Below, one piece after another: positions 1-64,000 of a stretch of DNA of 64,000 nt. The notes under the pieces were generated by a model that saw only the letters and a program-made list of their open reading frames with translations, made no database searches and was not told the origin of the DNA. Each line of letters opens with the position of its first letter. The first letter of the stretch is position 1. Source of the stretch: an uncultured Bacteroidales bacterium (GTDB lineage Bacteria > Bacteroidota > Bacteroidia > Bacteroidales > UBA932); contig CALUST010000032.1 in assembly GCA_944323505.1 (NCBI GenBank), forward strand, positions 32,291 to 96,290, in the 5' to 3' direction. The translations under genes and the position numbers were made by a program.

Positions 1-1186
1 TTGCCCTGTCCGGCTGCATCAACTCCTGCATATACTTGAAAAGCATATTCTTGTGCTCGTTGCTCTCCATATCGATGAAATCGACTATCACGATTCCCCC
101 CATATCCCGCAATCTGAGTTGACGTGCTATCTCTTCAGCAGCATAGCAGTTGACATCGTATGTGTTCTGTTCCTGTTCCTTGTTCTTGGAACGGGTCCCG
201 CTGTTCACATCTATCACATGAAGGGCCTCAGTATGCTCTATCACAAGATATGCCCCCTGCTTGATAGGGACCACCTTCCCGAAGGAACTTTTTATCTGCC
301 TTGTGACCTCGAAATGGTCAAAAATAGGAGTGCTGTCTTTGTATAGTCTGACTATCTTCTCCTGTTCAGGCGATATGAGTGAAATGTATTTCCTTGTCTC
401 TTCATAGACATTCTCATCATTCACGTAGATATTTGAGAACGAGTCATTGAGAAGATCCCTCAGGATGGTCGTGGTCTTGCTGTATTCAGTGAACAGCAGC
501 TGGATGGATTTTGAGCCTGTAAGCTTATTCCACGAAGTCTCCCATTTGTCGATGAGAGACATCAGTTCCGCATCAAGGACCGCGGCATTCTTTCCTTCAG
601 CCGCAGTACGGATGATGGCCCCGTAGTTTTTCGGGAGGATGTTCTTTACAAGCGCCTCAAGTCTCCGTTTCTCTTCCTTGGAAGAGATTTTCTGGGATAC
701 GCTCACCTTTTCTGCAAAAGGGAGAAGTACGATATTACGTCCTGCCAATGAAATTTCCGCAGTCAGCCTGGATCCTTTTGTCGAGATCGGCTCCTTCACT
801 ATCTGCACTATTATCATCTGTCCCGGAGAAAGCACATTCTCGATGCGACCCTCCTTCTCAAGGACAGGACCTATCTTGATCGAAGAATATATCTCCCGTG
901 GAGAGGTATTCTGGTTGACCTTACGGACGAACTCGTCAAATGCATTGAAATTCAGTCCGAGGTCAAGATAATGTACAAAAGCCTCTTTCTCATCGCCGAT
1001 GTCGACAAAGGCCGCATTCAGGGCGGGAAGGATCTTCTTCACCTTCCCGAGATACACATCCCCGACAGAGAATGTGTGCCCGTGGCTGGACTCCTTGTTC
1101 AGTTCGATGAGCCTGTGGTTCTCAAGCAAGGCTATCGAAACTTCAGTCGAATTGACATCTACAATAAGATCCTTAACAGATTCCAT
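1..1186 (-). CDS. rng: Ribonuclease G/E family endoribonuclease (3' part outside window)
   Basis: Endoribonuclease of the RNase E/G family, cleaving single-stranded AU-rich RNA for rRNA maturation and mRNA decay in the cytoplasm. The reading frame runs from an ATG at 1186 down to base 1 with no stop, so about 395 residues are visible and the C-terminus lies off the left edge. An N-terminal S1-like segment (SVGDVYLGKVKKILPALNAA, then AFVDIG) leads into the catalytic region with HVIDVNSGT and GGIVIVDFIDM, which carry the metal-binding aspartates of the family. It lies downstream of HU and a tiny basic protein gene in the same orientation, probably as one transcription unit. RNase G is preferred to RNase E because no long C-terminal scaffold is expected in this phylum, but the end cannot be seen. 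Confidence 0.93.
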   Translation of the reverse strand, partial: MESVKDLIVDVNSTEVSIALLENHRLIELNKESSHGHTFSVGDVYLGKVKKILPALNAAFVDIGDEKEAFVHYLDLGLNFNAFDEFVRKVNQNTSPREIYSSIKIGPVLEKEGRIENVLSPGQMIIVQIVKEPISTKGSRLTAEISLAGRNIVLLPFAEKVSVSQKISSKEEKRRLEALVKNILPKNYGAIIRTAAEGKNAAVLDAELMSLIDKWETSWNKLTGSKSIQLLFTEYSKTTTILRDLLNDSFSNIYVNDENVYEETRKYISLISPEQEKIVRLYKDSTPIFDHFEVTRQIKSSFGKVVPIKQGAYLVIEHTEALHVIDVNSGTRSKNKEQEQNTYDVNCYAAEEIARQLRLRDMGGIVIVDFIDMESNEHKNMLFKYMQELMQPDRA

Positions 1187-1309
1187 CAGGAAAGTTCATT
1201 TAAAGAACGTTGAACAGCAGGGGTCATCCCCCTTAACCACAAAAGGGCGACCAAATCTTACGGTCACCCTTTTAATTTAGCAGACTGCTAAAATGGCAGA
1301 CACGAGAGA

Positions 1310-1402
1310 CTACTTTCTCTTCTTATGTCTATTCTTGCGCAAACGTTTCTTACGTTTGTGCGTAGCCATCTTATGTCTCTTTCTTTTCTTACCGCTTGGC
1401 AT
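1310..1402 (-). CDS. 30-residue AURKAIP1/COX24-domain ribosome-associated-type protein
   Basis: Very small, extremely basic protein (30 codons plus stop), starting MPSGKKRKRHKMATHKRKK and ending NRHKKRK. More than half of the residues are Lys, Arg or His, and the only hydrophobic ones are two Met, an Ala and a Leu. The sequence matches the short Bacteroidetes proteins annotated as AURKAIP1/COX24 domain; the mitochondrial relative is a small-subunit ribosomal protein (mS38). It therefore probably binds rRNA. It sits between HU and RNase G, 123 bases from the RNase G start and 20 bases below the HU stop, in the same orientation. It is too short for most gene callers. The frame is certain; the ribosome role is inferred from the family. 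Confidence 0.85.
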   Translation of the reverse strand: MPSGKKRKRHKMATHKRKKRLRKNRHKKRK

Positions 1403-1422
1403 ACTCTTAAAAATTTAACAAA

Positions 1423-1698
1423 TTATTTCTTTACTACGTTCACGAATACCTTGGCAGGTTTGAATGCCGGAATATTGTGAGCAGGAATAGTCATAGTGGT
1501 GTTTTTGGTGATGTTCCTGGCAGCCTTCTCAGCCCTGTGCTTGATGATGAAGCTGCCGAATCCACGGAGATACACTGCATTTCCCTTCTCAAGTGAACCC
1601 TTTACGCTCTCCATGAATGACTCGATTACTGTCTGGACAGTAATCTTTTCGATACCGGTTGCTTTCGCAATCTCGTTTACAATCTCTGCCTTTGTCAT
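1423..1698 (-). CDS. hup: HU family DNA-binding protein
   Basis: Histone-like nucleoid protein of 91 residues, the usual length for HU. It starts MTKAEIVNEIAKATGI (helix region), has the turn RGFGSFIIKHR and a DNA-binding arm with the PAHNIPAFKPAK form of the conserved proline motif, and ends in the typical FVNVVKK. It binds and bends DNA without strong sequence preference as a dimer. It is the first gene of a minus-strand unit with the 30-residue basic protein and RNase G, and has a near-perfect phylum-type promoter 47-77 bases upstream of its start. Confidence 0.95.
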   Translation of the reverse strand: MTKAEIVNEIAKATGIEKITVQTVIESFMESVKGSLEKGNAVYLRGFGSFIIKHRAEKAARNITKNTTMTIPAHNIPAFKPAKVFVNVVKK

Positions 1699-1744
1699 AA
1701 CAATATAGAATTTAAAAACCCGAAATTTTTTCGTCAGCAGGGCG

Positions 1745-1775
1745 CAAAATTAGATTTATTTTTTTAATATTCAAA
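1745..1775 (-). promoter_or_regulatory. Promoter of the HU-RNase G unit
   Basis: Read on the minus strand: TTTTG, 19 bases, then TAATTTTG, matching the Bacteroidetes -33 (TTTG) and -7 (TAnnTTTG) elements at ideal spacing. The expected transcript start is about 40 bases before the HU start codon. Confidence 0.7.
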
Positions 1776-1944
1776 ATCGCAAGGACATTTTTTGCCCCTT
1801 TTGACACAAATCAACCCCGTCAGAGACATATCAGAGGGGGATTATGTCAATTTATAACCACAAATCGGTCATGTCGGAGGGAATATTCAGATTGTGGCAC
1901 AGAGATTGACCATATCCGCTCCCGGCCTCCGAAGCGGAGAAAGT

Positions 1945-1959
1945 CTGCCAAATTGGCAG
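1945..1959. promoter_or_regulatory. Perfect palindrome upstream of lon (candidate operator)
   Basis: CTGCCAA, one central A, TTGGCAG: a 7+1+7 perfect inverted repeat 41 bases before the chosen lon start. The rest of the 300-base gap 1699-1999 holds the HU promoter and a weaker hairpin (CCGCT...AGCGG at about 1918-1936) but no further gene. Because lon is commonly a heat-shock or stress gene, the palindrome is a reasonable repressor or activator site; that role is inference. Confidence 0.4.
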
Positions 1960-1999
1960 TATGCCGTCGGGGTTGACATATAATATAATGATTACATCT

Positions 2000-4399
2000 A
2001 TGGATATCATCAAAGACATCTTATCTCCATCAGGAACTGAAGTGAATATCATACCTGTGATGCAGGGCGAGGGGTTCATGAAGATAGACGAGTCGGAACT
2101 GCCGGATTCGCTTCCGATTCTTGCCCTCAGGAACGCCGTGATGTTCCCGGGGACTGTCTACCCTATCACCATAGGCAGGGAGAAGTCCATAAAGCTGATC
2201 GAGGACGCAGAAAAGAACAACAGATATATAGGCGCGGTGCCGCAGACCGACATCTCTGTGGAGGACCCTACAAAGGACGACCTCTACAGATACGGTACGG
2301 TCTCAAAGATACTCAAGACTCTGGAGATGCCTGACGGCACGATCACGGCCATCCTCCAGGGCTTCAAGAGATTTGAGATAGACGCAATCACCGAATACGA
2401 GCCGTATATGCTCGGGATGGTGCACTATCTCAACGACAATGTGCCGGACCAGAACAACAAGGACGTCAAGATGATCGGCGAGGCCATCAAGGACAAGGCC
2501 GTCACCATGATCAAGATGTCCGCATATATGCCGCGTGAGGCCGCTTCCGCCCTGAAGTCCATCGACAATTTCGAGTTCCTCGTCAATTTCGTCGCATCCA
2601 CAATGGAGGCGGAGAATTTCATGGACAAGGTGGAACTCCTGCAATATGGGGACGTGAAGGAAAGGGCGATGAAGCTGCTGACCGTACTTGACACCCAGAT
2701 CGAGCTGCTGAAAATCAAGCAGGACATCAACCAGAAAGTAAAGACGGAAATAGACCAGCAGCAACGTGAGTACTACCTCAACAGCCAGCTGAGGACCATA
2801 CAGGAAGAACTGGGCATGGACGAGATGGAGGATTTCGAAAAACTCCGGGCCCGTGCCGAGGAGAAGCTATGGCCTGACTCAGTGAAAGAAATCTTCGAGA
2901 AGGAGATGGCCAAACTGGAGAGGTACAACCCGTCATCCCCGGAATACAGCATACAGTTCAACTATATACAGTTCATGCTGGACCTGCCGTGGGGAGAGAT
3001 GTCGCAGGACAATCTTGACCTGAAGCACGCACAGAAAGTATTGGATGAGGACCACTTCGGGCTGGAGACAGTCAAGGACAGGATCATCGAATATCTGGCC
3101 GTGCTGAAACTGAAGGGCAACATGAAGTCCCCGATACTGTGCCTCTACGGGCCTCCGGGGGTGGGAAAGACAAGCCTCGGGAAGTCGATAGCGCGTGCCC
3201 TCGGCAGAAAATACATCAGGATTGCCCTCGGAGGCGTACATGACGAGTCCGAGATAAGGGGCCACAGGAAGACATACGTGGGAGCATTGCCGGGAAGGAT
3301 ACTCAACGGCATCAACAGGGCCGGCACATCCAACCCTGTCATAGTGCTCGACGAGATAGACAAGATCAGCAGCGACATCAAGGGAGACCCGTCGTCAGCC
3401 CTGCTGGAAGCCCTTGACCCTGAGCAGAACACCACGTTCCACGACAACTACCTTGACATCGACTACGACCTGTCGCATGTGCTTTTCATCACCACGGCCA
3501 ACAACACATCCACCATCCAGCCCGCCCTGCGCGACAGGATGGAGATGATATCCGTGTCCGGTTATCTCGCCGAAGAGAAGATGAGCATAGCCAAAGACTA
3601 CCTCATCCCGAGACAGCTTGAAGAGCATGGGCTGGACAAGAAGCAGCTCAGGATAGACAAGTCTGCACTTGCGGACATCATCGACAAGTACACCCGCGAA
3701 TCCGGAGTCCGCGGTCTGGAGAAACAGATTGCGAAAATCGCGAGGGTGACAGCCAAAAAGATAGCACTTGAAGAGGATTATCCGAAGGTCATAAAGAAGG
3801 AGCACCTGAAGGAATATCTCGGGCTGCCTACCAGTTTCCATGACATGCAGAAAGGAAACGAGGCACCAGGAGTAGTCACAGGGCTTGCATGGACTGAAAT
3901 GGGCGGGGAGATTCTCTTCATAGAGAGTTCTGTCAGCGACGGGAAAGGCGTCCTGACCATGACAGGCAATCTCGGGGATGTGATGAAAGAGTCAGCCACC
4001 ATCGCCTACCAGTACATCAAGGCACATCCTGAGATGGCGAACATATCTTCTGATGACTTCGCAAAGAGGGACATCCACGTGCATGTCCCTGAGGGTGCAG
4101 TGCCGAAAGACGGACCGTCCGCAGGTATCACCATGGTCAGTTCGATGGTCTCCGCCCTCCGCGGGCAGCAGGTCAGGAGCGGCATCGCCATGACCGGCGA
4201 GATGACATTGAGAGGCAGGGTGCTGCCGGTCGGGGGCATCAAGGAGAAAATCCTTGCCGCCAAACGCTCGGGCATCCACACCATCATCATCTCCGAGGAG
4301 AACCGCAAGGACATAGAGGACATCAAGGAAATCTATATCAAGGGTCTTGACTTCATCTATGTCAAGACAATCGACGATGTCATCAAGGCAATCTTCTGA
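2000..4399 (+). CDS. lon: ATP-dependent protease Lon
   Basis: Cytoplasmic AAA+ serine protease that unfolds and degrades damaged and regulatory proteins; 799 residues. An N-terminal LON substrate-binding domain begins around [14 protein letters not shown], followed by coiled helices, the Walker [10 protein letters not shown] near residue 383, Walker [11 protein letters not shown], and the protease domain with DGPSAGITM (catalytic Ser707) and [11 protein letters not shown] (catalytic Lys750, by alignment with the E. coli Ser-Lys dyad). I start at [12 protein letters not shown] (2000). An ATG at 1961 is in frame but would add residues of unusual composition adjoining the upstream palindrome; another possible start is the Met at MKIDESELP. 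ung follows 15 bases downstream. A perfect palindrome upstream may be a stress operator. Confidence 0.96.
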
Positions 4400-4414
4400 T
4401 TTATCTCTCAGGAA

Positions 4415-5083
4415 ATGGACGTCAGGATTGAAGAAAGCTGGAAAGCAGCCCTAAGGGACGAGTTTGAAAAGCCGTACTTTGAAAATCTGGTACGGTATCT
4501 CCATGAGGAGAAAGCCTCCGGGAAGACAATCTATCCTCCAGGAAGACAGATTTTCAAGGCATTTGAACTCACGCCGGCAAGCAAGGTGAAAGTCGTGATT
4601 CTCGGTCAGGACCCATATCACGGAGCGGGTCAGGCTATGGGGCTTTCATTCTCGGTGCCGGACAACATGCCGGCTCCCCCGTCCCTGAAAAACATCTTCA
4701 AGGAAATCCATGACGACCTCGGCATCACGATGAGCGGACGTCCCTGCCTTGAGAACTGGGCAAGGCAGGGAGTGCTCCTGCTGAACGCGATACTGACCGT
4801 CCGTGCCGGAGAGGCAGCCTCACACAGCAGGATAGGCTGGACGGAATTCACAGATGCCGTCATAAAGTACATTTCGGACAATCTGGACGGTATCGTGTTC
4901 CTGCTCTGGGGCAATTTCGCCAGAAGCAAGAAAAGCCTCATCGACACATCCCGTCACCATGTGCTGGAGGCGGCTCACCCGTCACCGCTCGCAGGCGGGG
5001 CATTCTTCGGCTGCAGGCATTTCTCCAGGACAAATGAGATACTTGCCGCAGAAGGCAGGACACCGATTGACTGGCAACTATAA
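4415..5083 (+). CDS. ung: Uracil-DNA glycosylase, family 1
   Basis: Removes uracil from DNA as the first step of base excision repair. At 222 residues it is the usual family 1 length. The water-activating loop GQDPYHGAGQAMGLSF (catalytic Asp) and the minor-groove loop HPSPLAGGAFFGCRHF (catalytic His) are both intact. It lies 15 bases after lon and 9 bases before coaD, suggesting a short lon-ung-coaD-DUF5106 operon. Confidence 0.97.
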   Translation: MDVRIEESWKAALRDEFEKPYFENLVRYLHEEKASGKTIYPPGRQIFKAFELTPASKVKVVILGQDPYHGAGQAMGLSFSVPDNMPAPPSLKNIFKEIHDDLGITMSGRPCLENWARQGVLLLNAILTVRAGEAASHSRIGWTEFTDAVIKYISDNLDGIVFLLWGNFARSKKSLIDTSRHHVLEAAHPSPLAGGAFFGCRHFSRTNEILAAEGRTPIDWQL

Positions 5084-5092
5084 AAGACATAT

Positions 5093-5605
5093 ATGATGAA
5101 GACCAAAGCATTGTTCCCAGGCTCTTTCGACCCGTTCACTGCGGGACATCTGAACATATTGAAGCGCGCACTGACCATGTTCGATGAAGTGACAGTGGCA
5201 ATCGGGGTGAACATCGACAAACGCGGATTCTTCCCGACCGATGTCAAGATGGACATCATCAGACAGGCTACAAGGGGGCTTGAGGGCGTGGACGTCATCT
5301 TCTACGACAATCTCACGGTAGACACCTGCAGGGAACTCGGCATCAGGCACATCGTCAGAGGCGTGAGGAACATGATAGACTTCGAGACTGAAAGGTCGAT
5401 AGCGGATGCCAACAGGAGACTGGCACCTGAGATAGAGACCATCATCATCCCTACAGCCCAGGAATATGCCCATATATCATCTACCGCAGTAAGGGACATC
5501 CTGAAACATCACGGGGACACATCCCTGTTCATCCCGGAAGGAGTGGACCTGCACAGTCTGGTCAGGCAGGACGGCAAGAATGCCGACACGGGGGCGGGGC
5601 TATGA
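5093..5605 (+). CDS. coaD: Phosphopantetheine adenylyltransferase
   Basis: Catalyses the fourth step of coenzyme A synthesis: 4'-phosphopantetheine plus ATP to dephospho-CoA. The nucleotidyltransferase signature FPGSFDPFTAGHLNILKRA near the N-terminus (the T/HxGH motif) and ISSTAVRD near residue 125 are diagnostic. At 170 residues it is slightly longer than the usual 155-165 because of a C-terminal tail. Two ATG codons are adjacent (5093, 5096); either works. Its stop overlaps the next start by 4 bases (ATGA), so the two genes are translationally coupled. Confidence 0.96.
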   Translation: MMKTKALFPGSFDPFTAGHLNILKRALTMFDEVTVAIGVNIDKRGFFPTDVKMDIIRQATRGLEGVDVIFYDNLTVDTCRELGIRHIVRGVRNMIDFETERSIADANRRLAPEIETIIIPTAQEYAHISSTAVRDILKHHGDTSLFIPEGVDLHSLVRQDGKNADTGAGL

Positions 5606-7125
5606 AATCCGGTCTCTGCACATTGGTACTGCTGACGGTCCTGTCCCTCTCAGCATGGGCATATCCCGCCGACACACTTGATGCCGGGACAGAAAAGATG
5701 CTGCGCTCAAGACTGGCTGAATATCTGGATGCCCTGAAGACAGAGCCGGCAGCCGTGCAGAACATGGAGGTCGACTTCATCATAAACAGCTGCACCGACT
5801 CAGTCATCAGGCAGAAGACCGCCCTCATAATTTTTGACTATTTCCTCAACTCCCGCATCATGGGTGCGGAATCCGTGGCCGTGCATCTGTGCGACAACTG
5901 GTTCATCCCAGGCAAGATACAGATGAGAAGCCCTGATGAACTCCTTGCCGCCAGGATATTTGCAGAGTTCAACAGGAGTTCCCTCATCGGGATGCCAGCC
6001 CCTGAACTCGCACTGGAAGACACCACAGGCTCGGCTGCCGTACTTTTCCCGGCACATCCGGTGAGAGGACATGGCAGGACGGACGGAAGATTCAGCATCC
6101 TGTATTTCTACGACACTGACTGCGCCAAATGCAAGATGGAGTCAATCATGCTCAGGAACATACTGGACAATGACGACTTCCCAGCCGATTTCTATGCGAT
6201 ATACACCGGCAGCGACAAGGAAGGATGGCTCAGATACATCGACAGCAGCCTGACCCTGTCGGCGACGAAGACCAGGACAATACATCTTTGGGACCCGGAT
6301 TTCACATCAGGCCTTCAGATGAAATACGGCGTGCTGGAGACTCCGAGACTGTTTCTGGTGGCTCCGGACGGGAGCATCGCCGGCCGCGGGCTGGACAGCA
6401 TGGCCCTGGAACAGCTGCTGAAGGCTCTTCTTGCCCCGAAAGAACTTGAATACGGATCCAAAGAGTCAGAGGCATTCTATGAAGGGATATTCAGCAGAGA
6501 CAGCATCGGATGTGAAGACGTGAAGGAAGCCGCCGGACATATAGCGGCCAGGACCCTTAAAGAAGCTCGTGACACCCTGCTCTTCAAGCAGATGGCCGGA
6601 GACCTGCTCTACTATCTCTCGGGAAAACGGGAACTGGCGTTCAAATGCGGGACGGAATACCTTGTCAGGAATCTGATTCTCGGGCGGGACGACATCTGGG
6701 ACACGGCAGATGACACTCTCAAGATAGTGCAGTTCGCTGAAATCTCTGAAGAACTTCTCGGAAGGGCGGCCATCGGCAGCAAAGTCCCGGACATCAGACT
6801 CCATGCGACGCTCAAGACAGCCGGCAAGACAAGACAGGGAGAATTCCGCCTCGGGAGGCTTCATAGGGAGACAGTGATCATTTTCCATACGGAAGGTTGT
6901 GCAATATGCAAGGCAGAACTTGCCGCGGCAGACTCCCTTCTCGCAAAGATGGACAAAAGACAAAGAAATACAGCCGTCCTGCTTGTGGACATGGACGAGA
7001 TTCTTGTCTCATATCCTGCCATTGCAGAACAGCTGTTCAATACTTTTGACCTGACAAGCCTGCCATACATCATACGCATAGACAGGAAAGGCACGGTCAT
7101 CGGAAAGTATATCAGCCTTATTTGA
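5602..7125 (+). CDS. DUF5106-type exported protein with two thioredoxin-like domains
   Basis: Exported protein of 507 residues with an N-terminal signal peptide (LCTLVLLTVLSLSAWA). After a helical segment come two thioredoxin-fold regions: the first around YFYDTDCAKCKMES (CxxC, about residue 175) and the second around IIFHTEGCAICKAE (CxxC, about residue 435), each followed by the TSLPYIIRID or ETPRLFLVAPDG type cis-proline strand. This is the architecture of Bacteroidetes DUF5106/TlpA-like proteins, probably periplasmic or membrane-linked thiol oxidoreductases. It overlaps coaD by 4 bases and converges on the next gene with an 8-base overlap of the two 3' ends. The partner is unknown. Confidence 0.75.
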   Translation: MKSGLCTLVLLTVLSLSAWAYPADTLDAGTEKMLRSRLAEYLDALKTEPAAVQNMEVDFIINSCTDSVIRQKTALIIFDYFLNSRIMGAESVAVHLCDNWFIPGKIQMRSPDELLAARIFAEFNRSSLIGMPAPELALEDTTGSAAVLFPAHPVRGHGRTDGRFSILYFYDTDCAKCKMESIMLRNILDNDDFPADFYAIYTGSDKEGWLRYIDSSLTLSATKTRTIHLWDPDFTSGLQMKYGVLETPRLFLVAPDGSIAGRGLDSMALEQLLKALLAPKELEYGSKESEAFYEGIFSRDSIGCEDVKEAAGHIAARTLKEARDTLLFKQMAGDLLYYLSGKRELAFKCGTEYLVRNLILGRDDIWDTADDTLKIVQFAEISEELLGRAAIGSKVPDIRLHATLKTAGKTRQGEFRLGRLHRETVIIFHTEGCAICKAELAAADSLLAKMDKRQRNTAVLLVDMDEILVSYPAIAEQLFNTFDLTSLPYIIRIDRKGTVIGKYISLI

Positions 7126-7732
7126 ATCTCAGGGTGACGAATGCCCTGAAACCGGACATATCGCATGCATACGCCCCCTCACCGAGGAAATTCTTGTAAC
7201 TGCAGTTTCCGAACCTGTACTCGGCACCGACTCCGATTATTCCCCAGGACACCATGCCTCCTGTGACAAACATTGTGGCATAGTTACCTCCCAGAGACAT
7301 GGAATCCCCTCCTGTCCTGTACTGGAGAGAGAATGTAGGGGCATAACGGAAATATGCGTTGATATTGAGTTTACCCACCGGATTAAGGGCGACGGACGGT
7401 CCCACGTGCAGGGAATACTCCAACTGGTGGAACGGATATTTGGCATCCCCGAGCCTCTGGGTGAAATTGCTGTAATTCAGGTCAACCCATGTGGCATCGA
7501 GTCCGAATTTCATCAGTCCGAGAACCGGCTTGCTGTGGAAAAAGAATGTACGGCCACTGTAGAAAGCCGCCCCGAAATTGGCCTTTTCCTTCCCTCCGTA
7601 CACAGGATCTTTGAGAGTCATCCCCGAATAACTGAAGTTCCTGTATTTCCTGCGGAAATCCTCTCCGTCCGCATCTGTCACTGCCACAATGAAAAACAGT
7701 GCAGGAATCATCAAAAACAGAATCTTTTTCAT
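7118..7732 (-). CDS. Small outer-membrane beta-barrel-like protein
   Basis: Exported protein of 204 residues with a signal peptide (ILFLMIPALFFIVAVTDADG) and a run of short amphipathic strands rich in Tyr, Phe and Gly, ending FRAFVTLRFK. A C-terminal aromatic strand like this is the usual barrel signal for BAM insertion. It resembles the Bacteroidetes proteins annotated as outer membrane beta-barrel; no substrate can be named. A TATATTTG -7 element is readable on the minus strand at 7768-7775, about 36 bases before the start. The 3' end overlaps the convergent DUF5106 gene by 8 bases. Confidence 0.65.
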   Translation of the reverse strand: MKKILFLMIPALFFIVAVTDADGEDFRRKYRNFSYSGMTLKDPVYGGKEKANFGAAFYSGRTFFFHSKPVLGLMKFGLDATWVDLNYSNFTQRLGDAKYPFHQLEYSLHVGPSVALNPVGKLNINAYFRYAPTFSLQYRTGGDSMSLGGNYATMFVTGGMVSWGIIGVGAEYRFGNCSYKNFLGEGAYACDMSGFRAFVTLRFK

Positions 7733-7802
7733 AGACGATTAATTTTCATTCAACTTGATAATCCATACAAATATAATAAAAATAAGCAAAACAGACAGAC
7801 TG

Positions 7803-9521
7803 TCATCTTGATATGAACATCCTCACCACAAGGGCGAGAAGGAGCAGGACGAAAATGAACGACGCCAGACGTCCCGTTATGTCCCCGTGGCGGACATAGA
7901 ATGTCTCCCTGTCATTGAGATTGACGACGCCCCGGATAGTCTCAGGCTGCCACCAGGATGTATGCGTGACAATATCCCCGCGCTGGTTGATGATGGCGGA
8001 AATGCCCGTATTTGCACTGCGCGCTATATCACGCCTCGTCTCAATCGCCCTCAATGAGGCATACGACAGATGCTGCCGGTATCCCGGGGTATCCTTCCAC
8101 CATGCATCATTGGTGATGATGGTCATAAACCTGGCTCCCGCCTTGACATATTCCGCGAAATATTCTCCATAGACAGACTCGTAGCATACGGCACATCCGA
8201 CAGGCACAGTCCTCCGCACCTCCACAGACTCTCCGCCGGGAGCGGCCAGGGAGTCCTGCACATGGCAGTAGGAGCGGCAGTCCAGCAGAGACACCTCCTC
8301 CTGCCCCACACACCTGCCCATCACTCCTCCGAGCAGATCGTCCACTTTGCAGAAGAATGCCGGATACGGGGTCATCTCGACAGCAGGCACGAGCCTGCTC
8401 TTATGGTAGATGCCATATCTCCCCGTACCGTCAGTCACCAGGGCGGAATTGTGCGACTCGTACCATCTGTCCCTTATTCTTCTGGCTGTATGGGACGGAG
8501 CCACAGGCCCGTCATAATACGTATAGGATGATGCCCCGAATATCATATTCACATCCGGATAATCCTCCAGGAAAGAAGAGAATGTCCTGAATGTCCTGCC
8601 TGCCGGGATGTTGTTGGTGATGACATCGCTTGTGAAAGTCTCCGGAGCGAGAACGAGGAGCGGCTCATGCACATCCATATGCCCTGACGTATCCGCAAGC
8701 CTGTCAGACAGCGAATTGCGCATCTGGCTGAGCAGGATCCCGTTCTGCTCTTCCTGGGACATAGCCCGGAACTTGTTGTACGGGCCAATGTTCGGCTGCA
8801 GTATCAGCACCTCCATAGGATCGGACGTCTCCTCATAATTCTCATACATCACCTTGGATGCGACCAAAGGACCGGCAATGACAATCAACAGCCCGGCGAC
8901 CGAGGCAATCTTGGCCTTGATATTCCATCTGAAAGCCCATCGGCCGTCCGACAATGCCACCATGATGCCGAAAATCATCAGATTGGAGACCCATATCCAC
9001 AGTGAGCCTCCGAGCTGCCCCGTAAACTCATACCACTGGATGCACTCTATGCTCCTGGCAAACGAGTTGCCGAGCACAAGCCATGGCCATGAAATCTGCG
9101 CATCGAAATACACACGTTCCCAGGCAATCCACGTGGCTGCGAGGAATACATACGGCAGAATCCCTCTGAAAAACTTCTTGCTGAATCTGAACAGGCCGAA
9201 TATCACGGACATCTGGAAGGCATTGGCAAAAATCGCGAACAGCCCGCCACCTGCCGTGGCATTGCACACCCAGAACGTGGTGGCGGCATTCCACAGGACG
9301 AATGCGCTGTAATGATATATCCATCCGCGGCGCATCCCCGAAAGCGACACAATCCTCTCCATCATCAGGAGAGGGACAATGCCGAAAAGGGAGAAGAAAC
9401 CGCAATGCGGGACAAGGAACGGGACCGACATCAGCCCTGCGAACAGCAGGACAAGAATCCACACAAGGAGTACCGGGCCTCTCTGTGTCTCATGGGATGC
9501 TCTGGAAGGATAACGTTTCAT
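7803..9521 (-). CDS. lnt: Apolipoprotein N-acyltransferase
   Basis: Inner-membrane enzyme that adds the third acyl chain to the N-terminal cysteine of lipoproteins. 572 residues: several N-terminal membrane helices, a periplasmic nitrilase (CN hydrolase) domain, and a last C-terminal helix (SFIFVLLLLALVVRMFI). The catalytic triad is visible: Glu in LVLAPETFTSD, Lys in YHKSRLVPAVEMTP, Cys in VGCAVCYESVYGEY, with the following TNDAWW. This fits the many lipoproteins in the window. A TATATTTG -7 element lies at 9558-9565 on the minus strand. Confidence 0.95.
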   Translation of the reverse strand: MKRYPSRASHETQRGPVLLVWILVLLFAGLMSVPFLVPHCGFFSLFGIVPLLMMERIVSLSGMRRGWIYHYSAFVLWNAATTFWVCNATAGGGLFAIFANAFQMSVIFGLFRFSKKFFRGILPYVFLAATWIAWERVYFDAQISWPWLVLGNSFARSIECIQWYEFTGQLGGSLWIWVSNLMIFGIMVALSDGRWAFRWNIKAKIASVAGLLIVIAGPLVASKVMYENYEETSDPMEVLILQPNIGPYNKFRAMSQEEQNGILLSQMRNSLSDRLADTSGHMDVHEPLLVLAPETFTSDVITNNIPAGRTFRTFSSFLEDYPDVNMIFGASSYTYYDGPVAPSHTARRIRDRWYESHNSALVTDGTGRYGIYHKSRLVPAVEMTPYPAFFCKVDDLLGGVMGRCVGQEEVSLLDCRSYCHVQDSLAAPGGESVEVRRTVPVGCAVCYESVYGEYFAEYVKAGARFMTIITNDAWWKDTPGYRQHLSYASLRAIETRRDIARSANTGISAIINQRGDIVTHTSWWQPETIRGVVNLNDRETFYVRHGDITGRLASFIFVLLLLALVVRMFISR

Positions 9522-9637
9522 CTGGAATATGATATAGTCCGCCAGGCGGAATCATCGCAAATATAAATCATATTGTACAAATATCGGTAGCAGACATCAC
9601 AAAAATTTCTTAAGTTTGCGGGGATATAGGAAGATTT

Positions 9638-10291
9638 ATGCTGATCAACATATTGAAAGCGTTTCTCATCGGAATCTGCGCTTCAGCCCCGATAGGACCG
9701 ATTGCCATACTTGTGATACAGAAGTCCTTGAGCAAAGGGCACAAGGCCGGGTTCATCACCGGGATGGGAGCATGTCTCGTTGACACGCTGTTCTCCATCA
9801 TTGCCATCTTCTTCCTTGCAATAGCCCAGAAGTTCCTGAATGACAACAAGGAACTCATACTCATTGCCGGCGGTGCTGTCGTCGCCGTCCTTGGCATCTT
9901 CATGACCAGATCGGACCCGTTCAGGAAGATGAAGGCCGACAGCTACAGTTCCTCCGTGATGATGAAGGATTTCATGCAGGCCATCGTGATGGGACTGTCC
10001 AATCCGGGAGCCATACTGGTGATTTTCGGCCTGTTTGCATTCTTCGGCATCGGTGCATCCGGAGAGCCTCACGACTGGAAACTCACGCCCATCATCATCT
10101 CCGTCAGCCTCGGTGCCGCTGCCTACTGGTTCGCGTTCACCGGCATCCTCAGCCATTTCAGGAAAAAGTTCAAGATATCTTCCCTGCTGTGGATAAGCAG
10201 GTTCACAGGAATAATAGTGATAATAATAGGTATCGCCCTGCTCGGCGAAGGCCTGTTCAGAGTGGTATTCCTCGACATACCGCTATGGTGA
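9638..10291 (+). CDS. LysE family amino-acid exporter
   Basis: Inner-membrane exporter of 217 residues. The start ICASAPIGPIAILVIQKSLSKG and the following GFITGMGACLVDTLFSII are typical of the LysE/RhtB family; six hydrophobic helices can be counted, and a middle SNPGAILVIFGLFAFFG segment has the conserved Asn-Pro of the family. Substrate (amino acid or other small molecule) cannot be told. TAAGTTTG at 9611-9618 is a -7 element about 20 bases before the ATG. It stands alone between lnt and the DUF362 gene. Confidence 0.85.
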   Translation: MLINILKAFLIGICASAPIGPIAILVIQKSLSKGHKAGFITGMGACLVDTLFSIIAIFFLAIAQKFLNDNKELILIAGGAVVAVLGIFMTRSDPFRKMKADSYSSSVMMKDFMQAIVMGLSNPGAILVIFGLFAFFGIGASGEPHDWKLTPIIISVSLGAAAYWFAFTGILSHFRKKFKISSLLWISRFTGIIVIIIGIALLGEGLFRVVFLDIPLW

Positions 10292-10338
10292 CAACTGCCG
10301 TCCGCTATCATCAGGGTATCATATTTTGGAGATATTAA

Positions 10339-10369
10339 TTGCTTAAAATCAAAACTGCACCTAAATTTG
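10339..10369 (+). promoter_or_regulatory. Promoter of the DUF362 gene
   Basis: TTG at 10339-10341, 20 bases, TAAATTTG at 10362-10369. It matches the -33/-7 pattern and sits 21 bases before the start codon. Confidence 0.55.
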
Positions 10370-10389
10370 CAGCCTAAAATCCCGATATC

Positions 10390-11529
10390 ATGGAAAGCAG
10401 CAAAGTTTACTTCACCGACCTCAGAACCGCTCCAGGCAATGACCTGATGACCAAACTGGTACGTCTCGTCAAAAGAGCCGGGATAGAGACCGTCGACTTC
10501 AAGGACAAATTCACCGCGGTCAAGATACATTTCGGCGAACCAGGCAATCTGGCATACATCAGGCCCAACTATGCGGCAAAGATTGTTGATCTTGTGAGAA
10601 GCCTCGGAGGAAAGGTCTTCCTCACTGACAGCAACACCCTCTATTCCGGAGGCAGGTCAAATGCCGTGGACCATCTGCACGCTGCCATGGACAACGGCTT
10701 CAACCCCATCTCGGCCCATGCCGACGTCATCATAGCCGACGGACTGAAAGGGACGGACTACAAGGAGATCCCGCTCGACGGGGAATATTGCAAGGCCCCG
10801 AAGATCGGCGCCGCGATTGCCGACGCAGACATCATCATATCAATGAATCATTTCAAAGGACATGAGCAGACCGGGTTCGGAGGCGCACTGAAGAATCTGG
10901 GAATGGGCTCTGCAAGCGTAGGAGGGAAACTGGAACTCCATTCCTCATCACAGCCTGTCATCGACACGGACAAATGCATCGGCTGCCGCATCTGCGAAAA
11001 ATACTGCCGTCATGACGCAGTCAAGGTGACGGACAGGAAGGCGGTGATAGACTATTCCAAATGTGTCGGATGCGGACAATGCGTGGCAGTATGCCAGCAT
11101 GGAGGCGCAGTCGTAAAGGACTGGGACTCTTCGGAGACACTCAACTATAAAATCGCCGAATACGCGCTTGCAGTGGTGAAGGACAAGCCGTCATTCCATA
11201 TCAACTTCATAATGAACGTGTCACCGAACTGCGACTGCTGGAACCACAACGATGCGGCAATCATTCCGGACCTCGGCATCGCGGCATCGTTCGACCCTGT
11301 TGCCCTCGACTGCGCCTGTGCAGACCTCGTCAAGGCCGCCCCTACGCTGGAGAAGAACGTGATTGCCGACCTGGACAAGAAGTCCGGACATGACTGCGGG
11401 CACAATCATCATGAAGGGGAAGACAAGTTCCACATCGTGCATCCTGACACGAAATGGGAGGCAGGAGTCGAACACGGCGAAAAAATCGGACTCGGGCAGC
11501 GTGCATACACGCTGGTCACAGTAAAATGA
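10390..11529 (+). CDS. DUF362 domain protein with two [4Fe-4S] clusters
   Basis: Cytoplasmic iron-sulfur protein of 379 residues. An N-terminal DUF362 domain (VKIHFGEPGNLAYIRP, TDSNTLYSGGRSNA) is followed by two ferredoxin motifs, CIGCRICEKYC and CVGCGQCVAVC, each a full CxxCxxCxxxC set. A further Cys/His-containing C-terminal part includes CDCWNHND and HDCGHNHHEGEDKFHI. The family is widespread in anaerobes and its reaction is not established; electron transfer to an unknown partner is likely. It has its own promoter and precedes the PASTA-RluA pair by only 7 bases, so the three may be co-transcribed. Confidence 0.85.
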   Translation: MESSKVYFTDLRTAPGNDLMTKLVRLVKRAGIETVDFKDKFTAVKIHFGEPGNLAYIRPNYAAKIVDLVRSLGGKVFLTDSNTLYSGGRSNAVDHLHAAMDNGFNPISAHADVIIADGLKGTDYKEIPLDGEYCKAPKIGAAIADADIIISMNHFKGHEQTGFGGALKNLGMGSASVGGKLELHSSSQPVIDTDKCIGCRICEKYCRHDAVKVTDRKAVIDYSKCVGCGQCVAVCQHGGAVVKDWDSSETLNYKIAEYALAVVKDKPSFHINFIMNVSPNCDCWNHNDAAIIPDLGIAASFDPVALDCACADLVKAAPTLEKNVIADLDKKSGHDCGHNHHEGEDKFHIVHPDTKWEAGVEHGEKIGLGQRAYTLVTVK

Positions 11530-11536
11530 CCATAAT

Positions 11537-12376
11537 ATGGGAGCAAGGAAATTTTTCAGCAACTGGATAACATTGAACATCTTAGGCGCAATCGTACTGT
11601 TCGCCGTACTGATCTTCGGGGCCGACATCTTCCTGAAGACCGTGACAAAGCACAATCAGGAACTCTCCGTACCTGACCTGACAGGAATGACCGCCGCCGA
11701 GGCAGGACGGTATCTGGCTGCCAGAGGGATGAGATCCGAGGTCACGGACTCGGTATATATCAAGAGGATGGAGCGCGGAGTAGTTTACAGGCAGAATCCG
11801 GAGCCCGGGAGCCATGTCAAGAAAGGACGCCGCATATTACTCACTATCAATGCCGTGAATCCAAAGGAGGTGACAATGCCGAATCTCGTGGGATATTCAA
11901 TGAGGCAGGCCAAGGCGGAACTGCTTTCAAGAGGGCTCAATCTCGGTTCGCTTATCTATGTGGAGGATATAGCCACCAACAATGTCCTGAAGCAACTGTA
12001 CCTCAACAGGGAGATCAAGCCGGGAACGGAAGTCGAAAGCGGCACGCGAATCGACCTCGTGCTCGGTCTGAACAAGGCTGATGACATGACTTTCGTCCCT
12101 TATGTGACCGGGATGAAATACCTCACTGCAGTAAATACGGTGCAGGACAATTCACTCAATATCAAGAATCTGATATTCGATTACACGGTAAGCGACTATT
12201 CCGACTCCATCAATGCCGTAGTATACAGGCAGATACCGGAAATATCGGAAGATCCGCTGCTCATGGGCACGGCCGTCACCCTCTACCTCACCACAGATAC
12301 TACAAAGGTACCTGAAAGGCCTGAGCCGTCAGACTCCACATTTGTTGAAGAACTGCCTTTTCAAGACATCCTATGA
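11537..12376 (+). CDS. PASTA domain-containing membrane protein
   Basis: 279 residues with one N-terminal membrane helix (LNILGAIVLFAVLIFGADIF) and a large extracytoplasmic part made of PASTA repeats: VPDLTGMTAAEAGRYL, then MPNLVGYSMRQAKAELLSRG, and a more divergent third starting VPYVTGMKYLTAVNTV. PASTA domains bind peptidoglycan or beta-lactams in kinases and PBPs; here there is no kinase or transpeptidase domain, as is usual for this Bacteroidetes family. It overlaps the downstream RluA-type gene by 4 bases (ATGA), a pairing I recognise as recurrent in the phylum. A cell-wall role is inferred only from the domain. Confidence 0.88.
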   Translation: MGARKFFSNWITLNILGAIVLFAVLIFGADIFLKTVTKHNQELSVPDLTGMTAAEAGRYLAARGMRSEVTDSVYIKRMERGVVYRQNPEPGSHVKKGRRILLTINAVNPKEVTMPNLVGYSMRQAKAELLSRGLNLGSLIYVEDIATNNVLKQLYLNREIKPGTEVESGTRIDLVLGLNKADDMTFVPYVTGMKYLTAVNTVQDNSLNIKNLIFDYTVSDYSDSINAVVYRQIPEISEDPLLMGTAVTLYLTTDTTKVPERPEPSDSTFVEELPFQDIL

Positions 12377-13473
12377 GCGACATTAACGAGTTTGTCCTTC
12401 ATGAGGACGACTGCATAGAAGACGTATATACGGAAGAAGAGCCTTGTGAAGACGAGGAACAGGAGATGTTCGAACATTTCCGTTTCGAACTTGACAAGGG
12501 ACAGGCGCCGATGAGGGTGGACAAATACCTGGCCACCCACATGGAGAACACATCAAGGCACCGCATCCAGCTCGCCATCAAGGAAGACTACATCAGGGTG
12601 AACGGCAAGGTGGCCAAAGCCAACTGCATTGTACGCCCCGGGGATGTCATCACATTCGTGATGCCGTACCAGAGACGCGGGTTGGAGATACTTCCCGAGA
12701 ACATACCTCTCGACATCGTATATGAGGATGACGACCTGCTGGTGCTGAACAAGCCTGCAGGACTTGTCGTGCACCCGGGGCACGGTCACTTCTCCGGGAC
12801 GCTAGTCAACGCCCTCGCATACCATCTGGGCATCAGCCAGGGTCCGGATGCTGAAGATGAACGGATGGGGGTCCTCGTGCACCGCATAGACAAGGACACG
12901 TCCGGGCTGCTGGTTGTGGCCAAGACAGAGGAGGCCCAACTGGACCTCGCAAAACAATTCTTCGTCCACTCGATTGACAGGAGATATGTAGCCATCGTAT
13001 GGGGCAATATCAAGGAGGACGAAGGGATCATCACAGGCAACATCGGCCGTGATCCGAGCGACCGGATGCGCTTCAAGGTGTTCCCTGACGGAGAGCACGG
13101 GAAACACGCCGTCACACACTTCAAGGTGCTGGAACGGTTCGGTTATGTCACAGTGGTGGAATGCCGGCTTGAGACAGGGAGGACACATCAGATAAGGGTC
13201 CATTTCAACTATATCGGCCATCCCCTGTTCAATGACGAAAGATATGACGGGGCAGAGATAAGAAAGGGCACCATATATGCCAAATACCGGCAGTTCATCG
13301 AAAACTGCTTCAGGCTCCTGCCCCGCCAGGCTCTCCATGCCAAGACACTGGGATTCATACACCCGAGGACAAAAGAGCAGATGTCATTCGACTCGCCTAT
13401 CCCGGATGATATGCAGGCCCTGATTGACAAATGGAGAAAATACTCGCAGAATATGTCTCCGGAACTCGAATAA
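12373..13473 (+). CDS. rluD: RluA family 23S rRNA pseudouridine synthase (RluD-like)
   Basis: Converts uridine to pseudouridine in structured RNA, by similarity to RluD in helix 69 of 23S rRNA. 366 residues: an unusual acidic N-terminal extension of about 37 residues, an S4 RNA-binding domain (MRVDKYLATHME), then the catalytic domain with LVHRIDKDTSGLLVVAKTE (catalytic Asp) and ECRLETGRTHQIRVH. It overlaps the PASTA gene by 4 bases. The exact target uridines are not deducible, so the symbol is by closest subfamily. Confidence 0.88.
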   Translation: MSDINEFVLHEDDCIEDVYTEEEPCEDEEQEMFEHFRFELDKGQAPMRVDKYLATHMENTSRHRIQLAIKEDYIRVNGKVAKANCIVRPGDVITFVMPYQRRGLEILPENIPLDIVYEDDDLLVLNKPAGLVVHPGHGHFSGTLVNALAYHLGISQGPDAEDERMGVLVHRIDKDTSGLLVVAKTEEAQLDLAKQFFVHSIDRRYVAIVWGNIKEDEGIITGNIGRDPSDRMRFKVFPDGEHGKHAVTHFKVLERFGYVTVVECRLETGRTHQIRVHFNYIGHPLFNDERYDGAEIRKGTIYAKYRQFIENCFRLLPRQALHAKTLGFIHPRTKEQMSFDSPIPDDMQALIDKWRKYSQNMSPELE

Positions 13474-13496
13474 GGCCATTGGCTCCTGAGGAAAGA

Positions 13497-16481
13497 CTAT
13501 CTTCTCGGAGGAGGCCCCATCGGGCCGCGAGGTCCTCCATGCCCGCCTGCCCCTCCGAAGTTCCCGAACCTGTATGTCAGGGAGAGGACGATATACCTTC
13601 CGAGAGTATTGTTCCTGGTCTCAAGGTGATAGTTTGACTCGTCTGTCACAGAAAGGTTCTTCGACTGCTCCAGTATGTCATACGCTTTCAAGGCAAGAGT
13701 GAACTTGTCCTTGAACAGGAGTTTGCTGATCTCGGCATTGAGGACGAACTCATCCTCCTGGGGCGTGGTATATCCGCGGTACCAGTTGTAGTCGCAATCG
13801 GTGACGATACTGATCCCGCCAGGGATTGTCCAGTTCATGGATGCGTCTATCTGGTTGTTCCAGGTCGCCTTCTGGTTGTATTCCGAGATTGTGTACCAAG
13901 ACTTGCTGTATCTCGTCCTGCCTCCGAGATTGACCTCGACAAGATTGTTGCGGAATGTCAGCCTCAGCCTCTGAGTAAAATTCACGCTCTGCGTCCTGTT
14001 CTCAGAGAACATCTCATCCTTCCTGACACTGAAGTCGTTATGGAAGCGGTCATAATCAAACTCCGCCGTCTCGTCATCATAATAGTTGTTCTCAGGGGAG
14101 TCCATATCAAACGAAGACTTGCCGATATAAGACGAAGCCTCGTTGTATCTGACATAGGACATGGAGAATATCGAGAACTTGGAGTTCCTGCCGAACGGGG
14201 AATTGATCATCAGCCGCCCGTCTACAGAGCCGGAGAGAGGACCGTTCACAGGTATCGAGAACTGCGCTCCTCCTGCATTGTACCACTGGGCATTAACTAT
14301 CGGATTCTGCACGACACTCCCGCCGAACCGCCCGTGGATTGACATGAAAGTCTCCTTGTCGGTATAGCCGAACATCCCTCTGATGTTGTGGTTGAAATAC
14401 GGCAGCAGATACGGGTTACCCAAAGATATGTTCAAAGGGTCGGAATTGTCCGGCACCGGCATGAGCTGGGTTGTAGACGGCTGGGAAGAATATCCGAAAT
14501 AGAACAGGCGGACATTGGTGTTGTCATTGATGTCATACCTGAGCATGGCCTGCGGCGACCAGTTGAGCACCTTGCTGTCGTAAGCCTCGCCATTGGTCTC
14601 GTTGTGCGTGTCAGTAGGCCTGAGAGATGCCCCCAATTGGGCCCTGAGCTTCTCTTTCTGGTACATGAAATTGATGCCCGCGCTCTGGTTGACATACCTG
14701 TTCAGGATATTGTTGGAATAGGTGCCGTCATACGTCTCCCCGGTCGGGTCGTATGTCATGTGACCGCCTTCCATATCCACAAGATCAGAAAGGCTGCCTC
14801 CGCTGTTGTATGTATTCTTGTATGAGGTACTCCTGTTCCAACTGTAGGAATAGTTCGCCTCCATATAGAAGTCATGTCCGAGAGGCTCAGTATAGACGAC
14901 TCTTCCGGTAAGGGATGCCGACCTGGAATTCTGGTCGAACCTCTGGTTGACTATATCGTCTGAATAAAGATCCTCATCAAAGGTGCGGGTCAGGGACTGG
15001 TTGAATCCCCACAGGTCATTGTCACTGAACCTGTAGTCCATCATGACGGATACCGTCCTTCCAGGCTTGCCGAGCCGCTGCCGGAACAGGAGGAATCCCC
15101 TTGCCGTCCAGTTCCTGTTTGTACCTGTATTCTCATTGAACCCTCTGTTGGTGGTATCCCTGACAGAATCGTACTCACCAAGGGTGATGAAATCCGAATA
15201 TTCGGTATATGAGCCTGTCCCGAAATCGAACTGGGGCTCGAAAAGGATGGATGTGTTCTCACTGAACTTATGCTCCAGCCTCACTCCAAACCGATGTCCG
15301 TCACTGTTGGAGAGGTTGTATCCGTTGTTGTCGTATATCAGGAGACTGCCGTCATCCATATAAGTCGTCCTGCTGCTCTGCTCCTCGACATATCTCTGCG
15401 AACCGCCGTACATATAGTTGCCGTTCAGGTCCATATCTCCGTCAAGAAGGGTGAAGGCCCCGTTGGCTCCGGCCATCCATGACGTCGTGATGCCGTTACG
15501 GCCCCAGCCACCCATGCCGCGGCCCATGCCCCTCGCGCCTCGCATCGTCTGCATCATATTGGACGACAAGTCATTGAATCCCCTGTTATTGGTATTGTTC
15601 CCATTCAGGATGATGCTTATCTGGCTGTTCTTGGTGAATCTTCCCACCATGGCTGCAGCCTGGTAACGCCAGCCCTCATCAAGGGCGGAACCGTCCGGAT
15701 AGCCGCTCTCAGGGACATCATGCCCGCCGCCGGCCATCACATTGCCGAACCACCCGTCCATCATGCCCGGCTTTACGGACAAGTCCAGCACTGTCTCCTC
15801 CTCACCGTCATCGATTCCTGTAAATTCAGCCTGGTCGGACTTCTTCTCCACGACACGCACCTTCTCGATTATCTTTGCCGGGATATTCTTGGTGGCAAGC
15901 TGAGGGTCGTCAAGGAAAAATTCCTTGCCGTCTATCATCACCTTGGAGATTGTCTCGCCGTTGGCAGTAATGGAGCCGTCAGTGCCGACCTCCACACCAG
16001 GCAGTTTCTTGAGCAGTTCCTCAAGCATGTCGTTGTCGGATGTCTTGAAAGATGTCGCACTGTATTCGATGGTGTCCTTCTTCACTATGATAGGATTGCC
16101 GACGGCCGAGACACTTGCTGCCTCAAGCACCTGGACATCAGGCTCCATCTGCACCTGCCCGAGATTGATCAGCCTGTCCACCGTCACTTCCCTCTCGTAT
16201 GTCTTATATCCCATCAGTTCGGCCTTCAGGATATATGTCCCCCTCACAATGCCCTCGAAATCCACCTCGCCCGTCTCGGAACTCATCAGATATTTCAGAG
16301 GCTCTTTTGCCCCTTTAAGAGTCATGGAGACTGTGGCAAAGCCTACAGGCTCGCCGGTAGACTTGTCAACGAGTGTCATTCTCACAGGGAAACCTACCTG
16401 TGCGTATGCAGGCTGTATCATGAAAACGGCGGCAATTACCGCCAATATGTATCCCAAAAGATATTTTCCGGGGATTCTCAT
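13497..16481 (-). CDS. Large outer-membrane beta-barrel protein, TonB-receptor-like
   Basis: 994-residue outer-membrane protein. A signal peptide is followed by a carboxypeptidase-regulatory-like beta domain (MTLVDKSTGEPVGFATVSM ... TYILKAELMGYKTYEREV), a plug-like domain (LLKKLPGVEVGTDGSITANG, then KVMIDGKEFFLDDPQLATKN) and a long barrel. This is the architecture of the Bacteroidetes outer membrane beta-barrel family close to TonB-dependent receptors. The last strand IVLSLTYRFGNF is followed by an odd Gly/Pro/Arg tail (GGAGGHGGPRGPMGPPPRR), and a second Gly/Arg/Met-rich patch (GARGMGRGMGGWGRNG) lies near residue 320. There is no SusD-type partner. The ligand is unknown. Confidence 0.8.
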   Translation of the reverse strand: MRIPGKYLLGYILAVIAAVFMIQPAYAQVGFPVRMTLVDKSTGEPVGFATVSMTLKGAKEPLKYLMSSETGEVDFEGIVRGTYILKAELMGYKTYEREVTVDRLINLGQVQMEPDVQVLEAASVSAVGNPIIVKKDTIEYSATSFKTSDNDMLEELLKKLPGVEVGTDGSITANGETISKVMIDGKEFFLDDPQLATKNIPAKIIEKVRVVEKKSDQAEFTGIDDGEEETVLDLSVKPGMMDGWFGNVMAGGGHDVPESGYPDGSALDEGWRYQAAAMVGRFTKNSQISIILNGNNTNNRGFNDLSSNMMQTMRGARGMGRGMGGWGRNGITTSWMAGANGAFTLLDGDMDLNGNYMYGGSQRYVEEQSSRTTYMDDGSLLIYDNNGYNLSNSDGHRFGVRLEHKFSENTSILFEPQFDFGTGSYTEYSDFITLGEYDSVRDTTNRGFNENTGTNRNWTARGFLLFRQRLGKPGRTVSVMMDYRFSDNDLWGFNQSLTRTFDEDLYSDDIVNQRFDQNSRSASLTGRVVYTEPLGHDFYMEANYSYSWNRSTSYKNTYNSGGSLSDLVDMEGGHMTYDPTGETYDGTYSNNILNRYVNQSAGINFMYQKEKLRAQLGASLRPTDTHNETNGEAYDSKVLNWSPQAMLRYDINDNTNVRLFYFGYSSQPSTTQLMPVPDNSDPLNISLGNPYLLPYFNHNIRGMFGYTDKETFMSIHGRFGGSVVQNPIVNAQWYNAGGAQFSIPVNGPLSGSVDGRLMINSPFGRNSKFSIFSMSYVRYNEASSYIGKSSFDMDSPENNYYDDETAEFDYDRFHNDFSVRKDEMFSENRTQSVNFTQRLRLTFRNNLVEVNLGGRTRYSKSWYTISEYNQKATWNNQIDASMNWTIPGGISIVTDCDYNWYRGYTTPQEDEFVLNAEISKLLFKDKFTLALKAYDILEQSKNLSVTDESNYHLETRNNTLGRYIVLSLTYRFGNFGGAGGHGGPRGPMGPPPRR

Positions 16482-16575
16482 TTTCCCTCAATGTTATATG
16501 TTCCTGTATGAACGGCAAAAAACTTCAATTAGACAACAGTCCGGCAGGAAAGTTAAACAGCCGGGGCAAAAATCA

Positions 16576-17142
16576 TCATTTTACCCGGTCGGGGTTGTTT
16601 TCAATGAATTTCTTCCAGTCAGAAGACGAAGATGCAGCAGGGAACGGGCTTTTCAGATGAAAATAATGGCACAGTGCAATCGCAAGGGCATCTGTGGCAT
16701 CAAAATGCCCGGGTTCCAGACTCACACCCAGAATTTTCTGGCTCATGAGGCAGACCTGCTCCTTGGATGCTGCACCGTTGCCGGTAATCGCGACCTTGGC
16801 CTTTCGTGGGGCGTACTCAAACACCGGAAGTCCCGCATTCACAGCCGCGGTAATCGCCGCGCCCTGTGCCCGCCCGAGTTTCAGGATCACCTGCGGATTC
16901 TTGCCATAGAACGGAGACTCCACCGAAAGGACATCCGGGGCATACTCATCTATCAGCCTTGAGACCTCCTTGTAGATATATGCTATCTTGTCGAAATGCT
17001 CCCCGATATGCCTCATGTCAAGGACTCCGGTGGCCACATATTCAGGACGGCGGCAGCCGACACGAATGACCCCGTAACCTAATATATAAGTTCCGGGGTC
17101 AATTCCCATAATTATCTGCGGTCCAGAACCGTTCACCGGCAT
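16576..17142 (-). CDS. ruvC: Holliday junction resolvase RuvC
   Basis: Endonuclease that cuts Holliday junctions with RuvAB during recombination. 188 residues, the normal length. RNase H-fold motifs IIMGIDPGTYILGYGVI (first catalytic Asp), SVESPFYGKNPQVILKLG (catalytic Glu) and GHFDATDALAIALCH (final acidic residues) are all present. It starts one base after the serS stop codon and so is probably translated from the same message. Confidence 0.96.
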   Translation of the reverse strand: MPVNGSGPQIIMGIDPGTYILGYGVIRVGCRRPEYVATGVLDMRHIGEHFDKIAYIYKEVSRLIDEYAPDVLSVESPFYGKNPQVILKLGRAQGAAITAAVNAGLPVFEYAPRKAKVAITGNGAASKEQVCLMSQKILGVSLEPGHFDATDALAIALCHYFHLKSPFPAASSSSDWKKFIENNPDRVK

Positions 17143-17143
17143 A

Positions 17144-18415
17144 TCAGTCTATATAGTCAAATCCTGTGTACGGTCTGAGAGCCTCAGGGATGACTATACG
17201 GCCGTCCCTGTAGTTGTCTTCAAGCAAAGCGGCCACGACACGCGGAAGGGCAAGAGAACTGCCGTTCAGCGTATGCGCAAGATGTATCTTGCCGGCACTG
17301 TCCTTATATCTGAGTTTCAGCCTGTTTGCCTGATATGACTCGAAGTTTGACACAGAACTTATCTCCAGCCACCTGCCCTGTGCCGCTGAATACACCTCGA
17401 AATCATAAGTGATGGCAGACGTGAAACTGAGGTCGCCGCCGCAAAGGCGGAGTATCCTGTACGGAAGACCGAGCCTGTTCACAATGCCCTCCACATGGGC
17501 GATCATCTCGTCAAGTGCCTTGTAGGAATCCTCCGGCTTCTCAAGACGGACAATCTCTACCTTGTCGAACTGATGAAGCCTGTTGAGCCCGCGCACATCC
17601 TTGCCGTATGACCCTGCCTCACGACGGAAGCATGGGGTATATGCCGTCATCTTCACAGGGAAGTCATTCTCACTCAGAATCATGTCCCTGTAGATGTTGG
17701 TCACAGGCACCTCGGCGGTAGGCACGAGATAGAAATTGTCAAGATTGGCATGGTACATCTGCCCCTCCTTGTCAGGGAGCTGTCCCGTACCGAAGCCTGA
17801 AGCCTCGTTCACCATCACCGGTGGCTCGACCTCAAGATAGCCTGCCGCGGTATTTATGTCAAGGAACATATTGATGAGGGCACGCTGGAGTCTCGCCCCT
17901 TTACCTTTATACACAGGGAAGCCTGCCCCGGTAAGTTTGACACCGAGGTCAAAGTCTATGATGTCGAACTTCTTGGCGAGTTCCCAATGCGGAAGGGCGT
18001 CAGGTCCGAGATCAGGGATCTCATTCCCCATCTTCACGACGACATTGTCATTGGAGTCTTTTCCCTCAGGCACGAGGTCGCACGGTATGTTCGGGAGAAG
18101 GACCATCAGTGAATTGAGTTCGGTATTGTTCTCATCCGACTGCCTTTCTATCTCCTTTGAATGCTCTTTCAGCCTGGCCACCTCTGCCTTTGCAGACTCG
18201 GCCTCATCTTTCTTCCCTTCCTTCATAAGGCCGCCGATGAGAGCCGCCTTCTGCTTCTGCTCTGCGAGACAATTGTCAAGTTCCGTCTGGAGACGGCGTC
18301 TGCTTTCATCCAGCGCCACTATCTTCCCGACAATCTCGCGGGCATCGAAATTCTTGACCGCCAGCTTCCTGATCACATATTCCGGATCTTCACGAAGCAA
18401 TTTAAGTGTCAGCAT
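17144..18415 (-). CDS. serS: Seryl-tRNA synthetase
   Basis: Charges tRNA-Ser. 423 residues: the N-terminal tRNA-binding coiled coil (about residues 30-100, QTELDNCLAEQKQKAALIG) followed by the class II catalytic core with motif 2 CFRREAGSYGKD and motif 3 HTLNGSSLALPRVVAALLE. It ends PYTGFDYID. It lies upstream of ruvC with a 1-base gap. No clear -7 element is visible in front of it; the 99-base gap to rpmA holds a terminator. Confidence 0.97.
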   Translation of the reverse strand: MLTLKLLREDPEYVIRKLAVKNFDAREIVGKIVALDESRRRLQTELDNCLAEQKQKAALIGGLMKEGKKDEAESAKAEVARLKEHSKEIERQSDENNTELNSLMVLLPNIPCDLVPEGKDSNDNVVVKMGNEIPDLGPDALPHWELAKKFDIIDFDLGVKLTGAGFPVYKGKGARLQRALINMFLDINTAAGYLEVEPPVMVNEASGFGTGQLPDKEGQMYHANLDNFYLVPTAEVPVTNIYRDMILSENDFPVKMTAYTPCFRREAGSYGKDVRGLNRLHQFDKVEIVRLEKPEDSYKALDEMIAHVEGIVNRLGLPYRILRLCGGDLSFTSAITYDFEVYSAAQGRWLEISSVSNFESYQANRLKLRYKDSAGKIHLAHTLNGSSLALPRVVAALLEDNYRDGRIVIPEALRPYTGFDYID

Positions 18416-18446
18416 ATTTCAGAATTTTTATTGTTTGGTTGCATAT

Positions 18447-18490
18447 CAAAAGAAAAGAGGACTGAACCCTCACGGAGTACCAATCCTCTA
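18447..18490 (-). terminator. Probable terminator after rpmA
   Basis: On the minus strand AGAGGA and TCCTCT close an imperfect hairpin followed by TTTCTTTT, just downstream of the rpmA stop. A second, nested CTC/GAG pairing lies inside. Confidence 0.5.
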
Positions 18491-18514
18491 TCTTGTTCTT
18501 CTGTCACTCCGTTC

Positions 18515-18775
18515 CTAGTTCTCGAAAGGAATCACCGAAACGTATGACTTGTTCTCTGCTTTCTTGCGGAAACTTACCGTACCGTCAACAAGGGCATAGA
18601 GAGTGTGGTCTCTTCCCATCCCTACATTCTGACCAGGGTAATGCACGGTGCCTCTCTGACGAACGAGAATGTTGCCGGCTTTCACTACCTGGCTACCGAA
18701 TTTCTTGATACCAAGTCGTTTGCTCTCTGACTCACGACCGTTCTTTGAACTACCGACGCCTTTTTTATGTGCCAT
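18515..18775 (-). CDS. rpmA: 50S ribosomal protein bL27
   Basis: 86-residue ribosomal protein bL27, whose flexible N-terminus reaches toward the peptidyl transferase centre. Starts [20 protein letters not shown], with no cleavable Firmicutes-type extension, and contains the [13 protein letters not shown] and HPGxNVG-like [16 protein letters not shown] motifs. It is 20 bases downstream of rplU, the standard bL21-bL27 operon. Confidence 0.98.
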
Positions 18776-18795
18776 AAATGTTTCCTCCTGTCTGA

Positions 18796-19107
18796 TTAAG
18801 CGATCTCGTTGATCTGGATTTTGGTGAAATTCTGACGATGTCCTGTCATTTTCTGATACCCTTTGCGGCGTTTCTTCTTGAAAACAAGAACTTTCTTGCC
18901 TCTGCAGGTGTCATCGAGCACTGTGGCCTTTACGACTGCCCCGTCAACATACGGCGCGCCTACCTTCACAGCCCCGTCTGTATCCACCATAAGGACCTTG
19001 TCGAACTCGACTGCAGCACCTTTCTCTGCAGCAAGACGCTGGACGAAAATCTCCATGCCAGCCTCTACCTTAAACTGCTGGCCTGCAATTTCTACGATTG
19101 CGTACAT
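18796..19107 (-). CDS. rplU: 50S ribosomal protein bL21
   Basis: 103-residue ribosomal protein bL21. Starts [20 protein letters not shown] and ends with the rRNA-binding [18 protein letters not shown] segment. First gene of the rplU-rpmA operon, with an ideal promoter and an approximately 90-base leader that can fold (see the leader entry). Confidence 0.98.
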
Positions 19108-19137
19108 AAAATTAACTAACTTTTAAAAGTCCCGACT

Positions 19138-19155
19138 GCAAGCGGCCTGCTTCGC
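19138..19155 (-). promoter_or_regulatory. Hairpin in the rplU leader
   Basis: In the predicted 5' leader, GCGAAGC and GCTTGC pair with one bulge across AGGCC, inside a wider GTC...GAC closure. Ribosomal-protein leaders are often autoregulated; whether this one is remains a guess. Confidence 0.3.
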
Positions 19156-19205
19156 AACAGACTCTTTTTCAACGGCTTGACAATCCTGTAAATGAATTTG
19201 GTCTG

Positions 19206-19236
19206 CAAAGATAACACATTTCTCCGAATCTGCAAA
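19206..19236 (-). promoter_or_regulatory. Promoter of rplU-rpmA
   Basis: Minus strand: TTTG, exactly 19 bases, TATCTTTG. An ideal match to the phylum consensus, placing the transcript start near 19200. Confidence 0.75.
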
Positions 19237-19345
19237 CATTCTTATGAATGCCTTCACTCATTTTATTTCCTTTTCAGCGCATAACTTTTTTGTTATTTTC
19301 TTATATTTGCCTTCGGCATTTATACTGACACTAAAACCTGAAAAG

Positions 19346-20497
19346 ATGGATACCCCTTTTGTCTACGACCGGTATGTGACCGACCGCAATTTCATAGGCA
19401 GGAAGACCGAATGCAACACCCTCAGAAACCTGCTCTCAACGAAAGAGAACGTGACGATATACGGGCCGCCGAAAAGCGGCAAGATGTCTGTCATACAGCA
19501 GACCCTGTTCAACATGAGGCTTTCCGGGGCAAGGTTCATCGTCGGGGAAGCCAGCATGTTCAATGTACGAGACAAGAACAGGTTCCTGACGAAGTTCGGG
19601 TCAGGCATCATCAGAGCAGCGGCATCCACCCCTGCGGAATACGAGGACATCATCACGAGGCATCTCGCCGGGACCCATTTCGTGTTCGACAGGCAGCGGT
19701 TCACCTCCTTCGAGGAAGTGGTGTCCCTCAACTGGGATACTGACGCGGATGACATAAAGGCGATGCTCAGCCTGCCGCAAAAAATCGCGGAAGACAAAGG
19801 AATCCGGATATACATGATTCTGGAGGAGTTCCAGGACCTGATGATGACGGACGGCTATGAGGAGATATTCAAGACGATGGAGACCGTGCTTTCCGAAGCG
19901 GACAGGAGCAAGGAGGGCTGCTGCACATTCATCATCACCGGCTCCATGCTCAACGCCATGAAATACATATTCGAAGAAAAGAAATATTTCCATCGGATGG
20001 TCGAGCACCTTCCTCTTCAGCCCATCGACGACAAGGATATTGTGGAGCATATCGTGAAAGGATTTCTGATCAGCGGCAAGGTGATAGAAAGGGACCTGGC
20101 CGCAGGGGCGGTCAGGCTGTTCAGAGCCGACATGTGGTATCTCAACCATTTCACCGCCATCTGCGACTCGCTTTCAAAGGGCTACATGAACGAAGGGGTA
20201 CTGATGGAGGCACTCAGGACGATAATCTCCATCCACGAGCCGAGATTCCATGCCATGACCTGCAACCTGACCGACCACCAGATCAGCCTGCTCAAGGCCG
20301 TACTCGAAGGAGAGACCAAGTTCAGCGCATCGGAGGTCATCGCCAGATACGGGCTCAACTCATCCGCCAATGTCCGCAGGGTCAAGGATGCTCTCAAGAA
20401 AAAGGAAATCCTGACATTCAACGAGAAAGACGAACCGGTAATCCTCGACCCTCTGTACAGGTACTGGCTTGAACATCATTATTTTGAAATGCAATAA
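19346..20497 (+). CDS. AAA/P-loop ATPase of the ATPase_2 type with altered Walker A
   Basis: 383 residues starting MDTPFVYDRYVTDRNFIGRK. The ORC/ATPase_2-like fold shows an FIGRKTECNTLRNLL box, a P-loop GPPKSGKM (about residues 49-56), a Walker B-like IYMILEEFQDL and a C-terminal winged-helix part (SASEVIARYGLNSSANVRRV) ending DPLYRYWLEHHYF. The residue after the P-loop Lys is Met instead of Ser/Thr, which would normally ligate Mg. I use the ATG at 19346 because a -7 element TATATTTG lies at 19302-19309; longer upstream frames cross it. The sirtuin gene follows after 32 bases. Function unknown; the family includes many uncharacterised Bacteroidetes ATPases. Confidence 0.75.
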   Translation: MDTPFVYDRYVTDRNFIGRKTECNTLRNLLSTKENVTIYGPPKSGKMSVIQQTLFNMRLSGARFIVGEASMFNVRDKNRFLTKFGSGIIRAAASTPAEYEDIITRHLAGTHFVFDRQRFTSFEEVVSLNWDTDADDIKAMLSLPQKIAEDKGIRIYMILEEFQDLMMTDGYEEIFKTMETVLSEADRSKEGCCTFIITGSMLNAMKYIFEEKKYFHRMVEHLPLQPIDDKDIVEHIVKGFLISGKVIERDLAAGAVRLFRADMWYLNHFTAICDSLSKGYMNEGVLMEALRTIISIHEPRFHAMTCNLTDHQISLLKAVLEGETKFSASEVIARYGLNSSANVRRVKDALKKKEILTFNEKDEPVILDPLYRYWLEHHYFEMQ

Positions 20498-20529
20498 CTT
20501 CCTCTTTGGAAAAGAAAGAAAAGGACACA

Positions 20530-21252
20530 ATGAAAAAGAAGATAGCGATACTCACGGGAGCCGGAGTCAGCGCGGAGAGCGGCATCAGCACTTTCCGGGA
20601 CAGCAACGGGCTTTGGGAGAACTACAGGGTGGAGGATGTGGCAAGCATCGACGGATGGTACCGCAACCCCGGACTGGTGCTCGACTTCTACAACGAACGC
20701 CGCAGGCAGCTCGGCACAGTCAAGCCCAATGCCGCACACTATGCGATTGCCTCCCTTGAAAAGGAATACGACGTCACCGTCATCACACAGAACGTCGACA
20801 ACCTGCACGAAAGGGCCGGCAGCACAAGAATCATCCATCTCCACGGGGAACTGACCAAGGTCCGTCCGGAAAACTGCTGCAACGAAAGCGACGGCTTCTC
20901 CGAGGAGTCCGTCTTTGACATCGGATACGACGCCGTCATGCTCGGAGACAAGGCTCCGAACGGGGCTCAACTGCGTCCGCACATCGTATGGTTCGGGGAG
21001 GCGGTGCCGAAGATCGGACAAGCCATCGATGCAGTGGAAAAGGCGGACATAATGCTGATAGCAGGCACTTCGCTCCAGGTGTATCCGGCGGCGGGCCTGT
21101 TCAGATACGCCGGCATCAGGACACCTATATATATCATCGACCCGAAAGAGGTGCAGGTGCACGATGACAGGATCACTCATATAAAGGATGTGGCGACATC
21201 CGGCATGGAAAGATTCATTTCAATGCTGGGGCAAAAGAAAAATTTTGAATAA
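20530..21252 (+). CDS. cobB: NAD-dependent protein deacylase, sirtuin family
   Basis: Removes acetyl or other acyl groups from lysines using NAD. 240 residues. The Rossmann motif LTGAGVSAESGISTFRD, the NAD site TQNVDNLHERAG, catalytic His105 in LHGELT, and LIAGTSLQVYPAAG are intact. The usual four-cysteine zinc site is not visible: the region between the HGE motif and LRPHIVWFGEAVP has only an adjacent Cys pair (ENCCNES). Start is the ATG at 20530; an in-frame TTG at 20506 would add eight Lys/Glu-rich residues. Downstream of the AAA ATPase by 32 bases, possibly one transcript. Confidence 0.9.
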   Translation: MKKKIAILTGAGVSAESGISTFRDSNGLWENYRVEDVASIDGWYRNPGLVLDFYNERRRQLGTVKPNAAHYAIASLEKEYDVTVITQNVDNLHERAGSTRIIHLHGELTKVRPENCCNESDGFSEESVFDIGYDAVMLGDKAPNGAQLRPHIVWFGEAVPKIGQAIDAVEKADIMLIAGTSLQVYPAAGLFRYAGIRTPIYIIDPKEVQVHDDRITHIKDVATSGMERFISMLGQKKNFE

Positions 21253-21273
21253 GAAATAATTTGATTACCTTTG
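21243..21273 (+). promoter_or_regulatory. Promoter of rpsU
   Basis: TTTTG at 21243-21247, 18 bases, TACCTTTG at 21266-21273. It overlaps the 3' end of the sirtuin gene and gives a short leader of roughly 25 bases containing the Shine-Dalgarno. Confidence 0.7.
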
Positions 21274-21286
21274 CACCCGCAAATAA

Positions 21287-21298
21287 AAAGGAGGTGAT
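21287..21298 (+). promoter_or_regulatory. Exceptional Shine-Dalgarno of rpsU
   Basis: AAAGGAGGTGAT is a 12-base perfect complement of the expected 3' end of 16S rRNA. GGAGGT ends 9 bases before the ATG. Other gene starts in the window rarely have more than a few purines here. In this phylum bS21 helps hide the anti-SD, so such a site suits autogenous control by bS21 shortage. Confidence 0.85.
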
Positions 21299-21304
21299 AC
21301 AGCG

Positions 21305-21499
21305 ATGATTATAGTTCCTATCAAGGAGGGCGAGAACATAGAGAAGGCTCTTAAGAAATTCAAAAGGAAATTTGAAAAGACCGGGGCAATCCGTGAACTC
21401 CGTGCGAGAAAGGCTTACGTGAAACCGTCAGTCAAGAGAAGAGAGGAGATCAAGAAAGCAATCTATGTTCAGCACATGCAGCTCATGGACGAGAAATAG
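21305..21499 (+). CDS. rpsU: 30S ribosomal protein bS21
   Basis: 64-residue small-subunit protein bS21, starting MIIVPIKEGENIEKALKKFK and ending in a basic helix with KRREEIKKAIY. In Bacteroidetes ribosomes bS21 with bS6 and bS18 holds the 16S 3' tail so that most mRNAs are read without Shine-Dalgarno pairing. Its own mRNA has a near-ideal Shine-Dalgarno, which only ribosomes with a free tail (for example lacking bS21) should use well. Monocistronic: own promoter and a strong terminator. Confidence 0.97.
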   Translation: MIIVPIKEGENIEKALKKFKRKFEKTGAIRELRARKAYVKPSVKRREEIKKAIYVQHMQLMDEK

Positions 21500-21547
21500 T
21501 TCATCTCCGCTACAAGATTTATCGAGGCCGGTGACGGCCGGTGACAT

Positions 21548-21583
21548 AAAGTGATCCGAATGTGATTCGGGTCACTTTTTTTA
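21548..21583 (+). terminator. Intrinsic terminator of rpsU
   Basis: A 14-base stem (AAAGTGATCCGAAT with ATTCGGGTCACTTT, one G-U pair, loop GTG) runs into a T tract. Strong textbook terminator, about 50 bases after the stop codon. Confidence 0.9.
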
Positions 21584-21584
21584 T

Positions 21585-21606
21585 TATATTTGGCACTATC
21601 GTGCCA
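21585..21606 (+). promoter_or_regulatory. -7 element and inverted repeat before the AsmA-like gene
   Basis: TATATTTG (21585-21592) overlaps TGGCAC, TATC, GTGCCA (21591-21606), a perfect 6-base inverted repeat over the expected transcript start. It could be an operator or a 5' stem-loop. No -33 element is evident because the rpsU terminator occupies that position. Confidence 0.4.
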
Positions 21607-21647
21607 TTTATACTGTTGCGCCATATTTTTTTGTTGAAATTTATGCC

Positions 21648-24600
21648 ATGAGCGGGAAAAAGAGAAAAATGAGGGTCGTATGGAAAGTGCTGCTGTGGAT
21701 CATAGGTATCTGGGCTGTACTTCTGATAACTGTGCAGGTGGCCTTGTCCCCTGCCGTGCTGACAAGACTTGCAAACGGGTTCGCAGCGGACTACATCGAC
21801 GGCGACGTCACCTTCGGCGATGTCAGGCTGTCAGTATTCAAGAGTTTCCCATACCTCAACGTAGGCTTTTCCGATGTCTCTGTCACCTACCCGTCCGACA
21901 GGTTCCCGTACACTGACAACAGTTTCTACTCCAGACAGGGACGCGGCGACGGAGCAGACACCCTCGCCTCGTTCAAGAAGCTGTATGTCTCGGTCGACGT
22001 AGCCGCACTGGCCACAGGGACAATCCGGATTCCTGCCCTCATGCTGAGCAAGCCCAGGATCTTCGCCAAGAATTTCGGGGACGGCAGGGTAAACTGGGAT
22101 ATATTGAAGATGCCATCCGACAGCACGGCGTCAGAAGACACAGCATCGGGAGAGATGCCAAAAATAATTCTCGGCAGGATTGTGCTGCGCGGACATCCGC
22201 ATGTCGTATATTCCTCTCCGGAAGATACAGTCTTCGCCATGGCGGACATGAAGAGATTCCGGTTCAACGGACGGCTCGCTGTCGGCAAGAAAGGCAGGAA
22301 CAGGCTCGGCTTCATGATTGACAGCATGTTCGTGGCGGGAAGACTTCCGTCCGACACCCTCGCACTGAAACTTGACAGGCTCGGGCTGCAGGCAGACAGA
22401 GATCATCTGGATCTGAATGCTTCGGCGACCACCTACATGGCCATGAGTTCATACGGCCGGATGCGGCTGCCGATAGACCTGTCCGCCGAGATCGGATTCC
22501 CGAAAGACTCAGTATTTGCCGTGGAAGTCCGTAACCTCCGCGCCAAAGCGGCCGACATCCCGCTCAGAGCGGATGCATATATAAGTTACGGGGACAGGCT
22601 CTATATCAGAGGCGATGCCTCGATTGAGGAATGCAAGGTCAATGACGTACTCGACTATTTCAGGAAGAACATACTCAAAAAGGCGGAAAACATCACCACG
22701 GATGCGGAAATCTCGCTTCATGCCACATTCGACGGCTTCTATGATTCCGGGACAGGCGAAATCCCTGACATCACGGCTCATCTGTCCATCCCGCACTCCA
22801 CGATAGGAAACAGGATGTTCGACATACGTCACGAGATAGCCCTGGACACCGATGTGAGAGGCAGCAGGGATGGCAGGCTCGATGTGACGCTCAATGACTT
22901 CCATATCAGCGGCAAGGCTCTGAGGATTGCCGCCAAAGGCTCGGCTTCGGACATCCTCGGCGAGGACCCTGTGATTGATGCCGATGCAGGTGTAGACATC
23001 AGCCTTGACACCCTGGCAAGATTCATCCGGAAGAACAGCGGCCTCACAGTATCGGGAGCCCTCTCGGCAAGTGTCAAAGGAAAGGCTTCGCTGTCCCAGC
23101 TCGACCCGTACCAGCTGGCCAAGGCCGACATCTCAGGCAGGATTGCAAGCCCAGGTCTGGAGGTGATGTCGGAGAAAGATACTCTGAAACTGTTTGTCGA
23201 CAGTCTCGACGTATGGCTCGGCGCAGTGGGCAACACCAGGGATGCGAGTGTCGCGCAAGGTGAGCGGATGCTTGCACTCGTGGCGTCGGCCGACAGCTCC
23301 TTCCTCTCCTACAAGGACATGATGAAAGTGAGGGGGAAAGACCTGTCAATCAAGGCTCAGAATTCGGCAGCAATCCTGGACAAGAAGGACTCGTCGTCAT
23401 TCTACCCGTTCGGCGGCAGACTGGAGATAGGCAGGCTGTCCATCGTGGGGGCCGACACGACGTTCGTGGCGCTCCGCAACTCTGACAACACCTTCAAGAT
23501 TTCCCCTAAATCGTCCAATCCGAAGATACCGGTGCTCACCCTCGACAGTTCCACAGGCCGCATATTCATGAGAGGACCTGTCAACAGGATAGCATTGCGG
23601 GACCTTGACATGAATGCCGTTGCAGCCATGAACTCGATAGAACGCCGGCAGCGGGCAAAGGCATTTGTGGACTCCCTGTCACGGAAATATCCTGATATAC
23701 CGAGGGATTCCCTCTTCGGACATCTGCGAAAGATGAGAGGGTCAAGACCCCTTCCGGACTGGCTGAGCGAGAAGGATTTCATGAAACAGGACCTCAACCT
23801 GAGGCTGAGCGACTCCATGGCAAGATATTTCAGGGAATGGGATGCAGACGGCTCAATATCCGTCGGCAGCGTCAACCTCATGAGTCCGTACTTCCCTCTA
23901 CGCAACAGGCTCTCCGATGTCAAGGCAAGCTTCAACAACAACGAGATCAGTTTCGACAGTTTCAGACTTGACAGCGGCACATCTGACCTCGAAGTGACGG
24001 GAAGACTTTCGGGGCTCAGGGGAGCACTGCTCGGAAGAGGCTTCGTGAGACTTGACATGAACGTCAACTCAGACAGGCTGAATCTCAACGAACTGATTGG
24101 GGCATATTCTGCCGGCAGCCGGTTTGTATCTGAAGACAACTCAGCCGCATCGCTTGAAATCAGCGATGACGAATACGCCGAAATGATTGTCACAGACACG
24201 CTTGCCGATGCTTCAATTGACGCCTCATCCTTGATTGTGGTACCAGCCAATATCATCGCGGACATATCATTGAGGGCCTCGGACGTCTCGTGGTCATCGC
24301 TTGACATAGAATCGATGACTACAGACCTTGTGATAAAGGAACGGTGCGTCCAGCTGACAAACACGGTAGCCAATTCCGACATCGGGGACATAGAATTCGA
24401 AGGATTCTATTCCACCCGCACCAAGCAGAACCTCAAGACAGGATTCGACCTGGCGTTGAAGGACATCACGGCTGAGAAGGTGATAGCCATGATGCCGGCC
24501 GTTGACTCAGTGATGCCTATGCTGAAATCGTTCAAGGGGATGCTCAACTGCACAGTATCTGCCACGGCAAGCATCGATACCACCATGAACATAGACATAC

Positions 24601-25166
24601 CGAGCCTGAACGGTGTCATCCGCATCACAGGCGACGACCTGACCCTTTCCGAGAACACTGCATTCTCCGCAATAGCCAAGAAACTGAAATTCAAGGACAG
24701 GGAAAGCGGACATATTGACCACATGTCAGTGGAAGGTCTGTTGTCGGACAACAGGCTCGAGGTGTTCCCGTTCGTCCTGAAAGTGGACAGGTACACCCTT
24801 GCCATGAGCGGGGTACAGAATCTGGACACCAGTTTCAAGTACCACGTATCAGTCATCGACTCCCCTATCCCGTTCAGAGTCGGGATAGACCTCTCCGGCA
24901 ATTTCGACGACTTCAAGTTCAGGATAGGCAAGGCCAAATACAAGAGCGCGGATGTTCCGGTATTCTCCGGTGTGATCGACCAGACACGACTGAACCTGCG
25001 GCAGTCAATCCGTGACATCTTCAGACAGGGAGTCGACAAGGCCGTCAGGGAGAACGAGAGACAACGGCTGATTGAAGACTACAAGAAAAAGATCGACTAC
25101 ACTGAGGTAGTCGACCAGCAACTTGATTCTTTGTCCGCCTCCGAACAGGCACAGTTAGGAGATTGA
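21648..25166 (+). CDS. AsmA-like envelope protein
   Basis: 1172-residue protein anchored by one N-terminal membrane helix (VLLWIIGIWAVLLITVQVAL) with a very long periplasmic region. The start of the mature part (LTRLANGFAADYIDGDVTFGDVRLSVFKSFPYLNV) is the AsmA N-terminal domain pattern, and the C-terminal third, with FKGMLNCTVSATASIDTTMNID and a coiled basic tail (NERQRLIEDYKKKIDY), corresponds to the AsmA C-terminal region. AsmA-like proteins form lipid-conducting grooves between the membranes in proteobacteria; a role in outer-membrane lipid supply is inferred. It appears to be transcribed alone. Confidence 0.85.
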   Translation: MSGKKRKMRVVWKVLLWIIGIWAVLLITVQVALSPAVLTRLANGFAADYIDGDVTFGDVRLSVFKSFPYLNVGFSDVSVTYPSDRFPYTDNSFYSRQGRGDGADTLASFKKLYVSVDVAALATGTIRIPALMLSKPRIFAKNFGDGRVNWDILKMPSDSTASEDTASGEMPKIILGRIVLRGHPHVVYSSPEDTVFAMADMKRFRFNGRLAVGKKGRNRLGFMIDSMFVAGRLPSDTLALKLDRLGLQADRDHLDLNASATTYMAMSSYGRMRLPIDLSAEIGFPKDSVFAVEVRNLRAKAADIPLRADAYISYGDRLYIRGDASIEECKVNDVLDYFRKNILKKAENITTDAEISLHATFDGFYDSGTGEIPDITAHLSIPHSTIGNRMFDIRHEIALDTDVRGSRDGRLDVTLNDFHISGKALRIAAKGSASDILGEDPVIDADAGVDISLDTLARFIRKNSGLTVSGALSASVKGKASLSQLDPYQLAKADISGRIASPGLEVMSEKDTLKLFVDSLDVWLGAVGNTRDASVAQGERMLALVASADSSFLSYKDMMKVRGKDLSIKAQNSAAILDKKDSSSFYPFGGRLEIGRLSIVGADTTFVALRNSDNTFKISPKSSNPKIPVLTLDSSTGRIFMRGPVNRIALRDLDMNAVAAMNSIERRQRAKAFVDSLSRKYPDIPRDSLFGHLRKMRGSRPLPDWLSEKDFMKQDLNLRLSDSMARYFREWDADGSISVGSVNLMSPYFPLRNRLSDVKASFNNNEISFDSFRLDSGTSDLEVTGRLSGLRGALLGRGFVRLDMNVNSDRLNLNELIGAYSAGSRFVSEDNSAASLEISDDEYAEMIVTDTLADASIDASSLIVVPANIIADISLRASDVSWSSLDIESMTTDLVIKERCVQLTNTVANSDIGDIEFEGFYSTRTKQNLKTGFDLALKDITAEKVIAMMPAVDSVMPMLKSFKGMLNCTVSATASIDTTMNIDIPSLNGVIRITGDDLTLSENTAFSAIAKKLKFKDRESGHIDHMSVEGLLSDNRLEVFPFVLKVDRYTLAMSGVQNLDTSFKYHVSVIDSPIPFRVGIDLSGNFDDFKFRIGKAKYKSADVPVFSGVIDQTRLNLRQSIRDIFRQGVDKAVRENERQRLIEDYKKKIDYTEVVDQQLDSLSASEQAQLGD

Positions 25167-25203
25167 GGACGGCCAGAAAGTCGCCCTCATCTGTAAAAAT
25201 CCG

Positions 25204-26583
25204 CTACTTGACTTTTTCAAGTTCAACGGTGAAATGCCGCATTATCGGCAGTTCCCTGGCTATCCTGTACCCTTTGGTGATGGACTCGCGCCTGTCATAG
25301 ACATTCTTCAGGGCCGCAGCGACATAGTCCATGTGATTGTTGGTGTAGACTCTCCTGGCTATTGCAAGCCTCAGGAGCTCGAGTCGCGGATACCTGTTCT
25401 CATGGGTCTCCGGATCCCTGTCGGCAAGCAGCGCACCGATCTCGACTCCTCTGATACCGCCTTCGAGATAGAGTTCAATGGCAAGGGTCTGCGCCTGGAA
25501 CTGCTCTTTCGGAAGATTGGTCAGAATCTTCTTGGCATCGACGAAGATGGCATGGCCACCGGCAGGCCTCTGATACGGAATCCCATACTCGTCAAGTTTT
25601 GAGGCAAGGTATGCGACCTGGCCTATGCGTGTAGCCAGATAGTCGAAATCCATACTTTCCTGAAGTCCCTGGGCGAGCGCATTCATGTCGCGTCCGGCCA
25701 TACCGCCGTAGGTCAGGAACCCCTCGTACATGATGCTGAACATCTGGCATTTCTGCATATCCTTCTCATCCTTGAATGCAAGGAACCCGCCGATATTGAC
25801 GATACCGTCCTTCTTGGCGGACATCGTCATGTAGTCGGCATAGGAATATATCTCCCTCGCTATCTCCTTGATGCTCTTGTCTGCATAGCCAGGCTCCCTC
25901 GTCTTGATGAAATATGCGTTCTCGGCAAAACGGGCAGAGTCAATGAGGAGTTTCACGCCATATTTATGACAGAGGGCGGAGACTCCCTTGATGTTCTCCA
26001 TTGACACAGGCTGGCCTCCTGCAGTATTGTTTGTGATTGTCAGCACCACGGCAGGTATCTGCTCTTTAGGATGGGACTTGAGCACGTCCTCAAGCTTCCC
26101 GAGGTCCATATTGCCTTTGAACGGGATTTCCAGTTCGGTATCCGACGCCTCATCGATGGTGCAGTCGATTGCATGGGCCTTGCGGTATTCGATATGCCCT
26201 TTCGTAGTGTCGAAATGAGAGTTTCCCGGAAGATAGTCCCCGGCCTTTACTATTGCGGAGAAAAGGACGTTCTCCGCCGCCCTTCCCTGGTGGGTAGGCA
26301 AGACATATTCCAGTCCGGTTATATCCCTGATTGAATCCTTCAATCTGTAGAAAGATGTGGCTCCCGCATAACTTTCGTCTCCCTCCATGATTGCAGCCCA
26401 CTGTCTGTCGCTCATCGCTCCTGTGCCGGAGTCGGTAAGCATATCGATGTAGACGTACTCGCTCTTGAGGTTGAACAGATTGTACTTGGCGTCAGCAATC
26501 CATTTCTCGCGTTCCTGACGTGTCGACTTGCGGAGATTCTCCACCATCTTGATCCTGTAGGATTCGGCAAAAGGCAGTTCCAT
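25204..26583 (-). CDS. tnaA: Tryptophanase (tryptophan indole-lyase)
   Basis: PLP enzyme splitting L-tryptophan into indole, pyruvate and ammonia; 459 residues. The PLP lysine lies in MTMSAKKDGIVNIGG (Lys257/258). Tyrosine phenol-lyase is the close alternative, but this protein has GVEIG where phenol-lyases have SMERG, and a C-terminal LPIMRHFTVEL with the tryptophanase His, so tryptophanase is favoured. No tnaC-like leader with a Trp codon and no neighbouring permease is present. The 253 bases up to prmA are AT-rich (26584-26800) with no clear TAnnTTTG in this orientation. It implies that the organism makes indole. Confidence 0.93.
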   Translation of the reverse strand: MELPFAESYRIKMVENLRKSTRQEREKWIADAKYNLFNLKSEYVYIDMLTDSGTGAMSDRQWAAIMEGDESYAGATSFYRLKDSIRDITGLEYVLPTHQGRAAENVLFSAIVKAGDYLPGNSHFDTTKGHIEYRKAHAIDCTIDEASDTELEIPFKGNMDLGKLEDVLKSHPKEQIPAVVLTITNNTAGGQPVSMENIKGVSALCHKYGVKLLIDSARFAENAYFIKTREPGYADKSIKEIAREIYSYADYMTMSAKKDGIVNIGGFLAFKDEKDMQKCQMFSIMYEGFLTYGGMAGRDMNALAQGLQESMDFDYLATRIGQVAYLASKLDEYGIPYQRPAGGHAIFVDAKKILTNLPKEQFQAQTLAIELYLEGGIRGVEIGALLADRDPETHENRYPRLELLRLAIARRVYTNNHMDYVAAALKNVYDRRESITKGYRIARELPIMRHFTVELEKVK

Positions 26584-26801
26584 ACAAAGTAATTTTTAGA
26601 TTCAATAATATTACAATATTCTGCTAATTTATATTAATTTTTAAGCATATCCAATATCAAAATGAATTAAATCATAAAAAATCCCTATATAAATTATCAT
26701 TATTAAAATCTGATTTATCATCCGCAAAATACCACTTGCTTATACAGACCGTAAATGTGAAGATTTTATACCGGAGATGTATTAAATTGCCGCGATATCC
26801 G

Positions 26802-26809
26802 TACATTTG
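26802..26809 (+). promoter_or_regulatory. -7 element of prmA
   Basis: TACATTTG, 28 bases before the chosen prmA ATG. It shows that an in-frame TTG at 26807 cannot be the start codon, since it lies in the promoter. Confidence 0.5.
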
Positions 26810-26836
26810 CAGGAGCTAACAGATAAAACGTTTCAG

Positions 26837-27712
26837 ATGAACAGCCAGGAATACATTGAAGTGTCGATAAGAATCACACCCTTCACCGATGAGAATGCGG
26901 AAATCCTCATGGCGGAACTTGAAGAACTGCCATTTGAGTCATTCACGTCAGAAGACCCGTTTCTGAAATGCTACATTCCCAAGGACGGATACAATGCACA
27001 GCGGCTGAGGCTCATGCTCAGCGGCCTTGAGGAAGACTCTTTCTCAGTGGAGGACTTCTCTGCGAGGCTCATTCCCGCAACAAACTGGAATGCACTGTGG
27101 GAAAGCAATTTCAGTCCGATTGTGGTCGACGGCAGGTGCACAATCAAGGCATCATTCCACAAAGGGTTGAAAAAGACGAGATTCAACATCACGATTGACC
27201 CGAAGATGGCTTTCGGGACAGGACACCACCAGACGACATACATGATGTGCAAGGCCCTGCTCGACAACGAGGCCTCGGTCAAAGGCAAGGTCGTGATGGA
27301 CATGGGCTGCGGCACGGCGATACTGGCTATACTGGCCGCTAAAATGGGAGCCGCCCATGTATATGGCATCGACATTGACGCTGTTGCGGCAGTCTCGGCA
27401 TTTGACAACGCCAGGCTCAACAGGGTGTCGCGCCACGTCGAGACTTATTGCGGAGACGCGTCACTCCTCCAGATGGGGAAATACGATGTGCTGCTGGCCA
27501 ACATCAACAGGAACATCCTGCTCCAGGACATCCCGACATATTCAAGGTCGCTGAGAAAAGACGGGCTGCTGTTTGTCAGCGGTTTCTATACCGAAGACCT
27601 GCCGATGATCCAAGGAGTGGCCAATGCTGCAGGGCTGGAGTTCATGGGGGCTGATTCCATGGACAACTGGTGCTGCGCCGGCTTCAAGAAAATTTTGCCG
27701 ACAAGGATTTAA
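26837..27712 (+). CDS. prmA: Ribosomal protein L11 methyltransferase
   Basis: S-adenosylmethionine-dependent enzyme that methylates ribosomal protein uL11. 291 residues from ATG 26837 (MNSQEYIEVSIRITPFTDEN). The substrate-recognition N-terminal domain is followed by DPKMAFGTGHHQTTYMMC (about residue 122), the SAM motif VVMDMGCGTAILAILAAKMG (about residue 152) and the LLANINRNILL catalytic strand. The 3' end carries the -33 part of the tRNA-Leu promoter. Confidence 0.94.
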   Translation: MNSQEYIEVSIRITPFTDENAEILMAELEELPFESFTSEDPFLKCYIPKDGYNAQRLRLMLSGLEEDSFSVEDFSARLIPATNWNALWESNFSPIVVDGRCTIKASFHKGLKKTRFNITIDPKMAFGTGHHQTTYMMCKALLDNEASVKGKVVMDMGCGTAILAILAAKMGAAHVYGIDIDAVAAVSAFDNARLNRVSRHVETYCGDASLLQMGKYDVLLANINRNILLQDIPTYSRSLRKDGLLFVSGFYTEDLPMIQGVANAAGLEFMGADSMDNWCCAGFKKILPTRI

Positions 27713-27724
27713 TGTCTATCTTTG
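27693..27724 (+). promoter_or_regulatory. Promoter of tRNA-Leu
   Basis: TTTTG (27693-27697) inside the last codons of prmA, 19 bases, TATCTTTG (27717-27724). Ideal spacing; it lies about 50 bases before the tRNA. Confidence 0.7.
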
Positions 27725-27774
27725 CGGGTCGTCTGACCGCGGTGACTCCAGGGACTCCGGCGATGACAGATATT

Positions 27775-27856
27775 GCGGGCGTGTTGTAATTGGTAGCCAA
27801 GCCAGACTTAGGATCTGGTGCCGCAAGGCGTATGGGTTCGAGTCCCTTCGCCCGCA
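27775..27856 (+). tRNA. tRNA-Leu (anticodon UAG)
   Basis: 82-base tRNA. Acceptor GCGGGCG pairs with CGCCCGC (27849-27855), the discriminator is A, the anticodon stem CCAGA/TCTGG closes loop CTTAGGA with anticodon TAG, a variable arm (GTGCCGCAAGGCGTAT) marks class II, and the T-arm is GGGTTCGAGTCCC. CCA is not encoded. Confidence 0.95.
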
Positions 27857-27861
27857 CAAGG

Positions 27862-27898
27862 GGACAGAGGCCGGATTTTCCGCCTCTGTCCTTGTTTT
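27862..27898 (+). terminator. Terminator of tRNA-Leu
   Basis: A perfect 10-base stem GGACAGAGGC/GCCTCTGTCC with a 10-base loop, followed by TTGTTTTA, directly after the tRNA. Confidence 0.85.
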
Positions 27899-27949
27899 AT
27901 AAAATTGACCCGATCCAACTTTTTGATACACAAATCCGAGGAATCGGTA

Positions 27950-27979
27950 TTGCTGTTCTGAAAATTATTATTATTTTTG
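27950..27979 (+). promoter_or_regulatory. Promoter of a candidate small RNA
   Basis: TTG (27950-27952), 19 bases, TATTTTTG (27972-27979). It fits the phylum consensus but no plus-strand protein gene follows before a strong terminator at 28019-28054. Confidence 0.55.
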
Positions 27980-27983
27980 CAGT

Positions 27984-28054
27984 ATCATCATAGAAATGAT
28001 TTTACTTTAGCAATTGAGGCAGGCATCTATCCCTAAATGGATGTCTGCTTTTTT
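27984..28054 (+). ncRNA. Candidate small RNA of about 70 bases
   Basis: Between the promoter above and a terminator hairpin lies a stretch of about 70 bases with no sensible ORF (only ATG plus three codons at 27996). It contains a short hairpin (ATCAT, CATAGAA, ATGAT), a single-stranded stretch TTTTACTTTAGCAATTGAG and a 12-pair terminator stem (28019-28030 with 28037-28048, two G-U pairs) followed by six T. The AraC gene next to it is on the other strand and converges on it. No known RNA family is recognised. Confidence 0.45.
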
Positions 28055-28069
28055 AGACCACGACCGAGG

Positions 28070-28960
28070 TCAGGGCTGTTTGCGGTACTGGAGAGGGGTG
28101 ATGCCCGTGTTGTGGCGGAAAAACTGCACGAAGACAGACGGGCTTGAGAAATTGAGTTCCTCGGATATTTCCAGAATTGTCTTGTCGGTCACCTTGAGCA
28201 GGAGTTTGATCTCACTTATCAGAGTGGAATTGATCCAGTCGGAGACAGAGCGGCCGCTCAGCCGCTTGATGGCACCCGACAGATATTTAGGAGTGCGGTT
28301 CAGCCTGTCGGCGTAGAAAGCGACATTGTGCTCCGTCCTGTAATACTTTGTCAGCAGCCGCAGAAAATCATCGGTCAGTTTCTCCTGCCTCGGTTTCTGG
28401 ACAGCCTCATCATCCCCCGACACACCCCTGAATATGTCGCATATCTCCAGCATCAGGGCATAGAACAAGGTCCGCGATATCTCCTCCCTGTACGCATTGC
28501 CGGTCTCAAGATACTGCTTCTCCAGGAAGTCATAATATTCCATCAGATGCGCCATCTTCGGCCTGGGAAGATCGACGACAGGGTTCTTCAAGGCGACATT
28601 CATGATGTTGATGTCCACAGGGCTTGGGAATGCCAATATCTCATCAAGCGACACTATCACTGCCCTCGAATCAAAATCCCGGGACAGACTGCCGGTCTCA
28701 ATCAGCTGGTTCGGGGCCAGCACGATGAGAGAACCTGCTCCGGCACGGTAATTCCGCCCGCTGATTCTCATGTCGCAATGCCCGGAAAGGCACAGGCTTA
28801 TGTAAAAACCGTTAAAAACGAAAGAGGTCCCCTCCTTAAAGAAACTGTCTTTCAACTCCAGATGCGACAGATAGAAATTCTTGATTGAATGACGCTTGGA
28901 CATGTCGAACAAGTCCCCTATATCAATATTCGCAAATCCCTCCCTGGTTTTATTCCTCAT
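28070..28960 (-). CDS. AraC family transcriptional regulator
   Basis: 296-residue regulator: an N-terminal cupin-like sensing half (FNGFYISLCLSGHCDMRISG, GSLIVLAPNQLIETG) and a C-terminal double helix-turn-helix (FYADRLNRTPKYLSGAIKRLSG, ILEISEELNFSSPSVFVQFFRHNTG, ending TPLQYRKQP). Divergent from the P-type ATPase gene with 100 bases between. A TATGTTTG -7 element is read on the minus strand at 28994-29001. Its effector and targets are unknown; the divergent ATPase is a candidate target only by position. Confidence 0.88.
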   Translation of the reverse strand: MRNKTREGFANIDIGDLFDMSKRHSIKNFYLSHLELKDSFFKEGTSFVFNGFYISLCLSGHCDMRISGRNYRAGAGSLIVLAPNQLIETGSLSRDFDSRAVIVSLDEILAFPSPVDINIMNVALKNPVVDLPRPKMAHLMEYYDFLEKQYLETGNAYREEISRTLFYALMLEICDIFRGVSGDDEAVQKPRQEKLTDDFLRLLTKYYRTEHNVAFYADRLNRTPKYLSGAIKRLSGRSVSDWINSTLISEIKLLLKVTDKTILEISEELNFSSPSVFVQFFRHNTGITPLQYRKQP

Positions 28961-29024
28961 AAAAATCCGACTTTTCCTACATTTTTTATTCTACAAACAT
29001 AATAATATATATCAATAGTACTGT

Positions 29025-29032
29025 TATTTTTG
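29025..29032 (+). promoter_or_regulatory. -7 element of the P-type ATPase gene
   Basis: TATTTTTG, 28 bases before the ATG, in the 100-base region shared with the divergent AraC gene. No clear -33 box at the right distance, which would suit an activated promoter. Confidence 0.45.
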
Positions 29033-29060
29033 CATCCGATTTTTAATATCAGACGGAAAA

Positions 29061-31703
29061 ATGAAACAATTCTACAGCAGTTCAATTGAAGACGTATCCA
29101 AGGAATTCGGAAGCGATGCTACAAAGGGGCTGAAAAGCAGCGAGATAGCCGCCCGGATAGAAAAATACGGGAAGAACACCCTCGTGCAGAAGAAGAACAA
29201 GCCGTTCTTGCTGATGTTCATAGAGCAATTCAAGAGTTTTATGATCATTCTCCTCATAATTGCCGCTGCGATTTCCGGCTACATGGGATGGAAGACAGAA
29301 GAAGGGCTGCTTGACACATATATCATAATGGGCATCCTCCTGCTGAATGCAATAATCGGTGCATATCAGGAGTTCAAGGCCCAGAAGTCCCTCGAATCCC
29401 TCAAAAAGATGGCTGCGCCTATGGCCAAGGTTGTCAGGGACGGGGAAGCGATGGTGGTGAATGTGGAGGATGTAGTACCCGGGGATCTGGTGGAACTCGA
29501 AGTCGGAGACATCGTCCCTGCAGACATAAGGATCACCGAATCCGTCAACATGAGCATACAGGAATCCTCCATGACCGGGGAATCCGTTCCTGTAGAGAAA
29601 GTGCCGGAGACTCTTCCGGATGAGGACATTCCGCTCGGAGACCGCACCAACATGGCATATTCAAGCGGAGTGGTCACATTCGGCCATGGGAAAGGTATTG
29701 TTGTGGGTACAGGGATGAACACCGAAATCGGCAAGATTGCCGATATGCTCGGCGGCGAATCCGACACCCAGACCCCGATGCAGGTGCGGCTTGAGAAACT
29801 CGGGAAAGTCATAGGAATTGCTTCTGTCGTAATCTGTGCAGTGATATTTCTGATAGGCATCCTTAATCACAGGGACCCTGTCGGGATGTTCATGGTGGCA
29901 GTGTCGCTTGCAGTTGCCGCAATCCCCGAAGGACTTCCGGCCATCTCCACCATCATCCTCTCGATGGGAGTACGCCGTATGGTGAAAAGAAACGCCATCA
30001 TCCGCAAACTGCCTTCAGTAGAGACTCTTGGCTGCACAACAGTGATATGCTCCGACAAGACAGGTACTCTGACCAAAAACCAGATGACTGTCGTTGAGGA
30101 ATATACTCCAAGCGGAAAACTTGACAGACTGGTGACAATCTCCGTACTCTGCTGCGATGCGAAGGAAGTCAAGAACAACGAAGGCGGTATCACAAAGGTC
30201 GGTGACCCAACGGAAATTGCACTGATTGACCTCGGGAGACAGAACGGAGTTGAGAAGACGGATCTTGACACCGCCTGTCCGCGCGTCGGAGAAATCGCAT
30301 TCGATTCCTCCAGGAAGAGGATGTCCACCATCAACAGAATGCAGGATGGCTCCCTGCAGGTCAATGTGAAAGGCGGACTGGACGAGGTGCTCTCGGTATG
30401 TACCCACATCGAGACTGCCGACGGGGTCCGCAAAATAACGCCTGAAGACATTGCTGACCTCCAGACCAGGAACCAGAAGATGGCAGACTCGGCTCTGCGC
30501 GTTCTTGCCATGGCCTACAAGCCGGTGGAGACGGTGTCGACAGATATGGACGAGGTCGAGAGCGGGCTTACCTTTGTGGGCATCACCGGAATGATCGACC
30601 CGGAAAGGGATGAAGTCATAGGGGCAATACAGGAATGCCATGACGCGGGCATCAGGACTGTGATGATCACAGGAGACCACAAGGCCACCGCCCTGGCGAT
30701 AGCCTCCAAGATAGGAATCTACAAAGAGGGCGACATGGCCATCACAGGCACCGAACTTGACAGGATTGATGAGGAGACCTTTGACAGGAATGTCGAGAAA
30801 TACTCCGTCTATGCGCGCATCGCTCCGGAACAGAAAGTGAAGATAGTGACAGCATGGCAGAAGAAAGGAGAGATAGTGGCGATGACAGGCGACGGGGTGA
30901 ACGATGCCCCGGCCCTCAAGCAGGCCGACATAGGAGTGTCCATGGGCATCACAGGCACTGAGGTGGCCAAGGATGCGTCCGACATGATACTGTCCGACGA
31001 CAACTTCGTCACCATCGTATCCGCCGTGTCAGAAGGAAGAAGAATCTACGACAACATCCTCAAGACCATCCTTTTCCTGTTGTCCACCAACCTCGGAGAG
31101 GTACTGCTTCTCTTTGTGGCGTCCATTTTCAACATGGGAATCCCTCTCCTTCCTATACACATCCTGTGGATAAACCTTGTCAGCGAGACATTCCCGGCTC
31201 TTGCGCTGAGCCTCGACCCGGCGTCAAAGGACATCATGAAAAAGAAATCAAGAGGACAGAACAAGCAGTTCATGGACAAGAGCATGATATGGAGAATCAC
31301 CTATCAGGGAGTCATGATGGGAGCCATCACACTTGTAGCGTTCCTCATAGGCAAGAAGATGGGAATGGAAATGTTTGCAGGCGATGCCGCCGCTGCAGAA
31401 TCCCTCGGACAGACAATGGCGTTCGCATCACTCATCGCCGCCAAACTCGTCCATGCAGGCAACCTGCATTCCAACACGGAATCACGTTTCAGGTTCAACC
31501 CTCTTGCCAACAAGCCTTTGATATTCGCTATTGGGGCATCCCTCGTATTCTCGCTCGCAGTGCTGCTCATACCTTCCTTTGCCGAGGCCTTCCGCTTCTC
31601 AGAAATGGGCATGATGCAATGGCTCACGATAGCAGGACTCGCTCTCGTACCGCTTGTGGTTGTCGAGATATTCAAGGCCCTGAAATGGAACGGCAAGGAA
31701 TAG
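29061..31703 (+). CDS. Cation-translocating P-type ATPase (calcium-type, P2)
   Basis: 880-residue membrane pump. N-terminal cation ATPase domain, actuator TGES loop (SSMTGESVPVEK), phosphorylation motif CSDKTGTLTKNQM (Asp332), nucleotide domain and the GDGVNDAPALKQADIG hinge. Helix 4 has AIPEGLPA and helix 6 has NLVSETFPALALSLDP. The PEGLP motif and the Asn/acidic pattern of helix 6 resemble SERCA/PMCA-like P2 pumps, so Ca2+ (or Na+/K+) efflux is likely; helix 6 reads Asn..Ser-Glu rather than the Asn..Thr-Asp of SERCA, so the ion is not certain. Followed by a terminator. Confidence 0.9.
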   Translation: MKQFYSSSIEDVSKEFGSDATKGLKSSEIAARIEKYGKNTLVQKKNKPFLLMFIEQFKSFMIILLIIAAAISGYMGWKTEEGLLDTYIIMGILLLNAIIGAYQEFKAQKSLESLKKMAAPMAKVVRDGEAMVVNVEDVVPGDLVELEVGDIVPADIRITESVNMSIQESSMTGESVPVEKVPETLPDEDIPLGDRTNMAYSSGVVTFGHGKGIVVGTGMNTEIGKIADMLGGESDTQTPMQVRLEKLGKVIGIASVVICAVIFLIGILNHRDPVGMFMVAVSLAVAAIPEGLPAISTIILSMGVRRMVKRNAIIRKLPSVETLGCTTVICSDKTGTLTKNQMTVVEEYTPSGKLDRLVTISVLCCDAKEVKNNEGGITKVGDPTEIALIDLGRQNGVEKTDLDTACPRVGEIAFDSSRKRMSTINRMQDGSLQVNVKGGLDEVLSVCTHIETADGVRKITPEDIADLQTRNQKMADSALRVLAMAYKPVETVSTDMDEVESGLTFVGITGMIDPERDEVIGAIQECHDAGIRTVMITGDHKATALAIASKIGIYKEGDMAITGTELDRIDEETFDRNVEKYSVYARIAPEQKVKIVTAWQKKGEIVAMTGDGVNDAPALKQADIGVSMGITGTEVAKDASDMILSDDNFVTIVSAVSEGRRIYDNILKTILFLLSTNLGEVLLLFVASIFNMGIPLLPIHILWINLVSETFPALALSLDPASKDIMKKKSRGQNKQFMDKSMIWRITYQGVMMGAITLVAFLIGKKMGMEMFAGDAAAAESLGQTMAFASLIAAKLVHAGNLHSNTESRFRFNPLANKPLIFAIGASLVFSLAVLLIPSFAEAFRFSEMGMMQWLTIAGLALVPLVVVEIFKALKWNGKE

Positions 31704-31721
31704 CCGACTTCCTACACTGAC

Positions 31722-31763
31722 AAAAAATAGGGCGGGTCAAAAGTCAGACTCGCCCTATTTTTA
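31722..31763. terminator. Bidirectional terminator between the ATPase and fumarase genes
   Basis: Stem AAAATAGGGCGGGTC/GACTCGCCCTATTTT with an 8-base loop, flanked by an A run on the left and a T run on the right, so it can serve both convergent genes. Confidence 0.85.
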
Positions 31764-31862
31764 TTCGTACTCCTGATGGAGTCCGGTTCCAAATATTCAA
31801 TTCTCAAAGAGGAATAATTCCTTTTGGGTCATCCCATTGTTTGTCACATTCAAGAAGATAGG

Positions 31863-33479
31863 TTAGAGGCCTATCTTCTTGAAGAAGTCGTTGCCCTTGT
31901 CGTCGACAAGGATGAATGCAGGGAAATCCTCCACATGGATCTTCCAGATGGCCTCCATGCCGAGTTCAGGATATTCCACACACTCTATGGACTTGATATT
32001 GTTCTGTGCAAGGATTGCCGCAGGACCGCCTATCGAGCCGAGATAGAATCCGCCGTGCTTCTTGCAGGCGTCTGTCACCTGCTGGCTCCTGTTGCCTTTT
32101 GCAAGCATCACCATACTTCCGCCATGGCTCTGGAACAGGTCCACATACGGGTCCATACGCCCTGCCGTGGTAGGCCCCATTGACCCGCAAGCCATACCTG
32201 CCGGGGTCTTGGCCGGACCGGCATAGTATACAGGATGGTCCTTGAAGTATTGAGGCATCTCCTCTCCTCTGTCAAGACGCTCCTTGATCTTCGCGTGTGC
32301 GATGTCGCGGGCGACAATGATGGTGCCGTTAAGACTCAGACGGGTAGACACAGGATACTTGGTGAGTTCCTTGAGGATGTCGGACATAGGCTGGTCAAGA
32401 TTGATCTTGACAGCATCTCCCTCCCCTGCCTGGCGCAGATTCTCAGGAATCAGCCTGCCCGGATTGTCATCCATCTTCTCAATCCAGATACCGTCCCTGT
32501 TGATCTTGCACTTGATGTTGCGGTCGGCTGAGCAGCTGACCCCGAGCCCTACAGGACAGCTTGCGCCGTGACGAGGCAGTCTGACGATGCGGACATCGTG
32601 GGCATAATACTTGCCGCCGAACTGTGCCCCCAGCCCTATCTTATGAGCGGCTTCAAGCACCTGCTGCTCCAGTTCAACGTCACGGAAAGCCCGGCCTGTC
32701 TCATCTCCTGTGGTAGGAAGAGAATCATAGTAGTGTGTGGAGGCGAGTTTCACCGTGAGAAGATTCCTTTCGGCAGACGTGCCGCCGATGACAAATGCTA
32801 TATGGTACGGAGGGCAGGCCGCAGTACCGAGTGTCTTCATCTTGGATACAAGGAACGGCACAAGGGTCTCAGGGTTGAGAATAGCCTTTGTCTCCTGATA
32901 GAGATATGTCTTGTTGGCCGAGCCGCCGCCCTTGGCGACACAGAGGAAACGGTATTCCATGCCTTCAGTAGCCTCGATATCTATCTGGGCAGGAAGATTG
33001 CACCTGGTGTTGACCTCGTCATACATCGTCAGAGGCGCATTCTGCGAATAGCGGAGATTCTCTTCGGTGTAAGTCTTGAACACTCCGAGCGAGAGAGCCT
33101 CCTCGTCACAGTACCCTGTCCAGACCTGCTGACCTTTCTCTCCGTGGATAATCGCAGTACCGGTATCCTGGCAGAACGGGAGCTTGCCTTTGCAGGCGAC
33201 TTCCGCATTGCGGAGGAAAGTCAATGCGACATACTTGTCATTGTCGCTTGCCTCAGGATCGGAAAGAATCCTGGCCACCTGCTCATTATGGGCAGGACGG
33301 AGCATGAAGGAGACATCCCTGAATGCGGCATTGGCCATGGCAGTAAGCCCTTCCTTGGCCACTTTCAGAACCGGTTTGCCCTCAAATTCGCCGACAGAGA
33401 CATAGTCCTTTGTCAGCAGATAATATTCAGTCTTGTCCTCGCCAAGCTGAAACATAGGTGCATATTTGAATTCTGTCAT
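31863..33479 (-). CDS. fum: Fumarate hydratase, class I (iron-sulfur)
   Basis: Interconverts fumarate and malate with an oxygen-sensitive [4Fe-4S] cluster. 538 residues, the two-domain single-chain type like FumA/FumB. Motifs: [28 protein letters not shown] (cluster Cys), [13 protein letters not shown], and in the C-terminal part the [21 protein letters not shown] loop and [15 protein letters not shown] start at [16 protein letters not shown] (33479), which matches homologues; a longer frame from 33518 would overlap prfB by 14 bases. 25 bases downstream of prfB. Confidence 0.95.
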
Positions 33480-33504
33480 ATTGAGAAGATTGTTAATTGT
33501 TGTT

Positions 33505-34624
33505 TCATTTCGACTCACCGCCGCCCATCAGATAGACCTTCATGAACTCATTGATGTCACCGTCCAGGACAGCCTGGGTGTCGGAAGTCTCGTACCCTGT
33601 CCTGAGGTCCTTGACCATCTTGTACGGATGAAGCACATAACTCCTGATCTGCGAGCCCCACTCTATCTTCTTCTTCTGGCCTTCGAGTTCGGCCTGCTTG
33701 GCCTGACGCTTCTTCAGTTCCAGGTCATAGAGCCGGGATTTGAGGATGCGCAAGGCATTCTGCCTGTTGTCCAGCTGGGAGCGGGTCTCGGTGTTCTCCA
33801 CCACTATGCCTGTCGGAATATGGCGGACCCTGACTCCGGTCTCCACCTTGTTCACATTCTGCCCTCCTGCCCCGCTGGACCTGTAAGTGTCCCATTCGAG
33901 GTCGGCTGGGTTGATCTCAATCTCTATGGTGTCATCGACAAGAGGATAGACAAATACTGACGAGAATGTCGTCTGCCGCTTGCCCTGGGCATTAAACGGT
34001 GAGATACGCACCAGACGGTGCACTCCGCTCTCAGCCTTGAGGTAGCCGAAGGCATAGTCCCCCTCGAACTGTATCGTGGCTGACTTGATGCCGGCATCCT
34101 CGCCCTCCAGGACATCTGTCACGGTGACCTTGTAGCCGTTTCTCTCCCCCCAGCGCATATACATCCTCATGAGCATGGACGACCAGTCATTCGCCTCGGT
34201 ACCGCCTGCACCGGAATTGATGGTCAGGATGGCCCCGAGATTGTCGCCCTCCTCACCGAGCATATTGCGCAGCTCCAGAGCCTCAATCTCCTTCTCCACA
34301 GCCGCATAGGCCGCATCGAGTTCCCTGGTTTCAGGTGTGACGCCGTCCTCACCTGCAGTCGCCAGGCTCTCCTTGGCAAAATCGTACAGGACATCGAGAT
34401 CAGCCACCCCGGATGCCACCTTGTCATATCCTGTCACCCAGAATTTCTCTCCTGCTATCTCTTTCAGGAATCTTTCCGCCTCCTTGGGGTCATCCCAGAA
34501 GTCTGGCGCAAGTGTCTTTTTCTGCTTTTCTTCTGTTTCCGCTCTCTTCGCATCGATGTCAAAGACACCTCCCCAACGTGTCAACACGCTGATGCAGAGC
34601 CTTTATCTGTTCCGTTGTTATCAT
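33505..34624 (-). CDS. prfB: Peptide chain release factor 2 with programmed +1 frameshift
   Basis: Release factor recognising UGA and UAA; about 372 residues after frameshifting. Translation starts at ATG 34624 ([21 protein letters not shown]), meets an in-frame TGA at 34561-34559, and continues in the +1 frame from GAC ([11 protein letters not shown]) to the stop at 33505. The slippery CTT TGA C and an SD-like GGGGAGG three bases upstream match the classic RF2 autoregulatory site. The body has the UGA-selecting SPF tripeptide ([11 protein letters not shown]) and the GGQ loop [11 protein letters not shown]. Callers that ignore the shift will truncate it to about 360 residues from a false start. 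TAAATTTG at 34680-34687 (minus) is the likely -7 element. Confidence 0.95.
34559..34574 (-). other. prfB programmed frameshift site
   Basis: On the minus strand: GGGGAGG (34574-34568), TGT, CTT (34564-34562), TGA (34561-34559), then C. The three-base spacer between the SD-like stretch and CTT equals that of E. coli. Low RF2 slows termination at UGA and favours a +1 slip onto TTT, so RF2 regulates itself. Confidence 0.93.
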
Positions 34625-34647
34625 TGCTCTCCATGTTAGATGTTCAG

Positions 34648-34687
34648 GTGCGGACAACACCCTGTATCCGCACATCCTGCAAATTTA
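34648..34687 (-). promoter_or_regulatory. prfB -7 element and 5' stem-loop
   Basis: TAAATTTG (34687-34680, minus strand) is followed at about the transcript start by a perfect 7-base stem GTGCGGA/TCCGCAC with a 12-base loop (34673-34648). The stem-loop may stabilise the message; a regulatory role is not shown. Confidence 0.4.
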
Positions 34688-34727
34688 ATCATTTTTCTGA
34701 TTTCTTCCCCGGAAAGGAGATCCATCA

Positions 34728-34758
34728 TAAAAAAAAGGAGCGACCTTGCGGCCGCTCC
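34728..34758 (-). terminator. Terminator of the discoidin lipoprotein gene
   Basis: Minus strand: GGAGCG...CGCTCC hairpin with inner CC/GG pairs, followed by at least eight T, 21 bases after the stop codon. Confidence 0.85.
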
Positions 34759-34778
34759 AATCTGAAGGAATATAAAAC

Positions 34779-37496
34779 TTACTTTTTATATATCTTAAAT
34801 TCTGTGATATCCACACGAGACGGAGCAGTGAGCATTTCATATTTCAGATACTGTGTCGTCACTTCCTCTCTGAACAAGAAATACCACATATACGATGTCT
34901 GGTTAACTGAGCCCTGCATTGGAATCCATTCATCGCCATCAGCAGATACAGACAATCTGACATAGGTAGGGAAATAGCCCGTATCCCAATGCCTAGTATA
35001 AACACCCTTGATTGTCTTCTTTTCTCCGAAATCGACTGTGAAGTTTATAAGGTCATTATCCGTTGCGACATCAGCGGTACCATTCCCGATAAGAGCATTT
35101 TTATCAGCATTCTCAACTATATCGTTACCATTCGTAGTCCAGAATTTGAACGTCCAGTTGTTATTGCTGCTTTCTCCTGTATATCCTGAGAAAGATGACG
35201 CAAATCCACGTGTAATAAATCCATCTCCAAACGCCGGGAACAACGGTTCGTCTTCTGTCTTGGCCGACTTATGGAATGTCATTGTAAATGAACTCCGGTC
35301 AGGATCAATATATGTGCCCCAACTTGAACTGGTCAATGTCACAGTGACAGTGAATGTCTTTTCTTCAGCGTACTGCTCCAAGACAGTCAAATCTATGCCG
35401 ACTTGCACATCTCCTGAAGAGTCGCTAAAACCTCTGACTTCGGCAGGATTCGGAGATGCCCATATATTCTCAGCAGGTATCAGATCTGACTCAACTTTAT
35501 AATTTACTTCCGTATATGTCTCGAGAATATTGTCTGTACGCACTGTGAAAGTGAATGTCCCATTACCGTCAACTCCATCAGGACCATGAACAAGTTCTAC
35601 TGTCTTATTTGCCGGACCTGACACATATACTTTTTCTCCTTTAGACTGAGCCGGTTTCTTGACATTGACTGTAAATGATGACGGATTCAGGTCATCTTTG
35701 CCGATTTCCGAAATTTCAGAGGTGGACTCAGTTATGTTGACCTTGATTTCAAAGTCGATAGCCTCGTTGTGTGACTTGAGAGCCTCCCATGGATCCGACC
35801 CGTCGGAACTCTTCACCTCCAGCTTGATAGATTGCTCAACAAATTGCTTTGCAGAGGCCCAATAGCCGCATTTGACGGCCCCGGCAGGTATCGTCACTGT
35901 GTTATCCGTCAGTTCCTGGCCATTGAGGGTCAATACCACAGGGACATTGTAGCCGCCTGTCTGCTCTGTCCCGAGCTTCACCGTGATATCCTGCTCTGCC
36001 GGATGTGAAAGCACCACCTGGAAATTAAGGTAGTTTGAAGTCGATACAGTCCCGTCTACGGCATGGTCAAGATTGAATGTCAATGAACTTAATGTCTTGA
36101 GGGAAACAACTGAAGGACCCTCAGGGTCGGCAGTCTCTCTCGCCCTCTTGGTGATGTTTATTGCTGCTGGTGTCTCTGAGCACTCATACAAGATCTGTGT
36201 GTCAGACTTACACTCTGAGATTGTCGTAGAAAGCGTGTATACTGCCAACTCGTCACCGGTCTTGAACACAGTCGGGTCTGACACTGTCACAATCACTTCT
36301 TCAGACTCAAGTGCACCTTCAGGTATTGTCACCGTATTTGACGAGAAGCTCACTTTGTCTCCAAGGTCGAAGTCTTCGCTTACCTGAGTCCCTTCTGATG
36401 CAACAGACTTTTTGCATGCTGCGGCCAGAGTGACGACAACGTCCTTGTCCAATTTAGCCGAAAGTACAGCCTTCACTTTGTATGATATAGAAGAATTGTC
36501 GCCTTCCAGAACAATCTCGTCCTCCATGGTATGGGTGAGATAGAAGTTCAACTCACCTGACTGGGCAAGAGATACGGCAGGCTTCGCGGCCTTGGCCGAC
36601 TTGTCGATGATCACAATGAAAGAAGGTACGGAGTTTGCAAAGCCTTCCAGCTGATCAGTGTCCACTGCGACAGAAATTGAGAATTTCTTCTCCTTATCCG
36701 TAGTCGCGAACACTTGCTTGTCTTCCAGTTTTACGGTTACTTCTTCGGACTCTGTCTCCCCGGCCTTGATGGTCACTTCTGTGGCAGATACGACCATCGC
36801 GTCCGCATTCTCCTCGGTCAAAGCCGTGCATTCCACAGTCAAAGGCAGGGTGACATCCTCCTCAAGTGCACTCTCCAAAGTGGCCTTGAACGAGAATGCT
36901 ATCTGGTCTCCTGTGATCAGGCCGTCCGACTGGTGGGTAAGCTTGTATGTTATCGGATCCTCCGTTACGAATGTAACGATAATGTCCTCAGGCTCTGGAG
37001 TCTCGCTGTAAGCCAGTTTGGTCACCTTCAGGGTCAATGAGCAGTTGTCATCGTCAGCCTTAGCCGCTCCTGTGACCTCATCTATGGATACGGTAAGGTC
37101 GTATTCAGTCTCGGCTCTTTCCCCTTCGAGGAACTTGAAGTCCGTCACGCTTACGGTCACTTCTTCAGACTCTGTCTCCCCGGCCTTGATGGTCACCTCT
37201 ACAGGAGATACTGAGACCTCATCATTGAGTTCCTTGTCGAAAGTTGCGGAGAATGAGACAGTCACATCGCCCTGTGCGGCCTCATCAAGCACCGCCTTGA
37301 ATGTGAACCCGGCGTCTCCGGACACCCCCGTCTCGTTATGCGTCAATTCGACAGGCTTAAGTTCATCGTCAGAGACGAGGGAGACTGTGACAGGGTCTTT
37401 TGCAGGCTCCTGCGGCTGCTCGTTCTTCTTGCAGGACGCCAGCAGCATCACGCAAACCGCAGAGACTGCTGTCACGACATAAAAAAACTTTTTCAT
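34779..37496 (-). CDS. Surface lipoprotein with five beta repeats and a C-terminal F5/8 (discoidin) domain
   Basis: 905 residues. A lipoprotein signal (VCVMLLASCKKNEQ) is followed by five Ig/Calx-beta-like repeats of 115-150 residues. Repeats 1 and 2 share the exact string VTIKAGETESEEVTV, repeat 3 has VTIPEGALESEEVIV and repeat 4 VTIPAGAV, each preceded by a LTHxxxG-type strand. The last 150 residues look like a discoidin/F5-8 type C carbohydrate-binding domain (FTVDFGEKKTIKGVYTRHW, YVRLSVSADGDEWIPM, YLKYEMLTAPSRVDITEFKI). Probably cell-surface and involved in binding glycans or host matrix; no enzyme domain is present. Own promoter and terminator. The divergent-looking AraC gene upstream is on the same strand. 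Confidence 0.75.
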   Translation of the reverse strand: MKKFFYVVTAVSAVCVMLLASCKKNEQPQEPAKDPVTVSLVSDDELKPVELTHNETGVSGDAGFTFKAVLDEAAQGDVTVSFSATFDKELNDEVSVSPVEVTIKAGETESEEVTVSVTDFKFLEGERAETEYDLTVSIDEVTGAAKADDDNCSLTLKVTKLAYSETPEPEDIIVTFVTEDPITYKLTHQSDGLITGDQIAFSFKATLESALEEDVTLPLTVECTALTEENADAMVVSATEVTIKAGETESEEVTVKLEDKQVFATTDKEKKFSISVAVDTDQLEGFANSVPSFIVIIDKSAKAAKPAVSLAQSGELNFYLTHTMEDEIVLEGDNSSISYKVKAVLSAKLDKDVVVTLAAACKKSVASEGTQVSEDFDLGDKVSFSSNTVTIPEGALESEEVIVTVSDPTVFKTGDELAVYTLSTTISECKSDTQILYECSETPAAINITKRARETADPEGPSVVSLKTLSSLTFNLDHAVDGTVSTSNYLNFQVVLSHPAEQDITVKLGTEQTGGYNVPVVLTLNGQELTDNTVTIPAGAVKCGYWASAKQFVEQSIKLEVKSSDGSDPWEALKSHNEAIDFEIKVNITESTSEISEIGKDDLNPSSFTVNVKKPAQSKGEKVYVSGPANKTVELVHGPDGVDGNGTFTFTVRTDNILETYTEVNYKVESDLIPAENIWASPNPAEVRGFSDSSGDVQVGIDLTVLEQYAEEKTFTVTVTLTSSSWGTYIDPDRSSFTMTFHKSAKTEDEPLFPAFGDGFITRGFASSFSGYTGESSNNNWTFKFWTTNGNDIVENADKNALIGNGTADVATDNDLINFTVDFGEKKTIKGVYTRHWDTGYFPTYVRLSVSADGDEWIPMQGSVNQTSYMWYFLFREEVTTQYLKYEMLTAPSRVDITEFKIYKK

Positions 37497-37582
37497 AGCA
37501 GAATAATTTAATAAAGTATAAGTTCGTCATTCATATACATCCCATGACCGAAGATAACAGCCGATGGATATGCACACATTGA

Positions 37583-37613
37583 CAAATATACGGGAAAATT
37601 CCGAATTATCAAA
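37583..37613 (-). promoter_or_regulatory. Promoter of the discoidin lipoprotein gene
   Basis: Minus strand: TTTG (37613-37610), 19 bases, TATATTTG (37590-37583). Ideal spacing; an approximately 80-base leader follows. Confidence 0.7.
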
Positions 37614-37621
37614 TAGTGATG

Positions 37622-38506
37622 TCACTTGTCGGACTTCCGGTATTCTGCCGGAGACGTGCCGGTGTACTTCTTGAAGAACTTCGAGAATGCAGCCTGGTCG
37701 GAAAAGTGCAGATAGTCCGACACCTGCTGCACCAAGATGTTGTCATTGCGGAGAAGCTGCATGGCGAGGGCGAGAAGTTCCCCGGCGATAATCTCATGCG
37801 GGGACTTGCCCGTGCCGGCCTTGATGGCCCTTGACAGGTGCTTGGGAGTGACGCACAGTTCCTTGGCATAGAACGCCACTTCCTTGTCCGCCGGCAGATG
37901 CTTCCACAGCAGTTCCATGAAACCGGCTATGAGCATATCCCGCTTCTTCAGGTTGGCAGTGTATGACTCCATGTCATTTTCATATCTCCCTGTCAGCATA
38001 TTGCTCAGTTCCAGGATGAAAGCCTTGAAGTAGACCCGGGCAAGCTCCGACCTGTACCTGTGGGACATATCGGAGAACGCAGATGCCATCAGCCGCGCCT
38101 GCCTCATGAGGATGACCGCCTCCCGATGCTCCAAATGCAGCACAGGCTCAGTCAGAATCTTCAGAATATAGTTCTGAATCCTCGTGACAGTGCCGAGCAG
38201 GGCGTCCATTATCTGCTTCCGGGTCGTGGCGATGCACACGGCCTCTGTCCCGGGACTGACATGCCCGAAACGCAGCCTCGTCCCCTCAAGTATGTCAACG
38301 AAGTCATTCTTTTCCAGCGACACGGCGTGGCCGTTGATAGCGGCATCTATCTCCCCGTCTGCCACAAGCACGATGAGACGGCAGCCTATGATGTCGTATC
38401 CCGAAAGTCTGGCGATGTCATCAGTATCCATCAGGACTAGTTCCCCGTCAATCCTGTGGGATTCATCCACGGAGTCCGTTATTTGCTGCAGCCCTATGTG
38501 TTTCAT
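37622..38506 (-). CDS. AraC family transcriptional regulator, divergent from the RND efflux operon
   Basis: 294 residues: N-terminal cupin-like sensor (IIGCRLIVLVADGEIDAAIN) and C-terminal double helix-turn-helix (VAFYAKELCVTPKHLSRAIK, VQQVSDYLHFSDQAAFSKFF, ending TSPAEYRKSDK). Its start is 184 bases from the start of the efflux adaptor gene on the other strand, and the gap holds matching direct repeats and promoters in both directions, so control of the efflux operon (and of itself) is likely. Effector unknown. Confidence 0.88.
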   Translation of the reverse strand: MKHIGLQQITDSVDESHRIDGELVLMDTDDIARLSGYDIIGCRLIVLVADGEIDAAINGHAVSLEKNDFVDILEGTRLRFGHVSPGTEAVCIATTRKQIMDALLGTVTRIQNYILKILTEPVLHLEHREAVILMRQARLMASAFSDMSHRYRSELARVYFKAFILELSNMLTGRYENDMESYTANLKKRDMLIAGFMELLWKHLPADKEVAFYAKELCVTPKHLSRAIKAGTGKSPHEIIAGELLALAMQLLRNDNILVQQVSDYLHFSDQAAFSKFFKKYTGTSPAEYRKSDK

Positions 38507-38542
38507 GTCGTCTTTGGCACAATTTCTGTGTACTTATGTCGC

Positions 38543-38605
38543 ATTTTGACAAATTCACGCCTTTATAATAAAGAAAACGGAATAAATGCGAATTTTGGAC
38601 AAATT
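38543..38605. promoter_or_regulatory. Direct repeats in the AraC/RND intergenic region (candidate operator)
   Basis: ATTTTGACAAATT (38543-38555) and ATTTTGGACAAATT (38592-38605) are near-identical and 49 bases apart, about five helical turns. The second copy overlaps the TAAATTTG -7 element of the AraC gene (38607-38600). AraC proteins commonly bind paired direct repeats; this use is inferred. Confidence 0.45.
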
Positions 38606-38629
38606 TATAAGAAAATTATACAAGTCAAA
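38600..38629 (-). promoter_or_regulatory. Promoter of the AraC regulator
   Basis: Minus strand: TTTG (38629-38626), 18 bases, TAAATTTG (38607-38600), giving a leader of nearly 90 bases that includes one of the direct repeats. Confidence 0.5.
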
Positions 38630-38644
38630 AGAAAAACTAAATAA

Positions 38645-38652
38645 TAATTTTG
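38645..38652 (+). promoter_or_regulatory. -7 element of the RND efflux operon
   Basis: TAATTTTG, 38 bases before the adaptor start. The -33 position has no TTTG, consistent with a promoter needing an activator. Confidence 0.45.
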
Positions 38653-38690
38653 TGCCGCATTTTTAGACAGGAAAAAACATATAATAAGAG

Positions 38691-39824
38691 ATGAAAGGTT
38701 TAAATGTTATCACTATCGGACTGTGCCTGCTCATGGGCATGAATTCATGCAAACAACAGGCGACACAACAGCCGACAGCCAGCACTTATCCGCTTATCAC
38801 GCTGGCACCGGAAGACAGGACCCTCACAGTAAGTTACACTTCTGTGATTGAAGGAAAGCAAGATGTGGAAATCAGGCCTCAGGTTTCCGGATTCGTGACA
38901 GATGTCCTCGTGAAGGAGGGCGCGAAAGTAAGAAAAGGCGAGCCGCTTTTCATAATCGACACAATACCTTATGCCGCGACCTACAGGCAGGCAAAGGCCG
39001 CAGTTGCAACTGCTGAAGCACAGATGGCTACTGCAAGGCTCACCCTCGAAGGTGACGAGGAACTCTACAAGGAGAAAGTCATTTCAGACTTCCAGCTCCA
39101 GACCACACGGAACAACTACAATACGGCAGTAGCCGCCCTGGCCCAGGCAAAGGCACAAGAGGCCAGTGCAGCCAACAACCTCTCTTTCGCCAGGGTGACA
39201 AGCCCGGTGAACGGGGTCGCAGGCATGACTTCCGTGCGTGTCGGCGCCCTCGTGAGCGCATCTATGGCCGAACCGCTCATCAATGTGACGGACAACTCGC
39301 AGATGTATGTGTATTTCTCCCTCCCGGAAAAGGAGGTGCTCGGACTCACAAGGCAGTACGGCTCCATTGACAAGACTATTGCGGCATATCCTGCAGTGTC
39401 GCTGACTCTCAACGACGGCAGCCTTTACGAGCATGAAGGCAGGATTGACGTCATCAGCCGCATCGTGGACAAGGCCACCGGCACAGTAAGCCTCAGAGCC
39501 GTATTCGACAACCCTGACGGAAGGCTGATGAGCGGAGGCTCCGCCAACATCAACATCCCTTACACCAGGACAGGCGTGCTTGTAATCCCTCAGGAGGCCA
39601 CATTTGAAATCCAGGACAAGATATTCACCTACAGGGTGATTGACGGTAAGGCGGCATCCACTCAGATCAAGGTGTTCAAGATCAACAACGGCAAGGAATA
39701 CATTGTGGAGGAAGGCCTGAATGAAGGGGACGTGATAGTGGCAAGAGGTGCAGGTCTTCTCAGGGAAGGCACTCCTGTAGCAGCAGCGACAGCAAATGAC
39801 GGCGCAACCAAACAAGGAGAATAG
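38691..39824 (+). CDS. RND efflux periplasmic adaptor (AcrA/MexA type lipoprotein)
   Basis: 377-residue membrane-fusion protein linking pump and outer-membrane channel. The lipoprotein signal ends at MNSCKQQ. Biotinyl-lipoyl half motifs VSGFVTDVLVKEGAKVRKG and FARVTSPVNGVAGMT flank an alpha-hairpin rich in Ala (KAAVATAEAQMATARLTLEG), followed by beta-barrel and membrane-proximal domains. First gene of adaptor-pump-channel, 5 bases before the pump. Confidence 0.94.
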   Translation: MKGLNVITIGLCLLMGMNSCKQQATQQPTASTYPLITLAPEDRTLTVSYTSVIEGKQDVEIRPQVSGFVTDVLVKEGAKVRKGEPLFIIDTIPYAATYRQAKAAVATAEAQMATARLTLEGDEELYKEKVISDFQLQTTRNNYNTAVAALAQAKAQEASAANNLSFARVTSPVNGVAGMTSVRVGALVSASMAEPLINVTDNSQMYVYFSLPEKEVLGLTRQYGSIDKTIAAYPAVSLTLNDGSLYEHEGRIDVISRIVDKATGTVSLRAVFDNPDGRLMSGGSANINIPYTRTGVLVIPQEATFEIQDKIFTYRVIDGKAASTQIKVFKINNGKEYIVEEGLNEGDVIVARGAGLLREGTPVAAATANDGATKQGE

Positions 39825-39829
39825 TCAAC

Positions 39830-42800
39830 ATGAATCTTAAGACATTTATTGACAGGCCTATCCTGTCACTCGTTATATCAGTGTTCATCGTGCTGGTGGG
39901 TATGATCGGACTCGCCGTGCTCCCTATCGAGCAGTATCCGGACATCGCCCCGCCTACCATCAGAGTCAGCACGACATACAGCGGAGCCAATGCGGCTGCC
40001 GTCCAGAACAGTGTGATCGTACCTCTTGAAGAGGCGATCAACGGTGTGGAGAACATGACATACATGACTTCCGAGGCAAGTAACACCGGAAGCGCATCAA
40101 TATCGGTATATTTCAAGCAGGGTGTCGACCCGGATATGGCTGCCGTCAATGTGCAGAACAGGGTATCCAGGGCACAGTCACTGCTGCCGGCCGAGGTCAC
40201 CCGTGTCGGTGTCGAGACCATGAAACGCCAGAGCAGTACGCTGAAAGTGTTCGCATTGGCAAGCCCCGACGGGACATACGACGAGACATTCCTCACCAAC
40301 TACCTGAGCATCAACATCAAGCCTGAGATACAGCGTATCTCCGGTGTCGGCGAGGCCAATGTGATGGGCGGTGACTATGCCATGCGTATCTGGATGAAGC
40401 CGGATGTGATGGCCCAGTACGGGCTCCAGCCGTCCGATATCATATCAGCCCTTTCCGCACAGAACATCGAGGCATCCACCGGTTCCCTCGGCGAGGACTC
40501 GAAGAATGTGTTCCAGTACACCCTAAAATATAAGGGACGCCTCGCTGAGGAGGCTGAATTCGGAGAGATTGTGCTCCGTGCATACGAGGACGGACGCACA
40601 CTGAGGCTGAAAGACGTGGCGGACATCACGCTCGGGGCACAGACCTATTCATTCGAAGGCCGTGTCAAAGGTGCGCCAGGTGTGACAATGATGATCAACC
40701 AGACCGCCGGGAGTAACGCGAATGAAATCATCGAGGAAGTGGACGCCTACCTTGCAGAGGCAGCCAAGGACCTGCCTGCGGGGACGGAGTTCGTGGACAT
40801 CATGAGTACCAAGGACTTCCTTGACGCATCCATCCATGAGGTCATCAAGACCCTCTTCGAGGCCATCCTGCTTGTCATCCTCGTGGTGTACGTGTTTCTG
40901 CAGAACGTCAGGTCCACAATCATCCCGACAATCAGTATATTCGTGGCCCTCATCGGTACATTCGCATTCCTCGTGGTGGCGGGATTCTCCATCAACCTGC
41001 TGACCCTGTTCGCGCTTGTGCTGGCAATCGGTACGATAGTCGATGATGCGATCATAGTCGTGGAGGCGGTACAGGTGAAGTTTGATGAAGGGTACCAGTC
41101 TCCATACAAGGCGGCAGTAGACGGAACATCGGAGGTGTCTTCAGCCATCATCACCGCCACCCTCGTGTTCATGGCCGTGTTCATCCCTGTGTCATTCATG
41201 GGAGGTACTTCGGGAGTGTTCTACAAGCAGTTCGGTCTGACGATGGCCGTGTCAGTGGGTCTCTCCGCTGTCAACTCGCTTACGCTCTCCCCTGCACTCT
41301 GCGCCCTGCTCCTCAAACCGAACGAGATTGTCGCTCCGGGAGAGAAGCCGAAGCAGTTCTCGACGAGGTTCAGAATCGCATTCGAGTCGGGATTCGGCAG
41401 GCTTGTCAAGAAATACAAGTTCGGTGCGGCATTCTTCATCAGGAACAAATGGGCCACAGGGCTCTGCTTCCTTGCAGCTATCGGCATGCTGATGTATCTG
41501 ATGAGCACTTCCAAGACCAGTCTCGTGCCTAACGAGGATACGGGCTCCCTCTTCATAAGTGTGGACGCCCCGGCAGGAAGCACGCTTGACCAGACCAACC
41601 AGATATTGAGCGAGATGCAGAAATGCATCCAGGACATACCTGAAATCAGGACATTCAACCAGGTGGCAGGATTCTCATTCGCAGGTAGCGGAGCATCTCA
41701 CGGTATGATGATGGTCAAGCTCCAGCCTTGGGACATGCGTCCTGACAAGGACCAGAGCAATACTGCCGTGATGAACGAGATATACCGCAGGACGGCCGGC
41801 ATCAAGAATGCACAGATATTCATCTTCGCCCCGCCTATGATCTCAGGTTACGGTACAGGTAACAGTTTCTCCGTAGACCTTCAGGACAGGTCCGGAAAAG
41901 GTATAGAGGCCCTGAACGAAGTGACGAATGAAGTGATAGCGGCTCTCAACAGGAGACCTGAGATACAGATGGCATATACATCTTTCAGTACCCAGTTCCC
42001 ACAGTACACTATCGATGTGGATGCCGCGAAATGTCTCCGCGCAGGGACTACCGCAGACCAGGTGCTGAGTGTAATGCAGGGTTACCTCGGAAGTTACTAT
42101 GCATCCAACTTCAACCGGTTCACGAAACTCTACCGTGTCATCCTGCAGGCCCGTCCTGAGGACAGGGACCAGATTCAGTCACTTGACAACATCTATGTCA
42201 AGACAGCATCAGGCATGGCTCCGGTGAGCCAGTTCGTGACCCTGACCAAGTCCTACGGTGCAGAGATTCTCAACAGGTTCAACCTGTTCCCGTCAATCAC
42301 GGTCATGGGTATGCCTAACGAGGGATACAGTTCCGGAGATGTCATCAATGCCGTGCAGGAAGTGTCGGCAGAGGTGCTCCCTACCGGGTTCGGATACGAG
42401 TTCTCAGGCATGACCAGGGAGGAGGCCCAGCTCGCCGAATCGCATACGACGACGATCATATATATTATATGTATCATCTTCATATACCTGATTCTCTGCG
42501 GTCTGTACGAGAGTTTCTTCCTGCCGCTCGCGGTCATCTGCTCAGTGCCGTTCGGTCTCATGGGAAGCTTCCTCTTCTCCAGATGGTGGGGCATCGAGAG
42601 CAACATCTACATGCAGGTGGGTATCATCATGCTCATCGGCCTTCTTTCCAAGACGGCCATCCTTATCACGGAGTACGCCAGTGACAGGAGAAAGATGGGG
42701 ATGACTCTCAGCCTGTCGGCGATTTCCGCTGCGGGAGTCAGACTCAGGCCTATCCTCATGACCGTCCTGACGATGATCTTCGGTATGCTTCCGCTTGTGG

Positions 42801-42967
42801 TCGCTTCCGGAGTCGGTGCAAACGGATACCGGTCACTCGGTGTAGGTGTCGTGGGAGGTATGATTATAGGTACCATCGCCCTGCTGTTCATAACACCTAC
42901 ATTCTTTGTGATATTCCAGTATATCGAGGAGAAAGTGATGGGCAAAAGAAAGGAGGACAGAGCATAA
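39830..42967 (+). CDS. RND multidrug efflux pump, HAE1 family (AcrB/MexB type)
   Basis: 1045-residue inner-membrane proton antiporter with 12 helices and two large periplasmic loops. Begins FIDRPILSLVISVFIVLVGM and has LPIEQYPDIAPPTIRVSTTY. The proton-relay acidic pair is in helix 4 (ALVLAIGTIVDDAIIVVEAV). The C-terminal helices include LIGLLSKTAILITEYA, where AcrB has its relay Lys. Exports hydrophobic drugs, bile acids or similar from the periplasm with the flanking adaptor and channel proteins. Overlaps the channel gene by 1 base (TAATG). Confidence 0.95.
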   Translation: MNLKTFIDRPILSLVISVFIVLVGMIGLAVLPIEQYPDIAPPTIRVSTTYSGANAAAVQNSVIVPLEEAINGVENMTYMTSEASNTGSASISVYFKQGVDPDMAAVNVQNRVSRAQSLLPAEVTRVGVETMKRQSSTLKVFALASPDGTYDETFLTNYLSINIKPEIQRISGVGEANVMGGDYAMRIWMKPDVMAQYGLQPSDIISALSAQNIEASTGSLGEDSKNVFQYTLKYKGRLAEEAEFGEIVLRAYEDGRTLRLKDVADITLGAQTYSFEGRVKGAPGVTMMINQTAGSNANEIIEEVDAYLAEAAKDLPAGTEFVDIMSTKDFLDASIHEVIKTLFEAILLVILVVYVFLQNVRSTIIPTISIFVALIGTFAFLVVAGFSINLLTLFALVLAIGTIVDDAIIVVEAVQVKFDEGYQSPYKAAVDGTSEVSSAIITATLVFMAVFIPVSFMGGTSGVFYKQFGLTMAVSVGLSAVNSLTLSPALCALLLKPNEIVAPGEKPKQFSTRFRIAFESGFGRLVKKYKFGAAFFIRNKWATGLCFLAAIGMLMYLMSTSKTSLVPNEDTGSLFISVDAPAGSTLDQTNQILSEMQKCIQDIPEIRTFNQVAGFSFAGSGASHGMMMVKLQPWDMRPDKDQSNTAVMNEIYRRTAGIKNAQIFIFAPPMISGYGTGNSFSVDLQDRSGKGIEALNEVTNEVIAALNRRPEIQMAYTSFSTQFPQYTIDVDAAKCLRAGTTADQVLSVMQGYLGSYYASNFNRFTKLYRVILQARPEDRDQIQSLDNIYVKTASGMAPVSQFVTLTKSYGAEILNRFNLFPSITVMGMPNEGYSSGDVINAVQEVSAEVLPTGFGYEFSGMTREEAQLAESHTTTIIYIICIIFIYLILCGLYESFFLPLAVICSVPFGLMGSFLFSRWWGIESNIYMQVGIIMLIGLLSKTAILITEYASDRRKMGMTLSLSAISAAGVRLRPILMTVLTMIFGMLPLVVASGVGANGYRSLGVGVVGGMIIGTIALLFITPTFFVIFQYIEEKVMGKRKEDRA

Positions 42968-44376
42968 TGAAAAAGTCACTATATATGGCTGCAGGCAAGG
43001 CAGCACTTGCCGCAGCAGTAATCATGATGATGAGCAGCTGCTCGATCTACCGCAAATACCAGCGTCCGGAGAATCTCCCGACAGACAGCCTGTACCGCGC
43101 AGAACTGGTGCCGGAGGCTCAGAATACCTCGGAGCCTGACACCAACTCGCTCGGTTATATGTCATGGGAGGAACTTTTCACGGATCCGTGCCTGCAGGAT
43201 CTCATCCGCAAGGGTCTTGACAACAATGTCGACCTCCAGAGCGCAATCCTGAGGGTGGAAGAGGCGAAAGCCCAGCTTTCAGCCGCCAGATGGGCATACG
43301 CCCCGTCCCTGAATCTCACCCCGCAGGGAGGACTGACCAGCGTGAACGGTAATGGAGTGTCATGGTCCTACAATCTCGGCGGTGCAGTGAGCTGGGACAT
43401 AGACCTGTTTGGGAAACTGCTGAACTCCAAGCGCGGGGCGCAGGCAGTGCTTCTGCAGCAGCAGGCTTACCAGCAGGCTGTCAGGTCGCAGATCATCGCC
43501 ACGACAGCGAACACATACTTCTCTCTTCTGATGCTTGACGAACAGGTCAGGATAAGCGGGGAGAATGTGAGAATCTTTGAAGAGCAGGTCAGGACAATGG
43601 AGGCTATGCTGAAGGCCGGCAAGATAAACGAGAATGCCGTGACCCAGGCAAGGGCAAACCTCTACGGGCTTGAGGCGTCATACGCTGACATGCTGAGACA
43701 GCAGCAGGAAACCGTGAATGCCCTCTGCTCTCTGCTCGGACAGCCGTCCATGCCGATAGTACGAGGAAGACTCGCAGACCAGACGGTGCCGGACGAGATA
43801 CGGGTGGGAATACCGCTCCAGTTGCTGTCCAACAGACCTGACGTATATCAGGCAGAGATGGCGCTTGCAAGCGCATATTACACTACCAACCAGGCAAGGG
43901 CTGCATTCTATCCGAGTCTGAACCTGTCAGGAAGTGCAGGATGGACCAACAGCCTCGGACAGGCCATAACCAATCCTGCCGGAGTGCTGATATCAGCCCT
44001 CGGACAACTGACAATGCCTATCTTCAACCACGGGCAGCTGAAAGCCAACCTGAAGGTGAGCAAAGCCGAGGAGGAAATTGCGCTGCTGAACTACCGCCAG
44101 ACGCTCCTGAATGCAGGTGAGCAGGTGAACAATGCCCTCTATGCAGTGGAGATTGCCGATGAGATGTACAACAAGCATCTGGCTCAGGTAAAGGACCTGG
44201 AAAGGACAGTAAAGACTTCCGAGATGCTCTACGAAAGGTCTACAGGAACATATCTGGAACTCCTTTCTGCAAGACAGTCATTGCTGAGCGCACAGTTGAA
44301 CGCCGTGACTGACCAGTTCACAAGGCTGCAGTCCGTGGTGAGCCTGTACCAGGCCCTCGGCGGAGGAAAGGAATAA
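42967..44376 (+). CDS. TolC/NodT-type outer-membrane efflux lipoprotein
   Basis: 469 residues; lipoprotein signal ending MMMSSCSIYRKYQRPEN, then two outer-membrane efflux repeats with long coiled helices (LQSAILRVEEAKAQLSAARW, ALASAYYTTNQARAAFYPSLNLSGSAGWTN). This is the trimeric channel of the tripartite pump. It begins on the pump's stop codon and is preceded by AAAGGAGG ten bases upstream, but those bases are also pump codons. Its end is 2 bases from the convergent murI stop. Confidence 0.94.
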   Translation: MKKSLYMAAGKAALAAAVIMMMSSCSIYRKYQRPENLPTDSLYRAELVPEAQNTSEPDTNSLGYMSWEELFTDPCLQDLIRKGLDNNVDLQSAILRVEEAKAQLSAARWAYAPSLNLTPQGGLTSVNGNGVSWSYNLGGAVSWDIDLFGKLLNSKRGAQAVLLQQQAYQQAVRSQIIATTANTYFSLLMLDEQVRISGENVRIFEEQVRTMEAMLKAGKINENAVTQARANLYGLEASYADMLRQQQETVNALCSLLGQPSMPIVRGRLADQTVPDEIRVGIPLQLLSNRPDVYQAEMALASAYYTTNQARAAFYPSLNLSGSAGWTNSLGQAITNPAGVLISALGQLTMPIFNHGQLKANLKVSKAEEEIALLNYRQTLLNAGEQVNNALYAVEIADEMYNKHLAQVKDLERTVKTSEMLYERSTGTYLELLSARQSLLSAQLNAVTDQFTRLQSVVSLYQALGGGKE

Positions 44377-44378
44377 CC

Positions 44379-45191
44379 TCAACGTGACGGGACAGCCAAA
44401 GGAAAAAGCCTTTTGACTGCCGACAGGCTGCCTGAAGCGTAGAGACAGACTCCGGGAAGCGGTGATATGGATTCATAAGCCATATCGCCGTTTCCCTTTT
44501 GAGCAGATGCCTCCGGACGTATGTCCGTAATGCCTGACTTGAGGACATCGATGAGATGGCGGGCGACAGCAGGAGCGGGATCGATGACCGAGACTGCAGG
44601 ACCGGCTATCTTCCTGATGACATCGATAAGGAACGGGTAGTGGGTGCAGCCGAGGACAATGACATCGGCTCCGGCATCAAGTAGAGGCTGCAGGCTGGCC
44701 CTGACCACTCTCTCGGCCTCCGGACCGGAGGTGCATCCGCTTTCCACGAGTTCCACGAAGCCCTCTCCTATATGTTCTACCACTTCTACCCCGCCGGCAT
44801 AGTCATCCCTTGTCTTGCGGTATTTCTGTCCGCTGAGAGTGCCTGCAGTGGCAAGGACGCCTATGACCCCCGTCCTGGTAAGGGATGCGGCAGGCTTGAC
44901 CGCCGGTTCCATGCCTATGAACGGGACATGCGGACAGGCTTCCCGGAGACTGCTGATGGCTGCGGCGGTGGCAGTATTGCATGCCACTACAATGATGTCC
45001 GCTCCACGGGAAAGCAGGAAGTCCGTTATCTGACGCGCACGGGTAATGATGAATTCGCGTGGTTTATCCCCGTAAGGGCAGAATGCGTTATCCGAGAAAT
45101 ATACATACCCTGCATCAGGGAGAAGCCTGTATATCTCCCTGAATACGGACAGTCCTCCTGCCCCTGAATCAAAAATCCCGATTCTTGCCAT
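44379..45191 (-). CDS. murI: Glutamate racemase
   Basis: Makes D-glutamate for peptidoglycan. 270 residues, the family norm. Substrate and catalytic motifs: IGIFDSGAGGLSVFREIY, VACNTATAAAI (first catalytic Cys), VLGCTHYPFLID (second catalytic Cys). A -7 element TAACTTTG is readable on the minus strand at 45218-45211. Transcribed alone between the convergent efflux operon and the TonB receptor pair. Confidence 0.96.
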   Translation of the reverse strand: MARIGIFDSGAGGLSVFREIYRLLPDAGYVYFSDNAFCPYGDKPREFIITRARQITDFLLSRGADIIVVACNTATAAAISSLREACPHVPFIGMEPAVKPAASLTRTGVIGVLATAGTLSGQKYRKTRDDYAGGVEVVEHIGEGFVELVESGCTSGPEAERVVRASLQPLLDAGADVIVLGCTHYPFLIDVIRKIAGPAVSVIDPAPAVARHLIDVLKSGITDIRPEASAQKGNGDMAYESISPLPGVCLYASGSLSAVKRLFPLAVPSR

Positions 45192-45281
45192 CCCTATAAG
45201 ACTTGTCCCGCAAAGTTAATGCTTTTAGGGATATATTGGACATGAAAATCGGGACGCAGGCAGAGGGTAGCCCTTGAAAAA

Positions 45282-45319
45282 TATAAAAGGGGTGACCCGG
45301 AACAATCTTGGGCCACCCC
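45282..45319 (-). terminator. Terminator of the TonB receptor/lipoprotein pair
   Basis: Minus strand: GGGGTGGCCC/GGGTCACCCC, a 10-base stem with one G-U pair, followed by TTTTATATTTTT. The mismatch pairs only on the minus strand, fixing the direction. Confidence 0.85.
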
Positions 45320-45362
45320 CGACATGACGATTTATCGGGAAATTATCCTATATGCTGATTTG

Positions 45363-46670
45363 TCAGAGTGTCCAGCCTGCTGTCCAGTCGTTGTCGGCAG
45401 GGACTGCACCAGCAAAGTCTGCAGCAGGAGTCTCATCCACTTCTGCTACCTGCGGAGCCTCAACAGCGACAGTACCTACATAGCCATTGGTGAATACCTT
45501 TGAGAAATCGTAGTTCGCAGTGTTGCCTGCAGTGACGAACATCTCGTTGGTATAGGTGCTCTCAGAGCCTGTTGTCTCATTGTTGACAAGTGTCCCGGAG
45601 ATGAAAGTCTTTGCGATGACAGAAGGATTCTCGGCTGCGACAAAAGAGTCGATAGTCTGCCTGGTCTCAAGTGTGATGGACTTTGACTTCCCTGACACGA
45701 GGGCATTGCTTAGATTGACCTTGGTCCCCTCTCTGAAGCGGAGACCTCTGTCACCTTCACCGTCAACGCCTACGAATGTGGCATATCTGATAGTAGGGAA
45801 TGCCACCGGAGAGGCGTCATTGTTGTCACCGTTGTTGTCGCACTCCATGAGACAGTCGCAGAGGTCAAGTGTCTGATATGCGACAATATATTCTGCCTTG
45901 CCGTTCCAGCCTTCTGTCCAGTCGAAAGAGTCATCTGTGCAGTTCTCTACGATGCAGTGGTCTATGTTGGCAGCGCCTCCGAAGAATTCGATACCGTCAT
46001 CCGAGCCGTCTATCACCTGTACATGAGAAATCTTTGTACCGCTTCCTACTCCATAGAGAGAGACACCATTGGATTCATGCTCCTCATCGAAAGCGAAACC
46101 TGAATACTGGATACGCACATATTCAAGGACTCCTGAATTGTCCGCATCGTCATTGCCGCCATACGTGGCGTTGCCGATCTCGGACTTGCCTGTGCCGCCC
46201 TCAGCATTGGTATGAGCCTTGCCGCAGATATGGATACCGCCCCATGCGCCTGCTTCCTTTTTCTCAGCAGTCAGGGTGATAGGCTGGGCAGATGTTCCCT
46301 GAGCCATAATCTTCGCGCCCTGCTCTATAAGGATGTAAATGGCCTCACCTGTGTCCTCTGCAGTGACAGTCACACCTTTTCCGATAGTGAGTGTCGCAGG
46401 AGCGACCACCTGGAGTGCGCTCTTGAGAGTGTAGCTTTTGCCTTCTTCAAGGGTCAGGTCCTCGGTCACACGGCCTCCGATGGCAAGGTCCTCGGCATTA
46501 CCGCCCTGCTGGTCATCATCGTCGTCGTTGTCGTCGTCGTTGTCGTCATCATTTCCGCCGGGAGTCTCAGTGTTGTTGTCTCCCTGCACCGGATCCGCCT
46601 CTTCACAAGCAGTGAAGCAAGCCATAGAGGCAACCAACATTGCCGCTACGATAAATCTGATCTGTTTCAT
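45363..46670 (-). CDS. Asp-rich surface lipoprotein with predicted right-handed beta-helix
   Basis: 435 residues. A lipoprotein signal (LVASMACFTACEEADP) has acidic residues right after the Cys, as in Bacteroidetes surface-export signals, followed by a low-complexity Asn/Asp linker (about residues 38-55). The mature part shows repeated short strands (EYVRIQYSGFAFDEE, KISHVQVIDGSDDGIEFFGG, NIDHCIVENCTDDSFDWTEG) typical of parallel beta-helix proteins, with four Cys in a central cluster (IVENC, LCDCLMEC). It lies 43 bases after the TonB-dependent receptor gene in the same direction, so it is probably the receptor's surface partner, like SusD in concept but not in fold. Ligand unknown. Confidence 0.65.
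   Translation of the reverse strand: MKQIRFIVAAMLVASMACFTACEEADPVQGDNNTETPGGNDDDNDDDNDDDDDQQGGNAEDLAIGGRVTEDLTLEEGKSYTLKSALQVVAPATLTIGKGVTVTAEDTGEAIYILIEQGAKIMAQGTSAQPITLTAEKKEAGAWGGIHICGKAHTNAEGGTGKSEIGNATYGGNDDADNSGVLEYVRIQYSGFAFDEEHESNGVSLYGVGSGTKISHVQVIDGSDDGIEFFGGAANIDHCIVENCTDDSFDWTEGWNGKAEYIVAYQTLDLCDCLMECDNNGDNNDASPVAFPTIRYATFVGVDGEGDRGLRFREGTKVNLSNALVSGKSKSITLETRQTIDSFVAAENPSVIAKTFISGTLVNNETTGSESTYTNEMFVTAGNTANYDFSKVFTNGYVGTVAVEAPQVAEVDETPAADFAGAVPADNDWTAGWTL
46512..46551. repeat. GTC/ATC trinucleotide tract encoding the poly-Asp linker
   Basis: A nearly pure run of GTC and ATC triplets (with GTT) on the plus strand, read as GAC/GAT/AAC on the coding strand. Length changes would lengthen or shorten the Asp linker without shifting frame. 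Confidence 0.7.
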
Positions 46671-46713
46671 CTGTAAAAAAGTTTAAAAGGTTATTGTTAA
46701 AATTATCAGAAGT

Positions 46714-49539
46714 CTATAGATTGTAACTTATCCCTATCTCGAAGCCTGTGCCGATTCTCCATTGCTCCACATCCACAGTCCTGCCGGCGTTCGGGATGTC
46801 CTGTCTGAATCTGACAGTGGAGTTGAGCAGGTTGTTGAATGCGAGTCTTACGGAGAAATGCTCATCAAACCTGTATGTGCCCACAAAGTCCAATGTATTG
46901 AGAGGCATCTGTTTCACATCTCCGAGCCCCATGATGCCGACTGCATGGATTCTCGGCCCCTGGAGGTTGTAGAGGAGTGCGAGGCTCATGCCCGACCCGT
47001 TCTTGAATGACGGCGTGTAACTCAGGTCAACATTGGCAAGATAAGGGGATGCCCCCTGGAGCGACCGCTGCTGGTTGGTGTATGCCCCGCCTTCCGGGAG
47101 TACCACATTGGTGTACATATATGAGGCGTTGGCAGTGACGGACAGGTCCTTTACTATCTCCTTGCGGAACTCCACCTCCACCCCTGCGGCAAGACCGTTG
47201 TCCGCATTCTGGAAAGAGTGCTCTGTAGCCCCTCCAGAAAGTCTCTGCGTCCTCTCTATCGGGCTTTCAAGGAACTTGTAGTATGCAGTCACAGAGAACA
47301 TGTCGGTATTCTTCTCGGCGAAGAACTCGTATTTGAGGTCAACATTGTAGTTGTATCCGTTCTGCAGGTTCTCATTACCCCTTATCTGCGCCCCGCCGAA
47401 ACTTTCCTGATAGAGGAACGGGGCCATCTCGATGAATGAAGGGCGGGTGACTGTCCTGGACAGGGAGAGTCTGAACATGCTCCTGTGCGTGAACTGGTAT
47501 TTGAGATTGACCGCAGGAAAGAGGTCAATGGCATCAAGATCCCTGACAAGGTCCTCGACGTCATCATTGTATGCGACGGTCTGGCGGCTGGCCTCAAGAC
47601 GGAGACCCGCATTGAGGAACCATTTCCTGCCGAATTTCAGGTCGGTCTCGACAAATGCCGCCCCTATCATATTGGAGGCATCGTACTGGTCCCTTGACAG
47701 CTGGCTCCTGTTGACGGATATCAGACCGTCACGGATATTATCGAAATTGATATACGGGTCAGGATTGTGAAAATCGGTTATCACATCGCTTATATTCCTG
47801 AGATTGTAGTAGAAGCGGGTGGACCTGAATTTTCTGGTCTTGTCCTTTGCAGTGAGACCGAATCTGATGCGGTCGTCATCATTGAATCCGTATGTGGCCT
47901 TGATGTCTGCCACAAGTTCATTCTCATTGAGCAGCCCGAAATATCTCTGTGTCTCCTGCTGATTAAGTCTGAAGAACTTGTATTCCCCGTCCAGTCCCCT
48001 GCGGTACATGACCTGCCTGCGGTCCGGCTCGTCACTGGATGACATGGTGTATGATGCTCCCCAGTCTATCTGCCAGTCCTCTATCTCATGATGTCCGGAC
48101 AACTGGTAGTTCTGCAACATATAGATGTGCGTCACCTGGTTGCTGCCTATCAGGTCGTAAGTCTCCTGATAGTCCATGCCACGCCTGTCGAGATGGGTAT
48201 CCTTTGCGTTCCTGGCAAAGAAGGCGGTGATGCCTATGTTGTCGCTCTGCCTGAGGGTATAGTCCATATCCACGAGGGCGGCGATGTCTATCTTCTGTGT
48301 GTAGCTGTCATAATTGTAGTCGCTCTTCATGCGCCCCTCGGAACTTGCCTCATAAGTCCGGTAGAAGGCATCGGTCATGGTCTCGTCCCCGGTCTTGATG
48401 CTTGCGGAAGCCACAAGGCTGAGGGTCTGGCCGCCGACCTTGAAATTCTTGCCGAATCCTATGCCTCCGTCAAGGTCGGGAAGCGGGTTGCGCCTGAATG
48501 TGCGGAAAGATGTCCCGAATATGTCCCGCGTCCTGGAATATTCAGAGAATTCCTTGTGCGCGATATTCTCTGCCACAGGGTCGAGCCTGTTGGTGAGGAA
48601 GAGGCTCTTGCCGTCCATCCTGTAGAAATCCTTTGACAACGTATGGAAATAGCCGCCTGTGGAGAATGAGACATTGAAAAAATCCTCTCCCTGGCCCTCC
48701 TTGGTGCTGATGTCCACATGTGCGCCTGAATAATCAGCGAATGAACTCGCCTCGTACACCTTGCTGACAGTGATGTTCTGGATGGTGGACGCAGGGAATA
48801 TGTCAAGAGGGATGAGCTTGTTGTCCGGGTTCGGGGATGCGATAGGCAGACCGTTGAGTGTGGTGGTGCTGTATCTGTCTCCGAGACCGCGCACTATCAG
48901 CTGTCCGGCACTCGCGATGGAGATGCCGGAGAGTTTGGTGACACTCTCCTGAGCGTTGGAGATGCCTTTGATGCTCATCTCCTTCGCTCCCATATTCTCA
49001 ATGGCAAATGCCGAATTGATTCTTTCGTTCTGAAGAGCCTGGACAGATTCAAGGTTCTTTCTTGCCGTGACGACCGCATCTTCAAGGACTCTCTCGTCAG
49101 GAGCCAGGGAGACCTTCACAAGGCCGTCGGCCACTGCCACAAATGAGCCGTCAGCCTCGATGTCACCGGACTGTGCCGTCCTTACACCGCCCCTGCCGAC
49201 AGTCACCATGACTGTAGCGGGCTTATAGCCTATATATGAAATGGAAAGTACGTTGTCTCCGTTCCTGAGATCAATCTCATAAGAACCGTCAATATCAGTA
49301 ACTGCACCTGTGGTGGTGTCCATGATGAGGACTCCAGCACCGATGAGCGGCTCCCCGGTAAGGATATCCGTCACAATGCCACGCACCTTTTCTGTTCCGT
49401 CATTCTGACTGGCAACACGACTTGCATCACTCTCTGCAGCATCCGCAGCACTTGCAACATGAACTGAAAAACAACTGATGAGCGTCAAAACCAGCACCGC
49501 TCCCAACGACCTGTTCATACCGGTCTTTCTTTGCACCAT
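46714..49539 (-). CDS. TonB-dependent outer-membrane receptor
   Basis: 941-residue receptor: signal peptide, carboxypeptidase-regulatory-like domain (VRGIVTDILTGEPLIGAGVL ... LSISYIGYKPATVMV), plug domain (KLSGISIASAGQLIVRGLGD, then STTTLNGLPIASPNPDNK) and a 22-strand-type barrel ending QWRIGTGFEIGISYNL. It imports an unknown ligand using TonB energy. Not a SusC: there is no SusD partner; instead a beta-helix lipoprotein follows. An alternative start is Met8 (49518). Upstream, TATTTTTG lies at 49574-49567 (minus) and a four-fold GTTAC repeat array at 49618-49656. Confidence 0.9.
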   Translation of the reverse strand: MVQRKTGMNRSLGAVLVLTLISCFSVHVASAADAAESDASRVASQNDGTEKVRGIVTDILTGEPLIGAGVLIMDTTTGAVTDIDGSYEIDLRNGDNVLSISYIGYKPATVMVTVGRGGVRTAQSGDIEADGSFVAVADGLVKVSLAPDERVLEDAVVTARKNLESVQALQNERINSAFAIENMGAKEMSIKGISNAQESVTKLSGISIASAGQLIVRGLGDRYSTTTLNGLPIASPNPDNKLIPLDIFPASTIQNITVSKVYEASSFADYSGAHVDISTKEGQGEDFFNVSFSTGGYFHTLSKDFYRMDGKSLFLTNRLDPVAENIAHKEFSEYSRTRDIFGTSFRTFRRNPLPDLDGGIGFGKNFKVGGQTLSLVASASIKTGDETMTDAFYRTYEASSEGRMKSDYNYDSYTQKIDIAALVDMDYTLRQSDNIGITAFFARNAKDTHLDRRGMDYQETYDLIGSNQVTHIYMLQNYQLSGHHEIEDWQIDWGASYTMSSSDEPDRRQVMYRRGLDGEYKFFRLNQQETQRYFGLLNENELVADIKATYGFNDDDRIRFGLTAKDKTRKFRSTRFYYNLRNISDVITDFHNPDPYINFDNIRDGLISVNRSQLSRDQYDASNMIGAAFVETDLKFGRKWFLNAGLRLEASRQTVAYNDDVEDLVRDLDAIDLFPAVNLKYQFTHRSMFRLSLSRTVTRPSFIEMAPFLYQESFGGAQIRGNENLQNGYNYNVDLKYEFFAEKNTDMFSVTAYYKFLESPIERTQRLSGGATEHSFQNADNGLAAGVEVEFRKEIVKDLSVTANASYMYTNVVLPEGGAYTNQQRSLQGASPYLANVDLSYTPSFKNGSGMSLALLYNLQGPRIHAVGIMGLGDVKQMPLNTLDFVGTYRFDEHFSVRLAFNNLLNSTVRFRQDIPNAGRTVDVEQWRIGTGFEIGISYNL

Positions 49540-49566
49540 AAATTTCTTCTTTTCTTTTTACGGCTG

Positions 49567-49574
49567 CAAAAATA
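49567..49574 (-). promoter_or_regulatory. -7 element of the TonB receptor gene
   Basis: TATTTTTG on the minus strand, 27 bases before the start codon. No -33 TTTG at the usual distance, so activation by an upstream protein is plausible. Confidence 0.45.
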
Positions 49575-49617
49575 CCGGCACAAAATGAAATATATTTTAC
49601 CTGATTTCTATATTATT

Positions 49618-49656
49618 GTTACAAAATACTACAATACAGTTAAATACTGTTACAAT
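49618..49656. promoter_or_regulatory. Four GTTAC-like half sites at 10-11 base spacing
   Basis: GTTAC at 49618, ACTAC at 49628, GTTAA at 49639 and GTTAC at 49649: offsets of 10, 11 and 10 bases, all on one face of the helix. Direct repeats at one turn are the binding pattern of OmpR/PhoB-type response regulators. The array lies about 55-95 bases upstream of the expected receptor transcript start. Confidence 0.5.
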
Positions 49657-49666
49657 ATGATTACAT

Positions 49667-50941
49667 CTATTTATATAGGTGATACCTGGAGGCGAGACGT
49701 CTGAAAGCGGATACATCCTTGTTCCAGAATTCTTCGATGTCCTCCACCATATACCGTTTTCCGAAGACGGTGCGTATATATGACGAGCCGCATACCTTGT
49801 CAAAAAGCCCGACTCCTGATGCAGCCTCGAAAGGCTTCCTGTCAGGATAAAGGGAGGCGACAGCCTGCATGACATAGAACTGCACCAGTGTCACAGGAGC
49901 TGCCTCATAGTCGGTGAAGAAATATTGCACACCACGGACAAGACGTCCTGCGGACCTGCCAGACAGAGGTTTGAAATAAACTGTCCTGAAAGCCACGCCC
50001 GGGATACCGTAGCCGTCGAGTGTCTTTTTCAGGGTCTCGGCATCAATCCACTCCTCTGCAAACACCTGGAACGGGAGGGTATAGCCTATGCCGATGTTCA
50101 GGAAGCCGTACAACTCTCCGCAAATCCCTGCGGCACAGTAATATTGAGGGGAGTCATCTGCCGGTATGTTGGGGGACGGGAGCACCCACGGCAGTCCGGT
50201 ATCGGCATAGAGCATATCCCTGTGCCATCCTTTCATGGGGATGACTGTGAGCCTGCACCTTGCGGCATCCTGCTCCCCGGTCTGACCGCGATTGAGCCCC
50301 TCTTCATTGATGAGCATAGCCAGTTCACCCACAGTAAGACCGTATATATAAGGTATCCTGTACTGGCTGACGAAAGAGAAATAGCCCGGTTCGACATAAC
50401 TGCCTTCTATCTTGTTACCTCCGAGCGGGTTCGGGCGGTCGAGGACCATCACTTCGATATCCTTTTCGGCACAGGCCTCCATGACAAGACCGAGAGTGCT
50501 TATGAATGTGTAGGACCGTGCTCCGGTATCCTGGATGTCATACACCATGACATCTATCCCGTCCAGCATCTCCGGAGCGGGTTTCCTTGTAGGACCGTAA
50601 AGGGAATATACGGGAAGCCCTGTGAGAGGGTCACGGGAATCGGAGACCTTGCCTCCGGCATATACGTCCCCCCTCACGCCATGCTCGGGTCCGAACAGTG
50701 CCACCAGTTCCACTCCGGGAGCATTGTAAAGGATGTCTATAGTGGAGCGGAGATGCCTGTCCACCCCGCTCGGGTTGGTGACAAGCCCGACTCTTTTGCC
50801 GACAAGCCCAGAGAAGCCGCGCTCACGGAGCACTTCCACACCCGGCATCACCTGCCTGTCCGAGGCATAGGAATCCGGCATCACGAGCATAAAGGCACAG
50901 ATGACGCAAAGGATTCCGGTCAAGTTGAAGGCTGGTTTCAT
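49667..50941 (-). CDS. namZ: DUF1343 protein, NamZ-type exo-beta-N-acetylmuramidase
   Basis: 424 residues with a signal peptide (ILCVICAFMLVMPDSYA). The DUF1343 pattern is clear: GKRVGLVTNPSGVDRHLRST, VALFGPEHGVRGDVYAG, GIDVMVYDIQDTGARSYTFI, VLDRPNPLGGNKIEG. The Bacillus member (NamZ/YbbC) releases N-acetylmuramic acid from the non-reducing end of peptidoglycan fragments, so this is probably a periplasmic or surface muramidase supplying MurNAc. Last gene of a six-gene run with an AmpG-type permease, 9 bases after the serpin gene. Confidence 0.85.
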   Translation of the reverse strand: MKPAFNLTGILCVICAFMLVMPDSYASDRQVMPGVEVLRERGFSGLVGKRVGLVTNPSGVDRHLRSTIDILYNAPGVELVALFGPEHGVRGDVYAGGKVSDSRDPLTGLPVYSLYGPTRKPAPEMLDGIDVMVYDIQDTGARSYTFISTLGLVMEACAEKDIEVMVLDRPNPLGGNKIEGSYVEPGYFSFVSQYRIPYIYGLTVGELAMLINEEGLNRGQTGEQDAARCRLTVIPMKGWHRDMLYADTGLPWVLPSPNIPADDSPQYYCAAGICGELYGFLNIGIGYTLPFQVFAEEWIDAETLKKTLDGYGIPGVAFRTVYFKPLSGRSAGRLVRGVQYFFTDYEAAPVTLVQFYVMQAVASLYPDRKPFEAASGVGLFDKVCGSSYIRTVFGKRYMVEDIEEFWNKDVSAFRRLASRYHLYK

Positions 50942-50950
50942 ATCGCACTG

Positions 50951-52114
50951 TTATTGAAGATTCATGACTCTGCCCATGAACAGTATATTGTCTCCTGTCT
51001 TGTCCACGATGGCAAACAGGAAAGGACGGTCCACTGTCATGACCTCTGTCCGCCTGCCCGGGGAGGCTGATGTAAGCCTCATCCCTATGCTTGTGACAGC
51101 AGCGGCCTCGGAACCTTCCTCATTGACTTCGATAAGGCATTTCTGTCTCACCTCGTCAACACATATCGAGGAATCCGAGATGCCTCCGAACTCCGCATTG
51201 CCTGAAAATGCCTTCCTCACTCCCATCCGGTCAAGCACGCCGTTGAGTATCATGTCTGTCTCGAATCCGAATCTCGGCAATGTCAGGGAGACATCGGTCC
51301 TGGACATGGCGTCAAGTGCAGAACGGTATGCGTCCTCCGTAAGGCAGGCAACCGCGTCTTTCATGTCAATGCCTTCTGCCGGAAGAGCCACAAGCATGGA
51401 GTACCTGCCGCCGGCATAAGGGAGTTCCACCAGCTGGCCGCCAGGGAAGGATGCGTAGCCAAGACTTCTTGAGAGAGACATCATCGGGACATCAGCATCT
51501 CCGGCAGAGCCATGGAATGTCCTGTCCGATGTATTCCTTTCATTAAAGGCAAACTGCCACGGGGCCTTGAAATAAAGGGCGTTTACAAGGAACATCACCA
51601 TATCGGGGGCTATCTGCTCAACTATCCCGTCGATTCTGCCCTCGGTATTGTCAGAGCACCAGCGGTTGATGTCACCGACTGTCGTCCTGTCGGCAAAATC
51701 CTTCTCTGCAATCATGGCACCGTAGGCCTGCTCCAGGCGGGACACATATTCCTGCCTCAATCCGAACCCGGCACGTACCCATGCGGAATTGGCGGAGCGG
51801 ACATCCACGAGCGAGTCCGCAGCGAGGATGTCCCCGGCGAACGTACTGCCGCCCAATGCTGTCACAATCTCGTCTCTTGTCTCTCCTTCAGCCCCTTCTG
51901 CAAGCATTGAAAGAGCCATCCCTGCACTGTATGGGGACACGAGGACATTGTCATCTTTCCCCTCCATGCCTGATACGTTCCTGAAAAAAGTCAAGGCATA
52001 TCCTGTCCTTGAGCCGTTCTGTTCCGGGAGATTGCCCGTATTCTGCTGTCCGCCGCACCCGGCGGTCAGCAACAAGGCCGCTACAGCAGCCGTTGCCGCC
52101 ATATTATTCTTCAT
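50951..52114 (-). CDS. Serpin family protease-inhibitor lipoprotein
   Basis: 387 residues. Lipoprotein signal ending LLLTAGCGGQQ, then a full serpin fold: NVLVSPYSAGMALSMLAEGA, FLVNALYFKAPWQFAF, the hinge VNEEGSEAAAVTSIGM and the distal RPFLFAIVDKTGDNILFMGR. The Ala-rich hinge indicates an inhibitory serpin. By counting from the hinge Gly (P15) the scissile region falls around MRLTS, but the exact P1 is uncertain. A secreted or surface inhibitor of serine or cysteine proteases (host or bacterial) is likely. It lies between the AmpG-type and DUF1343 genes, an unexpected setting. Confidence 0.9.
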   Translation of the reverse strand: MKNNMAATAAVAALLLTAGCGGQQNTGNLPEQNGSRTGYALTFFRNVSGMEGKDDNVLVSPYSAGMALSMLAEGAEGETRDEIVTALGGSTFAGDILAADSLVDVRSANSAWVRAGFGLRQEYVSRLEQAYGAMIAEKDFADRTTVGDINRWCSDNTEGRIDGIVEQIAPDMVMFLVNALYFKAPWQFAFNERNTSDRTFHGSAGDADVPMMSLSRSLGYASFPGGQLVELPYAGGRYSMLVALPAEGIDMKDAVACLTEDAYRSALDAMSRTDVSLTLPRFGFETDMILNGVLDRMGVRKAFSGNAEFGGISDSSICVDEVRQKCLIEVNEEGSEAAAVTSIGMRLTSASPGRRTEVMTVDRPFLFAIVDKTGDNILFMGRVMNLQ

Positions 52115-52194
52115 ATCATATTAAATTTAAGGTCTCCATGAGACCTGTCCATACTCGGGTCATGTACTTTTCAAATTCCGCGCCTTTCGGGAAA

Positions 52195-53517
52195 TCATTT
52201 CCTGCCGAAAGATGAATCTATCTTTGAACGGACAAGAAATGTGACTGTCACAGTAGCCAGACAGCACAACATCACCATCCAGAAGAATCCGGTATAGCCG
52301 AGCCACTCCTGGATGTAGCCTGCGACCATGCCCGGAAGCATCATGCTCAAAGCCATGAAGGCCGTGCAGATGGAATAGTGGGCCGTCTTGAACTCACCTT
52401 CCGAAAAATATATCATATACAGCATATAGGCCGTGAAACCAAACCCGTAGCCGAACTGCTCGACAAGCACGCAGATGTTGATGACCAGAAGGCTCTGCGG
52501 CTGTGCCATACTGAGATAGACAAATGTCAGGCACGGAAGAGTCATGCACAAGGCCATCGGCCACAACGATTTTCTCAGTCCCAAGCGCGATGCCGCGATG
52601 CCTCCGATGATACCCCCGACGGTCAATGCCGCGACACCTACTGTCCCATAGACAATCCCGACACTTTCCGTAGGAAGCCCGAGACCTCCGGCCTGCGCGG
52701 GGTCGAGCAGGAACGGATTCATCATTTTCATCAGAAAAGCCTCCGGAAGCCGGTAGAGCAGCATAAAGATTATCGCAAGCCACACATATCTCTTGCTGAA
52801 GAATGTGACGAATGTCCTTCCGAACTCCGAAAGGATGGCCGCAGCACTGCTTCTGAAACCTGACGCATCCCTCTCCCGTGCAGTCTCGGGAGGGAGGACG
52901 AATGAATGGTATATGGTGATGCAGGCGAACATCACGGAGCAGATGAGCATGGTGACCGTCCATGCAAGCGGTATATCCCACGTGGATGCCTCCAGAATAC
53001 CTGCCACAACTACAAGTATGCCCTGTCCGAAGATAGATGCAAGTCGGTAGAATGTGCTCCTGATGCCGACAAAGAGCGACTGCCTGTTCGAGTCCAGGGC
53101 TATCATGTAGAAGCCGTCTGCCGCTATGTCATGGGTGGCTGAAGCAAAGGCGGCTATCCAGAATATGACAAGGATGGCGACAAACGGGGATACAGGCACA
53201 TCCCCACGAGCCATGTCCGGCATTGATGGATGCGGAAGCACGAAGGCCGAAAGGGCAAAAGCCACCGAAAGGACTGTCTGCATGGTGACGACCCACCATC
53301 TTTTGGTCCTGATGATGTCCACGAACGGGCTCCACAACGGTTTTATCACCCACGGGAGATAGAGCAGCCCTGTGTACATGGCGACATCGCCGTTGGACAT
53401 CCCCATCTTCTTGAACATGATGACTGATATCGTGTTGACGATGAAATACGGGATGCCTTCGGCAAAATACAGTGTCGGCACCCATGCCCAAGGTGACAAA
53501 TCCCTGCTATTCCTCAT
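52195..53517 (-). CDS. ampG: AmpG-type MFS permease (muropeptide transporter)
   Basis: 440 residues and about 12 helices. The start [32 protein letters not shown] and the following KPLWSPFVDIIRTKRWWVV and ASATHDIAADGFYMIALDS match the AmpG branch of the major facilitator superfamily, which brings anhydro-muropeptides or MurNAc sugars into the cytoplasm. I start at 53517; an in-frame start at 53574 would overlap the previous gene by 68 bases rather than 11. The context (NamZ-type muramidase downstream, SpoIID fusion upstream) supports cell-wall sugar recycling. Confidence 0.85.
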   Translation of the reverse strand: MRNSRDLSPWAWVPTLYFAEGIPYFIVNTISVIMFKKMGMSNGDVAMYTGLLYLPWVIKPLWSPFVDIIRTKRWWVVTMQTVLSVAFALSAFVLPHPSMPDMARGDVPVSPFVAILVIFWIAAFASATHDIAADGFYMIALDSNRQSLFVGIRSTFYRLASIFGQGILVVVAGILEASTWDIPLAWTVTMLICSVMFACITIYHSFVLPPETARERDASGFRSSAAAILSEFGRTFVTFFSKRYVWLAIIFMLLYRLPEAFLMKMMNPFLLDPAQAGGLGLPTESVGIVYGTVGVAALTVGGIIGGIAASRLGLRKSLWPMALCMTLPCLTFVYLSMAQPQSLLVINICVLVEQFGYGFGFTAYMLYMIYFSEGEFKTAHYSICTAFMALSMMLPGMVAGYIQEWLGYTGFFWMVMLCCLATVTVTFLVRSKIDSSFGRK

Positions 53518-56038
53518 GATTCCGCGCAGTTTCGGCTCCCGGATAATAGTGACCCAGAATCCTGTGATAATCATATCCTTCGGCAGCCATTACGGCAGCC
53601 CCTATCTGACAAAGGCCGACTCCGTGCCCCCAGCCTGCCCCGTAAAGCACCATATAATCGAAATCCAGATGCCCGGCACCTTCGAGAGCCTTCCTCTCGA
53701 CGACCTCATGCGGAATCCTCATTCCCATGGCATCCGCATATTCCACGGCAAAGGCCGAACTCTTGAGATGAGAATGCGACAGCACGCGCCTTATCTCCAG
53801 TTCCTTTCCTACGACAAGGGTCATCCTGTCACCTATGATACGCAGCCTGTCAATCCTGCCGGAAGCCCCCCTGTGCTCAGGGACAAGGGCGAGCAGCAGT
53901 CCGATGTCATGCCCCGAACGGGAAGATATCAGGTCTGACAGTTCTCTCCGGCCATACCGTACCGACCATCTGAAAAAGTCAGCAGTCTCCCTGTCATAGT
54001 CATTCAGCACTTGGGAAAGGATGGCATCGTCCGCCGTGTCACAGAACGGTCTCGCATGGACTCCCGCTCCTCCCTCGGAGCAGTCTCCTGGATTGCCGTA
54101 ATATGTCTCCGGAGAGATTATCCATCTCCTGGCCGTCTCCTCATCCGAAAGGTCCGGCAGACCGGCACCTGCGGCTGATGCAGCATGTCCATCCCTTCCT
54201 GCATGGTCCGGAGAGTCAGCCACAGGACTGAGGTACGGATATTCCCTGTCTTCCCAGCACGTGCCGAATCTCTCTGTGACACCTCCGCAGCATTTGGAGA
54301 ATCTCGCATCACACAGCCTGCCGTCAGAGACAAGCACCTCGCCCCATGTGGAGTCCACCGCCTTTCTGACAGGCAGTCCCACAGCCCTGGTAAGTCCCTG
54401 ATATCTTTGGCAATGATCATCGGCGCACACATCGAAACCCTTGTGATCTTCCTGTCCGTACCATCTGATGTCTTCGACGAAAGACGACTCCCTGCATTCT
54501 TCCCCGCGATGCGTGATGCTGTCCAGATGGGATACAAGAGCCGGGACACTGTTCATCCAGTCCGGCAAGTCCTTACCTGCGCCGTCCCCTGTGTGCAATA
54601 TGCGGGACATGACCCATGAACGGGATATGACGGCATGAGCCTTGAGAAACTCAAGAGACGATGTCGACTTCATCTCGGAAGATATGACGCTCAGAAGATA
54701 GTCCTCCACTCCCACGATATTGACGGCTCTCAGACGGTCTTTCTCGACGACTATCTTCAAGGCTCCTGCAAACCGCTGGGTCTCTTTCCGTTCCCAATGG
54801 AAACCTGTTCCGATTGTCACACCGTACAGCACGAATCCGGCTTCGGCGAACATCGTGGACAATGTCTGCTCCTCAAAATACAGTTCGTCATAGAGCGCAC
54901 CCCCGTATTCTATCTTGCCTTCACGCCAGACCGCCTTGCGCACTCCGGCCCCGTCAGAAAGTATCTCGAATGATATTTCCCTGTCGCACATTATCCCCAC
55001 TGCAATCCTCGGCTGTGCCCTCGTCAGCCTGTCAATCACCGCCTTCTCCCTCTCAGGAGAGAGAGCGACCTCCGAAACGAGCGATGAGAGCAGGTCCGGA
55101 GTAATCTTCTCGAAATCATCCTTGCAAGGCACCACAAAGAAACCTGCCATATCGGCGCACCCAGGACTTATCATCAGATGGTCAGGACCTTGAGAGAAAT
55201 AGTGGGAAGACCTGTGCGCTGCCCTGAACATGACTGCGGACCGGTATTCCTCCCCGGTATGCCAGGTAATGAGATTGAACATCGGCTCCTCCTTCCCGTC
55301 ACTGATTTCCGCACAGTCAAGCAGGCGGTAGAAGAGTTTGGCCATGGACTTGGCAGTAGATGCCCGCAGCACGAAAATCCCGTGGGCAAACCGCCTGTAG
55401 TGATACAGTTCAGCCTCCTTGACGGATGTGAGGTAGCGAAGAACTGCATCCTTGTCCATGCTGCCCCTCCCGTCCACGCTGCCGGACCTGTCTTCCGGGT
55501 GTGTCTCCGGCGTGATTGTATCCAGAAGCCTGTCAACATCGCACTCAAGAGGCATTATTCCCCTCCATGCAGCCTGGAAATGATGATGGTCCGGAGCCGA
55601 CGCCCCGCATTTCGGGCCGTTGTACATGAACACGTATTTCCTGTAGGCTCTGGCAAGGTCAAGCATATCCACGTACCTGTTCCATATCGACTGGTCGCAA
55701 TGCTTCTCCATCGCTATCACAAGATGCTCCGGGAAGACAGGATAGGGATTGACAAGGATGTCGTATCTCTTGCCTTTCCTGCCGTCGAATCTCAGTTTTA
55801 TCTGTTCTGCCGGACGGTTGTCCCTGCAAAGGAAGCATTTCCTGCTCCCGACTGACCCGGCATCGACCTTGGCTGATGTGGAGACGATTCTTGCAGGATT
55901 GTGCTGCAGCCTCACCTCAAGTCCGCCAATTGTCATCGTCCTGGTCTCCGCATTCTTCAGGGAACGGTAATTGTCCCTCGCAAGAGGCCACAGCGACAAC
56001 TGGTCATTAGTGAAATTTTCCAATGATTTCTTCTTCAC
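53507..56038 (-). CDS. DUF4922-SpoIID fusion protein
   Basis: 843 residues with no signal peptide or membrane helix. The N-terminal ~330 residues are DUF4922, resembling the GalT/HIT phosphorylase-transferase fold: [14 protein letters not shown] (CxxC), [14 protein letters not shown], and [15 protein letters not shown] with an HxHxQ set (His151, His153, Gln155). The C-terminal half is a SpoIID/LytB domain: [15 protein letters not shown] (Glu455 at the catalytic position), [23 protein letters not shown] and [20 protein letters not shown]. SpoIID in sporulators cuts denuded glycan outside the cell, so its fusion to a nucleotidyl/phosphoryl-type enzyme without export signal is odd. Overlaps the GT2 gene by 4 bases and the permease by 11. 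Confidence 0.82.
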
Positions 56039-57522
56039 GCTGATATTCCTTTATCAGATTCTTCAGACAGGCCGGTTCCCTGCCGTCTGCGGTTGAGTGC
56101 AATTCTCGCCTCTATCTCCCATGTCCTGAGTCGGTCCTTGTACAGATTGTTGGCATTGACATTTTCGGAACTCAGGGCGGCGTCCGAATTGCCCTCCCAT
56201 CTCCTGCAGCAATACAGAACGTCATAAATACGGCCGATACGGTATTCCCTGCTGATTCTCAGACCCATGGCATAATCCTCCCCATAACACACATCCGGGA
56301 AGCGGAACTGTCTCAACAAAGATGTCCTGAATGCTCTCGGTGCCCCGAGTCCGTTGATTCTCAAGGCATTGTTCCTGCCATTGGCATCAGTCCACTCCCT
56401 GTGGTCAATGACTCCCGGCGGAATCGGATTCATATTGAAATCTGTCATACTGTATGTGCCTATGACCATGGCACATCCCTGGCTGTCGAATGCAGACACT
56501 ATCATGGACAGGGTGTCGGGACCGGAATACACATCGTCACTGTCCAGCTGGACAGCAAATTCCCCGCACTCGGGACTGTCCACGGCAAGATTCCAGCATC
56601 CGCCTATCCCCAGATCCTCTTCCGAAGGTATGATATGTATCAGTTTCGGGACACCGCCATCGCCTGTGTGTTCCGCTGCCATGTCCCGGAGAAGTTCCGA
56701 AGTCCCGTCCGAGGAACGGTTGTCGACGACAATCACATTATAGGCGAAATCCGCATTCTGCGACAACGCGCTTCTTACGGCATCCCCTATGGTTCTCACC
56801 CTGTTGCGGACAGGAATGACCACTGATGCCCTGACAGGGAAAGTCTCGTCTGCGGCAGGGACATATTCCTTGAATGATGGAGCCAGCCAGGCGCCGATAC
56901 GCTTGAGATAGGCAGTACATATCCGCTCCATCTCCTGCTGCACCTCCCTGTTGCGAGGGTCGACATAGTCAAACTGCCTTTCTCCAGACTTCCTGAAATC
57001 AAAAGGTATGTCGGTGTACAGCGGCTCATTTATGTGGACAATCCTTTTCATCCTGAGCCTCAGGTCATAAAGCGCTCCATACACATAGTCCTCGTCCATC
57101 TCCCTTACGGCGCGGCGGAACGAGGATGAGCGGAAGACAAGCACAGGGCCGAAATCGAAATCATCCCTCACCGCCCCTTTCTGGCAATCTATCAGAGGAT
57201 GAAGCCGTCTTGTCTCGCCGTCTTCCGTGCGGACAAGGTCATAATGGTCAGAATAAAGCATATCCGCCCCTGTCTCCTCTGCAACGGAGATGAACCTGTC
57301 AAGGGCATATGCTCCTGCCTCCGCAGGGACATCCCGCGTATAAATCAGCATATACCCGGAAGATACCGCATCTGCAAGACTGCGCAGGACTGATGTGCTT
57401 CTGATGGACTTCTCTGAAAGGACAGTCACTCCTGAAAAGGAGTCACTCCTGCTGAAAGATTCCACGACAGTGGAAATCTCGTCTCCGGACATCTCCGGAA
57501 TAAAACATTCGATATCGGACAT
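56035..57522 (-). CDS. Family 2 glycosyltransferase with extra N-terminal domain
   Basis: 495 residues from [15 protein letters not shown] (57522). The first ~230 residues form a weakly GT-like region ([37 protein letters not shown]), and a standard GT-A domain follows: [37 protein letters not shown], and the DxD-type [12 protein letters not shown] at about residue 328. It transfers a sugar from a nucleotide donor; acceptor unknown. A longer in-frame start at 57561 would overlap the NUDIX gene by 14 bases. Overlaps the DUF4922-SpoIID start by 4 bases, implying coupled translation. Confidence 0.85.
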
Positions 57523-57547
57523 CTTGTATTCTTTTGGACATCGTCCG

Positions 57548-58204
57548 TCACAGGAGGGCAAGCAAACTGTCCTTTATCCGGACGAACTCTCCTTCAAAGT
57601 TAGGTGTAAAGAGCGACTTTCCCAAATTTTCTCCTATCTCATCCATTGTCCACCCGCGCACCTCATCAACTTCCTCATGATCAGGGGAAAGAGAGAAAGA
57701 ACCCACTGCTGCGAAGACATTGATCATCTCTTTTTCAATCTCTGACTCGAATTCATAGGAACACAGCCATACAGGATTGTAGGCAGTGAGTCCGAGTTCT
57801 TCGGAAGATTCGCGGTAAAGGGCTTCGATGACTGATTCGCCGAAATCAATATGACCGCCGACAGCAGTGTCCCATCTGCCCGGCTGGATGTCCTTGGACA
57901 TGGAGCGTTTCTGCAGATAGAGACGACCGTACCGGTCAATGATATGGAGATGCACGACCGGATGCAGTGGTTTCGCTCCCGAATGGCAATATGCCCTTGT
58001 CGCACGACCCAGGACAACGCCGTTGGGCGCTATCACGGGAAAATATTCCCTTCTCGGGCGGCCGATGCCGTCAGCGGCCTCAGACAATGATGTATCGGAT
58101 GCCGCACGGGGCTCCTGCCCTGCCCTTTCTGCAGCCGACATGGCTACCGGATGCGGGATCTCCGGGACCGGTCCGTCAGGATATATCAATTCAAACATAT
58201 TCAA
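57548..58204 (-). CDS. NUDIX hydrolase
   Basis: 218 residues with an exact Nudix box [20 protein letters not shown] followed by LGL (Gx5Ex7REUxEExGU). The core ([19 protein letters not shown]) resembles isopentenyl-diphosphate isomerase-like and ADP-sugar Nudix enzymes. A ~55-residue N-terminal extension rich in Ala/Glu/Ser is unusual. It hydrolyses some nucleoside- or sugar-diphosphate; substrate not predictable. It overlaps the DUF6064 gene by 14 bases upstream and precedes the GT2 gene by 25 bases. Confidence 0.88.
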
Positions 58205-58895
58205 TCACCATACAGGCACCTATCAGTACCGCAACCAGTAATATCAGTGCAGAGACAGCCTTTACGGAAGGCTTGTGCTCCGTTTTGTCAGCATCGACGG
58301 CCTCCTTGAAAAAGATGAACATCGACGGCAGACAGGCCGCAGCAAGCAGTATATCCTCCGGAATGTCGAAAAGCACAATCTTCGAAATGGCGATTATGGA
58401 CCAGTGCACTATGAAAATAAATGCAAAGAAATTGATTCTGTTGTTGAAGGCCATCAGCATTCCCAGCATGTAGAGAGCCACCGCACTCGGGAGCATCGGA
58501 GTGGCAATCATAGGGAATTCCATGCCTCTCAACACGGATATGAGAGGATAGACAAGGGGCAGAAGCAGCATTATCACTCCCCACGGCCTGTATCTTCCCG
58601 ATTTCTGGAATGACGAGAAATGCGTGACGAGATCATATATCCATGCCGCAGCCATCATACACCAGAAAATGGTCATGACACTCGAATAATCCCTGCCTGA
58701 AGCGAATTGCCCGTAATAGACAAAGGCTATCCAAAGCGAGACCGCCACCATGTATATCTTCATAGCCACCTTGGCCCATGTGCATGGCCTGAGCCAGAGT
58801 ATGACTGTCAGTATTGCCGCAACAGCCATAAGACCTATCTGGTATGGCCATGTCGCCGCATTATAGTCCGCTATTGTGTTCCAGAATATATCCAT
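58191..58895 (-). CDS. DUF6064 family integral membrane protein
   Basis: 234 residues with about seven hydrophobic helices. The start DIFWNTIADYNAATWPYQI is the typical DUF6064 opening. No function is known for the family. Lies 3 bases after the ThrE-type small subunit gene and overlaps the NUDIX gene by 14 bases, so it is translationally packed in the same operon-like run. Confidence 0.7.
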   Translation of the reverse strand: MDIFWNTIADYNAATWPYQIGLMAVAAILTVILWLRPCTWAKVAMKIYMVAVSLWIAFVYYGQFASGRDYSSVMTIFWCMMAAAWIYDLVTHFSSFQKSGRYRPWGVIMLLLPLVYPLISVLRGMEFPMIATPMLPSAVALYMLGMLMAFNNRINFFAFIFIVHWSIIAISKIVLFDIPEDILLAAACLPSMFIFFKEAVDADKTEHKPSVKAVSALILLVAVLIGACMVIEYV

Positions 58896-58898
58896 AGG

Positions 58899-59396
58899 CT
58901 AAATGAATCTTGACCCCCTGGTCATTGAATTGGCCCTCTCCCTCAACAGGAATACAGGTACAGTGGCGCCTACTGCCAGCATGAAGATGACACTGAAGGA
59001 CACCGAAGCATTGTATATCATCGACTGGAGATATTCGCTTCCCTGGGTCGGGGATGAAATCTCCTGAAGGAACATAATGAGTGAGAATACAGTCTTGTAG
59101 GCATAGGTCCCTGGCACCATCGGGAGCAGGGCCGGGATGTAGAGTACGGTCATAGGGCAGAAGACCTTCCTGCCGAACCAGACGCTGCCTGTACCGATGA
59201 TGAATGCAGCAATCAGCGATGCTGAAGCGATGTCCACACCGAGAAATGTCATGAGACAGTACCGGGTCGCATGCCCTACGGCTGCGAGAATGGCAATGTA
59301 CGGGAACGCCCTCATCGGAGGATCCGATATTGAACCGAACCCCATTGCGGCTATCGCCGCGAACAATCCGTCCGAAATGATATCTGCCGCAATCAT
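58899..59396 (-). CDS. Threonine/serine exporter, small (ThrE C-terminal half) subunit
   Basis: 165 residues with four or five helices. Corresponds to the C-terminal membrane half of ThrE (DUF3815/ThrE_2): GLFAAIAAMGFGSISDPPMRA, FLGVDIASASLIAAFIIG and CPMTVLYIPALLPMVPGTYAYK, a conserved ThrE signature. Works together with the product of the preceding gene, which it overlaps by 4 bases. Exports threonine/serine or related small molecules. Confidence 0.85.
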   Translation of the reverse strand: MIAADIISDGLFAAIAAMGFGSISDPPMRAFPYIAILAAVGHATRYCLMTFLGVDIASASLIAAFIIGTGSVWFGRKVFCPMTVLYIPALLPMVPGTYAYKTVFSLIMFLQEISSPTQGSEYLQSMIYNASVSFSVIFMLAVGATVPVFLLRERANSMTRGSRFI

Positions 59397-60163
59397 AACA
59401 AACTGTCTTTAACCAGCATCAGTGTCCCCGACATGCCGATGGCGATACATACTATGAGCATCAGGGCATTGACAAGGCGGCTGATGCCTATCTGGATGTG
59501 CCCGTCAGTGATGTCTATCACCCCGTTGATGAGAGGGACTCCAGGCACAAGGTACAGCACACTCGTGGCGAGTGCGATTTCTGCAGTGTCAATCCCCAGA
59601 GTCAGGGCAGTGGAGGCGCACAGGGACGCCACAAATGCCGATACTATGAATACTATATAATGGTTCACATGCCTCCTGGTAAGATGCTGTCTGGTGAAGA
59701 ATCCTATCAACGTGGCAGTGAATGTCACAAGCATGGCCCAGATGTCCCCTCCGAAAAGCCTGCAGAAGGAGGCATTGGCAAGCGATGCCATGAAGAGAAC
59801 GAACACAGGGTTCATCTTCGGCTTGGAGACAAGGGCATCGAACTTCATGCGTATTTCATCGAGGGTCATCTTCTTGTCATAGGCAGCCCAACTCAATGCG
59901 CTCAGATCGGCATTCCATTCAAAACTTATCGGGAAAGCCGGAATGTCAAGCACACGCGTGTTCATGACAGAGGTGTCATCCTTGCCGCACACGGTGAGGG
60001 TGGCTGTCTTCTGCGATGTGTGTATGCTGACATCCACGCCAAGAGCGGTGCCGAGCCTCTTGCTGTTCCGCACCACTCTGGAAGTATGGACGCCTGCGCC
60101 CAACATATAAGAAAGATAGCGGGCTATGAAATCCGCTATCTCTGTCACATATTCTTGTGTCAT
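59393..60163 (-). CDS. Threonine/serine exporter, large (ThrE N-terminal half) subunit
   Basis: 256 residues: a soluble N-terminal part (YLSYMLGAGVHTSRVVRNSKRLG) and five helices (PVFVLFMASLANASFCRLFGG, VLYLVPGVPLINGVIDITDGH), the DUF1212/ThrE pattern. In many bacteria the exporter is split into two chains exactly like this. Follows the AspT/YidE-type transporter gene by 16 bases. Confidence 0.87.
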   Translation of the reverse strand: MTQEYVTEIADFIARYLSYMLGAGVHTSRVVRNSKRLGTALGVDVSIHTSQKTATLTVCGKDDTSVMNTRVLDIPAFPISFEWNADLSALSWAAYDKKMTLDEIRMKFDALVSKPKMNPVFVLFMASLANASFCRLFGGDIWAMLVTFTATLIGFFTRQHLTRRHVNHYIVFIVSAFVASLCASTALTLGIDTAEIALATSVLYLVPGVPLINGVIDITDGHIQIGISRLVNALMLIVCIAIGMSGTLMLVKDSLL

Positions 60164-60179
60164 AAGTCCTTCTGTCCGG

Positions 60180-61865
60180 CTATGCCACTGCTATCAGTAT
60201 CAGTATCTGCGCCATGAGCACCCTCATGAACATCGTAAGCGGGTACACTGTCGCATAACTTACCGACGTATAGTCTGTACCGTAGGCGTTCTGGGCGAAT
60301 GCAAGTACCGGAGGGTTGGTGCAACCGCCGGAGAGCAGGCCGCAGACCTGATAGAAGTTCAGTTTGAACACTGTCTTGCCGAGAATGGCGATAAGCCCTG
60401 TAGGGATGAGAGTTATGAGCGCTCCGTAAAGAATCCACCAGTAACCTCCGTTGACGATGGAATCCACAAAGTTCTCACCTGCGCTGAGCCCGACTGCTGC
60501 AAGGAAGATGGAGATACCTATCTCCCTGAGCATCAGGTTGGCACTCATTGTGGTGTAGGTGGTTATCTTGAGTTTCGGACCGAAATATCCGAGCAGGATG
60601 GCGATGATGAGAGGGCCTCCGGCAAGACCGAACTTGATGGCCTGAGGGATACCCGGGATCATTATCGGAATCGACCCGAAGAGCACACCGAGGGCGATGC
60701 CGAAGAATATCGGGATAAGGTTCGGATGATTGAGCCCGGCCCTGGAGTTGCCGACGAACTTGGCCACCTGGCTGATGTCCTTGTCGTGTCCTACGACAAG
60801 CAGGGTATCACCCATCTGTACAATGAGGTCAGGATTGGCGACAAGGTCGATGCCGCCTCTGTTCACCCTTGTGATGCTGACTCCGTATGTTGTCCTGATT
60901 CTGAGGTCTTTGAGACGTTTCCCGGTCATGGATGTCCTGGTGATGGTGAGTTTCCTCACGGCCATGGATGCATCAATCTTGTCCCACGCCTCCTTAGGCA
61001 TGTCTATCTGCTCGCCGAACAGCATTGTGACAGCCTCCACGGAATTCTGCGATGTCACCACCAGCAGGTCGTCGCCTTCATGGAGGACAGTAGTGGCCAC
61101 CGGCACTGTCACTGCCCCGTTGCGGTATATGCGGGATATGATGAACTTGTTCTCTATGGCATGGCTGACCTCAAGTATCGTCTTGCCGAATACCGCAGGA
61201 TTCTTGATGCAGAATGCCAGTCTCTGAGGGGAGTCCATTCCGGTCTCGCGGCTGTTCATCTCGTCTTCCTCTTTCTTGAGGTCCACCTTGAACATGGCCT
61301 TGGTGAGCATTATCACCAGAATGACACCGAGCACGCCGATAGGATAGGCCACGGCATAGCCGGATGCCAGGGATGATGATATCGCCGACGAGTTGACTTC
61401 ATGCAGGAAAGAGCCTGATGTCGCATCGAGGTACGTCTGCTGGGCGGCACCGAGACCAGGGGTATTGGTAACCGCACCTGACATGACGCCGGTGAGCGTG
61501 ACAAGATTCTCACCTGTCACAAGATGTATGACATAGGTCGTGATAACCCCGAGCAGGACGAGGGCTACTGCCAGCAGGTTGAGCTTGAGTCCTCCGCTCT
61601 TGAACGAGTGGAAGAATCCAGGTCCCACCTGGAGTCCGATTGAGAATACGAAAAGTATGAGTCCGAATTCCTTGAGGAAATGCAGCAGCGAGGCATCGGC
61701 GCGGAATCCGAAATGACTCAGCAGGATACCTACAAACAGAATCCATGTCGACCCGAGCGACACTCCCTTGATCCTGATCTTTCCGAGCAGAAGACCTACG
61801 GCAATCACAAATGCCAAAAGCATTATCGAATGCCCGGTTCCCTGACCAAAAAACAATTCTTTCAT
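60180..61865 (-). CDS. AspT/YidE-type putative transporter with two RCK_C domains
   Basis: 561 residues of the aspartate:alanine exchanger (AAE) family. Helices 1-5 (LLAFVIAVGLLLGKIRIKGV, FGLILFVFSIGLQVGPGFF, SGAVTNTPGLGAAQQTY), then two cytoplasmic RCK_C/TrkA_C domains (around SRIYRNGAVTVPVAT with EGDDLLVVTS, and ITRVNRGGIDLVANP with GDTLLVVGHD), then a second membrane half (GLLSGGCTNPPVLAFAQNAYG). Substrate unknown: most family members are uncharacterised. First gene of a run of ten minus-strand genes extending to 49667. Confidence 0.9.
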   Translation of the reverse strand: MKELFFGQGTGHSIMLLAFVIAVGLLLGKIRIKGVSLGSTWILFVGILLSHFGFRADASLLHFLKEFGLILFVFSIGLQVGPGFFHSFKSGGLKLNLLAVALVLLGVITTYVIHLVTGENLVTLTGVMSGAVTNTPGLGAAQQTYLDATSGSFLHEVNSSAISSSLASGYAVAYPIGVLGVILVIMLTKAMFKVDLKKEEDEMNSRETGMDSPQRLAFCIKNPAVFGKTILEVSHAIENKFIISRIYRNGAVTVPVATTVLHEGDDLLVVTSQNSVEAVTMLFGEQIDMPKEAWDKIDASMAVRKLTITRTSMTGKRLKDLRIRTTYGVSITRVNRGGIDLVANPDLIVQMGDTLLVVGHDKDISQVAKFVGNSRAGLNHPNLIPIFFGIALGVLFGSIPIMIPGIPQAIKFGLAGGPLIIAILLGYFGPKLKITTYTTMSANLMLREIGISIFLAAVGLSAGENFVDSIVNGGYWWILYGALITLIPTGLIAILGKTVFKLNFYQVCGLLSGGCTNPPVLAFAQNAYGTDYTSVSYATVYPLTMFMRVLMAQILILIAVA

Positions 61866-61934
61866 AATATATTATCCTAAAATTTTTCAATTTGTCCGCT
61901 CCAGGGCTGCAGAGGTCCCGCCCCGGAAGTCACG

Positions 61935-62669
61935 TCAGAACAAGATGTCGGCACAGAAAGCCTGCCTGTCACCCGCCATGCCTTCCACAAGATACCTCAC
62001 ATTCTCCCCCTCTTCGGTCCTGACCTTGGATATCGAAACGACATCACCCGGCCTTGTCTCGTGGTTGAAATTGATGCGGATTTCCTTCACGGGCTTTGAT
62101 GAGACTGTGTCATAGCCGACGGCATCCATCGCCCAGACGATATACATGGCATTGTTGGTGTGCCCGTTGACATCAATATCGGAATACGACACCACATGGT
62201 CACAGACATGCTCAGGCTGCACACCTTTGGGCATCTGCACCTTGCCGCACGGCTGTTCTATGGCGTTATCCTTGCAGGCACCGTCGTTTTCGGACAGGGC
62301 ATCTCGGACAATGCGCCTTGTGTCTATATTGATGACAAGCCATGAAGTGGTGGCTTCCACGAGCGGATTGCCGTCCTTGTCAGTCATCCTGAAATCCCTC
62401 AGATAGAACATCATTGACGGTCCCTTATGCCATGTGACCAGATCCGTCTCCTCTTTCCATCTCGGATGGCGGATGAATTTTATATGCATTCTTGAGAGCA
62501 CCCAGAGAGTCCTGGTACGTGAAAGGTCCTCATATCCGAAGCCGAGTATGTCGGCGTGCCTGTTGGCCATCTCCTGTGCAAGATCCATGAACGATGCAGG
62601 TTTCAGCAACTGTGATGCATCAGTCTGATAGCACGGGATGACAATATGCTGCGCAAGTCTGTTTTCCAT
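61935..62669 (-). CDS. Acyl-ACP thioesterase
   Basis: Releases free fatty acids from acyl-carrier protein. 244 residues with two hot-dog halves: the N-terminal half (QTDASQLLKPASFMDLAQEM, GFGYEDLSRTRTLWVLSRMH) and a second half with VSYSDIDVNGHTNNAMYIVW, where Asp, Asn and His are the conserved catalytic-region residues of FatA-like enzymes. Own promoter (62691-62722) lies in the gap before and over the stop of the HU-CCDC81 gene. Confidence 0.9.
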   Translation of the reverse strand: MENRLAQHIVIPCYQTDASQLLKPASFMDLAQEMANRHADILGFGYEDLSRTRTLWVLSRMHIKFIRHPRWKEETDLVTWHKGPSMMFYLRDFRMTDKDGNPLVEATTSWLVINIDTRRIVRDALSENDGACKDNAIEQPCGKVQMPKGVQPEHVCDHVVSYSDIDVNGHTNNAMYIVWAMDAVGYDTVSSKPVKEIRINFNHETRPGDVVSISKVRTEEGENVRYLVEGMAGDRQAFCADILF

Positions 62670-62690
62670 ACAAGAAGATTAAAACGCCCG

Positions 62691-62722
62691 CAAAAGTAAC
62701 ATTTAATACCTAATAAAACAAA
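62691..62722 (-). promoter_or_regulatory. Promoter of the acyl-ACP thioesterase gene
   Basis: Minus strand: TTTG (62722-62719), 20 bases, TACTTTTG (62698-62691), 22 bases before the start codon. Confidence 0.6.
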
Positions 62723-63706
62723 CTATTGCCGACCGTATCTGAGAACTTCCAACTCTTCTGCGTCATACAGGAGAGAATCTATGAAATCGGGACAGAGATG
62801 CGCCAATGCGAGATAGACAAGCAGAAATACCATTGCCGCTCCGATGACAATCGCGGCTGCGATACCGGCTTGCTTCCAGATGCCGGCGGCTGGCTCCACC
62901 GCAGTCTCAGTCTTAACCTCAGTCTCAGTCTCAGCCTCAGTCTCAGCCTCAGTCTCAGTCTCAGCCTCAGCCTCAGTCTCAGCCTCAGTCACATCAGCAA
63001 TTGCCGGCTCAGGCTGCGGGAGGACAGACTGTGTGTCAGACTGCAGTATGTCAGACTGTGTATCAGACAGGACTGCATCCTCATGAACGTCATCCTCCGC
63101 AACATCCTCAGCAGCATTTCCCGCCACTGCCCCGTCTGCAGCGGTCTCCTCCTTGTTGTCCGCCACGGCCCCGTCATTCTCCGGCGTCACAGCATCATCC
63201 TCTTTTTCAGAAGCCTTCTCCGGTGCCTCGTCCAATGCGGCCCGGAGTCCTGAGACCACGGCCGAGACTTCCGCTTTCGTCTCCAGATGAGTCTTCAGCG
63301 ATACCGGCTCCAGACCGAATCCTTCCGGATATATGTCAAGATCCTCATCCTGCACAAAAAAGAAATTATTCTCCTTTGTCGCCCTCAACCTGCCAAGACC
63401 GGAGAACACTATCACTTTCCTTGACACCAGTTCATTCCTCAACTCCTCCATGAAACTGCCCACAATCTTCTCTGCGACATCCCGTGCAACGCCGTTCGAT
63501 GAAACATAGAGGCCGGAAAGCAGGTTGTCCGGCTCCACTCTGCTCCTGAAAACCAGCCTCCTGTAAGGCGGATTGACTGTAAATCCTTTATCAGAAAATG
63601 TCGAAGGTACGATTTCAGCCACAAAAGCACCAAGACCAGGCAGGAAAACCTTGTCATTGTCCGTTATCAGCTGCCTGACCATGTTTGAGAGCAGATCTAT
63701 ATCCAT
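62723..63706 (-). CDS. HU-CCDC81-type protein with Glu/Thr repeat linker and membrane helix
   Basis: 327 residues from MDIDLLSNMVRQLIT (63706); a frame start 14 codons further up is possible but less like homologues. The N-terminus holds two HU-related domains of the prokaryotic CCDC81 type (VFLPGLGAFVAEIVPSTF; GSFMEELRNELVSRKVIVFSGLG). An acidic linker follows, with a SDTQSD repeat and then a Thr/Glu/Ala run (about residues 235-270), one helix (IAAAIVIGAAMVFLLVYLAL) and a short tail. So an HU-like DNA- or peptide-binding head is tethered to the membrane by a variable stalk. In Bacteroidetes some relatives carry a SPOR domain; none is seen here. TACCTTTG at 63762-63755 (minus) is the -7 element. 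Confidence 0.75.
   Translation of the reverse strand: MDIDLLSNMVRQLITDNDKVFLPGLGAFVAEIVPSTFSDKGFTVNPPYRRLVFRSRVEPDNLLSGLYVSSNGVARDVAEKIVGSFMEELRNELVSRKVIVFSGLGRLRATKENNFFFVQDEDLDIYPEGFGLEPVSLKTHLETKAEVSAVVSGLRAALDEAPEKASEKEDDAVTPENDGAVADNKEETAADGAVAGNAAEDVAEDDVHEDAVLSDTQSDILQSDTQSVLPQPEPAIADVTEAETEAEAETETEAETEAETETEVKTETAVEPAAGIWKQAGIAAAIVIGAAMVFLLVYLALAHLCPDFIDSLLYDAEELEVLRYGRQ
62902..62990. repeat. Hexanucleotide CAGTCT/CAGCCT microsatellite
   Basis: About 14 imperfect copies of CAG(T/C)CT(plus strand) within the HU-CCDC81 gene, encoding alternating Glu-Thr and Glu-Ala. Copy-number change keeps the reading frame and would vary the stalk length. Confidence 0.85.
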
Positions 63707-63811
63707 ACCAGAATTTATTGATTGTCCTATTCTGACCGTCCGGTCCAAACTTCACAAAGGTAATACTTATCGGATAATTTCAGAAAAAACCGCAATAAAT
63801 TGCCGAAAAAA

Positions 63812-63842
63812 TTTGCAGCAATGAAAATTTATTGTACCTTTG
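63812..63842 (+). promoter_or_regulatory. Promoter of tRNA-Asn
   Basis: TTTG (63812-63815), 19 bases, TACCTTTG (63835-63842), 36 bases before the tRNA. Ideal consensus match. Confidence 0.75.
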
Positions 63843-63878
63843 CAATCCCATTTGAATGATACATCAAATGGACAACAT

Positions 63879-63952
63879 TCCTGAATAGCTCAGTTGGTTA
63901 GAGCATCTGACTGTTAATCAGAGGGTCCCAGGTTCAAGTCCTGGTTCAGGAG
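63879..63952 (+). tRNA. tRNA-Asn (anticodon GUU)
   Basis: 74 bases. Acceptor TCCTGAA pairs with TTCAGGA (63945-63951), discriminator G; D-arm AGCTCAGTTGGTTAGAGC; anticodon stem TCTGA/TCAGA with loop CTGTTAA (GTT); T-arm CCAGGTTCAAGTCCTGG. CCA is not encoded. The last 48 bases of the window hold nothing recognisable. Confidence 0.96.
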
Positions 63953-64000
63953 CACAAGAAAACACATTAAAAGTCAAGCACTTGCAGCCAAGCCGCAGGT

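Follow-up and report, generated by a model that had tools for sequence, protein, structure and literature searches.

The rpsU locus described here raises the question of why, in an uncultured gut member of the Bacteroidales, the gene for ribosomal protein bS21 should be preceded by an extended Shine-Dalgarno (SD) sequence, when excerpts of a recent survey (McNutt 2023, PMC9976891; this and the other papers are cited from excerpts of their text) report that the ribosomes of the class ignore SDs and that no Bacteroidales member satisfies the two rpsU criteria of that study. The same excerpts place extended rpsU SDs in four other orders and in Chlorobia, and give 9 to 13 base pairs as the extent of rpsU pairing within the class. 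We examined the locus in the window, meaning the whole 64,000-nucleotide stretch of DNA that was analysed, in the host genome assembly (1.93 Mb, 90% complete, 49 contigs), and in genomes of the same genus, family, order and class.

The rpsU locus and its pairing with the 16S tail

The gene lies between a Sir2-family gene that ends at 21252 and a large ORF that starts at 21648, beyond the rpsU terminator. Its features are as follows.

21243-21273, plus strand: candidate Bacteroidota-type promoter, with TTTTG at 21243-21247, an 18-base spacer and TACCTTTG at 21266-21273
21285-21296, plus strand: extended SD AAAAAGGAGGTG, pairing without a gap over 12 bases with the 16S tail of the relatives, 3'-UUUUUCCUCCAC-5' (RNAduplex, -17.8 kcal/mol)
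21287-21298, plus strand: the 12-mer AAAGGAGGTGAT of the initial annotation, its final two bases outside the contiguous duplex with the relatives' tail
21305-21499, plus strand: rpsU (ORF; Pfam PF01165 Ribosomal_S21, E 1.3e-18), encoding bS21 of 64 aa with Tyr at position 54
21548-21578, plus strand: intrinsic terminator with a 14-pair stem, a 3-base loop and a T run

The promoter candidate, assigned by its likeness to the Bacteroidota promoter consensus, overlaps the end of the Sir2-family gene. From the usual distance to such an element, the transcript would start at about 21277-21280, giving a leader of ~25 nt with no more than ~10 nt ahead of the SD. An element ending in TTTG or TTTGC is found 11-15 bases upstream of AAAGG in 74 of the 83 unique SD leaders described below, and a sigma-70 promoter scan found no promoter at the locus, as expected in this phylum. 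The terminator proposed earlier is present; a scan of 21100-21800 returned 3 terminator-like sites, against a mean of 0.6 in shuffles. An Rfam search of 21000-21800 gave no family above threshold, and an OrzO-P match over the terminator on the minus strand was discarded as far below its own threshold.

The initial annotation had described the 12-mer as the full complement of the 16S tail, placed 9 bases (from GGAGGT) before the bS21 start. Its location and the 9-nt spacing to the ATG at 21305 are as described, while its full complementarity does not hold against the tail of the relatives. No 16S gene was found in the 49-contig assembly of the host; in 15 relatives with an rpsU SD the tail reads GGAACACCTCCTTTTT rather than GGATCACCTCCTTTCT, and the duplex is therefore AAAAAGGAGGTG, of 12 bp and -17.8 kcal/mol, two bases off the earlier version. 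Two A's 5' of the 12-mer lie inside this duplex and its last two bases (AT) outside, pairing of this AT after GGTG being ruled out by A1532 of the relatives. Calculated with RNAduplex (not free_scan) over 16S 1532-1544, the rpsU energy with the relatives' tail is below -13 kcal/mol. The window leader pairs over AAAAAGGAGGTG with the tail ACACCUCCUUUUU at -17.8 kcal/mol, with a C1543 tail at -16.5 kcal/mol and with the flavobacterial tail form UCACCUCCUUUCU at -17.9 kcal/mol, so that pairing energy by itself cannot separate the tails.

The extended SD is shared by one Bacteroidales family

The closest named bS21 loci (L031-L054, 91-97% identity) come from uncultured Bacteroidales and from Candidatus Cryptobacteroides, which NCBI taxonomy places in the Bacteroidales. 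According to excerpts of PMC8035907, GTDB assigns Cryptobacteroides and Coprenecus to the family UBA932; given this and the names of the relatives, the family label used for our same-family counts (f1) is probably UBA932.

Among 25 genomes of the same genus, host included, 21 had an rpsU match, and the motif AAAGG[A/G]GGTG was present in 20/20 leaders read, GGGGG occurring in six (the remaining match, a partial one without a locus, was left out). Four genomes of this genus (G015, G018, G020 and G022, one of them 95% complete) gave no bS21 match and have rpsR with an SD; either contigs are missing or bS21 has really been lost. The order sample, 295 Bacteroidales genomes representing about 120 families, yielded rpsU in 261. 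A pattern joining the SD to the rpsU start matched rpsU in 4/4 genomes of the family, from three genera, and in 1/257 outside it (G319); because the pattern requires an M-I start, other leaders could be missed. Direct reading of 74 outside-family rpsU leaders (10, and 64 of L191-L255) found no extended SD, with the exception of the same G319 (L216). Other pattern matches were rejected as rpsU since the listed rpsU place in those genomes differs, those in G119 and G258 were rejected because these genomes have no rpsU match, and reading showed the six in G195, G204, G246 (two), G299 and G351 not to be bS21. Matches to the SD pattern across the class were mostly unlike rpsU, and there the bS21-like starts were read. 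The earlier statement that rpsU keeps its SD thus stands for the family and is too general beyond it, as nearly all other sampled Bacteroidales are without one.

The exceptional G319 (family f41; L216, G319:C15:44700-45500) carries the extended rpsU SD CGAAAGGAGGTGT, at -21.4 kcal/mol with a C1543 tail. Upstream of it lies an apparent tRNA 3' end, judged by eye, and the bS21 that it precedes is divergent. The rpsU SD is missing from two further f41 genomes (L217, L218), and the G319 SD may reflect either transfer or an independent gain.

Removal of exact duplicates reduced 178 loci to 164 unique leaders. Pairing energies of the 84 SD leaders (-19.6 to -16.3 kcal/mol) and the 80 others (-10.9 to +2.9 kcal/mol) do not overlap, the SD class being defined by AAAGG[A/G]GGTG, so that conservation is informative only at positions outside this motif. 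Within the 80 named loci the motif is absent from L055, L087, L089, L098, L100, L104 and L073, the last of these (Coprenecus) having the leader AAAAGTAGG with GTAGG. Residue 54 of bS21 is Tyr in 164/164 sequences, from SD-bearing and SD-less Bacteroidales alike. Retention of the rpsU SD in related leaders indicates that it is more than a chance match.

The 16S tail of the family differs at position 1543

From 80 related genomes searched, 17 16S 3' ends were obtained. All 15 genomes with an rpsU SD and a readable 16S end (five with the family label, the other 10 being named loci without family assignment) have the tail GGAACACCTCCTTTTTGG (TTTTTGG), and the two without an rpsU SD have GGAATACCTCCTTTCTGG and GGAACACCTCCTTTCTGG (TTTCTGG). 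In the order sample, tails were read from 32 of 295 Bacteroidales: 31/31 outside the family are TTTCTGG, two of them being the SD-less genomes just mentioned, and the only in-family tail, from the single-contig genome G298, is TTTTTGG in three copies. The class sample gave tails from 27 of 247 genomes (four Bacteroidales), with C1543 in 24 and U1543 in 3 (G394, G462 and G493). These readings, from a pattern that detects only tails with ACCTCCTTT, indicate that A1532 is common in Bacteroidales and that U1543 was seen in the order only in this family and its SD-bearing named relatives.

We compared this position with the leader base opposite it in 83 SD leaders (L216 of G319 excluded), of which 21 carry the family label and 62 are named loci without family assignment. 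The base facing 1543 is A in 81/83, compared with 55% A at five nearby positions, and A at the next base out in 35/83; it is also A in 21/21 unique leaders bearing the family label. Leaders from related genomes are not independent counts, and collapsing them to 35 groups only softens this kinship: A in 35/35 groups gives a binomial value of 7e-10, which is a rough index since the groups are related. The leader is also A-rich in general, position x7 being A in 73/83. Outside the family, the 13 SD bS21 leaders comprise ten (L260-L266, L277-L279), two (L340, L341) and that of G319 (L216), L257 having been removed as not bS21. There the facing base is G in 6 (G319, G372, G432, G467, G499 and G585, with F. 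johnsoniae-like genomes represented by G432, G467 and G585), A in 4 (G411, G413, G421, G442), T in 2 (G449, G475) and C in 1 (G592). With G in just 6/13 outside leaders, covariation of the rpsU leader with the 16S at 1543 is incomplete, and the comparison is suggestive of it, not proof.

The centre of the SD core is G (GGGGG) in 10/83 leaders. Those with AAAGGGGGTG, in which the central pair with the 16S is G-U, are L004, L008, L012, L017, L018, L019, L050, L063, L066 and L109, and they possibly carry a tuned, weaker SD. Covariation of the core was ruled out for the GGGGG leaders, as the 16S core is unchanged in five such genomes read, which implies that the G-U pair is used.

Strong SDs at other starts are few

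The initial annotation had also held that nearly all other starts in the window are without an SD, and this was borne out. For 48 window genes (greedy ORF picks with the most upstream ATG, to which rpsU and rpmA were added manually), pairing has a median of -2.7 kcal/mol vs -2.75 in a mock interval, and 6/48 starts reach -7 in the SD interval as in the mock. The strongest of the 48 is rpsU, at -17.8, and one other alone reaches -13. A wider set joined 20 further stretches to the window (~0.46 Mb, 330 genes of at least 120 aa, most upstream ATG), for which rpsU itself is too short. Here 18 starts lie at or below -7, fewer than the 31 of the mock, those at or below -13 number 4/330 vs 1/330, and none goes beyond -14.6. 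In both the 48-gene and the 330-gene set most other genes are SD-less.

Genome-wide, there are 29 AAAGGAGG-ATG sites and 10 sites of the reversed pattern; a looser AGGAGG-ATG pattern was abandoned as uninformative, with 356 matches. The best pairing among the 29 is that of rpsU (-17.8), and the next two (-16.4 and -15.1) lie inside longer reading frames. They are followed by a plausible start on another contig (L303, -15.0), with dnaJ, rpsR and several others near -14. Inspection of these sites by eye picked out no ribosomal protein starts other than rpsU and rpsR, and rpsU is the strongest of the ribosomal protein genes compared, ahead of rpsR (-13.5) and rpmA (-10.3).

The host rpsR has the SD AAAAAGGAGG, at -13.5 kcal/mol. 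An rpsR match came from 34 genomes; among the 30 that were read, the rpsR start has an SD in 18/19 same-genus genomes and in 7/11 others, two of the latter (G039, G040) with AAAAGGAG. The sole same-genus genome read with an SD-less rpsR is G013 (L186), whose rpsU SD is of the GGGGG type.

Several further starts, named by eye, deserve mention. The dnaJ start (L331:18062-19219, host contig C10) pairs at -14.5 and an rsmH-like start (L316:4502-5425, host contig C7) at -14.6, both named from their first residues; the dnaJ and rsmH families act on folding or ribosomes, and the host genome otherwise has few SDs. In the window, a TolC-like gene (42967-44376) has AAAGGAGG at 42949-42969, in the end of the preceding ORF (39830-42967), at -13.7; the overlap of its ATG with the end of that ORF suggests translational coupling. 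The rpmA gene (bL27, 18515-18775) has a moderate SD, ACAGGAGG, at -10.3.

A candidate feedback unit for bS21

We consider it likely, from the comparison of sequences and by analogy with F. johnsoniae, that rpsU by itself makes up a feedback unit controlling bS21. Once a ribosome is complete, its bS21, bS18 and bS6 would hold the 16S 3' tail, and the SD would be read poorly. In ribosomes that lack bS21, the free tail could pair over ~11-12 bases with the rpsU leader, and such ribosomes would make bS21 until the pool is complete. Excerpts of PMC9976891 (McNutt 2023) report for F. johnsoniae that loss of bS21 raises translation of rpsU and other strong-SD reporters, and that altering Tyr54 of bS21 gives a 3-fold rise of the rpsU reporter; sequestration of the 16S tail has likewise been shown in that species, and the model is repeated in excerpts of PMC10931766 and PMC10783764. 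The tail would be hidden likewise in the ribosome of this lineage, and the SD used as described. Feedback is supported here, by comparison only, through conservation of the SD in the family, the matching tail of the relatives and Tyr54. The earlier proposal that bS21-less ribosomes translate this message preferentially is accordingly favoured by the comparison and by the F. johnsoniae data, although as a mechanism it had already been published.

An alternative is that the leader simply has a strong SD serving a high need for translation, used constitutively by all ribosomes and without feedback. The other strong SDs of the genome would fit this, namely dnaJ (-14.5), the rsmH-like gene (-14.6), the TolC-like gene (-13.7), another start (-15.0) and rpmA (-10.3), as would the 4 starts at or below -13 vs 1 in mock windows. 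However, the host genome has fewer SDs at or below -7 than the mock windows, which is unexpected if its ribosomes use SDs freely, and ribosomes of the class are reported to ignore SDs (PMC9976891, excerpts); moreover, the strongest SD stands at the gene of a pocket protein, rpsU, and another strong one at rpsR. Constitutive use is, on balance, improbable. The SD might also be a relic inherited from an SD-using ancestor, its function gone, and the extended rpsU SDs that the same excerpts report from four other orders and Chlorobia would be in keeping with such an origin. Yet three genera of the family have all kept it while the leader around it varies, and its base facing 1543 matches the relatives' own tail, which makes loss of function highly improbable.

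Classical autoregulation of a ribosomal protein, in which bS21 would bind a structure in its own leader and repress, finds some encouragement in a weak predicted hairpin over the SD and start region of the rpsU mRNA (-8.4 kcal/mol), and in the SD region being less unpaired in SD leaders than the same region in SD-less ones (0.45 vs 0.64). Against this, the rpsU leader, with a probable length of ~25 nt, has a z of only -0.91, and 21000-21800 holds no Rfam family above threshold. The 84 SD leaders, with a mean z of -0.22, give no sign of the conserved secondary structure expected of a structured ribosomal protein leader. That bS21 binds a structure in the leader is unlikely, and repression through it barely credible. 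We retain feedback through the exposed 16S tail as the preferred reading.

A more far-reaching and doubtful proposal is a joint change, confined to one Bacteroidales family, of the 16S tail (C1543 to U) and the rpsU leader (G to A), in a family that regained or kept a bS21 feedback lost by its order; its odds are lowered by the G in only 6/13 outside leaders. If it were true, pairing beyond the core, out to 1543, would be under selection for the rpsU mRNA. Since rpsR is strongly marked as well, the completeness of the ribosome would be reported by both pocket proteins, and genes such as dnaJ and the rsmH-like gene might belong to a small regulon that incomplete ribosomes control.

Comparison with known systems

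The feedback mechanism itself is already known and not new in kind: the self-correcting control of rpsU was proposed by Jha 2021, as cited. What is new is the lineage, together with the difference in the tail at 1543 and the leader base that suggestively matches it. The lineage is an exception to the published statement, as excerpted, that no Bacteroidales have an extended rpsU SD. The genome set of McNutt 2023 consisted of GTDB representatives at the complete-genome level (PMC9976891, excerpts), while the named relatives found here are nearly all metagenome assemblies, which suggests how the family was overlooked. In the literature searched, rpsU, SD and Bacteroidales were treated together only in PMC9976891 and PMC8710568; nothing linked Cryptobacteroides to Shine-Dalgarno sequences, and from 2023 on no new family with bS21 autoregulation appeared among the matches listed. 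The tail difference suggests, without proving it, a second natural covariation of 16S tail and rpsU leader, this time outside the core. A family with an rpsU SD inside a mostly SD-less order also offers a natural contrast for asking why the control point differs between two pocket proteins.

The locus resembles rpsU of F. johnsoniae, as excerpted from PMC9976891, in being a bS21 gene whose SD spans 9-13 bp and pairs below -13 kcal/mol although the genome has few SDs, in the Tyr54 of its bS21, and in having the strongest SD of the starts examined. It differs from the McNutt 2023 system in its host order, the Bacteroidales, for which those excerpts report no qualifying member. Unlike in F. johnsoniae, the relatives' tail has A1532 and U1543, the G facing C1533 is the last base of the duplex, a strong SD is found at rpsR too, and a few other genes lie near -14 to -15. 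In Chryseobacterium-type Flavobacteriales (Jha 2021, as cited), the leader likewise tracks a lineage-specific state of the 16S tail; there the core itself is changed (UCUCA), whereas here the core is intact and covariation, which is incomplete, concerns 1543, a position close to the 3' edge of the tail. Finally, the host shares the rpsR SD of the Bacteroidales (Jha 2021, as cited in the excerpts of PMC9976891), with AAAAAGGAGG at -13.5, and departs from that system in that its rpsU has an SD as well, stronger than that of rpsR.
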